The translations under genes were made by a program, and so were the position numbers. Below, one piece after another: positions 1 to 64,000 of a stretch of 64,000 bases of DNA. The DNA is taken from contig NC_060060.1 of the NCBI RefSeq assembly GCF_020283565.1, positions 27,032,001 through 27,096,000 of the forward strand, given 5' to 3'. Origin of the DNA: Trifolium pratense (lineage: Eukaryota > Streptophyta > Magnoliopsida > Fabales > Fabaceae). Positions within the stretch are counted from its first letter, which is position 1. Every line of letters starts with the position of its first letter. The notes beneath the pieces are model-generated. The model was not told the origin of the DNA and made no database searches. It worked only from the letters and a program-made list of their open reading frames with translations.

Positions 1-250
1 TGTTTATGAAATGGTTGTGTTATTTATTTGTTTTCCGGGAAGTGCAAGAGAGATATGAAGTATGTTAAGTGCATTTTAAGTCAACATTGACAGGTAAGAT
101 TAGATGATTCATAATTAAAGCGTGGTTGATATTTTATACTTGCTAAGTTTTATCTTCACAAGTAAGTACAAATAATATTCGAGATGAAGGAAGTATATTC
201 CCAAAATGAGTTGACAATTGACATATCATTAGGATTTAGATCATAAGTTC
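1..250 (-). promoter_or_regulatory. Duplicated nuclease-type upstream region (probable promoter of a gene beyond the left edge)
   Basis: This stretch shares order and wording with the region upstream of the nuclease start codon at 6420. Both contain gagatatgaagta (about 51-63 and 6510-6523), then a ttttaagtcaac block, a cgtggt(t/g)gatattttat block, a tatcttcaca block and a gatgaaggaa block. The order and orientation are the same, so a second minus-strand nuclease gene probably starts just left of base 1. The copies have diverged by indels and substitutions. No coding sequence is visible here. Confidence 0.5.
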
Positions 251-1032
251 ATAATAACAATCTGAAACATATAAATAAATAAAAATTAATTTGATATAAT
301 GTTCTTCCGTGGGTTATGGGAGGAAAGTTCCCTACAACCACATTTCTATTTTTTTTAAGTATATATCCGCTTGATGACTAGAATTTTATTTTTAAGATGA
401 ATAAGTGAGAGTATCAATATTCAAATTCCGATTTTGCATATTACATGCAATGTCCCTATCAATTAAACTATACTTACGGGATAACTACATTTCTAAATTC
501 TAATTAGACCAACATATTTTGTGAAAGTGTATATTTTAGATGACATCTTTTTTTCTTTTTCGAAAATCTATATTTTAGATGAATTTTTTTTCTATAAGTG
601 GAGTGACAAATACCACCGAAACTAACACACTGCAATATTTTGAATTCCAATCTGGATGAAAAAATCTAACTTGAACCACTAGTTGTCTAGATCTACCTTT
701 TCCCTTATGGGCAAATGTTCTTCTTCCCCTATAAGCTTATCTTGTAACGAAACCTTTTAATGTTCATGTCCCCTTCTCGATCAAGAGATTTGGAGGGGAG
801 TCATATCTTGCTTGATTACACATGTCTACCATAATTCTTTGAAAAATATGTATATTTAAATTGAAAAATAGAGTATTGCAGCATTAGTTTTTTTTTTTTT
901 TTTTTTTTTCAGAAATGGAAATTATTAGGTAAAATTACATCTTTATTGCAAGTAACAATTTAATTTTTCATATTTGTTTTACCTCATTTTTATCTTTTTG
1001 TCTTTTATTCATGTATATGATTTTTTCATGCT
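251..1032. other. AT-rich intergenic sequence, no gene seen
   Basis: No open frame resembling a known protein and no clear terminal repeats were seen. There is a poly-T run at about 889-910. Confidence 0.5.
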
Positions 1033-1041
1033 TTAAATATA

Positions 1042-1458
1042 GGCTTAAATATGCAAAAGGTCCCTGCACTTATGGGCCATTTGAGTTTTAGTCTCTGCAT
1101 TTTAAAATCCTTTCATTTTGCCACTGCACTTTCATTTTACTTTAAAAATGGTCCCTGAACCCATTTTTTGTTGAAGTGGCAGTTTTTTTTATGATGTGTC
1201 AATTTTATTTTACTTTTAAAAAGTTACTTATTTAAGGGTATTTTGATCGATTCACTGCAAAATTAAATGAGTCATCAACTCTAAAGTCCAGTCAGCAGTG
1301 ACAGATTAGCAAAAATGTGTCATTTCAACAAAAAAAAAGCTATGGTGACCATTTTTAAAGTAAAATGAAAATGCAGTGGCAAAATGAAATGTTTTTAAAA
1401 TGCAGGGACTAAAACTAAAATGACTCGTAAGTGCAGGGACCTTTTGCATATTTAACCC
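1042..1458. mobile_element. Short Mutator-like element (MITE), 417 bp
   Basis: Long terminal inverted repeats of roughly 110 bp are visible. The left end reads ggcttaaatatgcaaaagg and the right end is its complement, gggttaaatatgcaaaagg. Both continue into a tccctgcactta block. It is flanked by a perfect 9-bp direct repeat, ttaaatata, at 1033-1041 and 1459-1467, which is the target-site duplication size of the Mutator superfamily. There is no internal reading frame, so it is non-autonomous. Confidence 0.85.
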
Positions 1459-1467
1459 TTAAATATA

Positions 1468-1918
1468 TGACATTTTTTTACGGCATAAGATATATTTATG
1501 ATTGAAAGAAAAAAAAATTGAAGTTGCAATTCATATTCAAACATAAAAAATGATTAAAATGCTATAAAAAAAAAAACTAAATCGTTATCTGAAATAAAGT
1601 TAAAGTAATTTTGCAAAATTACTATTATTATTATTATTAAATTAAATGATCTAATCACCATTTTAGACTTTCCTAGACGAGATTTGAATCAATCCCTCAA
1701 AATTATTAGATTAAACTAGTACCACACATCTAATTAATTATTGCAACATAAATTTTTTAATAAAGAGGAGAAGATAAATAATACAAATGTTTTTTCTTTT
1801 GTCTTACAATCAACCTCCCGTTTCCCTCTCCTTTATTATTTATTTATTATTATTATTTCATTTTTTTTACTCAAATTGTTCATAATATAATCACGGGTAC
1901 ATGAAAATTATTATTTCA
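1468..1918. other. AT-rich 3' flank of the nuclease gene
   Basis: AT-rich sequence downstream of the nuclease stop codon. No gene or structured repeat was recognised beyond poly-A/T runs and a short TTA microsatellite near 1622-1640. Confidence 0.5.
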
Positions 1919-4900
1919 TTAAATTACATCGACATTGACAATTGTGTCGTTGTCAAAAATACGATTTAGAATTGCAGCCAGCCGAACTCCTCCTTGAGCT
2001 AATCGCAAATTGACTATAGGAAAACGTGACAGAAAGTAATCATCTGCAAAACAAATTTTCATGAAATTTTAGGAATAAAAGAAGAAGGAATAGTCTCAAC
2101 TATAAAATTCTTATAGCTTACCTTTGAGTGTGGAGCCTTCGGGTGCATCTTTATATGCCCATTTACATGCATCTTCGATGCTTTCAGAAGCATATCTAAA
2201 AAATAGACCAAAGTCAATCTTGTGTATTCCAAATATCATAGACAAATAAACTCTATCTATGGTAATGAGATACTCCATCCGTTCCAAATTATAAGAGAAT
2301 AAATAAAAATCACACTTATTAAAAAAAAAAAAAAACATGACAATTTGAAATATGTTTTTGTGAGTTTTTCTTAAAATAAGTTGCATGGGAAGATGTAAAC
2401 AATGCTTATAATTTTTTGTGTCCAAATTACCAAATGAGTGGAGGGGGGCTAAACCTGAATGAAAAAATTGTAAGGACTAAATTGAAATTAAATTGATAGA
2501 AAGTACATTCTATGGTTATTATTATAGACAAAAAAAAAAACTTTTTAGGTTCATTAAAAAACTAATACAATATATCAGTGTATTTTATAAAAACTCAACG
2601 ATAAACTTGTGTAAAATGAAAGCTGGTTTTATCTAAAACAAAGGATTTTACTAATTTTTTTTAAGGGAAACGGAGTATTTTACTTAAGAATAATGCATAA
2701 TAAATGTTATGAAAAGATTTCAAAAATTATAAGCATTGTTAATATTGGAACACAAAAAATTATAATAAATTTGGAACAAATCAATAATAAATTATTCACA
2801 GCTATTGGAACAAATCAATAATAAATTATCCTACTAATAATGGAACATACATGGATGGACATGCGATGTCATTAGAAATGCAGCTCTCCCATTCTTCTAC
2901 TTCTTTAGACCATACTTTCTGGTTACACGAGGAAAAAAAAGGAAGAAAAATATGATTTTTTTTTTTAGATAGTAGAAAAATATGAAACATTCAATGTACA
3001 ATTTCTTGTAATGATGATAAGAGAAATTAATAGTCACCGTCCTAAAATGAGTGATCCAGTTTTACGATTTACACTATTCACATATTTTATTTTGACCATA
3101 TTTTTCTACTAATAAATAAAAATAAATATTAGTATATAAAATATTATTAGATTTGTTTCGATAAATAAAAATAAACTTTTTATAATTTTAATTATTATAT
3201 AATTAAAAATATTAATGATTAAAATTATGTATTAACATACGTGAAATAGTCGACTAAATCACTCATCATAAGACTACGATGCATTGTAATGAATTACCGT
3301 AATATTCTGTTGAAGTGCATCAATAAACTCGTCCATGTCTGAGTCATGGAATCTTTGAACTTCTGTGTCAAGTATGCTAGCATCCCAAATCTTCATATGG
3401 GTATACAATTAGATAATGATTAGTATAAGAGATATATAATAGAGAATTTTAATTAATGATATAACAATTACGATATAATTATTTTTATGATTATCGTGTA
3501 TCTATGTTTTATTTACTTGATGTAGCAAAGAAATGAATTTGACATACATGGTGAAGATTTTGCTTTCTTGTGAACCAATGAACTGTAATTGAATTGCCTC
3601 CTTTGTCTGCGAGAAAGCCACAATGTAGAGGCTGCATATATATCATGATGATTAGCCACTTAATTTCAAAAGTTCGATGAAAATATGTTACATTTAGTGC
3701 TTGTATAGATGCAAACCTGATGAATGTCTCCCAGAAAATGTGAAAGGAAATAAAGGGCTTGTGTAAGGTTATCTGATAAAGTGATGTTACAAGCAAAAGT
3801 TTGTTAATCATAACTCAATACAGGAAAGACATTTCACATCGAGTGCTTAACGGACCTGAATCCCATGCAGTCAAAACATATTGCAGTCACTGCATGTAAA
3901 CCCTTAGATTGAATCTTGATCAAATAAATAATATGCTTTAATAAATTTGGAAGACTGAAATTAACCTACAGTCAAATAGCGACTGCAAGGAATCCATTTC
4001 CGTGCTTAACTGATATATAATGGTGGTACAACTTAAGTTATTTATTTGAAAAGCAGCATTTACATTTAGATTTTGTGTTACTGCCAAAATGGAGTAGCTG
4101 GTTGGTGTAATTTGTAATTGCCGCCACAATACATCGCTCCTTAATTCCTGTTTTCTGATCTTTACAGTCCCCTGAATGTTTAAACAACAGCAGGCCCATC
4201 ACAAAAATAATCATTAATTTAGAAGTTAATTTACAAAATACATATTGAAAATTGTTTAATTGATCAATGTACTTCTATTATAGAAGTTGCCAAAAGATTT
4301 ATTTTTTCCAGTCTTAAATATAAATAAAAAAGATTTTGATCATTTGTGGAAAAATTAAGCAATATAATTTTAACAAACTCATTTAATCAATGACTAAGAT
4401 TAATCAATTTATACTCTAAACTTTATAACACATTTAATGTCATATCATATTTTTATATTAATTTATATCTAAATTATTTTTACCAGTACTCAATAATATA
4501 AATTGGATTTTGTAAAAACATAAAATATAAATTGGATATGTATTTCGTCAATGCGGAAAATATTTAACGGTAGATAAACCTGGTCCCATTTGATATTTCG
4601 AAAGGAGAGTGAGCTAATTGGCGACCCTACCCAAATTTCAATGATAGAAGAGTTAGAAAGAATTGTTACTTAAGCCACTGTGCATACCGCCGCAGTGAGT
4701 CAACTTGACTGAGCTTTAGGTTTGGTATAGTGGTGAGAGGTTTAGGTAATATGTAATAGGTCTTGTATTCGATTTCCAGCTCATTGTAAACAAAAAAAAA
4801 TAAAAAGAATTGTTACTTACTAGTGGTCTTGTAACTGCAAACGTCGGGTGTATTAGCAAAGTGCAAAGCAGACGACCATGGATATATAAACCTCACAGAG

Positions 4901-6420
4901 TAATCAGTCAATTTAGTCCCTAAACTATCACTCTTTCACCAATTCAGTCCCTAAACTATTAAAACCAACTAAAAGGTCCCTAAACTATTTTTCATCCATC
5001 AATTAGGTCCCTAAACTATTTTCCATCCATCAATTTAGTCCTCCGTTATCTTTTCCGTTAACTGTTCTTTAAAACCCTAAAATCCAAAAGCTACTTTTAC
5101 GCTTATATCTCTCTTCTCGATCAACTCTCTCAACTCCATTAATTTAGTCCTCCATCACCAACTCTTTTTTCTTCAACCCCCTTCAATTGCATCTTCTTAT
5201 CTCTCTCTTCTCGATCAACTCTCTCAAATCATCTCAATCTAAAAACCCTAGCGCCACCTATACGCTTCAATTCCGGTTGTCGTCGTTGTTTTAAGGTACG
5301 TTTTTCACTGTTTATGGTTTATGGTTTATGGTTTATGTAATGAAGATTATGGTTTATGGTTTAAATTATGGTTAAGTTTGTTTTTGGGTTTTTGTTGATT
5401 TAGCAGTAATGTTTCATTTGGTTTAGCAGTAATGAATTTGTGTTGTTACTAGGTAGTGAACGAATTTGTGTTGTTACTAGGTAGTGAACGAGAGAAAGGA
5501 TGATTTAGCAATAATGAATTATGTTAAAAATGAATTTGATTTAAATGGTTTAGAGACTATTTGTTTTAGCAGTAATTTGATTTAGCAGTATGATTTAGCA
5601 GTAATGATTTAGCAGTGTTGTTACTATTTTGTTGTTTTTTAAGATAGTTTAGGGACTAAATTGAAGTATTTTTTATAGTTTAGGGACTACTAACAGTCAC
5701 TTAACGGAAAAGTTAACCGAGGGACTAAATTGAAGGATGTGAATATAGTTTAGGGACCTTTTAGTTGATTTTAATAGTTTAGGGACTAAAATGAAGGATG
5801 TGAATATAATTTAGGGACCTTTTAGTTGGTTTTAATAGTTTAGGGACTAAATTGAAGGATGTGAATATAGTTTAGGGACCTTTTAGTTGGTTTTAATAGT
5901 TTAGGGACTAAGTTGGTGAGAGAGTGATAGTTTAGGGACTAAATTGACTGATTACTCAAACCTCACATGATCTGCCCATGAACACTTGCTCGATAAATCA
6001 TTGTTTGCAGATTCTGGCAACAATTTTTTTACAGCCTTAGCAGCTGCATCACTTAGCCGAGCCTATAAAAAAGCGAAAGCAAAATTAGTACATAGATCAG
6101 GTGGTCATTCAATCAAGATCAGACAGTCTAAATTTTAAATTTAAATTTGGTATTTGGAATTATACAATTAGAACTAAAATCTTCATTTTTTAGACTTCTA
6201 ATTAAGATCAGATGACCGCTGATGCTGAATGCATGAACGCGAGAGCCCTGAATTAATGAATTGAAATTCAAATTTTTGAAAGACAACAAGCTAAAGGCAG
6301 GTTACTGACCTGAGCAATCTTACAAACAATGACATGTCCATCATCTCCCCACCCTTTGGTATTTTGAACCAAAAAAAGGAATGAAACTATGGTCACTAGC
6401 AAAATTTTGTAGCAACCCAT
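1919..6420 (-). CDS. ENDO2: S1/P1-type zinc endonuclease (ENDO2-like bifunctional nuclease), exon 2 split by a transposon
   Basis: Exons on the minus strand: 6420-6310, 6062-5962, 4891-4821, 4171-4064, 3772-3717, 3631-3548, 3390-3298, 2918-2851, 2195-2122 and 2043-1919. Joined they give 296 residues, the usual plant S1/P1 length, and every junction is GT..AG. Residues 1-23 look like a signal peptide; the mature protein would start at the family's zinc-binding Trp (WGDDGH, W24/H29). The other zinc ligands are present: D68 in SWAD, H81 in LHFANT, H142/D146/H152 in SHFLGDIHQPLH, and H176/D180 in LHHIWD. The family cleaves single-stranded RNA and DNA in the secretory pathway or vacuole, often in senescence. 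The break between 5962 and 4891 is a 1,060-bp Mutator-like insertion plus its target duplication, not an ordinary gap. Unless it is spliced out, translation stops three codons into the junction, after about 73 residues. Family assignment is firm; functionality is open. Confidence 0.85.
2269..2677. mobile_element. Stowaway/mariner-like MITE remnant in nuclease intron
   Basis: The left end tactccatccgttccaaatta and right end (reverse complement tactccgtttccc) resemble the terminal repeats of plant Stowaway-type MITEs. It lies between the exons ending at 2851 and starting at 2195. The boundaries are weak and there may be a nested insertion. Confidence 0.35.
4700..4803 (+). mobile_element. tRNA-derived SINE-like fragment in nuclease intron
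   Basis: A box-A-like stretch (ttggtatagtggtgagagg) is followed about 30 bases later by a box-B-like stretch (tcttgtattcgatttcc). The fragment ends in an A-rich tail at about 4792-4805. It is antisense to the nuclease gene. It is too degenerate to be a functional tRNA. Confidence 0.4.
4888..5967. mobile_element. Non-autonomous Mutator-like element inserted in nuclease exon 2
   Basis: The element is 4898-5957. It begins gagtaatcagtcaatttag and ends with the exact complement. It is flanked by a perfect 10-bp direct repeat, aaacctcaca, at 4888-4897 and 5958-5967. Subterminal arrays repeat tttagtccctaaactatt on the left and its complement on the right. The centre (about 5080-5300) contains ctctcttctcgatcaactctctca twice and then a 5'UTR-like aaaaccctag stretch running into a possible splice donor (aaggtacg), which may be a captured gene leader. 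No transposase is visible. On the gene strand the duplication is tgtgaggttt, containing AG|GT. Confidence 0.88.
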
Positions 6421-6540
6421 TGTACTTTATTATAGTGCACACAAAGTACTTGTTACATTATTATGCTTTCAATAAAACATATATATAACCAAAAACTTCT
6501 CGTTCAATTGAGATATGAAGTAGATACGTAGATGCGAGGA
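6421..6540 (-). promoter_or_regulatory. Proximal promoter of the nuclease gene
   Basis: A TATATATA run on the minus strand at about 6478-6487 lies some 60 bp upstream of the ATG at 6420, a plausible TATA box. The adjoining gagatatgaagta block (6510-6523) recurs at 51-63. Confidence 0.4.
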
Positions 6541-7138
6541 TAATGTTTTTGTGATTTTAAGTCAACTTGGACAAGTTATTGACGATAATGTAATAAACTA
6601 TTACTCATTAGAAAAACGTGGTGGATATTTTATTCTCTCTGGGTATATCTTCACACACAAGAACCAATAATTTATTCCATGATGAAGGAAAGCATATTGT
6701 GATATGAAAATGACATGTGAAATGGTTAATTTAAATGTCATTTTAAATACATGATTATATTAGTTTCATATATTATATATGAATTTTAAGATGGTATATC
6801 GAGAATTGAGTTTTCAACACAGCCGGCTCTAATTTTTTTAAGAGAGTTTTCTTCTTCTTGTTTCAAAAAGGGGTGGTTTTGGGTCGTTTTTTGACCCGGA
6901 ATCACCCCCGTGCATATGTTTTTCTCTACTTTAATCTAAATAAGTGGTTTTCACACGGATTAGAGTTTTCTTATTTTATTTTGTGATTTTTTTGTCTCAG
7001 TGCGTCCCGTCTTCATGTGGTGTTTGTTTGATCCCGTCTTTGTGCGGTGTTTGTTTGCTTTCTTATTTTTTACGATGTTCGTTTGGTTTAGATTGACAGA
7101 TCTACTTTGATCAACTACATATTCAATCAATGACAAGG

Positions 7139-7212
7139 TCACTAGTAGAAAAAAGCTTTTTTACATCTGGCGAAAAACACTTTTTACATCTGAAAAATGT
7201 CAGATGTAGGCA
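7139..7212 (+). mobile_element. CACTA-type transposon terminus (solo end)
   Basis: cactagtagaaaaaagc matches the typical start of plant En/Spm (CACTA) elements. It is followed by subterminal repeats around ttttacatctg and an inverted partner cagatgta. The matching opposite end was not found, so this is a fragment. Confidence 0.4.
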
Positions 7213-7446
7213 TGAATATTTCGGTAACTTTTATTTTGTCACATTATTTGTAGGCGTGCGTATGCCGTTTTATGCTATTAACTTGGATGTTGTGAGTTTG
7301 TTCGCAGATTCATCCTTTTCGTTTTTAGCGCTATTGAATTTGTGCTTGTATCTGATGTATCTATCTATTTGAATGAATGAATGTTATGTTTTAGTCAAAA
7401 AAAGAAGAAGATGGTATCGAGAATTCGAGATGATATCTTTGAGTTA

Positions 7447-7640
7447 TTGATGATTTTTTTTTATTAATTCTCTAGTTTATAAGGGAAAGGGGTACTGGTA
7501 ATTCAAAGTTCGGTCGTGAGGTAAGTAAGACCCGATCAAGAACTGTTTTCACCCGGAATCGAACTCGGGTTGTCCTGAACGAACTGTCCTGGGGAAGCTC
7601 ATTAATCACTTAAACACAATGACTTGGTTAGTTATCGATG
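7447..7640 (-). mobile_element. tRNA-derived SINE, copy 1
   Basis: Read on the minus strand, the element starts near aaccaagtcattgtg and carries a box-A-like taagtgattaatgagc. A box-B-like gagttcgattccggg follows, then a conserved body with cttacctcacgaccgaac, ending at an A/T-rich tail. The same sequence occurs at 17079-17275 and partly at 29281-29370. Confidence 0.7.
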
Positions 7641-8429
7641 ATCTTTGAACCATATGTTATTGCAATGTGAATTCTTTGTTGTGCGTTTGATTGACAAAAC
7701 AGTAAGCATTGTACATAACAGTATCAGACATAATAAGATAGTACATTATAAGACAAAACTGTACCGGAGATATATGGATAATGTTTTTTTATATTTGAAA
7801 ATAAAATGAATATTTTAACAGGTTTTTATAGTCGTCCTATAGACAAAAGTTGTATTGTGAGTTCAGTAAGACACAAAAGAATTTGTTTTTGTTCTGTCTC
7901 TTTCTACCTATTTTGTCCAGTCCTATACCAATTTCTAAATCAAACAGGATACAACAAAAGTTATTATGTCCAATCCCTTATTTTTAACCATTTCGGTCCA
8001 ACTCTATATTTTATAGAGATATTTTTTTTAATCATTCCTTTATAATCTAAATTTTTTGTTATTTATACCTAATTCTTTTATAATTCTACTACCTCTATCT
8101 AGACTCTCTTGAATTTTTTTCCCCTTTTTATAAGTCATATTTCAAAATTTCAAGGAAATTAATTAGAGTCACACTATATAATATTAGTGTTCCTGAGTCA
8201 CTTGTTAAACATACTTAAAAATGAAATTAAAGATAAAGTTAATATTAGAAAGATAATTTTTTATATTTTTAAGGTATTGAATGAACAAGAGGCATTTTTT
8301 TAATATTTTTAACTTTTTATTAGTATGTTTAACTAGTGCCAACGAGCACTGTTTAATATTTTTCAATTAATTATTTTTTTACCGACATAATCCTAATTAA
8401 ATTTCATTTTTTATAATATGTAATAAATA

Positions 8430-8501
8430 CTTCCTCCGTCCCAAATTATAATTTGGGACAAAAAAAAAAGTTTTTTTCATTATAATTTAGAAGAGAGGGA
8501 G
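8430..8501. mobile_element. Mini Stowaway-like MITE, 72 bp
   Basis: Terminal inverted repeats cttcctccgtcccaaatta and its partner ending gagagggag are flanked by TA on both sides (8428-8429 and 8502-8503). It lies about 365 bp upstream of the CLD1-like start codon. Confidence 0.6.
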
Positions 8502-8865
8502 TACTTTAAAGAAAATATTAATTCATTATCTATCTTAAATGCTAAAATTATAAAAACAATATTAATTTTCAACATATTTAATACCACTATCGACTTTCTT
8601 TTTTTTTTTTTTTACTTAAAATTTAATACAACTATCAACTTTTTTAATCTCGATAATTTTGTCAAATAGTATTAATAATCTCTTGAACATTTTTAAGGGA
8701 CTTTCTTCTTTTATTTGGTTTTTGTACCACATGCGAACCACTACGACTACGTGGTGCGTAGTAGAGCACATGAATAGAGTGGTGAGAAATTGAGTTTATA
8801 ACAAGAGAAACGTAAATGGAATGGAATGAGAACACTTCATTAGTTGGTTAGGTTAGCTAGCTACT

Positions 8866-11800
8866 ATGACATTTGCTTCCACCACCATAACCTCTCTCAC
8901 TCTCTCCCACCGTCGAACACCATTCTCTTACCCTAAATCCCGTTTTCCCCAACAAAACAGCGTCGTCGCATTTTCTACCTTCAGTAATAATCAAATTGTT
9001 TCCGAATTAACCATCCAAAATGAACAAGTTCAAACACGGTAATTCTTTTTTAATAATCTCTTTAACTCTTCTCAATCATATAATGTTCTTATTATCCTGT
9101 TCTATTTGTATTTGTAGAATGTGGAATTGGAAGGGTTACTTTATTCGCTATCAATATTCTGGTAACAATGGTCCTGCACTAGTTTTGGTGCACGGTTTTG
9201 GAGCTAACAGGTATTAAATCTTTGATTCACTTTTCAAAGACTTCAATTGTAGTATGCTACGTACTACTATGATTTAGTACTCTCTTCAGACACATATCAT
9301 ACAAGGATTAAAGATGTGTGTGTCTAACAACAATGCTAATCAATGACGGATTAAAGACTTAATATTTTGATTACAATATTTTTAGCTTTTTCAATAGTAG
9401 ATGGATAAATAAAGATCAAATCCCATCCTATCTTGTTTTCAAACTTTTTTTAAATGAAAGAATCTGCTCAACTTAGATGCACATGTATATATTTTGATTC
9501 TCAATTTAGATATCTTATAAATTTGTAGTGGTGTCGGTTAAGGATGTTTCCTCTACCACTGTGTCTTTTGAGGAAAAAATGACTCCATTTCTAGCTTCCA
9601 AAATTTTCCACAAAGTGCAAGTTAGTATTAAATCCTTTATTCAAATGCACCTTTATTTTGCAAAGTACAATCTATGGTCATTAGTAATTTAGTATTAACC
9701 TGAAAGTGGAAGACAGTCTATGTGCCTTGCAAAGGGCCTTGGCCAAACAACATGAAAATCAAAAATAAAATACACCTTTAATTGAATTTTGAATATTATA
9801 AAGTTTGAGTACATGATTTTGCACATTAGCACTCAGATGACCAAGTCTAAGGTGTCAAATTGAAAAACCATCAGTACTGGTGGTGGTGGTATTACACTTA
9901 AAATATTTTTTCTTAAATTGGGGGCATGCAAGAGATTGGTAAGTATAAGATTGAATTAAGGGTTTAATGGGGAAGTAAATGTGGAAGTACCAACAGAGTT
10001 AACACACAGACCTTGGCCATTGCCTATAGCAATCTGGTCAGAGCCTTCAAATGATGAGAACAGTTGAATTTTGAGTGCACTGGAGGTGACCTGGTAAGAT
10101 GCCCCTGAGTCGGGGACCAATTCGCTGAGGAGGCAGCATTTGTGTTGGCAAAGAGAGCCTGTGACTGAATTTGGACTGGAGGATGATGTGCCATGAAGGA
10201 CTTGGAATTTGTGGCTTAGCTGGCATTTGCGGCAGGGTAAACATCTATTATTGTAATGTAGTCTTGGGTGAGCTATACTACTGCCTGGTTGAGTGAGGCC
10301 AGGGCATGGGACTGAATGTGGATGACTAGAAAGGGTTGAATGGTGGGGCAAATTGTTGTTGTGTAGAATGAGAAAGAGACGGGCAATTGCTTGACTTGGA
10401 TGAGTCATCCAATCCAATGGCACAGATGAAACATAATTTCTCTTGACATGATGATAGCAAGCATAGGCATCATGGCCTTATTTGTGGGAGACTTGACACT
10501 GACTGGCTCTCCGACCACCAGGGCCACGACCGGTTCGAAAAGCATGAGTACAAGAAGACTGTGAATTCTTCAAATCAGAGCGCGAATCATCATTCAGTGC
10601 CAGATCAGCTTGAACAACAGATATCGTGATTCTTAATTTGATGTCGATTTGGATGCAGAAGAAGACAAGGTAAGATTCACCGGGGCAATTTCCTGAGTCC
10701 TTCATCGTGACCTAGAAGAAGTGTTTCAACCTCATCTATTGAAATAGGACCAATTTTCCATTGATTAATGTAATTGTGTATTCATATTCATGAGGTGAGC
10801 CTTCAAGCACTACGTCTAAGCGCTCCAATGGCATTGAGTGAATAGATTAGACCTTGGATCCGGAGTAGGAATTCAGAAACGGATCAAATCTCCAGAATAA
10901 TGCCACAAAACTAAAATCGAAGTTGACTGTTTTCACATTCGTGTGTGCGTGAAAATATACACGAATCTTGTCCCGCAGTTGCCTAGAATCCTTGAAACCA
11001 ATGACTTTGCTTACCATTTAGTGTTAGATTGTGGATGGTAAGCACGATAGCAACAATTGATCTTGTTACTCCCATATTAAATATACGTTTGAGATACAAT
11101 TGTTCTCACAATCATCAATGGTACCAATTCTAAGGTACTGTACACTGAAACTTAAAATTCTTGATTCTTCTATTGAATCTACTTCTTACTGATAAAATAG
11201 TGCAATCCCTTGTTTTAGGGATGCTAGGCAGTTACAGCCTGCCAGCTTAGTTACAACAAACTGGCTGCATGGCAAAGTTAGTTACAAAGATAGAGTTGTG
11301 TAAAATATAGTCTATGATACAACAATGGTCATTAGTGCTAAACACATCAACACTAAATTTCGAATTAGTTACATTTACTAATTGTTTATGTTTCGGTTGC
11401 AATGGAAGAAAATTACTGCACATGTTTGTGTGATTCTAAAACTACTTAAGTAGTTATTCCTCCTCAATGAAAAGCATTTAAACACTAACATAAAATTTCA
11501 TTTCTGTTTTAGTAGTTCTGTCACAAGTCACAACTGCATTTAAGAGAATTAGAGTTAATAGACAGTTGACATTGGATGAGTCATTGAACAGGTTAAAACA
11601 TTTTTTTATGGTTCAAGTTCAACACTATGTAATATTTCTATTTAATATTAAACTATTCAATTAACCATCCTATTTATATTTAAGTTATCAATTTAGAGAT
11701 TTTGGCATTGTACATCCAATATTAAATTAGTCAAAGTTTACCAACATGTGGTTGGTCTGAGTTGAAAGGGACTTGGGCATCTTAAGCAAGTGGTTAGAGG

Positions 11801-14655
11801 TTCGATCCCTGACCCTTGGGTGTGGAGGATATACTTATACTTCATACCTATAATAATATGGTTAGCAAAGACAATGTTTAGGTAAAAGAACACTTCTGTA
11901 TCTGTGTCCATGAATTATACAGATCTTTATTTGGGGAACTTGTTCTCTTACATACAAGTATTAACGAATAACGAGGAGATCTTCCCTCTATTCTAGAATT
12001 TTTGCCTGAGTAAAGGTTGCCTGAGTAAAGGTATCAGAAATTTTTCTTAGAAACATGTGTGCATGATCTTTCTTTGCAATAAGAACATGCACAGCACATG
12101 CTATATCAAATGATTATTGTATGAGTCTTATAGCTAGGTCTTTTTGATTCTGCAGTTATTTTGAGTGATTGAGAATACACTTCATTGCAGTGACCACTGG
12201 AGGAAAAATATCCCAGCTCTAGCAAAATCCCACCGGGTATACTCCATTGATCTTATTGGATATGGATATTCAGATAAACCAAATCCTCGTCAAATTGGAG
12301 ACGACCCCTTTTACACTTTTGACACTTGGGCCGCACAATTAAATGAGTTTTGTCTTGATGTCATTAAGGATAAAGCATTCTTTATATGCAATTCTATTGG
12401 AGGTAAATTCTTTTCCAGTTCCTTGATAATTAATCACTGCTTTTTTTATTTTTTTTTTAAATTACTTGATTCTCTTTATTGTTATAAGCCTAGAGATCCA
12501 TGCTATTGCTAAGAATTTGTTCTTTATTTGTGTGCAGGAGTTGTAGGCCTTCAGGCAGCTATAGCAGAACCACAAATCTGCCAGGGAATTCTCCTTCTCA
12601 ATATATCACTGCGTATGCTTCATATAAAGAAGCAGCCTTGGTATGGAAGACCTTTCATCAGATCATTCCAAAGATTGCTTAGGTACAAATGAAACAGAAG
12701 TTTCTTTTTATGTGAACAGATTTCAAGTTCAAACCTTAAGCAGGGGATTTACCATTATCAAGCTTTATGTTATAGGGATACTTCTGTAGGAAAATTCTTC
12801 TTTAAAGCTATTGCGACAAAAGAATCTGTGAAGAACATTCTTTGCCAGGTACTCTTCTAGCTTAACAATCAGCTATACATGCATTTTTTTTTAAAGCTTA
12901 GGCACCACTTACTTTGCAAAAACATTTTATGTTTTTATTTTAACTTGTTAACAAGATGCGAGACTTTTAAAATGAACAATACGATGGAGGGAAGATGAAA
13001 TACTAGTTAGGAATGATGCGATTTTTGGAAATAACGAAAATAATTTTTGGCCATTATCATAGTTTCCAAAAAATGCACACAATTGTTCACTCGAAGAGTG
13101 CAGTATCTACTAGTTAGCAAGTAAAATCAACTCAAGTTTTAAGAAATAAAAATAGAAAATGTTTTCGCATAATAGATAGGGCCTTATGTTTAAAGAATGT
13201 TTGATAGACAAACAGAAGGAAATGCTGTAGGATGAGACTATTAATGCATTATAATAAAATTGAATGACCTTGTTCATAGGAACCAAGAAATGGGAATATT
13301 TTCCTACAGAAATAGATTCACATAATAGACGGCCCCATCACATTCATAACTGAAACAGCAAAAAACATAGAAACACTGCTAACACTTTGAGGGGCTAGTT
13401 TCTGGCTTACAATCAACAGCCTCTAATCACCTACATACTCTCCTAGCTCTCGCAATGTCAAGCACTTGAGAAACCTCCCTTAAAAGCTAGCTATCAAAGG
13501 GAAGAACTAAGCCACTTAAATACTTCACCGAGCATCCCATACTACTCAATGTGGGAAAGTCTCTATCATAGCACCGACCCGAAGAGTCAATGCTCCAGTG
13601 GCTACACTACTCTACAACACTTTGCTTGTCTTTTCCGGTCAGCCCCTGCGTAGGTAGCCCTTTCTAAGTCATCAGCAACCAGCTCTGATCCAGTGATGGA
13701 AACTGGTCTGAATGTATATATTTACTGAATAACTTCTGAATTATTTATTAATTTTCGGGGAATGAACATGAGGAGTTACATATGAATTCTGAAGGTCTCA
13801 AGTTCGATTCCCCCTGATGCCAATTTCGGTGGGCTAGTCCATACAGATTAAAAAGAAACTCTGGCTTTAAACGGGGCTCCCGCAAGTGGGATTGGTCCCC
13901 TTTGATTAGTCGGTCCCTGGGCCGGATACCGAGTTTTAAAAAAAATAAATCTGAAATACTACAATAGAGAGAGAAATTGTAATAACCACCAAGGAGTTAG
14001 AGAGTCTAGTCCCTCCCAACCGACCAAGACACAAATAGCTGAATGCCTAACCTACCATTCTCTATTATTTATAAACATGATTAAACAAATGTTACCTATG
14101 CCCAATTAAGTCTGAGGCCTTTTCTCCTACACATTCTTCCTAGAATAACAGCCTATTACTAATTACTAACAATATCTAATACTGATGTTATAAGCAACCA
14201 TGTCCAAGGTGTATCATGCTTTATATCGACTAACAAGGATGATTTTACCTGAAACTGTAACGATTGTAAGTGAATTGCTTTTCACAGTGCTATCACGACA
14301 CTTCCAAGGTCACTGATGAGCTAGTGCAGATCATCCTTAGTCCAGGACTGGAACCTGGCGCCGCAGAGGTCTTTCTTGAGTTTATTTGTTACTCGGACGG
14401 CCCTCTTCCGGAGGAACTGCTACCCCAAGTAAAGGTAAGCTTCCTCCCACCCTAGCAGAAAAGGTGGAAAGTTTTAATAAAATGAAATACAACAAACATA
14501 ATTAATATAGATGATTTCTCTTATTTCAGTGTCCGGTTTTGATAGCTTGGGGTGACAAGGATCCTTGGGAACCAGTTGAGATGGGAAGAAATTACGGAAA
14601 TTTTGATTCAGTAGAAGACTTCATTGTCCTTCCAAATGTTGGGCATTGCCCCCAG

Positions 14656-14693
<38 letters not shown>

Positions 14694-17600
14694 GTCATGT
14701 CATTCGCTTGCTTGCTCTCTGTAACACACACAATTATATACGTAAAAAAGTTCGAGTTAGCATTTTTCGAGTGATGAATATTAACAACTGTCATACACAA
14801 CACAGTGATACTAGACTAGTTATCAGTGGTTAAGACATGAGTTCTACAATTTTGTAGGAGAGTGACAACAGTACATTCATATGGACCCCTTACAAAGATA
14901 CTAGCCGTAACTATTAACTACTCTATACAAAACAAAAGGGTTGTTCAAAATGGAAAAGATAATGCTTGAGAAATGGAACAAAAATGCTAAAATGCCAGGA
15001 TATAGTCCTGGTTAACTTTTCAAAAAACTACCACCTCTTATTATCACTGCTATACATCTTTTCCTTGGTTGGTATTGGGGAAAAAGTCGTAACCATATGT
15101 ACAAATTGGTGAGAAAAAACTTGCTGCAGCATGACCATATAAGTCACTGAAACAAACTGTTCCCCTATATGAACTTATTCTGTCAAAAACCCGATCAACA
15201 ATCTCACCGTACCCAATATTAATTTGATAAGACGGAAAGATCTGAAGCCATTTCATAGGGAGTAAGTGCTATTGGCAGAAACTAAAGTATCCTCTATCTA
15301 TATGCCTATTTATGCGAGATGTTTTGATCACATCAGTATGTTTTGGTATTGATCATCCGTACGTTTGGTAGTGATCAATTTATCTGTAGTCAACATTAAC
15401 TTCAGCACTCATCATCAATCATCCGATTCATCCTTATGTTCAACAATGAACATTGAGTTTTGAATGTCGACAAGAATTTAAGTGATAGGATTTAGAACTT
15501 TCGAAACTGATTTATTTATCAAACTTGAAATAACGAAGTACAAGCAAGGAAAAGAAAGAGCACACTACCTTCCCAAGCCAGACCACTTATCTGAACTCTC
15601 AATGACAACCGTAACTTCCCAATAACAATTCCCTGTTTTCCATCATTTCAAATATAACATAGACAGCACTCATTCTCTCTCCATAACTGATTCCTCGACT
15701 AACTTCCCACCCCTTAGAGAGTAAAATAACTGCATATAACATCTAGCTAGTGATCTTGGGACTACGGGTATAGCCTTGGATTTCCTATCATTAAGTCTAC
15801 TAGAAGATATTGGATGGTATTATGAACTTCTGAGCTTAGGAAGGTTCCTTTACTATCTGTCATCTGATTAATTAGTTGTGTTGTATGTGCTCATTATCGC
15901 CTGGAAGGCCTTGCCAAATGCACCTACATTTGTATAGGAATTTTAATTGTCGAATTTATGTTATTGGGTTTCTCAGCATCAACTTAACCTTTTTGCTCGG
16001 GATCAGTCATGCCATCCTGAGCCATTAGCTAAATTTGTAATTGGTTCGCCCTCACCTTGAAATAAGTTCCAGTGTTGCTAGAAAGAGTCGAGCGTCATTC
16101 TAAAACAAATTTATTAGGTCGTTGACTTTGCAATCACTGTCGTTGATTAATATAAGAAATGGTCAATAATCATTAATGTTACAGCCACCTAGTGGTTGTT
16201 ACGGACCAATCAGACACAAGTCATAATTATTGATAGTGAATATTACCCTGTTAACCAAGTACTTAATGATCTCTACTGGTCATTCTAAGAAGAGCAATGA
16301 AAACTGCTCTAGCTTGCCCAACAGGCTGGCCTATCCTGCAACAACCTCAAGATGGTCGATGCTGAGATCTATCTTTAGGCCAGGTTTGGTTAGTTGCAAA
16401 CTTGCAGTACACAAACATACCTTGCACCATTTTGAAACATTCCCCGAAAATGTTGTGTGATTAACTTTCAAAATCCCGTGGGACAAATGTCACCTGTTCA
16501 CACTCAGAAGTCATTCTTTTCAAGCACATTGCCAGATTCTAGATACACCTGGCATCCCTACCATGTCTTACAGATAGTGGAGTTCGACCAAAAATGACCG
16601 TGATGCACTAAGTTGCATCTGACATCTATATAACGAGTTGTATGCTTTCATATGTGCATACATTGTTCTATACTGAAGTTTTAAGACCCAAAATGACTTG
16701 ATCGTCGAAGTGCTGTACAAGTAGTCAGCCTATCTATCTACCGATTTTTGTTGTGTTTAATAACCATTCACCTACTTGTAGAAAAACTCTGAACTCATCT
16801 TATTTTGACAATGACAATAATCACATAATCGCTACTGATGGCTCTTATTGACCAATCAGATATAAGTGATAGCCATTCACAACAAAAGTGGTTTTCACTT
16901 AGATAAAACTATACATTCATTTCACTAATTATAATTGAAATGGCCATTCTTAATAAAGTAAGCTTCAACATTTGTTCAATGCTTGTTTTTGGTATGTCCA
17001 TTTTCTCTCATTTCTACCTTTATATTAGAACCTGTTACAACATTAAATGGTCATTTATAGTCTACCATAATCTTCTCACTCTTTTTTTTTTTGGTTTGTA
17101 ACCCTCTGGTTCCTAGGGGAAAGGGGCCCTAGTAGTTCAGAGTTCGGCCGCGAGGTAAGTAAAGTCTGGCCAAGAAATTGTTCCACCCAGGAATCGAACC
17201 CGGGTTCTCCTGAAATCCGTTCTTTTTGGTGAAGCTCATTAACCACTTGAGCCCAATGACTTGGTTTCACTCTATTTTTCTTTCTTTCTGAGTAAACCAC
17301 CAAATTAATCTTTGACTCTGTAAAACATTCTTAAATAGGTGTCTGACTTTACAAATATTTTAAAAAGGTATCTGACTTTATTAAACTGTTAAATTGATCT
17401 CTATGTTTAACCACTTACTATCAATTATGTCCTTATATTTTACCACTTACTATGAATTTGGTCCATAGGTTTATCCCACTTATTTTTAATTTAGTCCATA
17501 AACATATTTTTTGAAGAACTAATATCAGTAAACTTTAACTTAGACTTTTTTGAGATATTCATAAAGTCAAAGACCTATTTAAGAGCGCATTACAAGAGTC

Positions 17601-17788
17601 GGAGACCGATTTGATTGTTTACTCTATTTTAAACTAATAGCTCGTAATTTGTATTGTTAATTAATCTCCTCACTCTGTTAATTGTTCACTTAATGAAGGA
17701 TGAAGCACCTGAGCTTGTGAACCCACTTGTTGAGTCATTTGTGGCACGACATGCTAAATCTTCATCTGCTACCCAATCAGTTGGTTGA
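8866..17788 (+). CDS. CLD1: Plastid alpha/beta hydrolase, chlorophyll dephytylase (CLD1)-like
   Basis: Exons: 8866-9038, 9118-9210, 12191-12402, 12538-12682, 12776-12848, 14288-14434, 14530-14655 and 17699-17788. They join in frame to 352 residues with GT..AG junctions. The first ~55 residues are rich in Ser/Thr/Arg and poor in acid, as in a chloroplast transit peptide. The oxyanion-side motif LVHGFGAN is at residues 81-88. The nucleophile elbow is CNSIGG (S157), the acid probably D292 in WGDKDPW, and the His H320 in GHCPQ, so the triad is complete. The sequence (WKGYFIRYQY, DHWRKNIPALAKSHRVYSID, FLEFICYS) matches what I recall of Arabidopsis CLD1, which removes phytol from chlorophyll during turnover in thylakoids. 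The related pheophytinase has a different elbow context. Introns 2 and 7 are about 3 kb each and filled with repeats. The ORF is intact and likely functional; substrate is inferred from family. Confidence 0.9.
9956..11352 (-). mobile_element. Degenerate Ty1/copia fragment in CLD1-like intron 2 (antisense)
   Basis: On the minus strand an LTR-like stretch runs from about 11352 (tgttgatgtgttt) to about 11140. It is followed by a primer-site-like ttggtacc and then gag pieces (RLDVVLEGSPHEYEYTI near 10800; IDEVETLLL near 10720; ISVVQADLALN near 10600). A broken zinc knuckle (CQVSHK, stop, GHDAYACYH) and a protease start (VPDSGASYQVTS, then NGQGLCVNSVGTSTF) come next. Frameshifts and stops show it is dead, and everything downstream of protease is missing. 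It lies wholly inside intron 2, opposite to the host gene. Confidence 0.8.
11745..11840 (+). mobile_element. SINE-like fragment in CLD1-like intron 2
   Basis: A box-A-like cttaagcaagtggttagag is followed immediately by a box-B-like ggttcgatccctgacc. Only the head of a tRNA-derived element is recognisable. Confidence 0.3.
13740..13960 (+). mobile_element. SINE-like repeat in CLD1-like intron 5
   Basis: Contains a box-B-like caagttcgattccccctg, then gatgccaatttcggtgggc and a GC-richer body ending ccgagttttaaaaaaaat. The composition differs from the surrounding AT-rich intron and the A-rich end suits a retroposed SINE. Family not identified. Confidence 0.4.
14656..14691 (+). repeat. (CT)n microsatellite at the intron 7 donor
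   Basis: An uninterrupted CT repeat starts immediately after the exon 7 donor (ccccag|gttctct). It makes the donor region pyrimidine-rich and hypervariable, and could influence splicing. Confidence 0.85.
17079..17275 (-). mobile_element. tRNA-derived SINE, copy 2 (best preserved), in CLD1-like intron 7
   Basis: The minus strand reads aaccaagtcattgggctc, then agtggttaatgagc (box A-like), then gggttcgattcctggg (box B-like). The body continues cttacctcgcggccgaac and tttcccctaggaaccagagg, and the tail is A-rich. It matches the copy at 7447-7640 over nearly the full length. Confidence 0.8.
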
Positions 17789-18079
17789 TTCCCTGTCATT
17801 CATGCTGCTCGGCACATTGAAATCATGTACATTTCTTCATTTGCTTCCACTAAGAGTGGGTTTCATCTTTTGTATAGTAGATTTTATGAATTTTCTTTTC
17901 ATTGGAAGATACTTTAGAAGGAAAAGTGAGGAAGTAGCTGATAATCGTATAAACATAGGTCCGAAACCATAAGAGTTGAACCAAAGTAATTCAAGAGAAC
18001 CCAAAATTCTATTTTATTTTTCCTAAACCTTTATAGGGACTTCATTGCTTCAGTTTGATATAATTTTAAGAAAGTTAGC

Positions 18080-18500
18080 GACATTTTTTATTTTTTATTT
18101 TGATAAGCAAAATATGAATCATAAGGAGTACTATACAATGTATGGGAACATCTTTAGTTGCTCTGATTACATACAAGTAGATCATTACCCCAATTGGAAA
18201 AAGCAAAAGATATTGATTTCCTAATATGACCAATAAACCAAAATCAAGAAATGAATTTAATTTGATCCACTATGCGGAAACTCCGAAAGCCTCTCCTCTT
18301 AAAATGATATTATTTCTTGAATACCAAATGCTCCAAGTAATGGCAAGCCAAATTAACTTTCTTGCATTTGCAAATTTCTTTTTCTTCACCAAAGCTCCAA
18401 AGGATAAGAAATGATTGCAAACTTTTTCAAAGGAAATAAAGTCTACATTCAACCATTTAAAAACATGCATCCAAACCTGAGTTGCAATTCGACAAGTATT
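18080..18500 (-). mobile_element. LINE fragment (3' end of ORF2, zf-RVT-like region)
   Basis: The minus-strand frame at 18470-18270 reads KVCNHFLSFGALVKKKKFAN, then ITWSIWYSRNNIILRGE. That is the typical tail of plant non-LTR retrotransposon ORF2, where W-x-IW-x2-RNN precedes the end. More LINE-like protein with stops continues to about 18100. It is a 5'-truncated, dead copy about 300 bp downstream of the CLD1-like stop codon. Confidence 0.65.
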
Positions 18501-18664
18501 TCTTCATTCTCCCTAAAGTTAGTGACATTTGTTCTTGGGTTAAATAACTTTTCGATAATTATACATATTTCATATTTGTTTTTAGTTTTTTACACTACCT
18601 CTTGATAATTTAGGGATATTTACTCAATAAATAATCAGAATAAGTCACATAAATAAATTTGTAT

Positions 18665-19372
18665 GTGGTAGTCAGTGGCGGAACTAGGGGAGGGCTGAGG
18701 CGGGCTGCGGCCCTCCCCTAAAAAATAGGGAATTACTAATATACCCTTGGTATTTTAATAAAATTACATATTTATAATACTATATATATTTGTGAAGGTA
18801 AAAAGGAATAGAAGCGCAGGGTTAGCCTAATTGGTAGAGGTTTCAATTCCTAATGCATTGGAGGTGAAGGTCATGGGTTCGAACCATGCATTTTTGGTTT
18901 TGTTTTTTTTTTTTTTTTCCTTTCAAAAATCAACTTTAACACACACCTTTGAGGATAAATGTTGCCTTAAACATGTAAAGACATAATTTTGAGATTAATA
19001 TTTTTCTTATGATATATCAATTCACAATTTTTATTTTTACCAAAAAAATAAAACACAACTATTTTTAATTTATTTAATCCGTGTGTAATTATTATCTTAT
19101 ATTTATTAATGAATAAATTTCAATCTAAATTTTTTTTATTATCTAATTAAGCAAGCAATAGTTCAAAGTCAATTATTGATGATTTCAAGTCATTTGACAT
19201 ACGCAGTGTATTATTTTCTGGTATGTAATTTAATTTTTTAATTATCAAATTATTTCTTATTATGACTTAAATTTTTATACGCAATATAATTTTTTTTATT
19301 TAATTTATATATTATAAATTTTTTTAACGGCCCACCCAAGAAAAAATTCTTGGTTCCGCCACTGGTGGTAGT
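18665..19372. mobile_element. hAT-like non-autonomous element, 692 bp
   Basis: The element 18673-19364 has terminal inverted repeats cagtggcggaactagg / ttggttccgccactg. It is flanked by a perfect 8-bp duplication, gtggtagt, at 18665-18672 and 19365-19372, the hAT signature. The interior is AT-rich, without a transposase frame, and carries a SINE-like insert. Confidence 0.85.
18826..18918 (+). mobile_element. SINE-like tRNA-derived insert inside the hAT element
   Basis: A box-A-like gttagcctaattggtagagg and a box-B-like gggttcgaaccatgc lie about 45 bases apart and are followed by a poly-T-rich tail. The spacing is too long for a normal tRNA and no acceptor stem closes, so it is a retroposon rather than a tRNA gene. 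Confidence 0.5.
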
Positions 19373-19419
19373 CACAACTAATTTTCAACCAATTTTTACT
19401 TCACATGCAAATGACCTAG

Positions 19420-20230
19420 GGCCTGTTTGATTGAGTTTTTGTTTTCAAAAACTCTATTATAAATCGATTTTAAAAAACAGTTTTCAAGAAAGAAAAAGAA
19501 AAAAAGTTATTTGATAATTCTATTTTTAAAAACTATTTTGAAACAGATAAAATGAAAAAACTTGTTTGGTAAAATTATTTTTAAAATATGTTTCAGAAAC
19601 TTAAAAATATAACTTGTTTATATATAATTATTTTTAAATATCTTAATAATAAAAATTAATTTTTTTACATAAAGGTACAACCTTTTATTATTTTTGTAAA
19701 TAAATAAATTGTTCTTTGGATTATTTTAAAACCTTCTCTATTATTTAAAAAATGAGTAATTTTTTATTTTTTTTTAAAAAAAGGTATTGATTTTTATTAT
19801 AAAAAAAATGGCAGATTTTGTTTTTAAAAAAAAAAAACAGATTTTTGAAAATTATAAAACAGTTTTTTTAAATTTTAAAATAAAAGAATAATTTAAATAT
19901 TATTATATATTTCTAGAAGATAGTGGTCGGCTGCAGGAGCTCCGCCACACTCCGCCGTTGACAGCTGGAAAATCTGACTCCGCCGCCGTTGGCCGGCACC
20001 ACACCACTTGCATTTATTATTTAAAAATTCTATTATAAAAAATAAAAAATAAAAAACCAAAATATATTTTACAAGTTTCAGTTTTTTAGTCATCAAAACT
20101 GAAAAATTGAGAACAATATTTAAAACTTGTAATTTAAAATAGTTTGTCAAATAAATTTTTAGTTTTTTATTTTTTAAAACTATAAAACTATACAATTTTG
20201 ATTTTTTAATTATTTTTTTCTCTCTTCAAC
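19420..20230. mobile_element. AT-rich TIR-like element with a GC-rich insert
   Basis: It begins gggcctgtttgattgag, a common start of plant MITEs, and has extended self-complementary A/T-rich arms built on caaaaact and agtttttg words. In the middle (about 19918-20010) is a sharply GC-rich stretch (ctccgccacactccgccg, ccgccgttggccggcacc) unlike anything around it. The right end is abutted by the copia LTR at 20249, and no target duplication could be fixed. Confidence 0.4.
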
Positions 20231-20248
20231 ACATCAATAATCATAAAT

Positions 20249-20441
20249 TGTTATAAACTATTTCTAAGCATGAACAATATCATGGAAGAATAGAGAAGAA
20301 GAAGAGAAAAGGATAAGAGAAAGTAATAGACTTATTCACAAGTGTGTGTTTACATGGAAATAAGAGTGTCATTTATAGGACACACTAGGGGACAAGAAAA
20401 CCTACCACATAATGGGCATTCATTACATATTATTCATAACA
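20249..20441 (-). repeat. 3' LTR of the copia element
   Basis: Direct repeat partner of 26179-26371. On the minus strand it runs from TG to CA and is preceded by the polypurine tract at about 20442-20455. Confidence 0.9.
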
Positions 20442-21052
20442 CTCCCCCTTGAATGTCCATGAAGGATATTCTTTCTCTAAAAAAAAATTCAAGTGAAGGA
20501 AAAGAGTACATCATCATTTATGTGTGAACTGCCTCATTAAAAACCTTATCAGGAAAACCCAGTGGGATAAAACCATGGTGAAGGGAAAAAGAGTGCAGTA
20601 AATATTTGTGTCTCCCCCTCATAAAGACAATTATACAGGAGATGAAAACCAAATAATCTCCAGTACTAGTTGATCAAAAGCTTTACTTGAAGTTGACTTT
20701 GTAGATAGATCTGTCATATCTTATTTATTATGTTCTTCTCCAAATTAGCAGTGAGTCCGATATTATCTTCATATTGAATTGTTGCATGAACCATCCTTTT
20801 GTAATAAAAACATCAAGTTTCTTGTATGTGTTGAATTACAGACCTCGACAAAAACGTCTTCTCAACTCGCTTGATGTAGTGCTGAAATCTTCACACGATT
20901 GGATGATATTGGTGTTTCTTTAAGGTATATATTATGCTTGACTTTGTTCCAATATCTGTGTTAGCTGAATAAAATATCACGACAAGTATAACTATAACTA
21001 TATATAGTAAAATATATCAGTGTCCTTAATTGAATTAAAATATGGTACTTCA

Positions 21053-24000
21053 AGACCAATTCAAATTGTTCATCATTTTTTAGATGCATTACACGATCTT
21101 TGCTCAGATCAAATGACATCGCAACCATTTTAGTACACAACAGATTTGTCCATGTCAAACTGTCATAATACTTTTGCTATATAGTTTTATTATAAATTTG
21201 CGATTCCAAATAAACTTTGTGCATCCAACATATTTCTTTAATCTACGAATTTCAGAAGCTCTTCAGGAGTTCTGATAATATTTATAGTAAATGATATTTC
21301 TCAACAAATATATTAGCATTTGATATATGGTACTTCAGGACCAATTAGTAATTCACTATTGATGAACTTACAACAATTTCATATAGAATCATGTTTTATA
21401 TAAGGTTCATGATTCACGAAGCATTCTTCAAATACTTATTTTGTAAGAAATGACAATATCTCAAGCTCTTCAGGAGTCTCTTGATCATATTTTTATCATC
21501 GACATAAATCTTAAATATATCAAATTTATTGCCAAATATTTTCTTAAAATGAACAAATTGTCATTTTCATATTTCTCACTTGGAAATATTCAACAAGAAT
21601 ATTATACAACATGCATATAGATGTTGCTTGAGTATATAAGGAGAGTTATTCATGTTTATTAAGTCATCTCTCCAATATATATGTGTCTTACGAAAATTAA
21701 ATCCTTTTAGGATTTTCATATAATCATCATTATCAAGTGAGCCAATCAAATACGTTAAAACACATATTTCACATAAATTGAGTATTTCAGATGCTACTCA
21801 ACTTAATTAATTTTTGAATTCACTTCAGGTGAATATGCTTCTTGAAAATCAATGATTGACATTTATCAATATACTTGAATAACAATTCAAACTCTAAACA
21901 TTTTGTTTTTATTATTTTTCTCTTGAAAACTTATTCATATCGATTTATCTCCATCTGCAGATGAAATGGACTACTGGTCCAAAAACATTTCGCTTTGCAA
22001 AGCTAGTTTAATTTTGTATCAATTGCGTCTATCTATTTAGTCAATCATTTCATTGTCTATAATCCTTAATAGACTTTAATTCATGATCCTCATTATTTCT
22101 TGTAATATATAGCGCTATATTATATAAATAATCATCGTCAACGTTGATTTTCTTTCGGTTCCATCGTATTCCATTCATGACATAATTCGTCGAGATCTCT
22201 TTATTTTCATATTTTTCAGGTACCTGATAAGTTCTTCTGGAACTCGGAAAATCAATTATTCATATCCTCACTTGGTCATCTTTCTTTTTAGCTCCTTTTC
22301 TTATTTGAGGATTTTCATCTTTGGAACCGATTTGCTTACCACGCTTCAGGGTGGTTAAATTTCATTTGCTTGCCCATCAAGGACATCCATTTTGATTGGA
22401 GCATTAGCAGCTGTTTATTAATTTCATAGATTATGCAAATGAATTATCTTTAGAACTTCTGGTTCATACTAATTTGTAAGAGGATCGAGACGAGATAAAA
22501 ATAATAATAATTTATTTCAAGTGATTCAATGGAACTTCTGGTTCACAATTTCAGCTGCTTATTCTCTCCCCCTAATATTGGGAAAACTAATTCATCACTT
22601 GAAAATTAGCCTTCTGGGCTATAAACAAGTCCCTTATTGGCTCGATATAATTTATAAGGGATGAAAAGTTATATCAAATATATTTTTCCAATATTCTTTT
22701 ACGACCCATTTAAAAGCATTATATTGGAGCAATTGGACGTACCCAACACATCCAAAAATGTTTATATATGGGAAATTATGTTTATAAACCAAAATTCAAA
22801 TAAATTAGGGGAGAGCTTATGCATATAATAATTTGTTGGCATGATGCTATTTAATATCTCAACATACATGTTTGAGTGTTCCCAACTATAACTTAGAAGT
22901 TACGATCTCATAAGTATCAGTCGTGTAATTAACTTCAGACGTCTAAAGAATGGATCTTCAAGTCCATTATTTTTGTTTGTATATGAACATATTCTACAAA
23001 ATGTTCGGTATAAATTTCAATTAACATATGATACTTATCAAATACTTTCTAGAATAATATATATAAAATGAGCTCTTAAAAATAATCTCACAAACTTCTG
23101 GTTGTGAGTTTATAACAAACATAGATGCGACCATTTAGTTGATGCATCAATTAAAATTTTAGAAATCTAATTGGTCCACTTGATCGGTGTATTGATTTAC
23201 AAATATCACCTTATATATATATTCTAAAAAAAATAAGAGACACTCATTTACTTAATTTATCAATTTTCTTTGGGAGCTAGTAATACACAAAAAATATTAG
23301 ATTGAATGAACTTCTGGCCATTCAATACATATCCATAGAAACTTTTCGCATCATAATAGATCAGAGATGACCCAACTGATCTTGCCAATTACAAACTTAT
23401 TATGATTTGTAAACTTCTGGTTTACAAGAACATGTGCTTCAATTGCACAAATATATATATAAGTATACCCCAAACTAGAGGCAAAGATTGATAATATGTC
23501 TCGTAATGTATAGAGATACAAGATCTCATTCATTTCTTGTTTCAATAGGATATTCATTTATGCGAATATCCTTCAAACATAAAAAAAATTTCTTTAAGAC
23601 TTAAAAATATACAATACATTGGCAAAGCGTAACTTTATTTCTCGATATAACAATGCATTGGCTCTTCTGGAACCTTCAATAATTTTTTTTGTTTTTTTTT
23701 TGTGCTACCAAATATAAAAATTTTATTCCTTCCAAAAAAAATATAATCTTTAATTTTTCATGAATAGCAATAATTTACTTGTATGAGAATTAGAAGAAAT
23801 ATTTCCGTTGATTTTAGCGGAATAAGAAAATAGTTGCATTTTATTTTATTTGAAACCATAGTAGCATTTAGAATTAAAATCAATAAATTGATTTAAATAA
23901 GTAACCGAATGATTAAAATCAATTTATATTTGCAAACTGTAACCGAATTATAATTATTGTTCACTTTCTCTTAAAAAAAAAAAAAAAAAAAAAAAACTTA

Positions 24001-26033
24001 TTCAAAAGCTTAAGGAAAAATAATCAACATAAAATAAACTCAAGACTTAATGTATTCAGAGAAAAATAGGAAAATGTAACATGCCAACATAAATAAGGCT
24101 CAAATATATCTTGTAGCCTTTCACATCACAAATGTGAATAACGTTTCAAAGTATTCACAAAATTATTTTCTCAAATTTGCTACTTCAGGAGCATATTCAC
24201 GAGACATAAATAATTTTTCTGTTAATTTCCTTTAATTTTAGTCCCACTTATACTAAAATCAAATGAATCATATGGACTTTAATCGTGTTGTAAAAATTTA
24301 GTTCTTCAGGAACTCAACAACAAATCTCTATTTAGGATGGCTAGAGAAAATCAGAATTTTACAATCTTTCATGAATGTTTAAATCAGTAGTTCTTCAAAA
24401 AGTATACCAATAATATACATAATATTGGTTAAGAAAATCCATATTCTTTGAGCAATCCATCAAAGATGCGCTAATATTAAAGCTTTAGCTTTTCAAGAAT
24501 TATATCACAAGTGATCTTCATATAATGATCACAATAATCTTCATAATTTCTTCAAGAAAATTTTATTCTTTGAGCAATCATTCAAAGAGACTTCAATATT
24601 AAGATTTTCCCTTTTTCTTCTTAGTTCTTCGGGAACTATCACATATATTTTCATTAGGTTTGCTAATTTGACCACTTTTTCGGCCCTTTTTTTTTTCTTG
24701 TCATTTTTTTCACTTCTAGTGAGAAGCCGAACTTTTAAAATTATCACAACCATGACTATTACTGGTTTTCTTGTCATTTTTTTCACTTCTAGTGAGAAGC
24801 CGAACTTTTAAAATTATCACAACCATGACTATTACCATGACCACAATTTTGTCCATGGTAATTATGTGTTGCTACATTCACTTCTGGGAATGGAGTAACA
24901 TCAGTGGGTCGGAGTTCATTCATTTCTGAAAATGATTTTTCATTCATTTTTTATTGATAATATCATCAAATAATAAAATCAAGCAAATTAGATAAGCATA
25001 GTTAACATAGTTAAATAGAATTTCTTATAATATCGTTTGGTGACAAAACTAATAAGGAAATTGTTTAAAGGAATTGCTACAACATAGAACTATATATTAA
25101 TATATTATTATATTATTTCTTAAAGGAATTAAATTATTGGTCTTGAAGAAAAATAATTATAGGTAACGTACATGAAGTTTGAAAGTTAAAACCATAATAG
25201 CTTATGATGATGCTAAACCATAACAACATAGTCATTTGATAGGTAACGTACATGAAAAATAAATAGTCATATGATTATATGTTTGATTGTTTATACCTTT
25301 CAATATGATAAGCACTAAATTCAAATTATTTATTATCAACAACATCTCATGTATAGATCATGAGCAATACACATGAATTATAGAAATATAAAATTGGTAC
25401 TAAAAATGATAAAGCTATCCTTCAGGGATAACATGTATATTGAATTCTTCTGGAATTCATAAAAAATAATTTAGAGGAATTTCTTCAAGAACTATATAGC
25501 ATCGTTATAATGTAAAATTAATTATTTATGCAATCCTTCAGGGATGCATATAACATTGAATTCTTCATGAGTTTTTCAAGAACTCTATAATAGATTTTAT
25601 CAAATATTTTCTACAGGGATGTGTCACAATTGAATTCATCAAGATTTCATGGAGTACAAAATTTGAATTTTTAAGTTCTTCAAGAATATATATAATAGAT
25701 CTAATTGTATGATCCTTCAAAGATGTATCCATAATGAATTCTTCAGGAATTCGTGGGGAATACAAATTGATTTTTAAATTGTTCAAGAATTGTATAACAG
25801 ATCAAATCAGTTATTTATCCAATCCTTCAGGGATTGATGTTTTTTAATTCTTCTAAAAGATTAACATGATATTGATTTTACTTATATCTATGAATCTTCG
25901 GGATTCATATTTTGAAAGATAATTTACGGTACTTTTATAAGCGTATGCTTATGAATCTTCAGGATTCATATTTTAAAATTTGATCATACTATGAATCTTC
26001 AGGATTCATATCAACACGATACTTCTGGATCGT
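21053..26033 (-). repeat. Series of short stem-loops with a CNGAA loop
   Basis: On the retrotransposon sense strand more than twenty imperfect palindromes share a CTGAA or CAGAA loop. Examples: ATGAATC-CTGAA-GATTCAT (25950-25970 and 25990-26010), CAATCC-CTGAA-GGATTG (25820-25836), GAATTC-CTGAA-GAATTC (25736-25752), TGAATTC-CAGAA-GAATTCA (25441-25459), AGTTC-CTGAA-GAACT (24300-24314), AGTTC-CCGAA-GAACT (24623-24637) and TTGTAAAC-CAGAA-GTTTACAA (23407-23427). The arm sequences differ, so each loop is backed by its own complementary pair. Several in pol coincide with coded motifs (TPEEL, GPEVP, NQKF). Those at 24.2-26.0 kb fall where no coding was recognised. Confidence 0.75.
24696..24838. repeat. 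Tandem duplication, about 70 bp x 2
   Basis: The block from ttcttgtcatttttttcac to aaccatgactatta occurs twice back to back (about 24696-24764 and 24768-24837). It lies in the gag-to-protease part of the copia interior. Confidence 0.85.
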
Positions 26034-26178
26034 AGGTTTGTGAATCAATATAAAAAAAAACGAGAAGAAAAAAAATCTGAAAAAATAGAATAAAAAAAAT
26101 CATAGATAAAATAAAATTGTCACTTCCCTTTGTTGCTATACCTTTCTTGAAAGGGGAGAGACTATCGTGCTGATAACG

Positions 26179-26371
26179 TGTTATAAACTATTTCTAAGCA
26201 TGAACAATATCATGGAAGAATAGAGAAGAAGAAGAGAAAAGGATAAGAGAAAGTAATAGACTTATTCACAAGTGTGTGTTTACATGGAAATAAGAGTGTC
26301 ATTTATAGGACACACTAGGGGACAAGAAAACCTACCACATAATGGGCATTCATTACATATTATTCATAATA
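26179..26371 (-). repeat. 5' LTR of the copia element
   Basis: Nearly identical to 20249-20441. The terminal TG on the minus strand is changed to TA at 26371-26370. A primer-site-like sequence, cgttatcagcacg, follows inside. Confidence 0.88.
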
Positions 26372-26845
26372 TGTATTTATATAATACGATTGTCAATTTT
26401 TAGTTGTTTAAATAACACTATATAATGCCTGACAAAAAAATAAAATAAATAACACTATATAATGCATGAACGATTGAACGCTTTCGATCACACGCTCAAC
26501 TCATTGGTTGTTTAAATAACACTACTGTTTGAACGAGAGCATTAATCTTCTACTTTTGGCCCTTTATTTTCTTCTTCGGTTTTTGTCACTATTTGTCATC
26601 TAATATTTTGTCGTATGCTTCTACCAAAGTACCCGACTAAAGTTTGTTTTCTCTCACATCCGATTTTATTCTTCCTCGTCTATATAATATAATTATGGCC
26701 TATAATTATAATAAGATCCATTTATAAAATAATAAAAAACTTGTCCACAAATATTAGGCATGGCAATAAAACCACATTATGAGAATCACCACTAGTTATT
26801 ATAGATGCATGACCAACTATCTTTGCATCTAAGTTCAGAAACATA
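26372..26845. other. AT-rich intergenic sequence, no gene seen
   Basis: Contains a short partial duplication of aataacactatataatgc (about 26411 and 26447) and otherwise nothing recognised. Confidence 0.4.
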
Positions 26846-26847
26846 CC

Positions 26848-27960
26848 TCACATCGTGTAAAGAAAATCACAATTGTCAAACTTCGTAAGACAAACTGAAC
26901 CCATACCTTGAACTTCAAGCTTTCCGTCTTCAAGATGAACAACTCCACCTTCAACTAGCTCTAGAGCCTCAAAGTATTCATTCTTTGACCACACGTGATA
27001 GGAGCATTCAAAGTTCATGACCCAACACTCCACCGGTTCCCAACTTCCACTAGCATCTCCGCATCCTCATAATAAAGTTGTTGTTTCAGAAGTAACCCGA
27101 GTATTATTACCACCGCCTCTCCAGGCCGACCGTCTTCTTCACCATCTCCATTAACTTTTTATCTTCGAGGCACCGGATAACAACACTCCATGTTTTACCC
27201 ATCATCCCGAACATTAAAATTGCTTCCATCTTCACTTTCCACAATTCCAAATTGCTTTCGGAAAGTCCCTCGATATCCGACATATAACCCATGGTGCTCA
27301 CCTCAAATTGTTCCAATTGCCCCACGGTGGGTGCCAATTGTTGTGAATTCGTCGTAAAATCACACCAATGAATAACTTGATGTGTGGAGCAATAGAACGG
27401 CAACCAATAACAAGCGGAATAAGCAATAATAATAATAACCGATAAACAAGATAAAGGAGAAGAAAGAACACGATAATTTGTTTACCCAGTTCGGTCCAAT
27501 AATGACCTAGTCTGGGGGAGAGAGCAGCCCCTCCGTTCCACTATATCAAACGAGTAACTTTACAAAGAGTTTCAATTGAGTTACAAGAATTAATCCTAAT
27601 TCAACCCCAAAACCCGAATCTCTTCCCGTGGCCAAGAGACTCAATTTGATAAGTGTTTCCCAAGGTGTAATCAATCCCCTTTGCCCAACCCTAGAGTTAT
27701 ACCAAGAGACAACCCCTCTTGTTTCTCTCTAAAACCCTAGCCTTGTGTCGGCGGCAAATCCTAATTGAAAACCCTACATTGTTGCTCCCTTTCTCTCTCT
27801 CTCTCTCTCAAATTTTCTATGAATAAAGCACTCCCTATTTATAGAAAAATAATATGCCAAAAAATTAGTAACAAATCTGTTTTAAAATAAAACAAATCCA
27901 AGTCAAAGTATCTTCCAAGAAAATATATTTTAACTCCCTCAGGTTCTTTTTATAAGAAAC
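26848..27960 (-). mobile_element. Second Ty1/copia remnant (LTR, gag start and protease piece)
   Basis: On the minus strand, right to left: an LTR/leader-like region about 27960-27360 with a CT microsatellite and ccgaactgggtaaac. Then comes a gag start in the frame at 27403-27107 (LWKVKMEAILM, a copia gag hallmark). A protease/GAG-pre piece in the frame at 27033-26848 reads ECSYHVWSKNEYFEALELVE, then GGVVHLEDGKLEVQGMGSV. The Asp-Ser-Gly of the protease is lost (FECSYH where the family has DSGCSYH). Most of gag is deleted between the two pieces. Dead copy. Confidence 0.75.
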
Positions 27961-28711
27961 AGTTTGGGAAAAAATTGTTTATTTTTATATGAAACTTTGA
28001 CTAATTTTCATATGTGAAAAAAAAAAAAAACTATATACAATGTGCTACCTTTAGTCTATGTAATTTTTTCAAAAGTATAATCGGATTGGACTCTCGTAGT
28101 TGTTTCAAAAAATTGAATAAAAAATGATCAATTTGTCTGAAGCTATGAGATGGTGGCTATGCTTTGTGTTTTGTTAATTTGTTTCTTGCTTATCTTTTCA
28201 TCTTCCTTTTTGTTGGTTAGGTTTGATTTGTTTTTATTTTCATTTTGGCTGTTTCCTTAATTTTACATTTTATGTATGTTGCTTTTCTCTTTTAGGTCTT
28301 CAAATTGTTTTGTATCGGATTAGAGTATTTCTTTTGTGGGGTGGAATGAGTAGCTCAACTGGTTAAATTAGTTGAGTTAAGAGTTAAAGAGTTGGAGGTT
28401 CAGGATTGGCAAGGAGAAAAAATTATCATAACAACATTATAATACTAACTAGTAACAATTTGCCTATATAAAAAAAAGAGTATTTCTTTTGTGGGTTTTA
28501 CTCTCACTTCTAAAACATTGAAAAATAAGATTAGCAAACATTTTATTGGATAATTTCAAAATTTTGATGTGTAAAATAATTTTAAAAAAAAAAACTAAAA
28601 AATAATAAAAAATACATCACATTAAACTGATATATTTTTGAGAAAAACAAAAAATATAGTTCATTTACTAGTAAGAGCGTCATTTATCTTACACTAATTT
28701 CCAATGTCATG

Positions 28712-28750
<39 letters not shown>

Positions 28751-29940
28751 TCTTATATTGAAAATAATCTTATGAATGAAATGAGTTAATTTAATTTCTG
28801 TTAAAAATAGTTTAGGAGATTATTGATGTTGATTGCGTATATATCTACTTACACGGTTCATAATTTCGTGCATGTGAAGGAAGATCACAAGATGGGTGAC
28901 ACGTTAATCAGCTAGCAAGTGAGGTTGCAAATAATGGGTCACAACTTGTAGTTAATGTTTTGTTTTGCTTTTTTTAGAAAAAGCATGGGGTAGAAATTAA
29001 CAAAGTAGTCTCATAAGTCCTAATTCAATTGACAAAAAATGCCGAAATTGTTAGGTCGGACGTTGTGACCCGGGTTCGATCTCGGGATCTCACAATTATG
29101 TGGGTTTAATTTCAGTGAATTTACCACTTCATCTAAGACAAAAAAAATAAAAAATTAACTAAGTATATTTATGTTTGAAAAGGAGAAATTAAATATAGGG
29201 GAGGGCCATGCTTAATCCTATGGAGCACTTGTTAAGAAATTAAAAGAGAAAATAAAAAATATTATGTAAAAAAAATAATTTAATTTTTTTTTATTAACCC
29301 TCTAGTTTTCAAGGAAAAGAGCCCCCAGTAATCGCGAGATAAGTAAAATTCGACCAAGAATTAATAACTTTAAAACATTTAATACACAAATTTTAAGAAT
29401 TTTCTTGTTTCCTTAAAAAATACCCGAGGAGCCCTTCTTAGCATTTCCCTTGGGTAAATTTGGTGATAATGTAAAGAGTTTTTTTTTCTTCTAGGTATTG
29501 AAATCGACTTCATAAGGGTATGAAAAAAATCGACTTCATAATAATTTTTGTTTTTATTTAGGTGTCATTTTGATAATTTAAAGTTACAATTTGTTAATTA
29601 TACCATTATTCTCTCAAAAATTCATATTTCACATTTTCCACAAAATTGATTCCTTATTTTCTCAATAACTACTTTGCATTTTCAAAATGAGGGTTGAATA
29701 AGAAAAAACTCTAACAATCTACTATCTTGTTTGGAAAATTTTATGCTAAAATGACACTTAATTAAAAAGGAACGAATGGAGTATAATATTGCAGTTTGTA
29801 GAATAACTTTTATTTTGAAAACGTCGTTTTACAAAAAATTAATATCGTCAATCTCTAAAATATTACATATATAAAATGGAAAACAAAATGAATAATATTT
29901 TTTGTGGGGCTAAACATAAAAACTCGTGATGTATAAGAAT

Positions 29941-29997
<57 letters not shown>

Positions 29998-32350
29998 TTT
30001 TTTTTTGGTTTGATAAAAATATATTTAATTAACACTTAAATAGTTGGTTTTTTTTTTACAAAGTTATATAATTGGTATTAAATACCAATATACTATGCAC
30101 ACTAAACTTTCAAATATTTTCGCCCGTTCCTTTTTAAATGTCACATATGCGTTTAATCATATTTTTCATTAATATATAAAAATAATGTTAGCATATAAGA
30201 TGTTGTTCAATTTAATTATCTCAATAAATATTTTTAAAATATATATTTAATAATAAATCATTAAAAATATTAATGATCAAATTTATACATTGACATGTAT
30301 CTTTTATCTTTTACTAGTAAAAGGAAGGTTGAATTGCTCATAGGCCTTTATTGTGATGATGTGGCACCTCTAAAAAAACTCCATATTTTTATTGAAAATT
30401 TACCAACTTCTCTTAATTATTATTAAAAATATCTAAAATAAAATTTATCCTCCACAAATTAAATTTCATGTCTAATGATTAATACATGAATAGAAAAAGA
30501 AACCCCCATAATTCCAAAAGACTATATTTTGACATATATAAAATGATAAATATGGATTAATAGAAAACGTAAATGACTAAATAATTAAGAGTAACCTAAA
30601 TATCCATATACTTGCCCAAATAAAAAACTTATACATATAAATGGATCAATAAAACATTCATACGTAAAAACCAAAAAAATATATCCATATGTCACTAAAA
30701 TATGTACATATAAATTATATGTATATATAATTTTTAGTATTGTTATTAAATATATATAATCTAATTTTCTAAAAAAACTAAGATAAATCATATTAATATA
30801 TTATTACACATTGCAAGAGGTTAAATCAACAATCAAACGATTAGCTTATCAAAAAAAAAACAATCAAACGATTAATTACAGGGGATAAAAACAATTATGA
30901 TTGACCCTTAGGTATTCATATGATGCAACTATAACTGCAAAATTATTATTATTATTATATTATACAATTAACCCTCATGATTGTTGGAGTTCCTTTCAAT
31001 AATTATATATAAAAAAAAAACTGTATGTTTTACCACAATGGTCTTTATAAATATTGATACTCACACATCACTACTTGCCCATGATTTCATATTTTGTAAT
31101 CTTATTTTTTTTCTTTTTTGTGTTTTCTAACCTTCTTTGTAGTAATTTCATCAAGTCATGTCTACTCTTGAGTAAATCAACTACACTATCTTATTGTTTC
31201 AAGGAAAAATGTAATTCTATTTTCAAATGTATTTTCCTCATTGTTTTTGGGATAGGTTCTTTTTTTTCTTTCAAATATAGCAATGAAATGTATATTCAAG
31301 AATAACATTGCGACAATGAAAAATATATATAACTGCAATTTCTTAACTTTTTTTTAGTGGTACTTGGTTTTAATAGAGAAGATTTGGAAATGTAATACAA
31401 GTTGGTCGTATGAAGCAAATTTGGAAGAATTTAATCTCTACTTGGTTAGAGGTGTTTTCATATGCTTAATCATCTTGGTTAGGATTCAAATAAGTGGATT
31501 GGGCTGGTACGAAGGTTTTCAAGTTTGCAATTGAGCTAAGTTGTATTTTAATTTCTTTATTACTTTTAGAATAAACTCATTTAAGTCACTAAGAAAAATT
31601 GTAAGATTCCATTTAGTTTCTAAGACAAATATTTTGTTTGATTGATGAAGGAAAAGTGGCGTAGCAATTTAGTCACTACTTTACAATTTATACTTTTTTA
31701 TTACACCAACATTTTAACTACTAATTTTGATATTCCATTGCTTAAAAAGACACATAAAATAAAAGATGCAAACAAATTAAAGAGAGGATAGTGGCATAAA
31801 CCTCAATAAGAAAAATAAAATTAAACCAAAATAGAAAAGAAAAAGAATTAAGCATATGGTGAAAATGATAAACGAAACCACTAGCTAAATAATTGTGACA
31901 AATAAAAGGCAAAAAAATCTTAATAAGTAATATAAAATGTTATATTATATTTATCTATTTTATTATTTAAATTACTCTCTAAGCATAATAGTATTTAGGA
32001 GATAAGATATTATAGTTATGAGTGAGTACATAGTGAGATAGTCTTAAGAATAAGATGACATGTTGAATGTTAAATTCTTATAATATCATGCAAACTAAAA
32101 AAAGAAGAATAGTATTTCTTAATCTTTGTACTTTCGAACAGGTGGAGGGTGTTGAAGCCCTAGAATTAGACCCCCAAAAATAATTTTTTTGGTAAAGGAT
32201 TTAGGCCCCAAATTTTTTTTATCACCTTTATACTATAAGAAAAGTTTACAATCTCTATTAAAAAACCTTTTCATCATCTCTTTTAATTAAATTAAATCAT
32301 TTTAATTTTAATTATCAATATATCAAATTATCACTATATAACTTCTTACA
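27961..32350. other. Gene-free AT-rich region with SINE-like pieces and microsatellites
   Basis: Degenerate tRNA-like SINE heads appear at about 28345-28430 (tagctcaactggttaaatt ... ggttcaggattgg) and 29040-29140 (box-B-like gggttcgatctcggg with an A-rich tail). (AT)n runs lie at about 28719-28748 and 29946-29992. The open frame at 31054-31305 is hydrophobic low-complexity sequence without homologue features. No gene is supported. Confidence 0.55.
29281..29370 (-). mobile_element. tRNA-derived SINE, copy 3 (partial)
   Basis: Shares ttattaaccctctagttttcaagg ... gcgagataagtaaaattcgacc with the copies at 7447-7640 and 17079-17275. It lacks the tRNA-like head. Confidence 0.6.
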
Positions 32351-32354
32351 CAAG

Positions 32355-32670
32355 GGACCAACTAACTAAAATGAAAAATTAAATTAAAAGGGACCAACTA
32401 ATATATAAGATTTATATAACCACAAAATATTCATGACTATTGAAATTCTTTCAATATTAATAAAAAAAAACGCGTGTCTCTCTTCATTGCATAGTTAATT
32501 GGTTCCTAAATGAAAAATTTAATTAAAAGGGACCAATATAACCACAAAATATATTCTTTCAATACTAAGAAAGAAAGAAAAAAATGTCTAAGACTATTGA
32601 AATTCTCTTCATTTCATAGTTAATTGGTCCCTAAATGACAAATGAAAAATTTAATTAAAAAGGACCAACT
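32355..32670. repeat. Degenerate tandem repeat, about 125-140 bp x 3
   Basis: The phrases aaatgaaaaatttaattaaa, then agggaccaa, then ataaccacaaaatat and tagttaattggt recur in the same order three times at about 32365, 32505 and 32640. The copies are imperfect. Confidence 0.6.
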
Positions 32671-32771
32671 ACCGATATCGATTTATACATATCCATTAGA
32701 ATTATCAAAAATTGGATGGATTTTCAAAAGAAATTGGATGTGGCACTCTATAAAAAAAGTTTACAATCTCT

Positions 32772-34514
32772 ATTAAAACCTTTTCATATTTCATATAATA
32801 GAGTTACTCTAATAATAAATAATAAACAATAATAATATATTAAAAAAAAACTAACACAATTTATTGTTGTTGAATTGAGACAAAAATGAATTGCAAGCAA
32901 TGAAAGGTGGAACGATGCATCATGTTATTGTTTTATTAATTGCATTGCAATATATTATTAAAATATATATTGTATGTTACAATTCCCTATTAATGCAATT
33001 GAAAACAAAGAATTCTTGGAGACACTAATATTGAATATGTAAATTTAGCTAATTATCAAACACAAGCTCTATATAAAGTTAACCCAAAAGCTAATTATCA
33101 CCACCATATTGAATATGTAAATTTACATTGAAGTCTAGCTTCTATGTTTTAACAAAATTTTAATTTATCTATCTCATGGCAAAAACTCTATGGTTTCTTT
33201 GTCTGACATCTCCATGAGAAAAAGTTATGCATCTTCACCTTCCATATGTTAAAGTTACACATTATAGTCTCTTGAATTGATTTAAAAGCTATCGTGTGCA
33301 TATATATAGTTACATCATAAGTATATTGGTTTTTGTCCTTGGTAGGTGATGGTGTCTAACCTCTTAGAATATCACGTATGTCTACATGTGATTGATTAAG
33401 AAATTGATATACATATATGTGATAGTTGCCTATTAATATGTTTGTAAATTGGAATTTTTCTACTACTCTGAGTTTAGAACATCTCTAATAATTTTTTATA
33501 TTTCTTTTTTAGGTTGGATATTTTTTTAAATATCAACCGATGTTTTGTTCGATGATTAATTAAACTTTGAGTTGAATCGATTAATATGAATATGACTATT
33601 TTTTCATGTGAAGGAGGAGAACAGGATAAAACATACTTCTATTTTTGCTTACGTTGCATCCTTGCTCCTTATAAAGCCTATGAAATGACACCTCATGTAA
33701 GGATGTGTATTTAACTCTAATGGGAGTTTGTAAACCATCATTTTTTTTATTGATATAATGTTTGTAATTAGACAACTTTTCTTTTTCATTTATTATTTTA
33801 TTAGTCTAATGTTTTAGCTTATTTGTTTCTTATTTTCTTTTTCATTTATTATTTTATATAAGGTAGAAGATTTGTATAAAAAATTGTTGATTAATAGGAA
33901 TATAATTATTTTTTTTCATGTGAATAAGTTGAAGAGGATAAAAGAGACTTCTATTTATTGATTTTGAAGTGCCTTAAAATTTATATAGATCGAGGGTATA
34001 TTGATGTTGGAGGCATTCAATTAAAAGAGGACAATCCAAATAATTTAGAAATATAAATATGTGTCTCATTTTTAAATATTATATTGTCTACAATGTGTAG
34101 GTGATCTACTTGATCTCGATCAAGAGAAATATAGAAACAAAAACAAAGTAGAAATTAAAATAAGTTTTTTTTTTTGTAGTTGACACTCAAGTCATGCGGT
34201 TCTTATAATTGTAATACATGCAAGAAGTATATTGATTCAACTTGACTTAGAGGTTGTCCAAATATATAATCTTCATGCATTTATCGTATAACATTTGCCT
34301 AATCCTGGATGGTTCAATATGAATATATATGAATTTTAATAGACGGTTCTATTTTAATCTACGCATGTCATCTTATTCTTACAACCATAAAATGAATCGA
34401 TGAAAAGAATTGTGCTAAATACTTTTTCCTCCCACTTAGAATTGTACTAAAAGCTTTCTAAATTAAATTAAAAAAAGACAAAAATTATTAAATACAAATT
34501 GTTGATGCTCATTT
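32772..34514 (+). repeat. 1.74-kb direct duplication, copy 1
   Basis: Runs from attaaaaccttttcatattt to gttgatgctcattt and recurs at 35211-36941 with almost no differences (for example one poly-T length change near 34165/36595). The ends are not TG..CA and there is no LTR-adjacent primer site, so it is not an LTR pair. No protein is recognised inside. Confidence 0.9.
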
Positions 34515-34773
34515 AAGGAAAGGTCACGTGACTCTTTTTTTGTTGGGGTTAATTATTTATTTTTAAAAATTTTTTTGTAAAAATCAACAATAAAAAGCCT
34601 TAATTTTAGCAATCAGATGTTAGAGTTTTCTAACCAAAATTGCGATTTAAGACTACCAACAGAGGCACTAACATCTGATTGTTAAATTAAGACTTTTAAT
34701 TGTTTTTTACAATTTGTAAAAAAAAAAAAAAATTAATCCCAACATAAAAAGAGTCACGTGACCTTTCCTTAAA
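34513..34773. mobile_element. Foldback/MITE element, about 260 bp
   Basis: Inverted arms start aaggaaaggtcacgtgactc on the left and end gagtcacgtgacctttcctt on the right, extending inward about 100 bp with mismatches (aatcagatgtta / taacatctgatt). It lies exactly after the first copy of the 1.74-kb duplication. No clear target duplication. Confidence 0.7.
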
Positions 34774-35210
34774 TTTTCTTATAATTTTGGTTGGCCAATA
34801 CAATTAAGACACGTGTCAAAAATATTCCATGTCAGCAGGTTTTTGGTCAAAATAGTCAAGGGGGACCAAGAAATACAAAAGGGGGCAAACGTGGGGGGCC
34901 AAAATCGCTCATTTGAAACTTGGGGGGCAAAAATCGCACAATTATGAAACGTGGGGGGCCAAAAGTGCAATTTAGCCTATATATAAACCTTAAATACTTT
35001 TTGTTGCCAATATATAAGTTTGGATGATGATTTCATATATTTGAATTTAGGTTCAGTTATTTGGCTCAGGTAAAGAAAGTTTATTTTGCATGTCTCCCGA
35101 GAGGTCACTTGGTTGAGGAGTTAATCTTCAACCTAGAGGAACTTGGTTCGAGACCCGACACCTGAAAAAGAAAGTTTATTTTAGAATAAAACATTTTCAT
35201 ATTAAAACCT
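34774..35210. other. Spacer between the duplicated blocks
   Basis: Contains three degenerate repeats of a (g/c)ggggggccaaaa(t/a)cgc phrase at about 34860-34975, reminiscent of subterminal repeats of a TIR element. A SINE-like head follows at about 35093-35165 (ggttcgagacccgac). No gene. Confidence 0.45.
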
Positions 35211-36941
35211 TTTCATATTTCATATAATAGAGTTACTCTAATAATAAATAATAAACAATAATAATATATTAAAAAAAAACTAACACAATTTATTGTTGTT
35301 GAATTGAGACAAAAATGAATTGCAAGCAATGAAAGGTGGAACGATGCATCATGTTATTGTTTTATTAATTGCATTGCAATATATTATTAAAATATATATT
35401 GTATGTTACAATTCCCTATTAATGCAATTGAAAACAAAGAATTCTTGGAGACACTAATATTGAATATGTAAATTTAGCTAATTATCAAACACAAGCTCTA
35501 TATAAAGTTAACCCAAAAGCTAATTATCACCACCATATTGAATATGTAAATTTACATTGAAGTCTAGCTTCTATGTTTTAACAAAATTTTAATTTATCTA
35601 TCTCATGGCAAAAACTCTATGGTTTCTTTGTCTGACATCTCCATGAGAAAAAGTTATGCATCTTCACCTTCCATATGTTAAAGTTACACATTATAGTCTC
35701 TTGAATTGATTTAAAAGCTATCGTGTGCATATATATAGTTACATCATAAGTATATTGGTTTTTGTCCTTGGTAGGTGATGGTGTCTAACCTCTTAGAATA
35801 TCACGTATGTCTACATGTGATTGATTAAGAAATTGATATACATATATGTGATAGTTGCCTATTAATATGTTTGTAAATTGGAATTTTTCTACTACTCTGA
35901 GTTTAGAACATCTCTAATAATTTTTTATATTTCTTTTTTAGGTTGGATATTTTTTTAAATATCAACCGATGTTTTGTTCGATGATTAATTAAACTTTGAG
36001 TTGAATCGATTAATATGAATATGACTATTTTTTCATGTGAAGGAGGAGAACAGGATAAAACATACTTCTATTTTTGCTTACGTTGCATCCTTGCTCCTTA
36101 TAAAGCCTATGAAATGACACCTCATGTAAGGATGTGTATTTAACTCTAATGGGAGTTTGTAAACCATCATTTTTTTTATTGATATAATGTTTGTAATTAG
36201 ACAACTTTTCTTTTTCATTTATTATTTTATTAGTCTAATGTTTTAGCTTATTTGTTTCTTATTTTCTTTTTCATTTATTATTTTATATAAGGTAGAAGAT
36301 TTGTATAAAAAATTGTTGATTAATAGGAATATAATTATTTTTTTTCATGTGAATAAGTTGAAGAGGATAAAAGAGACTTCTATTTATTGATTTTGAAGTG
36401 CCTTAAAATTTATATAGATCGAGGGTATATTGATGTTGGAGGCATTCAATTAAAAGAGGACAATCCAAATAATTTAGAAATATAAATATGTGTCTCATTT
36501 TTAAATATTATATTGTCTACAATGTGTAGGTGATCTACTTGATCTCGATCAAGAGAAATATAGAAACAAAAACAAAGTAGAAATTAAAATAAGTTTTTTT
36601 TTGTAGTTGACACTCAAGTCATGCGGTTCTTATAATTGTAATACATGCAAGAAGTATATTGATTCAACTTGACTTAGAGGTTGTCCAAATATATAATCTT
36701 CATGCATTTATCGTATAACATTTGCCTAATCCTGGATGGTTCAATATGAATATATATGAATTTTAATAGACGGTTCTATTTTAATCTACGCATGTCATCT
36801 TATTCTTACAACCATAAAATGAATCGATGAAAAGAATTGTGCTAAATACTTTTTCCTCCCACTTAGAATTGTACTAAAAGCTTTCTAAATTAAATTAAAA
36901 AAAGACAAAAATTATTAAATACAAATTGTTGATGCTCATTT
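35211..36941 (+). repeat. 1.74-kb direct duplication, copy 2
   Basis: Near-identical to 32772-34514. It diverges abruptly at both ends (left neighbour acattttcat, right neighbour gtcaaaataaa). Confidence 0.9.
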
Positions 36942-38150
36942 GTCAAAATAAATTTTAGAAATTATTAAAACCGTAGATGTTAAAATATATTTACATATAT
37001 TTAGAAAATATAATCACACATATATTTAAACATATTTACACACAACTAAAATTCACCAATAATTCAAAAATTATTAATTTAATTTACATAATAATATAAT
37101 TTTTTGGATAAATTAAGTACATATTCTAAAAGATTGTTTACGTTACGCCTGAAAATAAAATAGTGGAATATTTATAAGAATAAGATGACATTTCTTTAAG
37201 CAAATAAGAAGATGACACATGTTAAATCTTAAATTCATCTATAAGATTTTCTTTACCTTAACCAAATAACTAAACCTAAATTCAAATATATAAAATCTTC
37301 GTCCAAACTTATATATTAACAACAACAAATATTCGAGTTTATATAATATAATAAGAAAAATAAAATAAATGTTCAAGAAAATATTAAATAAGAGGGACAA
37401 AAACTAACAATAATTTTGAAGAGACACAAACCTCGCCAAGAAAAAGAAAAACAAACCAAAAACAAAAGGACCAAACAAAAAAAAAATGTGAACCAAACAA
37501 TAGACTAAAAAATTGGGACTAATAAAGTTGGAATAAAATTTCACCAAGTGAATAGTGAGAATAAACTCCAAGAGAACGAGAGATGAGTAAGTAGATAAGC
37601 TATTTGGAACCTTAAATTGCATAGAACGTAGTAAGCAAATACACTATTTGATACATAATTTTCAAAAAATGAGATCACGCGGAACAAATAGGCAAAGCCA
37701 CCATATATGAATCATATTCTATAATCAAAACTTATTTTAACATTTCTCATGAGCAATATTGTCTACAAGTATAATTAGGTATGCCTCCAACTCTTATTGA
37801 AAATAATAAAATAAGGAATACATCAAAAATAAAAAACAAAGTGACATTTGACTATAAAATTGCAACTCATATAAAGAAAACTAAAATCTTATATGATTAC
37901 ACTAATAAAATAAAAAATGATACATCCTTTCAAACTTATGAAATATTATAAGAGATCTATTACATTAAAATATAAACAAACTACGATATAATAAAAAATC
38001 TAATATTTCTAAACAACCATTTTTTTACTCATATACTAATATTAAACATAATCATATTTTAAAATAATATATATTATTTAACTATATGTGATTATAGTTA
38101 TCACAATCATTATTTTTTTATTTATAAAAATATTTTAATTATATATTTTA
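36942..38150. other. AT-rich gene-free sequence upstream of the first ALT gene
   Basis: No protein features were seen; the minus open frame at 37404-37622 is low-complexity. It may belong to the Helitron whose 3' end lies at 38184, but its 5' end was not located. Confidence 0.4.
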
Positions 38151-38154
38151 ATCG

Positions 38155-38184
38155 AACCCGTGAAACGCACGGGTTTATTCCTAG
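38155..38184 (+). mobile_element. Helitron 3' terminus
   Basis: A perfect 8-bp stem (aacccgtg / cacgggtt) with a 5-base loop is followed by tattcCTAG and then T. This is the terminal hairpin plus CTRR plus T arrangement of Helitron 3' ends. It is related to the ends at 53763 and 57442. Confidence 0.7.
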
Positions 38185-38247
38185 TAAACTATAAAGGGAT
38201 CAACTATCGTACCATACTTGAAAAGGAATAACAACCGATGAATGAAG

Positions 38248-38255
38248 TATAAATA
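38248..38255 (+). promoter_or_regulatory. TATA box of the first ALT gene
   Basis: TATAAATA lies 97 bp upstream of the ATG at 38345 and only about 64 bp downstream of a Helitron end, so the proximal promoter is bordered by transposon sequence. Confidence 0.55.
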
Positions 38256-38344
38256 GAGAGAAATTAGTACAAGTAAACCAACAGTACTTGCAACGCCTAG
38301 TACCCCACACTAAATATTTCACAATAAAATTTATGCCCTAAAAA

Positions 38345-40663
38345 ATGTTGTATCCATTTTCATTTCTTAGCTCCAAACATGCTTCTACCATGGCATTTCC
38401 TTCCCCGTCACTGCTTAATACTACGTCGGTTCACCTCTCCGGCAAATCTCCCACTCTTCCTTTTCCATGCAAACCATTCAATAACCCACTTGCACTTCGG
38501 TCCATTCTCTGGGTGAGGGCTAGCTCATCTTTACCACTTTTTGATGTCAATGAGAGCAAAAGGTATATGTAACCTCGAAATTTGATTTTTGGCGGTGTTT
38601 ATTTTTGTTGTTATAAGTCGCTGGCAAAACTACCTTTAATAGTTTTGCTATTTGAAACTAAAAAAGACGCTTTCAAAAATTAAATTTATTGTCGTGTCTT
38701 CATTATTAATTTCTACTAAGGTAGGTTATAATAATAATTTCTAGTAAGTGTTTATTTATTATTTGCCTTTGTGATTTTGCAGCATGTGTGATTTTTTTGA
38801 CATGGAACTAAAAGTCCGCGAGTATGAGCTTGATCGGTATGGTGTGGTCAACAATACAGTTTATGTTCATTATTGCCAACATGGTGAGACTTTAAGCTAT
38901 GACATGCATGTAGAACCGTTACTTTAATTTTGAATATCGGTTTTGCTACGGATTAAAAAACTAGTGATTTTGATATAAAATAATTTAGAGATTACATTTT
39001 AGAGATTTTATAAAAAAATAGAATTTGTTTTGTGTTTGTTTATTATAGTAAGAATAAACTTTAGTTTGTTTGGGTACAACATGTAAAAAAGTGATTTTTT
39101 TATTACAAAATAAGTTTCATCTTTTAATATTTGTTTTTTTTCTCCTCTAAAAAAAATCTATTATTTGAGAAGCTACACTCTTAGCAGCTTCTCAATTTTA
39201 GTTGTTTTCTGATTATTTTTAGATTCTGATTATTTTTAAAATCTATAACAAACAGATGAAAAACATTTAAAAGTGAATTTTTCCTAAAATAAGCTATAAC
39301 AAACGCCCTAAACGAAGACTACAAGTGTTACTTTAGTCTTAAACTACCATAGTTGGTGGTCTAGTCTCCTTTTATGTTTGGGCCTTGTATGATTGTTTGT
39401 ATTTCTTACTGTGACTATTTGTAAACTCTTGTAATCGTTCTCGGCACATCTTGTGCTGAGGAGGCTTTTTGTTAATATATCTCATTTTGGCTTGTTCAAA
39501 AAAAAAAAAACAAACGCCCTAATAATGTTTTCTTGATTTTAGTTTCTAAAAGGATTTTTGTTTTACTTCCTCAAGATTTAAAAACCGTTATTTTTAGTCC
39601 CTAACGTCAATTTATTGGGCCATGTGAGGCATCAAAGACTAGAAGAATTTTTCAGTTTGCCGGGACTACCATGTAACCCAAACAAAACAAGTTGATCGAA
39701 CACAAATTCGAAGGCAATACTAGAGCCACATTCAAGATTTGTTGAATCATCTGCTATTAGGTTGTCGCTATATTAACAATAAAGACAACAAAATAGAGGA
39801 AGAGAATGAGGCTAGAGTTTTAATAATAATGTGATAATGTGACCAAACATAACTTATAAAAATAAGGGTTACAAAGAAAATATATAGTAAAACCTAAAAG
39901 GACTAGGGTACTACTAACTTAAACTATAAACAACCCAACACATATAAGTCCAATAACATGTTGTCTATAACATCTCTCGTTAAACTCACGATAGATTTGT
40001 ATTACATAGGAATCATCGAAAGTTCTTCAATCAAGAAACAAGTAAGTACTCAATAATAACTAAAAAAACCCTAAGCATCTAATATTCCAAAATTCCCTCT
40101 CAAGCTAAAGTTTTCTTAATATTAAGCTTGTTACAAATTAATCATGAAAATAAGAGATAAAATCAACTAATATATCATGACCAACAGAAGTAGAGCAACC
40201 AAAGGAAGGAACCAAACCAAACAAAAATCGAACCAAATCAATTGAAATCAAACGATAGCAAGTAAAACGAAATGAAGCTAGCCATTCCAATCTAAACTGA
40301 TATTGAGAACAAGAAAAACAACAGAGAGAATCAAACTAAAAAAAATTATCGAACTAAACCAAATCAAACTAAACTGTGCAACTAGTTAGGGATGTCAACG
40401 AGGCGGAGAATGAGCAGGAAGTATTTTACTTATCTTCCCCACCATCTAAAAAGCACCGCATCTTCATCCCCCAGGAGTATTATAATTTCTCCATTCCACT
40501 CCCCGCATATCATCAAATTTCCCGGGGGGGTCTATGGATATTAAAAAAGTATCAATTCAATATTTTCAATCAAACTAGCCGTAAAAAAAAAGATTAACCA
40601 TAAAACAAATAAAAAAATTAAGATATTATTGTGAGTTTTGTGACATCATATAATAAAATCAAA

Positions 40664-40747
<84 letters not shown>

Positions 40748-43387
40748 TTGTTAACTTAGACCCACCTAAAAACATGAAGGTCTAAGTTAGCAAGGTGCAT
40801 CTTTTCACTTTAGACCAAAACACCCCTTTTTACTACTATTTTAATATAGTTTCAAGCCAAGAGTAGTTTAGTAAAACTGATTTGATGTTTTAACATGAAA
40901 GTCTAAGTTAGCAAGGTGCACATTTTCAAAATTGAGTAACATGTTTTCTGTCATTTTTTGATTTCCTATGTTGTTTATTTAGATTGCATATATTTATAAT
41001 TAAGTGTGTGTAAATTAGCAAATAAGTGCACCAACATTTAATAAAATTTACCTAACTAACCCTCAATTTTCTAGTGTAAAATAATTAAATGTCAAAGTTT
41101 TTTTGTCCAAAGTGAAAAAGTGCACCTTGCTAACTTAGACTTTCATGTTTTTGGGTGGGTCTAAGTTAGCAAACCCATATATATATATTTCAATAACATA
41201 TCAAACGATTTTAGATTTATTTCAATAGATCACACTGCAATTGCCTTGCGAGGGCCGCGCTATATGGTCCGGATCATTAAGTATATATGGGCAATTGGAT
41301 CATGCTTAATTTATTCTTTTATGGGTCAAAGTGAAAGGATCTTAGATCTCTTAAACAAATGGTCAGAGGCAGGGACGGATCTAGGAATCTATAAAACGGG
41401 GGACCGAAATAATTAAATAATAAAAATTAAATAAATCATAATAATCATAATAGTACTTAAATATGCTTAATAAAAAATAAAAAAATGCATTATATTGTTT
41501 AACTAAATTGTACATGACATTGCTCTATATCATAAAATTCATCAACAACTGAACCGTATTAATTAGTTTGAAATTCATTTTCTATCTTATTTCTCAACCT
41601 ATTTTTCGCAATCTTCATATAGCAAGAAAATAATTTTTCACTTATAGCAAACAATAAGAATTAACTTAATTGAATTTGGACTTTTTTTTTTGGGTGAAGA
41701 ATTGAACTTGGACTTTAATAGTGTATAATATATATTATCAAAATATTTTAAAGTAAATTGTTACAATTACTATATTGTGGGTGCATGTTTTGCACCAAAC
41801 GGTCGTTACTAATCTTTTAACACATCTCTCAAATATCAATTTATGTAGTATGTATCAAGAACAAGTATATTATGAAGAAAAAATATGACAAGAGGGGGGG
41901 GCCTCATCCCCTACTTGCCCCCCCTTATGTCCGTCCCTGGTCAGAGGTTCGATTCATGGTTGTTGTTGTATACGAAAAAATTTTGGTGGGAGGAAAGAAT
42001 TCACGTTGTGTTCATTGACAAATATTAATCATCATTAATGGTGATGAAAACTTCGTACCTATAATCTAATAGAGTTTAATTGATATGCACTGACGGTGTA
42101 AAATAGTTTTACACGATCGTCCAATAAATAACCATCATTTTGCCATGTCATGTCAAGAAAGTGGGGTGATGTGGCGGAAAACATGATTGGTATTGATTGA
42201 CAGTGTAAAATTATTTTACACCGTCGGTGCATATCAATTAAATCCAATCTAATAACCAACAAAAAAAAATTCCTATTTTTTTAATTAGATTATAATTGAG
42301 AGGTTAGTTCTATTTTAAGGGTTTGCTTAACCGATCTTGTTTTTCTGAATTTTGTAGCAATTAAAAGACAAACTTTCTTTTTCACATGCATAAACTGATC
42401 GTTTATACATAAATATCTCCATAAGGTGGCAATGAATTTTTGGAAACCATTGGTATTAATTTTGATGAATTGGCTGTTACACTGGCAGTGTCAGAACTAT
42501 CCCTCAAATTCCTTGCACCTCTGAGAGTAAGTCACACCAAATTTCTCGGTCATTTTTGTGGTTTAGGTATATAGCCTTCCTATTCAAGATGTGTTTGGTT
42601 TAAGAGAGAAATAGGGAAGAGAGAAAAACACGAAAACTAATTGATGAATTTTGACTAAAGTTTATCTAAATTCATTCATCGGTTTTCATGTTTTTCTCTC
42701 TTTCCTATTTCTCTCTCTCAAACCAAACACACCAAATGATATGTCATAATGTATAACATATATCTGTTTTTTCTTTTTTTCTTTTTCTGATTTTAAATAA
42801 TGCAATCAGGGTGGAGACAAATTTATTGTAAAAGTTAGAATTTCCAACGTTTCAGCTGCCCGTGTATACTTCCAACATTTCATCTATAAGCTACCAAACA
42901 AAGAGGTTTATTTTCATACTTACGGTTTACTATTCCATCTCGTTTTAAATATAAGAGACGGTTGAATGAACAAAAGTTAATTTATCTTATCCAAATTTAT
43001 TAACTTTTGTTGACCAAACCATGGTGTGTTTGGTTTGAGAGAAAGAAAATGCGAAGAGAGAAAAACACGGATTCCAATGAATGTACTTAAAAATCTGTGT
43101 TTAGTTCAAGTACATCCATTGAAATTTGTGTTTTTCTCTCTTCGCATTTTCTTTCTCTCAAACCAAACACATTTAAAGCCAGAAGATAGTATTTTTTCTC
43201 ATCATATTTGAAAATATTTGCTAATAATGATTGTTGAATTTGATGACAGCCTATTTTGGAAGCTAAGACCACAGTAGTGATGCTTGACAAAAACTATTGT
43301 CCTATTCGAATTCCGGCGGATATAAAGTCTAAAATTGTTAAATATATTTCTGGGAGGAGGAAGTTTATACAAATAAATAGTGTTTAG
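38345..43387 (+). CDS. ALT: Acyl-lipid thioesterase (ALT/MKS2-type hotdog), copy A, divergent
   Basis: Exons: 38345-38562, 38783-38883, 42426-42526, 42810-42905 and 43250-43387. They join to 217 residues with GT..AG borders. Residues 1-70 are Ser/Pro/Leu-rich and resemble a plastid transit peptide. The hotdog domain follows: [14 protein letters not shown], then RYGVVNN (probable catalytic D90), [12 protein letters not shown] and [19 protein letters not shown] enzymes release fatty or beta-keto fatty acids from acyl-ACP in plastids. Compared with copy B, three residues are missing in the loop after GIN(F/C)D, RHEF is replaced by GNEF, and a Trp before LDKNY is Met. The last residues (IQINSV) come from a MITE. 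Intron 2 is 3.5 kb and holds several transposons. No stop interrupts the frame, so it may be expressed, but activity is doubtful. Confidence 0.85.
39340..39511 (+). mobile_element. LINE 3' tail (5'-truncated) in ALT copy A intron 2
   Basis: The block from cttgtaatcgttctcggcac to ctcattttggcttgttc ends in a poly-A run (39499-39510). This is typical of the 3' UTR of plant LINEs. No coding part is left. Confidence 0.55.
40386..40540. mobile_element. Possible hAT-type fragment
   Basis: It starts ttagggatgtcaacgaggcgg and is rich in cccca words, resembling the element at 51434-52026. The other end is absent. The open frame here is not supported as a gene. Confidence 0.3.
40664..40743. repeat. (AT)n microsatellite, about 80 bp
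   Basis: An uninterrupted TA repeat directly abuts the TIR element that starts at 40744. Confidence 0.95.
40744..41176. mobile_element. TIR element (Mutator-like MITE) in ALT copy A intron 2
   Basis: Terminal inverted repeats of about 55 bp: left ggtttgttaacttagaccc, right complement gggtttgctaacttagaccc, each followed inward by a catgaa(g/a)gtctaagttagc block. It is flanked by AT repeat on both sides, so a target duplication cannot be told from microsatellite. Confidence 0.75.
41362..41947. mobile_element. hAT-like non-autonomous element, 570 bp
   Basis: The element 41370-41939 has ends cagggacggatctagg / cttatgtccgtccctg and a perfect 8-bp duplication, gtcagagg, at 41362-41369 and 41940-41947. 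The interior is AT-rich with no transposase. Confidence 0.85.
42063..42254. mobile_element. Short Mutator-like MITE, 174 bp
   Basis: The element 42072-42245 has inverted ends gagtttaattgatatgcac / gtgcatatcaattaaatcc, and internal arms gacggtgtaaaat / attttacaccgtc. It is flanked by a perfect 9-bp repeat, aatctaata, at 42063-42071 and 42246-42254. Confidence 0.82.
42590..42731. mobile_element. MITE of the TGTGTTTGGTTT family, copy 1, ALT copy A intron 3
   Basis: Long inverted arms begin tgtgtttggtttaagagag and end ctctctcaaaccaaacaca. The element is 142 bp, nearly all hairpin. A target duplication is not evident. Confidence 0.75.
43025..43171. mobile_element. MITE of the TGTGTTTGGTTT family, copy 2, ALT copy A intron 4
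   Basis: Same ends as the copy at 42590-42731, with arms gagagaaagaaaatgcgaag / cttcgcattttctttctctc. The 147-bp hairpin appears to have inserted into an older Stowaway-like remnant at about 42930-43020. Confidence 0.78.
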
Positions 43388-43503
43388 ACATACTCACATA
43401 AATGAAGAAAGAGAAAAGATAAAATAATTTAATAATAAATATTTTTAAATAAATAAATAATACGAATATTTATATGTATACACCTAAACACTATTCATTT
43501 GTA
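43366..43503. mobile_element. Small TIR element overlapping the end of ALT copy A
   Basis: Inverted ends acaaataaatagtgtttag (left) and ctaaacactattcatttgt (right) are bordered by TA. The last codons and the TAG stop of ALT copy A (43385-43387) lie in its left arm. Confidence 0.65.
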
Positions 43504-44253
43504 TGTAAGACTTTCTCTCTTAGGAAAACTCTAAGGGTAAGGATCGTGGTTCCGAGACAACCTAAGCTACAAGTAAGCTTCAACGGTTGGCCTTCTAATG
43601 ATGCAAATAGGCCCAAAAGAGATCCAAAGGCCACTGCTATCACATTAATTATGTAAAATAAATTATAAATAAATATGATAGTTTTTTTTTTTTGAAACAA
43701 AATAAAAATGATAGTTAGTTTCTACTTTTCGGTTTAAAAAATTAATTTGAGGGAATGTACCCAAAAAAATAAAAGTAAGTTGAGGGAACTTTACTTATTT
43801 ATCCTAATTTATGCGAGCAGATATGTTGTAAGTTGTGTATTTGAAGTATAGACCATGAATGAAAGAATTAAGAAGTTATTGGAATAAACAACAGTTAATT
43901 GGAATGGATTTTCAAGTGGCAAGACCGGTTCCACATAAGGCAATTCAAGCAAGAGCCTTAGTTTCCCAAAAATATGAAAAATTTATTAAGTGAAAATGTC
44001 TCTAGTCATGAATTCGTTAGTTTACAATAAAAAAAGGACTTCGAAATAAAGATATAGTCATTCGAAAAAGATAAAATAGTATCTTTCACATTATAAAATA
44101 CTGTAAAATCTTTGTATTCTATGAATAACGGAAAAATATTTGAGACTTCATATTAAAAAAAAAAAAAAAACTTTTTGCATTTTTTATTTAACAATTTCAC
44201 TCTTCCTCTAAATGCAAAAAAGTCTTACTACATATGCTATCGAACTGTTCACA

Positions 44254-44375
44254 AGCACAACACATCAACTTCAAACAACCACGCCTATCCAAAACAGAAA
44301 TGGATGTCTGTGTAGCTAAAGGATTATGTTTCAATTGTTTGTCACGAAAGATACATCCTTCATCCCAAAATATAA
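44254..44375 (+). pseudogene. Trace of a Ty3/gypsy gag zinc-knuckle region
   Basis: The frame reads RLSKTEMDVCVAKGLCFNC, resembling the R-L-(S/T)-x2-E-M-x3-R-x2-G-L-C-(F/Y)-x-C block of gypsy gag. It breaks off after about 35 codons into a Stowaway-like end. Confidence 0.4.
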
Positions 44376-45129
44376 GAGAAAATTGTTCAAAAAAATTAAT
44401 GTATTTGGTTAAATTTTTGGACTAGATACATCAACTTTGGTTGACCAAATGGTGGGCAACAAATGTGTTCTTTAAAAATCATTCAAAATGTGTTAGAATG
44501 TGTTCAAATGTACCATTATAGTGGATGTATATATATATTTTTCTCTCTATACATCCTATACCTATACAAGGAGCTGACATTGTTTCTTGGTGTACAATAG
44601 TTACAAACATTTTAAGGTGCCTCTCGAAGATGAAGAATGATCTTTTATAAAAATGGTGTCTACAACAGTTGATTCTTCCTGGAAAATTGAATATATGAGT
44701 CCTTCTATCTTGCCTAGTGAGACAAATAAAAAGGAAAAAAAGAAAGTATAAGAAAAATCTTATATTTAAAAAGAGGTAGTAGTTCTATGCATTTACTCTA
44801 GGCGACGTCTAATGGCATCGTTGGTTTAAGTCTTGGACCATGCACCACTTATGAATATTTTTTTTGAAGAAGACCACTTATGAATATTATTATAATATAT
44901 ATGAATTTTACAAAATCTATCATTGTATTGAAAATTTATATCATATAAATCATTCATAATTCGTTTATTTCTTTCAATTTAACGGTAAATTTAATAAAAT
45001 TCATATTTATTATAATAATATTTGCAACTTATACACCATGAAAGACTTCGATAAAATCTTCCATATTAAAAAAAAGTTTCTCTCTCTTAAATCAAAACTT
45101 CTGACCTCTCTCTAAAAACTTTCAATCGC

Positions 45130-45736
45130 TGCCCTAAATCCAAACTTCTCCATTTCAAGATGTAGGAGGTTGCTGACGGTGGTGCGATGAGCGGGGGATG
45201 CCCTCCGCACCACTTTAGTCTAGATTTGGTTAATGTCGTGTGGAGTTGAGGTGAGGTGACGTGGTGGTGGGGTTGGTGCGTACGGTGTTGATGGGTGGCG
45301 TTTGGTGCTGGCGCCGCCGATATTTGGTTGATGCCGCGTGTAGTGGTTTTCTAGGATATTTGATTCTCTGACCGCTTTCCAAATCTGTTGAGATTTGCAT
45401 GATTCTTTTTAAGTCTCTATTGGTGTCCAAATCTGTTGAGATTTGCATGTTTCTCGTGTTTCTGGATGACCACTTCCGCGTCAGTGTTCATTGTTTTGAG
45501 GTGGTCTGCGAGCTGAGACTTGTCTGCCGGTTGATGTGCCGATCATTTTTTATTCGAGATCGGGAGTTAGTGTCGATCTAATGACTACTTTTGGGGCTGG
45601 GTTGGTGTCTTCTGGTGGCCTGAAATCCGAGGGGTGTCTTTCTGATTTTGGGATTATGAGGTGAACCTCTATTAAGTGTTGTTTGTTTTGGTGTTTATTT
45701 TTATCTGGTTAATAATATATTTGCTGTAAAAAAAAA
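45130..45736 (+). mobile_element. Probable retroposed (LINE-like) 3' segment
   Basis: Markedly GC-richer than its surroundings and ends with ctggttaataatatatttgctg plus a poly-A run at about 45728-45736. Open frames on either strand resemble no known protein. Confidence 0.35.
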
Positions 45737-46267
45737 TCTTCGATATTAGCCGAACCCTATTAAGTGAACCTCTATTAAGTGTTGCATGTAGTTGGCCATT
45801 CAATTTTATTGTAAAAAAAAAAAAAAAGTATATATTAAGGGTCTTGCTAACGAGTGCCCCCAAGACACTCTTTAAGCATTTCAATAAATTTTTTATTCAA
45901 AATTCTATAAAAAGCTTACTATTTAAGGGCTTAAAGAGTACAATTTCCAATACGTTGACTTTACGCATTTCGATAAAAATTTTATAAAAAACTTAAGAGT
46001 TTAAAGAGTGACCCGGACATTATTTAGCATTTGTCGTATCTTAATATCAATCTCTAATAAGGGGGATGACCAACTTTTGTACTAGTTCTTAATTTCGTGT
46101 ATTTGAAGATGACAATTTGGATGGCAGAGGAAAACTTTGTTAGTTGAGCTAAAAACGAGGTGCAGAACTTTTTTCCATTAATTTTCAATAATTCATACAT
46201 ATATGAAGATGCATTTCAACCATGGGATATAACGCCGATTTGACGGAGAAAAATAAATAAAATTAAA

Positions 46268-49200
46268 ATGTTTCACCCATTTTCATTTCGTTGTTCCAAC
46301 CATGCTTCTCCGACGCCGTTTCGTTCCCTATTCCTTCTCAATACTACGTCGTTTCATCTCGCCGGTCAATCTCTCACTTTTCCATTTTCCCGCCGGCAGT
46401 TAAATCCACCGGCACTCCGGTCAGTTCCCCCAGTGAGAGCTGTTGCCTCCTCCTCTTCACCACTCTTCGATATCAGCGGAGGCAAAGGGTAGGTACATGT
46501 AATAATTGCTCCTTAAAACCCTTGTTTATGCTTCATTGTTAACGGTTGTTAAATTTTCTAATGTTGAAATTGGGAACTTCAATTTAGCACTTCTCTCAAA
46601 TCATTATTATCGTTTTAGAATATCAACCGTTGTACTTATTATTTTTCAATCATAATAATCCTGTATAGTAAACCATCAAACTAATTGTAACGGATAAATT
46701 AGATTCTAGGGACGAAACCGATAGAATCAAGTCTCAAAGTAGGAATTCTAACGAATTGAATAGAATTCGATACAAATAAGATTATACAAACATAAATGAG
46801 AGAGTTTTGAGAGAAGAAGATAATTGTTCATTCATTCATTGATTTTCAAAGTGAGGCACAATGCCTTTAAATACAACCCTAAAGGATAAAAATGTCAAAT
46901 GACATAAAATAAACTATTATTTAAAATAAACTATTAATTGATACTTAATTCCTGTCACACTAGTCTCTGACGTTGTAGGACACTCTCAAATCGGTCGATT
47001 ATGAATATATTTAAAATTTTGAATTTAAAAATAAGGGGATGAATACTATTTAGGCCTATAGTATTTACTAGTCTTTTCGTATCCTTGTTGGGGTTGATTG
47101 TCAAGTCTCACATTGTTGGAGAAATCCTACATTGCTTAGTGTGGTGAAGCACGAGTAGACTAAGAGTATATATTGGACCTAGGTTCTTTGTTTTAGATGC
47201 ATCATCTGGCTTAGTTTAAATATTTGTTTTGGAGAGTGTGGGTGTATTGAGGGTCGTGTGATGGTTGAGAGAAGTCTATGTGTTGTAAATTTTTTCACAT
47301 AGTAACAATTCTCTGGTTGTCGAGTTTCTACGTTATATTCTTGTGTTGTGATTGTGCTTATATCCCCTCCCTCCATCTCATGTTACAACCGTTTACGGTT
47401 TTAACACATGAATTAAGTAATGCAATTCATATCATAAATTTAGAAAAATATTGTATACTTTTCTACATTGCCATTTGCAATAATATAAAAAGAGAAGTTG
47501 ATCATGGTTAAAGAAGAAAAACACTTAAATTCCATTTGCTTATGTGCATAGAAAAGTTTGACCAGTTTGGGTATAGGATTGTTTATTTTTACTATGTTGT
47601 CAATAGCATGCTATAGTGGAATAGTGTAGCAGTGGTAGGATTCGGCACGATGCCATCTCCCCGTAAGCCGCTTTCAGCAATAACGGTTGTAGCGGCCATG
47701 AAATGTGGGAATCCCACTATCCGCTCTACCACTATAGCAATCTTTACTAACAAGTTGTGCCTAATGGAGATTAGGAGTTTGGGGTGGAAGAAGAAGAGTT
47801 TTAATTAAGTGATGAACAAGATAATATTGATGTGGTGGAACTTAGAATTGAAGATGAGGCATATGCTGATGTGAAACATGCTTTTGATTACTTTTAGAAC
47901 TTATTTTGATGTGAAATGACAAATTTGATTATAGCTATTAAGTATGGTTGTCCCTTTAATTTACGTTTACTTTGTACATTGTTTTTTAGTCTTTGCTTAA
48001 ATGGCCATCTCACTATCCGCTGTAGCATTTTTAGGGTTCGGCGCTACGCACGACTATCTGGGATTTACAACATACAGTAGTTTCTAGCTTGACAGCATTG
48101 TAGTGTACATGTTTTATCGATATTATATTTTTATTGAAATCATGAAAATGGAAATGTAAATTTTTCATTCTTTGTAATAATATCACAGGCAGGTTATACT
48201 CATTTGCCTTTATCATTTTGCAGCATGAGTGGGTTCTTCGATGTCGAACTAAAAGTTCGTGATTATGAGTTGGATCAGTTTGGTGTGGTCAACAATTCAG
48301 TTTATGCTGGTTATTGTCAACATGGTGAGACCTCATGAAACATGTAGATTTTCAGTACCACAAACTGTTACTTTTATATGAATTTGATGTTGAGATCACT
48401 TTTCACATAAGATGTGTGTTAATTTTGAAATGTTCACATGTCTAAATGAAACAAGTTTGTCATGGCATAATGTGGACAGCACTGGTGTGGTAATTTGATG
48501 ACTTTAGGATCAAAATATTGTTTACTGTCGGTATCTTTAATCCCTTTCTCTAGGGAAAAAAATATATTGTTTGATTTATAGTCTTGCGCAAATGACTTGA
48601 GTTTAGACTTGCGGTCCATATTTTAAAACCACATGTGTCAAAAAAATCCATTTGGTAAGCAACAAAACCAGAGCAGCACAAGCATAAGATACAATTTTTA
48701 TAATCTTTTATTCATGGCTAAACAAAGATATAGACTCAATAATCATATCAAGAAGGAATGTAATTGGTCTAAACTTTGATTCAAGGGAGTTATTGACATT
48801 GCACAGCTATTTATGGTGTGGTGCTTGAGGTAATGTCTAAACCTTAGGATTTTGAAGGGTCACACCAAACTTTCTGTTCAAATTTGGATGCAAACAGTTA
48901 TTTACACTGCTAGTTTCTTTTTGTTCAATGAGTGGTTTACATATGGTATGTTTCATATCTTGGCTATGCTTTTAAATGTTGCCCCCTTTTTCATGATCTA
49001 TTTTTTGGTGTATTCAATCCTTTTTAATTTAGTGATCAGGGGGTGACCCATAATAGGACCCTGAATTGAAATAGGGTCAGTTGATTACATACAACTATTT
49101 GATGTATCATTCTGAATTTTGTAGCAATTTAAGAGTACTCCAATTTTTCCATTCATAAACTGATCATTTATATCTAAATATCTTCATAAGGTCGTCATGA

Positions 49201-49749
49201 ATTCTTGGAAAGCATTGGTATTAATTGTGATACTGTAGCTCGAAGTGGTGAAGCATTGGCCTTGTCAGAACTATCCTTCAAATACCTTGCACCTCTAAGA
49301 GTAAGTCACGCTAATTTCATTGGTCATTTGTATTTTTTAGCCATCATCTCCTGATACAAGGTAGTAACTCTAAAAGGATATGACGATTATATAGCATAGA
49401 TCTGTTTTGCTTGCCAATGTTTATGTTTGTACTGATTTTTAAAAACTTTCAACCAGAGTGGAGACAAATTTGTCGTAAAGGTTAAGATTTCTGGCTCCTC
49501 AGCTGCTCGTATACACTTTGATCACTTCATCTATAAACTACCAAACCTAGAGGTGTATTTCCATCACTCTCTGTTTACATTTTTACCGTCACTTAACATA
49601 TTTGTTGATATTTTTGGTAAATTTGATGACAGCCTATTTTGGAAGCTAGGGCCACAGCAGTGTGGCTTGACAAAAACTATCGTCCTATTCGAATTCCGGC
49701 AGATATTAGGTCTAAATTTGTTAAACTTATTCGTAGTGAGGACTCATAA
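46268..49749 (+). CDS. ALT: Acyl-lipid thioesterase (ALT/MKS2-type hotdog), copy B, canonical
   Basis: Exons: 46268-46488, 48224-48324, 49191-49300, 49457-49552 and 49633-49749. They join to 214 residues. The N-terminal ~70 residues are rich in Ser, Arg and Pro with few acids, as in a plastid transit peptide. The 4HBT/hotdog domain reads [21 protein letters not shown] (probable catalytic D91), [53 protein letters not shown] and [14 protein letters not shown], and it ends SEDS. This agrees with ALT/MKS2-type proteins, which hydrolyse medium-chain acyl-ACP or beta-ketoacyl-ACP in plastids and can feed methylketone or fatty-acid-derived volatiles. It is a same-strand tandem duplicate of the gene at 38345, with shared intron positions. 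All family motifs are kept, so this is probably the active copy. Confidence 0.92.
47586..48062. repeat. Repeat with tagcgg/ccgctgtag words in ALT copy B intron 1
   Basis: The left part (about 47600-47745) and the right part (about 48003-48050) share cactatccgct and ggttcggc(a/g)c words typical of a TIR-type legume repeat. The ends could not be fixed and no target duplication was found. Confidence 0.3.
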
Positions 49750-50044
49750 ATCATGCATCTTTCGGAGCAACTATTATTGATAGATCATTGAGAAAGTAAG
49801 CTATTTTTGTACTTTCCTTCTATTTGGAATGTGAATGAGCAAAGAGGTAGCAGTAGTACCATACTGTAATGCAGAGTCCTGTAATTTTAAATAGTAAAAA
49901 ACCTAGCTTAAACCATAATTCTAACAATATTAAACAGTTCAGTTTTCGATGCTTAGTAAAAATAAACAGCATAGGGACTCTATTTTCTTGTTAGTCTGAA
50001 TACTTAGGCTCTTTCCGGCTTTCTCATTGTTTATTACTTGCTAC

Positions 50045-50505
50045 CATGGTTTCAAATTGTTGTTCAAGTTGCAGATGCGGTCGTTGCAATTGCGGCTGCA
50101 GTGACGCGCATTGCACCTGTTGCGGCGTGAAATAATTTTAAATTTTCACAAAATATTTAAATTAGACCACCACTACACTGTTTTTCTACCATAATAGAGT
50201 CTCAACCTGCTATGTAAATACCAATTGAGAGGTACTTGAAATACACAATTGAGAGATTGTTTAAAGGGAGATTTTTCATTTGATTTGAAGTAGGTTGGGA
50301 TTTGGGATTCTTCAATTTTAATTTTCAGTGAGAAGATTTGAACGAAAATGGTTGAATGTCTGTTGCAATTCGTGATGCAATTATGATGCAGCCAAACACG
50401 TGATTGAAGATCACACCGCAATTGCAGTGAGATGCGGTTGCGGAGGCTACTACATCAATAATATTGTGGCCTCCATTGCGGATGCGAACCACAATTTGAA
50501 ACCAT
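50045..50505. mobile_element. TIR element, about 460 bp, with CATGGTTTCAAATTG ends
   Basis: The left end catggtttcaaattgttgtt pairs with the right-end complement catggtttcaaattgtggtt. Subterminal GC-rich words (gcggttgc, gcaattgc) lie inside both ends. Superfamily not determined. Confidence 0.65.
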
Positions 50506-50519
50506 GTGTGCTAATGATT

Positions 50520-51165
50520 AAAAGGGTGGGGGGAATTACATGTTTGAACCATTTTTTCTTGTGTATGTATGCTTAGCTTCTTCTGGTGTTGAGTAATTGC
50601 TGAGGTATTCATGTGAAGTTGTTGAGAAATATATATTTTTTTTGATATATAAGTTGTTGAGAAATATTGGACAATGTGAATTAAGTCCAGAATTTAAACA
50701 TTATATACTAAAGATGGTGCTTTTAATTTCCAATATGGCGGCCTTTGAAATTTGCTACTTAACTTTTTGACAAAAAAACTTTGCTACCTAAAGTCCAGCT
50801 GACTACAAAGTTTGTCAGATTTTGTAATTGTTTTTCAAATTTAACCAATCATAAACTCTTCATCATCCCCATATGATTTTTTTTAGTTAATTATATTGGT
50901 AGTGTTATCTATTACTATGTAAGTTGTGTCTTTTTAAATTAGAGCATTAGGATTAGAATACATTATGAGATGGGAGGAGTGTTTTGAATATAACAATTAA
51001 CTATTCAAGAAATATTGTATTATTGTGGCACCAAACTGTATAATCAAATGGAATAGTTGAAAATTGTCTTTAAGTGGAATAGTTTATTATGCTGGTAGCC
51101 GTGGAAGTTGAGTTGTCCTCAAATGAGAATTATTTTTGTTATCCTACTGGCTACTCATGTGTCCT
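50520..51165. other. AT-rich sequence downstream of ALT copy B
   Basis: No gene or structured repeat was recognised. Confidence 0.45.
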
Positions 51166-51228
51166 ATACATTTTTCATGTTACCCTTTCGCTACTTAAGT
51201 AGTTTATGTTATAAAAATGAGAAATTTT

Positions 51229-51322
51229 GAGGAAAAAACACCCTACCAAGATTACGCCCGCTACTTAAGTAGCGGTTTAAGTAGCGGACGTTATAAAAAT
51301 CTTGGTAGGGTGTTTTTTCCTC
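51229..51322. repeat. Foldback element with 22-bp perfect arms and an ACTTAAGT core, copy 1
   Basis: Arms gaggaaaaaacaccctacca(ag) at 51229-51250 and the exact complement at 51301-51322. The core holds an 18-bp perfect palindrome, ccgctacttaagtagcgg, at 51259-51276. Related sequence occurs at 63565-63685. Confidence 0.8.
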
Positions 51323-51425
51323 TAAAAAACACTCTTTTATTCCCTAAAGATGCATTTGTTGCTCCATAAATGACGGTCCATATTTAGAGTTTTGAAACAA
51401 TTCTTTTTTATTCCATGAAGTTTCG

Positions 51426-52034
51426 CGAGCATTTAGGGATGACGATGGATAGGGTATGGGTAGGGTACCATAGTAGCCATCCCTATACCCGCAAATTGAA
51501 AAAATACCCATACCCATCCCCATACCCTATGGATACCTAAGTACCAATACTCGTACACGTTATCCGCATTTTTACTAAAAATAAATTGATCAATTATAAA
51601 ATATCATATCATTTTAACATAATTAAAAAATTTCAAAGATTTTAATATTGACTAATGAAAATTATAAACAATATTGTTACCAACCTTATGTTAAAGTTCA
51701 TATTTATGTTAAATATTCACTTTATTTTTGTATAATTTTGTTATAAATAAATATTTTTATTAAAAACATGTAATAGTTTAATAGTGTTGTATTGTTTTAA
51801 ATTGATTTACATATATTATTATATAATAATATAAATAAAATAAATAAATATATATTATGTGGGTATGTGGCGGGGTGGGTACTAAGGTACCCCGTACCCG
51901 CACTAGTACTCGTTCATTTTTGCGGGTAATTACCCATGCCCGTACCCAAAATACGAGTTTTTACCCTCCCCGTTGTTGGTAATTTTTGTGGGCACCCTCT
52001 GAGTATGAGTCAAATTGTCATCCCTACGCGCATT
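51426..52034. mobile_element. hAT-like element, 593 bp
   Basis: The element 51434-52026 starts tagggatgacgatgg and ends ttgtcatcccta. The flanking 8-bp repeats cgagcatt and cgcgcatt differ at one base. Subterminal regions are rich in gggta/taccc words. No transposase. Confidence 0.75.
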
Positions 52035-52758
52035 AAATTTGTTTTTTTTTTTACTCAACTTTAATTCAATCACCGTTTAATTAATGACTCGGATTCTCCT
52101 TCCAAATCAGGCTGCAAATATTATTACACATAATGACCGTGTAATTAATGACGTGAGTTTATAAGGCAACAATGTAAATACGTATATTATTACACATAAT
52201 GACAAGGTGAGCACTCCGGTACACATCTTATGTGGACGTGTACCGGTACACTGTTAAGGTGTATAATTTTAATTGGTCCATATGTAATAATAATTTAACA
52301 TGTCATTTCAAGACTTCTTTAAATAGAAATTTCCTAAATTACTCTTTTAATTTACAAAAATTTTAAAATGGAAATTAAAAAAATTTCCTAAATTGTCTTT
52401 TGTCAAAATAAATAGAGATGTTTTGTAAAAAAAAATAAAATAAAAAGAGATGAGATGAGATTTTTAATTTACAAAAATTTCAAAATGGTTTTTTTTTTTA
52501 CAAAAGGGTTTTTTTTTTGTGAAATTGACAAAAGGGTTTTAATATATGTGTTTTTTTGCTTTTCATCAATTTCTATTATTTTTTATACTTATAGCACCAC
52601 TCGTTTTGAAACATTTCTTTCAATTTCTCGTAAAGTTCATATTTTTGTTTCATATATGCAATTTCGAGGTTTTTCAATTTCCGACGGTTGGATTTTTTTT
52701 TTGTTTTAGGTTGTGGGTATCATTCTTCTCTTTCTTGCATCAAAAAAATCTTACTAAA

Positions 52759-52908
52759 TACCCCTTCCGATCCTATATATAAGAAAAAGTTTATGTTTAA
52801 ATTTAATGTAAAGTTGATGTATCTAAACTATAATGTTATCTAGATACATCAATTTTACAATGAATCTAAAAAATAAACTTTTTCTTATATATAGGATCGG
52901 ATGGAGTA
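52759..52908. mobile_element. Stowaway-like MITE, 146 bp
   Basis: The ends ccccttccgatcctatatat / atatataggatcggatggag and the internal arms tagatacatcaatttta are complementary. TA flanks both sides (52759-52760 and 52907-52908). Confidence 0.85.
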
Positions 52909-53043
52909 ACATTTTCCTTTAGGGTATGTTTGTTTCAAAGTAGATGGAGTGAAGGGGAGGTGAGGAAATATTTGTAATAAAGGGTAATTTTGGTAGAAAC
53001 TCTCAAATATCTCAAATGTTATATATTTTTTAAAAAACTCTCT

Positions 53044-53046
<3 letters not shown>

Positions 53047-53120
<74 letters not shown>
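53047..53120. repeat. (AT)n microsatellite
   Basis: A continuous AT run. The apparent minus-strand open frame made of Ile-Tyr repeats is only this microsatellite. Confidence 0.95.
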
Positions 53121-53124
<4 letters not shown>

Positions 53125-53210
53125 AGAAACTCTCAAATATTTTTTTTGTACAATATTTGAGATATTTGGGAGTTTCTACCAAAATTACCCTTTACTAAAA
53201 ATATTCCTTC

Positions 53211-53520
53211 AATTTTTTTTTTTTTTAATCAAGCAAACTTAACGTCTTTCATCAACTAGTAAATGTTCAATACATAAGAGAATAATCTCAAATCTACGGA
53301 AACTAGCCCAAGAATTGGCCGTCCGAGCAAGTGAACGAGCAACCATATTCACTTGTCTCCTAACAAACTTCACTTCAAAGTTTATACACGATAACATAAT
53401 TTGGATAATATCAGCAACAATTAAACTAAATTCCGAATTATCACTATGCCTCGTTCGAATAGCTTCAGTTAAAACCTGTGAGTCGCTTTCAAATTGAACC
53501 CTATACAGACCTCTATTAGG
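53211..53520 (-). mobile_element. LINE 3' end with an open RNase H-like domain
   Basis: On the minus strand an uninterrupted frame of about 90 codons ends at the stop 53241-53239. It reads YRVQFESDSQVLTEAIRTRH, then NFEVKFVRRQVNMVARSLAR, the C-terminal RNase H pattern of plant LINE ORF2. The usual His in VAHSLA is Arg here. A poly-A tail (poly-T on plus, about 53212-53226) follows about 10 bp after the stop, as expected for a 5'-truncated LINE insertion. Confidence 0.7.
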
Positions 53521-53762
53521 TAAATGAATATTTTTCCGATATATTAGATCATTAAATTATTTAGGTAAATGAATATTTTTCCAAAAAAAATCATTTTTTA
53601 TCATTTAAAATATTATAATAACTAAATACTATTTATCAAAATTATAAAAAAAAAAAAATTATCACTCATAATAGTCAATATTGATTTTTTTTATGAAAAA
53701 ATGTAAAAACGTTTGTGTATGGCTTATAAAACATTGAAATTGTGTCTTTTCTTATGAAACTA

Positions 53763-56700
53763 CTAGCATGACACCCGTGCGTCCGCACGGGAGTCGCGGC
53801 GTTGCCGCTCCTCATTTGGTAAGATGAAATTTATTGGAAAGTAGATTAAAATATAAAAGAAAAATAGAAGGGATATAATATTTGGTAAAAAAAATAGAAA
53901 AAAAACAATGGTAAAATTATCACAAAAAAACTTTAGTATAACATAGTATAATCAATGTTCAAAGATTATGGAATTTATTTAACAACTTTATAGTATAGTT
54001 TATCAAAATTGTAGGTAAAGCATGCCGTACGTGTACCAAGGTACTTATCAGGAAATTAATATGAAAGAGCATATTTATAAATTAAGCAAAATCAAAATCA
54101 ACCACCATGACCATTCTTATCACCACAAACTACCCAAACTCAAAATTGGAGAGACTAAAAGCATATATTAAATTTAATTATTTCTCCTAATTTTCTAAAA
54201 CAAAAGACTAAATACTCAATTTAATTCCTAAAAAAAATTAACAATTTATAAAGGAAAACTATTTTCTTATAGTTGAATACTGTATTGTACCAAAACTTTT
54301 GAGGTCTTGGTCATTGTCGTTATTAGAAATAAAACTTTTGAGGTCTTGGTCATTGTCGTTATTAGAAATATATCTTGTACTCCTATCTACTAATCCATTT
54401 ATGTGATTCTAATTAAGTCTACGATAATGGGAGGTTACGCCGAAAGATGTTCTTATAAAATCTTGGAAAAGTATGTACCGAAACAAAATCAATCTTTGAA
54501 AAGTTTATATTGCTTTTGCTACTTTAGGTCTCCATAGAAATATAAATATAGATAATGTAAAAATTGTGAAAAAAAATAGGCTACCTTATTAATATATTAG
54601 TAAAAATATAGGTCTTGTAAAAATCACCAAAAAACTTATGTCAATATATTAATATATGAGTATAAATATAGTCACGTAAAAATTATTAAAAAATAGGCAA
54701 TCGTATGTGAAAATATAGGTCTCACAACAATCATCAAAATAATTAGGTCACCGTATTAAATATGAGTATAATCTGTATATTTGTAAAATAAAAAAAAATA
54801 GACAACTTAATTTTTATTTTATTTTTGTTACAAACAACTTAATTAATATATAATTAAAAGTATAAGTCCCATAGAAACCACACCAACAAAAAAGTTTCCA
54901 TATTAATATATGAGTTATAAATATAACCCTATAATATATACACAAAATACCCATGAAAGTTTATCTAATGTACCCCCTCAAATAGCCCTCTTTATCCAAA
55001 ACGATATAAGACATGGCTGAGGTTTTTGTTTCTCTTTTATAATAAAGTTTTGTTTCAAAAAAAATAAATAAATATAGGTCCCGCAAATGTTATAAAAGAT
55101 GGACAAACTTATTAATATGAGTAAAACACATAGGTTCCCATAATCCCATGTACCCAAAAAAAAAAACACATATGTTCCCAGAAATCACACAAAAGATTAG
55201 GTTCTCGTACTAATATATGATTATAAATATAGCTCTAAAAAAAATAGTAAAAATTTGAAAACTAAAATTTATTTGGAAAAGTGCAAATAATAGGTATTTA
55301 TTGGTGAATTAAGATGATGGTATAATAGGAAGATAATGTGCAAAAATTCACTTTCTTAATTTAGTGTTATCATTCTAACTGAACACTTATAAAAAATCAA
55401 AAGGAGTAAAATATTAAAAAGGAATTAACCATCTCAAGAAAAATTTTAAAATATTGAAATTATTTACTAACTTTCAAATATGACACAAAATACCCATGAA
55501 AGTGATGATGTGTCAAATTATTAAGTAGGGGATTTTCACATGTATCTAGTTTTCTTAGGTCCTTTGTAATATATATATATATATGAGTATGAATATAGTC
55601 CCGTAAAAATTATTAAAAAATAGGCGATCTTATTAATATGTTAGTGAAAATATATGTCTCACAACAATCATCAAAATAATTAGGTCACCGTATTAAATAT
55701 GAGTATAAAGTTAGGTTCTACATAAATTATTAAAGATCAGGAAACCTTATTAATAAGAGGATAAATATAGGTCACTCACAATTCACACAAAAGATTATGT
55801 CTCCGTATAAATATATGAGTATAACTCGTATAATTATTAAAAAAAAAACAACTTTATTAATATAGGAGCAAAAATATAAGGCCCGGAGATATAACAAAAA
55901 AAAGAGGTTCCCGTATTAATATGAATATAGCCCGTAAAATTATTAAAAAAAATAGACAACATAATATATTAGTAAAAACACAAGTTCTTTGAGAATCACA
56001 AAAAATAGTAGATTTTCGTATTAATATATGAGTATAAATATAGGTCTCACAAAAAATAGTAAAAAACTGACAACTTCATTAATAAGAGTAAAAACATAGG
56101 TCTCGCATAAATCCCACAAAAAATTAGATCCTTGTATTAATATATGAGTATAAATATATGTCATGTAGAAATTATGAAGAATGAACAACTTTATTAATAT
56201 ATGATTAAAAATATAAATCTCGTAGAAATCAGAAAAACAATAGGTTCTCCCATTAATATCTGAGTATAAATTTAGGTCCAACATAAATTATTTAAAATCA
56301 GGAAACCACCTCAAATATGACACAAAATACCCTTGAAAATAATTATGTGTCAAAAAATGAAAAAAGAGGAAAATTGGTGATTTCATATGTATCTTCTTTT
56401 TTCCTTAAAAAAAAAAGTATCTTCTTTACATATATTGTAGATGTGTCATTATATTCATTCATCGGTCATAATTATTAATTTTATGTGGATTTCTATATGT
56501 TATTTATTTTATTTTTTTGTAAGGTAAAGAAATGTTTTAAATTGAGTAATTAAAACAAAATTAATACAGCCTATATAGTAGATTGTATAGGATATATCGA
56601 TGCCCAGCTAATTGATTTTTGTTTAATAAAAAAATTGAATTTATATAAAGTGAGGTAATTTGAATTTGGGTTACATACAAAAAATTGGAGTTTTAGATAA

Positions 56701-57265
56701 AAAGAAAAAAATTGTGGGAGAAGTAACAAATAAAGTGGTGTTTTGTGGTTACAATTGGACATTTAACTCATATTGGTTCCAAAAATTTACAATATATGAA
56801 AAGAAAATACATATGAAATCACCCTTGAAAATGATTATGTCTCAAAAAATGAAAAAGGGGCAAATTGGTAATTTCATATGCATATTCTTTTCATATATTG
56901 TAGATATAAAGTGAGGTAATTTAATTTGAATTTGGGTTACATACAAAAAATTGGATTTTTAGATAAAAAGAAAAAAATCATGGGAGAAGTAACAAATAAA
57001 GTGGAGTTTTGTGGTTACAATTGGGCATTTAACTCATATTGGTTCCAAAAATATAACAAATTAATTCATATGGCTTAGTGGTAAATATAATAAAAAATGT
57101 AACTAAAAGATTAAGTGCTCGAATCCTGCTTAGAAATGTTTTAGCATTTTTCTACTAATTTTTTTAATAAAGACACAAAATACCCTTGAAAATGATTATG
57201 TGTCAAAAAATGAAGTAGGGGAAAATTAGTGATTTCATATGTATCTTCTTTTTATATATTGTAGA
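53763..57265 (-). mobile_element. Helitron copy 1 (non-autonomous), 3.5 kb
   Basis: On the minus strand the 3' end carries the hairpin cccgtgcg-ga-cgcacggg and then gtgtcatgCTAG followed by T (53762). The 5' end reads TCTACAATATATAAAAAGAA at 57265. There is no Rep/helicase frame. The interior is AT-rich with repeated tattaatatatgagtataaatatag words and a duplicated block of about 40 bp near 54286-54368. Further 5'-end-like sequences occur at 56441 and 56904, each with A before TC. The base before the outer TC is T rather than A. Near-identical to the copy at 57442-61413. Confidence 0.8.
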
Positions 57266-57441
57266 AAATTGGGCATTTAATTTAATGCTTTAGTTTTGTC
57301 AAAAAAAAAAATTTAATGCTTTAGATTTGCCCCAAAATTAAAGTTAATGCCCTACGTAAAGACAAACTAAGTTTTCGGATTTAGATCCTCTTGAGCTTTT
57401 TCTCTCGTATCGTCTATTCTGCTCTAAATTTACATTATTCA
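57266..57441. other. 176-bp spacer between the two Helitrons
   Basis: Unique AT-rich sequence that is not part of the repeated unit. It may be the original host sequence or MULE interior between two insertions. Confidence 0.55.
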
Positions 57442-59235
57442 CTAGCATGACACCCGTGCGTCCACACGGGAGTCGCGGCGTTGCCGCTCCTCATTTGGTA
57501 AGATGAAATTTATTGGAAAGTAGATTAAAATATAAAAGAAAAATAGAAGGGATATACTATTTGGTAAAAAAAATAGAAAAAGAACAATGGTAAAATTATC
57601 ACAAAAAACTTTAGTATAACATAGTATAATCAATGTTCAAAGATTATGGAATTTATTTAACAACTTTATAGTATAGTTTATCAAAATTGTAGGTAAAGCA
57701 TGCCGTACGTGTACCAAGGTACTTATCTGGAAATTAATATGAAAGAGCATATTTATAAATTAAGCAAAATCAAAATCAACCACCATGACCATTCTTATCA
57801 CCACAAACTACCCAAACTCAAAATTGGAGAGACTAAAAGCATATATTAAATTTAATTATTTCTCCTAATTTTCTAAAACAAAAGACTAAATACTCAATTT
57901 AATTCCTAAAAAAAATTAACAATTTATAAAGGAAAACTATTTTCTTATAGTTGAATACTGTATTGTACCAAAACTTTTGAGGTCTTGGTCATTGTCGTTA
58001 TTAGAAATAAAACTTTTGAGGTCTTGGTCATTGTCGTTATTAGAAATATATCTTGTATCTACTAATCCATTTATGTGATTCTAATTAAGTCTACGATAAT
58101 GGGAGGTTACGCCGAAAGATGTTCTTATAAAATCTTGGAAAAGTATGTACCGAAACAAAATCAATCTTTGAAAAGTTTATATTGCTTTTGCTACTTTAGG
58201 TCTCCATAGGAATATAAATATAGATAATGTAAAAATTGTGAAAAAAAATAGGCTACCTTATTAATATATTAGTAAAAACATAGGTCTTGTAAAAATCACC
58301 AAAAAACTTATGTCAATGTATTAATATATGAGTATAAATATAGTCACGTAAAAATTATTAAAAAATAGGCAATCGTATGTGAAAATATAGGTCTCACAAC
58401 AATCATCAAAATAATTAGGTCACCGTATTAAATATGAGTATAATCTGTATATTTGTAAAATAAAAAAAATAGACAACTTAATTTTTATTTTATTTTTGTT
58501 ACAAACAACTTAATTAATATATAATTAAAAGTATAAGTCCCGTAGAAACCACACCAACAAAAAAGTTTCCATATTAATATATGAGTATAAATATAACCCT
58601 ATAATATATACACAAAATACCCATGAAAGTTTATCTAATGTACCCCCTCAAATAGCCCTCTTTATCCAAAACGATATAAGACATGGCTGAGGTTTTTGTT
58701 TCTCTTTTATAATAAAGTTTTTGTTTCAAAAAAAATAAATAAATATAGGTCCCGCAAATGTTATAAAAGATGGACAAACTTATTAATATGAGTAAAACAC
58801 ATAGGTTCCCATAATCCCATGTACCAAAAAAAAAACACATATGTTCCCAGAAATCACACAAAAGATTAGGTTCTCGTACTAATATATGATTATAAATATA
58901 CCTCTAAAAAAAATAGTAAAAATTTGAAAACTAAAATTTATTTGGAAAAGTGCAAATAATAGGTATTTATTGGTGAATTAAGATGAGGGTATAATAGGAA
59001 GATAATGTGCAAAAATTCACTTTCTTAATTTAGTGTTATCATTCTAACTGAACACTTATAAAAAATCAAAAGGAGTAAAATATTAAAAAGGAATTAACCA
59101 TCTCAAGAAAAATTTTAAAATATTGAAATTATTTACTAACTTTCAAATATGACACAAAATACCCATGAAAGTGATGATGTGTCAAATTATTAAGTAGGGG
59201 ATTTTCACATGTATCTAGTTTTCTTAGGTCCTTTG

Positions 59236-59276
<41 letters not shown>

Positions 59277-61413
59277 TATGAATATAGTCCCGTAAAAATT
59301 ATTAATAAATAGGCGATCTTATTAATATGTTAGTGAAAATATATGTCTCACAACAATCATCAAAATAATTAGGTCACCGTATTAAATATGAGTATAAAGT
59401 TAGGTTCTACATAAATTATTAAAGATCAGGAAACCTTATTAATAAGAGGATAAATATAGGTCACTCACAATTCACACAAAAGATTATGTCTCCGTATAAA
59501 TATATGAGTATAACTCGTATAATTATAAAAAAAAACAACTTTATTAATATAGGAGCAAAAATATAAGGCCCGGAGATATAACAAAAAAAAGAGGTTCCCG
59601 TATTAATATGAATATAGCCCGTAAAATTATTAAAAAAAATAGACAACATAATATATTAGTAAAAACACAAGTTCTTTGAGAATCACAAAAAACAGTAGAT
59701 TTTCGTATTAATATATGAGTATAAATATAGGTCTCACAAAAAATAGTAAAAAACTGACAACTTCATTAATAAGAGTAAAAACATAGGTCTCGCATAAATC
59801 CCACAAAAAATTAGATCCTTGTATTAATATATGAGTATAAATATATGTCATGTAGAAATTATGAAGAATGAACAACTTTATTAATATATGATTAAAAATA
59901 TAAATCTCGTAGAAATCAGAAAAATAATAGGTTCTCCCATTAATATCTGAGTATAAATTTAGGTCCAACATAAATTATTTAAAATCAGGAAACCACCTCA
60001 AATATGACACAAAATACCCTTGAAAATAATTATGTGCCAAAAAATGAAAAAAGAGGAAAATTTGTGATTTCATATGTATCTTCTTTTTTCCTTAAAAAAA
60101 AAAAGTATCTTCTTTTCATATATTGTAGATGTGTCATTATATTCATTCATCGGTCATAATTATTAATTTTATGTGAATTTCTATATGTTATTTATTTTAT
60201 TTTTTTGTAAGGTAAAGAAATGTTTTAAATTGAGTAATTAAAACAAAATTAATACAGCCTATATAGTAGATTGTATAGGATATATCGATGCCCAGCTAAT
60301 TGATTTTTGTTTAATAAAAAAATTGAATTTATATAAAGTGAGGTAATTTGAATTTGGGTTACATACAAAAAATTGGAGTTTTAGATAAAAAGAAAAAAAT
60401 TGTGGGAGAAGTAACAAATAAAGTGGTGTTTTGTGGTTACAATTGGACATTTAACTCATATTGGTTCCAAAAATTTACAATATATGAAAAGAAAATACAT
60501 ATGAAATCACCCTTGAAAATGATTATGTCTCAAAAAATGAAAAAGGGGCAAATTGGTGATTTCATATGCATATTCTTTTCATATATTGTAGATATAAAGT
60601 GAGGTAATTTAATTTGAATTTGGGTTACATACAAAAAATTGGATTTTTAGATAAAAAGAAAAAAATCGTGGGAGAAGTAACAAATAAAGTGGAGTTTTGT
60701 GGTTACAATTGGGCATTTAACTCATATTGGTTCCAAAAATATAACAAATTAATTCATATGGCTTAGTGGTAAATATAATAAAAAATGTAACTAAAAGGTT
60801 AAGTGCTCGAATCCTGCTTAGAAATGTTTTAGCATTTTTCTACTAATTTTTTTAATAAAGACACAAAATACCCTTGAAAATGATTATGTGTCAAAAAATG
60901 AAGTAGGGGCAAATTAGTGATTTCATAAATTAATTCATATGGCTTAGTGGTAAATATAATAAAAAATGTAACTAAAAGGTTAAGTGCTCGAATCCTGCTT
61001 AGAAATATTTTAGCATTTTTCTACTAATTTTTTTAATAAAGACACAAAATACCCTTGAAAATGATTATGTGTCAAAAAATGAAGTAGGGGCAAATTAGTG
61101 ATTTCATATGTATCTTCTTTTTATATATTGTAGATAAAGACACAAAATACCCTTGAAAATGATTATGTGTCAAAAAATGAAGTAGGGGCAAATTAGTGAT
61201 TTCATAAATTAATTCATATGGCTTAGTGGTAAATATAATAAAAAATGTAACTAAAAGGTTAAGTGCTCGAATCCTGCTTAGAAATGTTTTAGCATTTTTC
61301 TACTAATTTTTTTAATAAAGACACAAAATACCCTTGAAAATGATTATGTGTCAAAAAATGAAGTAGGGGCAAATTAGTGATTTCATATGTATCTTCTTTT
61401 TATATATTGTAGA
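57442..61413 (-). mobile_element. Helitron copy 2 (non-autonomous), 4.0 kb
   Basis: The 3' end is at 57442-57445 (CTAG, with T after it on the minus strand) behind the hairpin cccgtgtg-ga-cgcacggg. The 5' end is TCTACAATATATAAAAAGAA at 61413, with A before it. It differs from copy 1 at scattered bases and by a longer AT run at about 59238-59272. Extra repeats of the 5' part give blocks starting gacacaaaatacccttg at 60859, 61040, 61138 and 61319. Additional 5'-end-like TCTAC sites are at 60129, 60592 and 61134. A SINE-like head (tggcttagtggtaaat ... gctcgaatcc) is carried within these repeats. Confidence 0.82.
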
Positions 61414-61739
61414 TTATCTCTGAAATACAATAATCGGCAAATAATTTTTTGATTTATTAAATAATTATTAATTAATTGATTTAATGTACAGGTAGATTGA
61501 ATTTTTTTCATATGTACCATAAAAGCCCCCTAATAAGTTTGAGGGCTTTACTTACTTAAGCCCTCAACAAGTTTTATTAGAAAATTGAGGTTTTCATGTA
61601 GTGTGTGATTCTTAAAAAAAAAAAAAAAAAAAGAGTAATTCTACCAACTATGATTAAGGGTGCGTTTGATATGCTAAAACTTAAGGGACTTGACAGGACA
61701 ACTTCAGTTGTATTGTACGTGTTTGATTTTAATTTTTTT

Positions 61740-62600
61740 CTCAAACAATTCAATACCACCTAATTGGAACGAGACCCATGACATTTAAATTTTTAGCAAT
61801 ATAATATTTCGATGTCAACTAATTGGATTACATGTGAATCAAAAACCTAGTTATCAAAAAAGGATTATTAAGTTGCTACCAATTCTACCGATAAGAACCA
61901 AAGAAAAAAATTGACCAAATTGAAATGTAAAACACTTAAGAATTTAAATGTCGACAATGTAACAGTTCAACATCAACTAGTTAGATTAACTATGACTCAA
62001 GAAACGTAATTCATATGAAATGAGTGTTAAGTCTCAACTAATTTTCTCAATTGTGACATAGGGAATCAATTCATCTTAGTTAATCTATTCAACTTGACCT
62101 AATTGAAATGACAAACACTTAAAAAGTTGAATTTCACCATTCTAGCTAACAGTTCAATCTCATATTGTTGGACGAACTATTACACCTAAAACCTAGTTAT
62201 TATGAAATGATTGTTAAGTCACAACCAATTAGACCGAAAGGAATTAAGGAGATCAAACATTCTCAATCTCACTATTCAACTTACCAAGTGGGAATGAGAA
62301 ACACTTAAGAATTCAAATTCTAAAATCAAACAATTCAACCTCAACTAGTTAGATTAACTATGACTTAAAAAAACATAGTTCAAATGAAATGACTATTAAG
62401 TCTCGACTAATAATGTCAATTGTGTCAACAAAAATAAAAAAATTTAGATCAAACCCTTCAACTTAAAACATAGTTCATATGCAAACTTAACTAATTATAC
62501 TTACTTTATTAAGGAATTCAATTTTTCTCAATCAAGTCGTTCAATATCACTTAATTTTGACTAACAATAACTTATGAATTTAAATTTCGACAATTAAGCA
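61740..62600. repeat. Degenerate tandem repeat, period about 184 bp, 4-5 copies
   Basis: The phrase (a)acacttaagaa recurs at about 61930, 62113 and 62299, each time followed in order by cagttcaac, a caactagtt-like block, gaaatga and ttaagtc(t/a)c(a/g)acta. It lies in the right arm of the Mutator-like element outside the Helitrons. Confidence 0.65.
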
Positions 62601-63460
62601 TGTCTAGAACAATATCAAAAGTTCATTTAAAAACTTTAGTATTTTTTAATATGAGACGAATTAAATATGAATTTTTTTAATCAAAATATCAAGATAAAAG
62701 TAACGAATATTTTGACCTAGAAATCAAATTTTGTGCTCCTTACTTTTGGACAAACTTTTTATAATGCGCTATACATATTTGCAAAATCATCAGAAATATA
62801 CATCAACTTTATGACCAAAATTGCATGCATAAACATCTTGTGGGGATCAAAACATGACATTTTCTTATGAAGATGAAAAATTAAATTTAGTAATTTTGTA
62901 TCGATAACAAACTTATTTAACTCTGTAAAATATAACGAATCACTAAAAATTAACAATATTACAATAAAATATATAAACATAATAAAAAATTTAACTTTTT
63001 TTACTAAAAAATAAATATTTTTTAATAATTATATGCACTAATGATTAGGTGGTATATGAATATTAATCTTTATAAACTAATAATATTAAAAAAAGTTTGA
63101 AAGGTAATAATATTGAAATATTAAAATCGTAGTTGGATCAATCATATTAATAATTTTAAAAGTTTTTTTGTTTGAATAATTAAAAAAGTTATTAAAATCA
63201 TATTTTAATTTTTAAGAAAATATAAAATACTAAAATAATATTATTTATAAGATATTAGAATAATATTAAAATATTTGAATTTGTTGAAAATCATATATAA
63301 GTTGAAAGATATGATGCATGGTTTGATTTATTGTGGAAGGATACATTTGTCAATATTAAAAAGTAGTGTTTAATATAAAAAACTTAATAAAGAAACAAAA
63401 TCTGCATTAATTTTTTTTTGTTGACAAATCTACATTAATTATTATATTACTTGTTAACCA
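62601..63460. other. AT-rich right arm of the Mutator-like element
   Basis: No coding feature was recognised; the short frame at 62759-62980 on the minus strand is unsupported. Confidence 0.45.
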
Positions 63461-63564
63461 CATCAGCGGTGTACCGGTACACATCCACATAATATGTGTA
63501 CCGAAGAATTCACCTAATGACAATTAACTAGAAATATATGCAAGCCGTACACTTGTCATTTGCC

Positions 63565-63690
63565 AAAAATCTTGGTAGCGTTTTTTCTCTTAAAAATCTC
63601 ATTTTTATAACGTCCGCTATTTAAGTAGCGGATGTTATAATCACCCTCCTACGTAGAATCCGCTACTTAAGTAACAGACGAGGGTATTTT
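63565..63690. repeat. ACTTAAGT foldback element, copy 2
   Basis: Contains cttggtagcgttttttctc, then ataacgtccgctatttaagtagcgg and ccgctacttaagtaacag, in inverted orientation relative to the element at 51229-51322. It is more degenerate than copy 1. Confidence 0.55.
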
Positions 63691-63888
63691 GATAATTTCA
63701 TAAGACGCGCCCAGAATCAATAAGGTGACAAAAGTAAATATCTTCCCAAATAATTTGTTTGCTAGGAACTTATCTAGAACAGTAGCATTGTTTTAGTTCT
63801 TTTACTACAGATCTTTTTGTCTCAACTATTGTTGATGTTCAATGCTTCTGAATCAACGTTTGAATCTGGTTGAAAGACATACCATATT

Positions 63889-64000
63889 TAGGCTCTGTTT
63901 GGAAAGATAAATGAGCTAGTTTATAGCTTATAAGCTAAAAGTTTTATTTGGTAACAGTTTTTAAAAGAGAGCTTATCACTTATTTTATTAGCTTATAGCT
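63889..64000 (+). mobile_element. Left end of a TIR/MITE element cut by the window edge
   Basis: ggctctgtttggaaagataa followed by agcttataagct words is typical of a common plant hAT-type MITE. The right end lies outside the window. Confidence 0.45.

Follow-up and report, generated by a model that had tools for sequence, protein, structure and literature searches.

A Mutator-like element in an exon of a red clover nuclease gene as a candidate newborn intron

The origin of new introns is an old open question. A transposon insertion that carries both splice sites in its target duplication would make the first step visible, namely whether a fresh transposon is spliced well enough for the gene to survive. 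Such an insertion lies in exon 2 of an S1/P1 nuclease gene of red clover (Trifolium pratense), and we asked whether it is an intron in the making or a broken exon. The gene was analysed within a 64-kb stretch of DNA, hereafter the window, and all positions given are those of this stretch.

The interrupted nuclease gene and its element

The gene occupies 6420-1919 on the minus strand, is the only nuclease locus in the 64-kb window, and is otherwise intact apart from the insertion in exon 2 (Table 1). When its exons are joined across eight ordinary GT-AG introns and the candidate intron, the product is a coding sequence of 891 nt for 296 amino acids with no stop or frameshift. The Pfam profile S1-P1_nuclease (PF02265) matches residues 24-286 of the joined protein along its full length (positions 1-258 of 258, E = 8.6e-86). 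Of the solved relatives, plant Endonuclease 2 ranks best. The residues expected as zinc ligands are present at all nine presumed positions. The original prediction had described the remainder of the gene as undecayed, with all nine ligands kept; both points hold, the second as residues present at the presumed positions.

Decay of the host gene was considered as a separate possibility and ruled out, the full frame being open. The neighbouring gene is an acyl-ACP thioesterase, the best cluster of which is from T. repens. At the edge of the window, positions 1-100 look similar, by eye, to the promoter region of the nuclease gene, and related nuclease copies may therefore adjoin the window.

Mutator-like elements (MULEs) have target duplications of 9-11 bp and long terminal inverted repeats, and a MuDR-type transposase is expected in the autonomous members. 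The inserted DNA has a target duplication of 10 bp, AAACCTCACA (TGTGAGGTTT on the gene strand), whose two copies are 100% identical, and its 94-nt terminal inverted repeats are 96% complementary. These inverted ends and the perfect duplication confirm the earlier claim that exon 2 is split by a 1,060-bp Mutator-like element whose target duplication measures 10 bp. No MuDR-type transposase was found in the element, where only one stop-free stretch of at least 62 codons occurs (65 codons, 5143-5337, plus strand). From this architecture and the little coding capacity, the element is at most a non-autonomous Mutator-like member.

The sequence of the target duplication has no further occurrence on either strand of the window. 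When the 23-nt end of the element was searched with up to three mismatches, the window gave two matches, both of them the element's own ends (shuffle mean 0.00), and exact matches to this end numbered 0 in viral contigs and 0 in prokaryote contigs. Further copies of the element numbered 0 in 201,000 sampled bases of the genome (21 stretches; the 7 largest contigs seen amount to 406 Mb), a sample too small to say much.

Table 1. Features of the nuclease gene and of the inserted element (positions in the window; a slash marks the candidate splice junction)
Feature	Position	Strand	Remark
Nuclease exon 1	6310..6420	-	
Nuclease exon 2, 5' part	5962..6062	-	
Target duplication, copy 1 (TGTGAG/GTTT)	5958..5967	-	gives candidate donor at 5961
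Candidate newborn intron, 1,070 nt, phase 2	4892..5961	-	exact frame restoration; contiguous NCBI model
Non-autonomous Mutator-like element, 1,060 bp	4898..5957	-	identified by its inverted ends and the 10-bp duplication
Terminal inverted repeat, gene 5' side	5864..5957	-	94 nt, 4/94 mismatches
Subterminal array, 3 copies of a 70-nt match, 61-bp spacing	5720..5911	-	96-100% identity
Terminal inverted repeat, gene 3' side	4898..4991	-	pairs with 5864..5957
Branch-site-like stretch (GACTAAAT, TTGAC, CTGAT)	4903..4918	-	motif match only
Target duplication, copy 2	4888..4897	-	gives candidate acceptor AG 4893-4892
Nuclease exon 2, 3' part	4821..4891	-	
Later nuclease exons	4171-4064, 3772-3717, 3631-3548, 3390-3298, 2918-2851, 2195-2122, 2043-1919	-	

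Exact removal and the splice signals

Excision of the 1,070 nt from 5961 to 4892, in phase 2 after coding nucleotide 212, rebuilds the 296-aa frame exactly. Without splicing, translation continues as ...SWADHVRFE and ends at a TAA that forms the element's second codon. Both outcomes agree with the original prediction, which had placed an exact, in-frame cut between these positions and a TAA within three codons of read-through. Exact GT-AG removal of an element needs AGGT within its target duplication, and AGGT is found at a single place in the 891-nt coding sequence. All of the coding 10-mers that include it, 7 of 882 (0.8%, compared with a mean of 1.2% after codon shuffling), do so through this one site, so that a random hit would allow exact removal approximately 1 time in 100; this figure does not serve as a simple odds ratio, because the original prediction selected the insertion for its AGGT feature. 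Removal of the element by splicing would be a step beyond what the sequence itself demonstrates.

The candidate splice sites were compared with those of the ordinary introns, using base-frequency matrices whose scores are trustworthy only as ranks within the nuclease gene. The candidate donor, GAG/GTTTGA, scores 7.2, within the range of the eight ordinary introns (5.0-10.7), and outranks the other 15 donors listed between 6058 and 5301, the next best being 5.6 at 5966. A similar donor, CAG/GTTTGC, is used by ordinary intron 4. The candidate acceptor, TGTGAG/G, scores 2.3, compared with 2.0-9.0 in the eight ordinary introns, and has G at -3, described as the least favoured acceptor base in Arabidopsis (PMC2375911).

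Acceptors inside the element were scanned over 5650-4823. Of 15 AGs listed with scores above 2, 13 exceed the 2.3 of the candidate acceptor, and the highest are 7.2 at 5077 and 6.5 at 4951. Eight of these higher-scoring acceptors were translated and each meets a stop within 16 codons, those at 4951 and 4920 both yielding ADHVRD-stop. The acceptor at 4835 (score 5.2) keeps the frame and loses the stretch with H81. As for base composition, the candidate intron has 29% U versus 35-45% in the ordinary introns, and its A+T content of 67% lies at the lower end of theirs (67-79%).

Branch-site-like motifs had been predicted before the AG, and they are there as motif matches, with TTGAC at -20 and CTGAT at -16 relative to the candidate acceptor. 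In the predicted fold, the inverted repeats pair into a long stem, and the two copies of the duplication sit at the foot of it (mean unpaired probability 0.34 and 0.61); such a stem could draw donor and acceptor together. The branch region at 4906-4931 is predicted to be fully paired within the stem, its mean unpaired value rounding to 0.00 versus 0.33-0.63 in the ordinary introns; these values describe an equilibrium that ignores co-transcriptional binding. Splicing is expected to be leaky rather than clean.

Red clover gene models and the competing explanations

A protein search with the joined product gave 733 proteins at E ≤ 0.001 from 1,693 candidates, and the best 120 of the 733 include a T. 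repens protein (P0001) at 94%; these matches place the window in Trifolium. P0006 is the NCBI T. pratense model 'endonuclease 2-like isoform X2', 231 aa in length, on a contig of 74,482,258 bp, and the window's assembly includes a contig (C2) of the same size. All 231 of its residues equal the first 231 of the exactly joined product, spanning the insertion site. The equal contig sizes indicate that P0006 was apparently made on the window's own red clover assembly, and since its sequence is contiguous here, the element is apparently taken for an intron in the public model. The RefSeq assembly of T. pratense is that of HEN17-A07 (GCF_020283565, 413.6 Mb; PMC13103476).

The early end of P0006 is consistent with the use of an alternative acceptor within the intron that follows 2851, with an AG at 2257 or at 2633, each then followed by a stop. 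In the NCBI pipeline, as described for the buffalo annotation, models of multi-variant genes need full support from one long alignment or from RNA-seq of one sample (PMC5737279). An early-stop isoform such as P0006 is hardly a homology guess, and from this rule and this isoform we infer that red clover probably makes transcripts in which the two parts of exon 2 are joined. A second T. pratense protein, P0002 (260 aa, on a contig of 77,580,243 bp), carries the full exon 2 with the exact join; it is without exon 3 and has two other amino-acid differences, indicating that other alleles of the nuclease gene exist. At the protein level, eight related proteins, T. repens included, align at the insertion point without extra residues.

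We lean towards the explanation that the insertion allele carries a newborn transposon-derived intron, which is spliced exactly, at least partly, and to a useful degree. A non-autonomous Mutator-like element would have inserted into exon 2 of the nuclease gene at its only AGGT, and the 10-bp target duplication would have placed the donor before the element and the acceptor after it. The spliceosome would then take out the element together with one copy of the duplication, at least in some transcripts, leaving mRNA and protein unchanged, and the splicing would presumably be leaky, with the remaining transcripts stopping at the element's second codon. The anatomy, the exact frame, the rarity of AGGT in the coding sequence, the donor score and the contiguous P0006 speak for the newborn intron as originally predicted, in part; the weak acceptor, the low U content, the better-scoring acceptors inside the element and the paired branch region speak against it, and use of the duplication splice sites in RNA from the insertion allele is what we infer. 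The P0006 model would equally result from an element-free allele, because its mRNA has identical letters and a spliced aligner can set the gap at the GT-AG within the duplication. For this reason, unphased reads with the 5962/4891 junction cannot separate splicing from an element-free allele.

The alternatives overlap with one another, and the probabilities that we attach to them need not sum to one. The strongest, which we consider possible although rather unlikely, is that the insertion is a segregating knockout, a young polymorphic null allele with no useful splicing, and that the NCBI intron is an alignment artefact of element-free mRNA. The immediate stop on read-through, the weak acceptor with its branch region sequestered in the predicted fold, and the perfect 10/10 duplication, which fits a young event, are all as expected for such an allele; moreover, the genome of HEN17-A07 is described as highly heterozygous (PMC9650271), and P0002 points to other alleles. 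However, a random insertion would meet a 10-mer with AGGT in only 7 of 882 cases, with the selection noted above, and a truncated clover protein was not found. The latter is weak evidence: the 73-aa read-through product was used as query at E ≤ 1e-15 among 4 candidates. Its sole match was P0121, a sequence that reads like a legume nuclease and comes from an E. coli record (contig of 375 nt).

It is improbable, in our judgement, that the element is spliced mainly via cryptic sites, for example those at 5077, 4951 and 4920 or by a jump to 4835, and that most transcripts are altered or stopped. Acceptors inside the element do outscore that of the duplication, and the products would be those described above, ADHVRD-stop from 4951 and 4920 or a protein in frame without the H81 stretch from 4835. 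However, the exact join is seen in both T. pratense models, P0006 and P0002, and a truncated product is absent within the length range searched. Cryptic-site splicing can coexist with some exact splicing, and the probability given to it overlaps that of the newborn intron.

We regard as decidedly doubtful the explanation that an element-free twin on the same chromosome is the gene annotated by NCBI, the copy in the window being a broken duplicate. The promoter-like stretch at positions 1-100 would suit adjoining copies; against this, P0006 is identical at 231/231 residues and the 64 kb hold a single nuclease locus. This explanation overlaps with that of a knockout. The view that the transposon simply sits inside an old ordinary intron is almost certainly wrong and was rejected, since the element ends and the duplication fill the candidate intron to the base, with no intron sequence left over.

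Relation to known transposon-derived introns

A target duplication that holds AGGT is described as supplying both donor and acceptor while the coding sequence is unchanged (PMC3443670, Figure 1b), and the mechanism invoked in the original prediction is thus a published one. Table 1 of that review gives 35 events from Oryza, Drosophila, Oikopleura and Zea, where the evidence is indirect and none of it in vivo. The clover insertion resembles these events in that a duplication with AGGT gives both splice sites and preserves the coding sequence, and differs from them, as they are presented in that table and figure, in its Mutator-like element, its 10-bp duplication and its legume host, with splicing taken from a gene model only. 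It is therefore a candidate member of this kind. The mechanism is known; the element class and the host are unusual.

Among plant genes, a maize Ds element was reportedly found to act as an intron by Giroux and colleagues in 1994. The clover case is similar in that a DNA transposon would serve as a new intron of a plant gene, but Ds is a hAT element whereas the clover element is Mutator-like. Maize Mu1 insertions in Adh1 are said to cause aberrant splicing and polyadenylation. There, likewise, a Mutator element changes the splicing of its host; the clover insertion differs in that its exact removal is possible. Our search of the literature on plant intron birth and on spliced plant Mutator-like elements turned up that review and a survey of introners (PMC9860276) but, judged by titles, no paper on the present case, and a search for the nuclease gene name in red clover returned 0 papers.

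In some introner families inverted repeats are present and the target duplication provides one of the splice sites or both (PMC9860276), as it may do for the clover element, with its inverted repeats and both candidate sites in the duplication. Introners occur as multi-copy families within genes, whereas the clover element was seen as a single insertion in the window and the 201,000 sampled bases. It would be a long shot to propose that the element represents a red clover Mutator-like family that repeatedly enters AGGT in coding exons and is spliced exactly with the aid of its inverted-repeat stem, which would keep the two duplication copies next to each other. If true, this would be an introner-like family in land plants, for which the survey of 3,325 genomes reports no evidence of introners (PMC9860276).

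The locus also illustrates a trap for annotation. Where RNA guides the gene models, a segregating insertion at AGGT can show up as a flawless intron that does not exist, and tallies of recent intron gains therefore need phased reads. Public long-read RNA from the HEN17-A07 plant is available as SRR15433788 (PMC9650271).

Insertion in intron 2 and nuclease protein models

The SINE-like insertion in the nuclease gene (Table) adjoins the donor of intron 2, is flanked on either side by AAGTAACAATTCTTT (gene strand), and has a poly-A tail and, as judged by eye, tRNA-like boxes. The exon at 4171-4064 of the same gene is skipped in frame in P0002, the other red clover model. Outside the window, the protein database has an entry, P0121, for a legume-like S1/P1 nuclease; its coding contig, 375 nt long, belongs to an E. 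coli record and is probably plant contamination.

Features of the window other than the nuclease exons
Feature	Position	Strand	Description
Inverted-repeat element	1041-1459		Immediately downstream of the nuclease gene; self-complementarity 77% along its full length
SINE-like insertion	4670-4812	read on plus	Inside intron 2 of the nuclease gene
Direct repeat, 1,744 bp	32771-34514 and 35200-36941		99.9% identity; spacing 0.7 kb
Acyl-ACP thioesterase gene	46268-49749	plus	95% to P0122 (T. repens protein)
Direct duplication, ~3.5 kb	53762-57239 and 57441-60927		Copies 98.4% identical

Other resemblances within the window

By eye, positions 1-100 look similar to the nuclease promoter region, and the start of a related gene may lie beyond the window. 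Near 38342, another stretch resembling exon 1 of the acyl-ACP thioesterase gene was observed.
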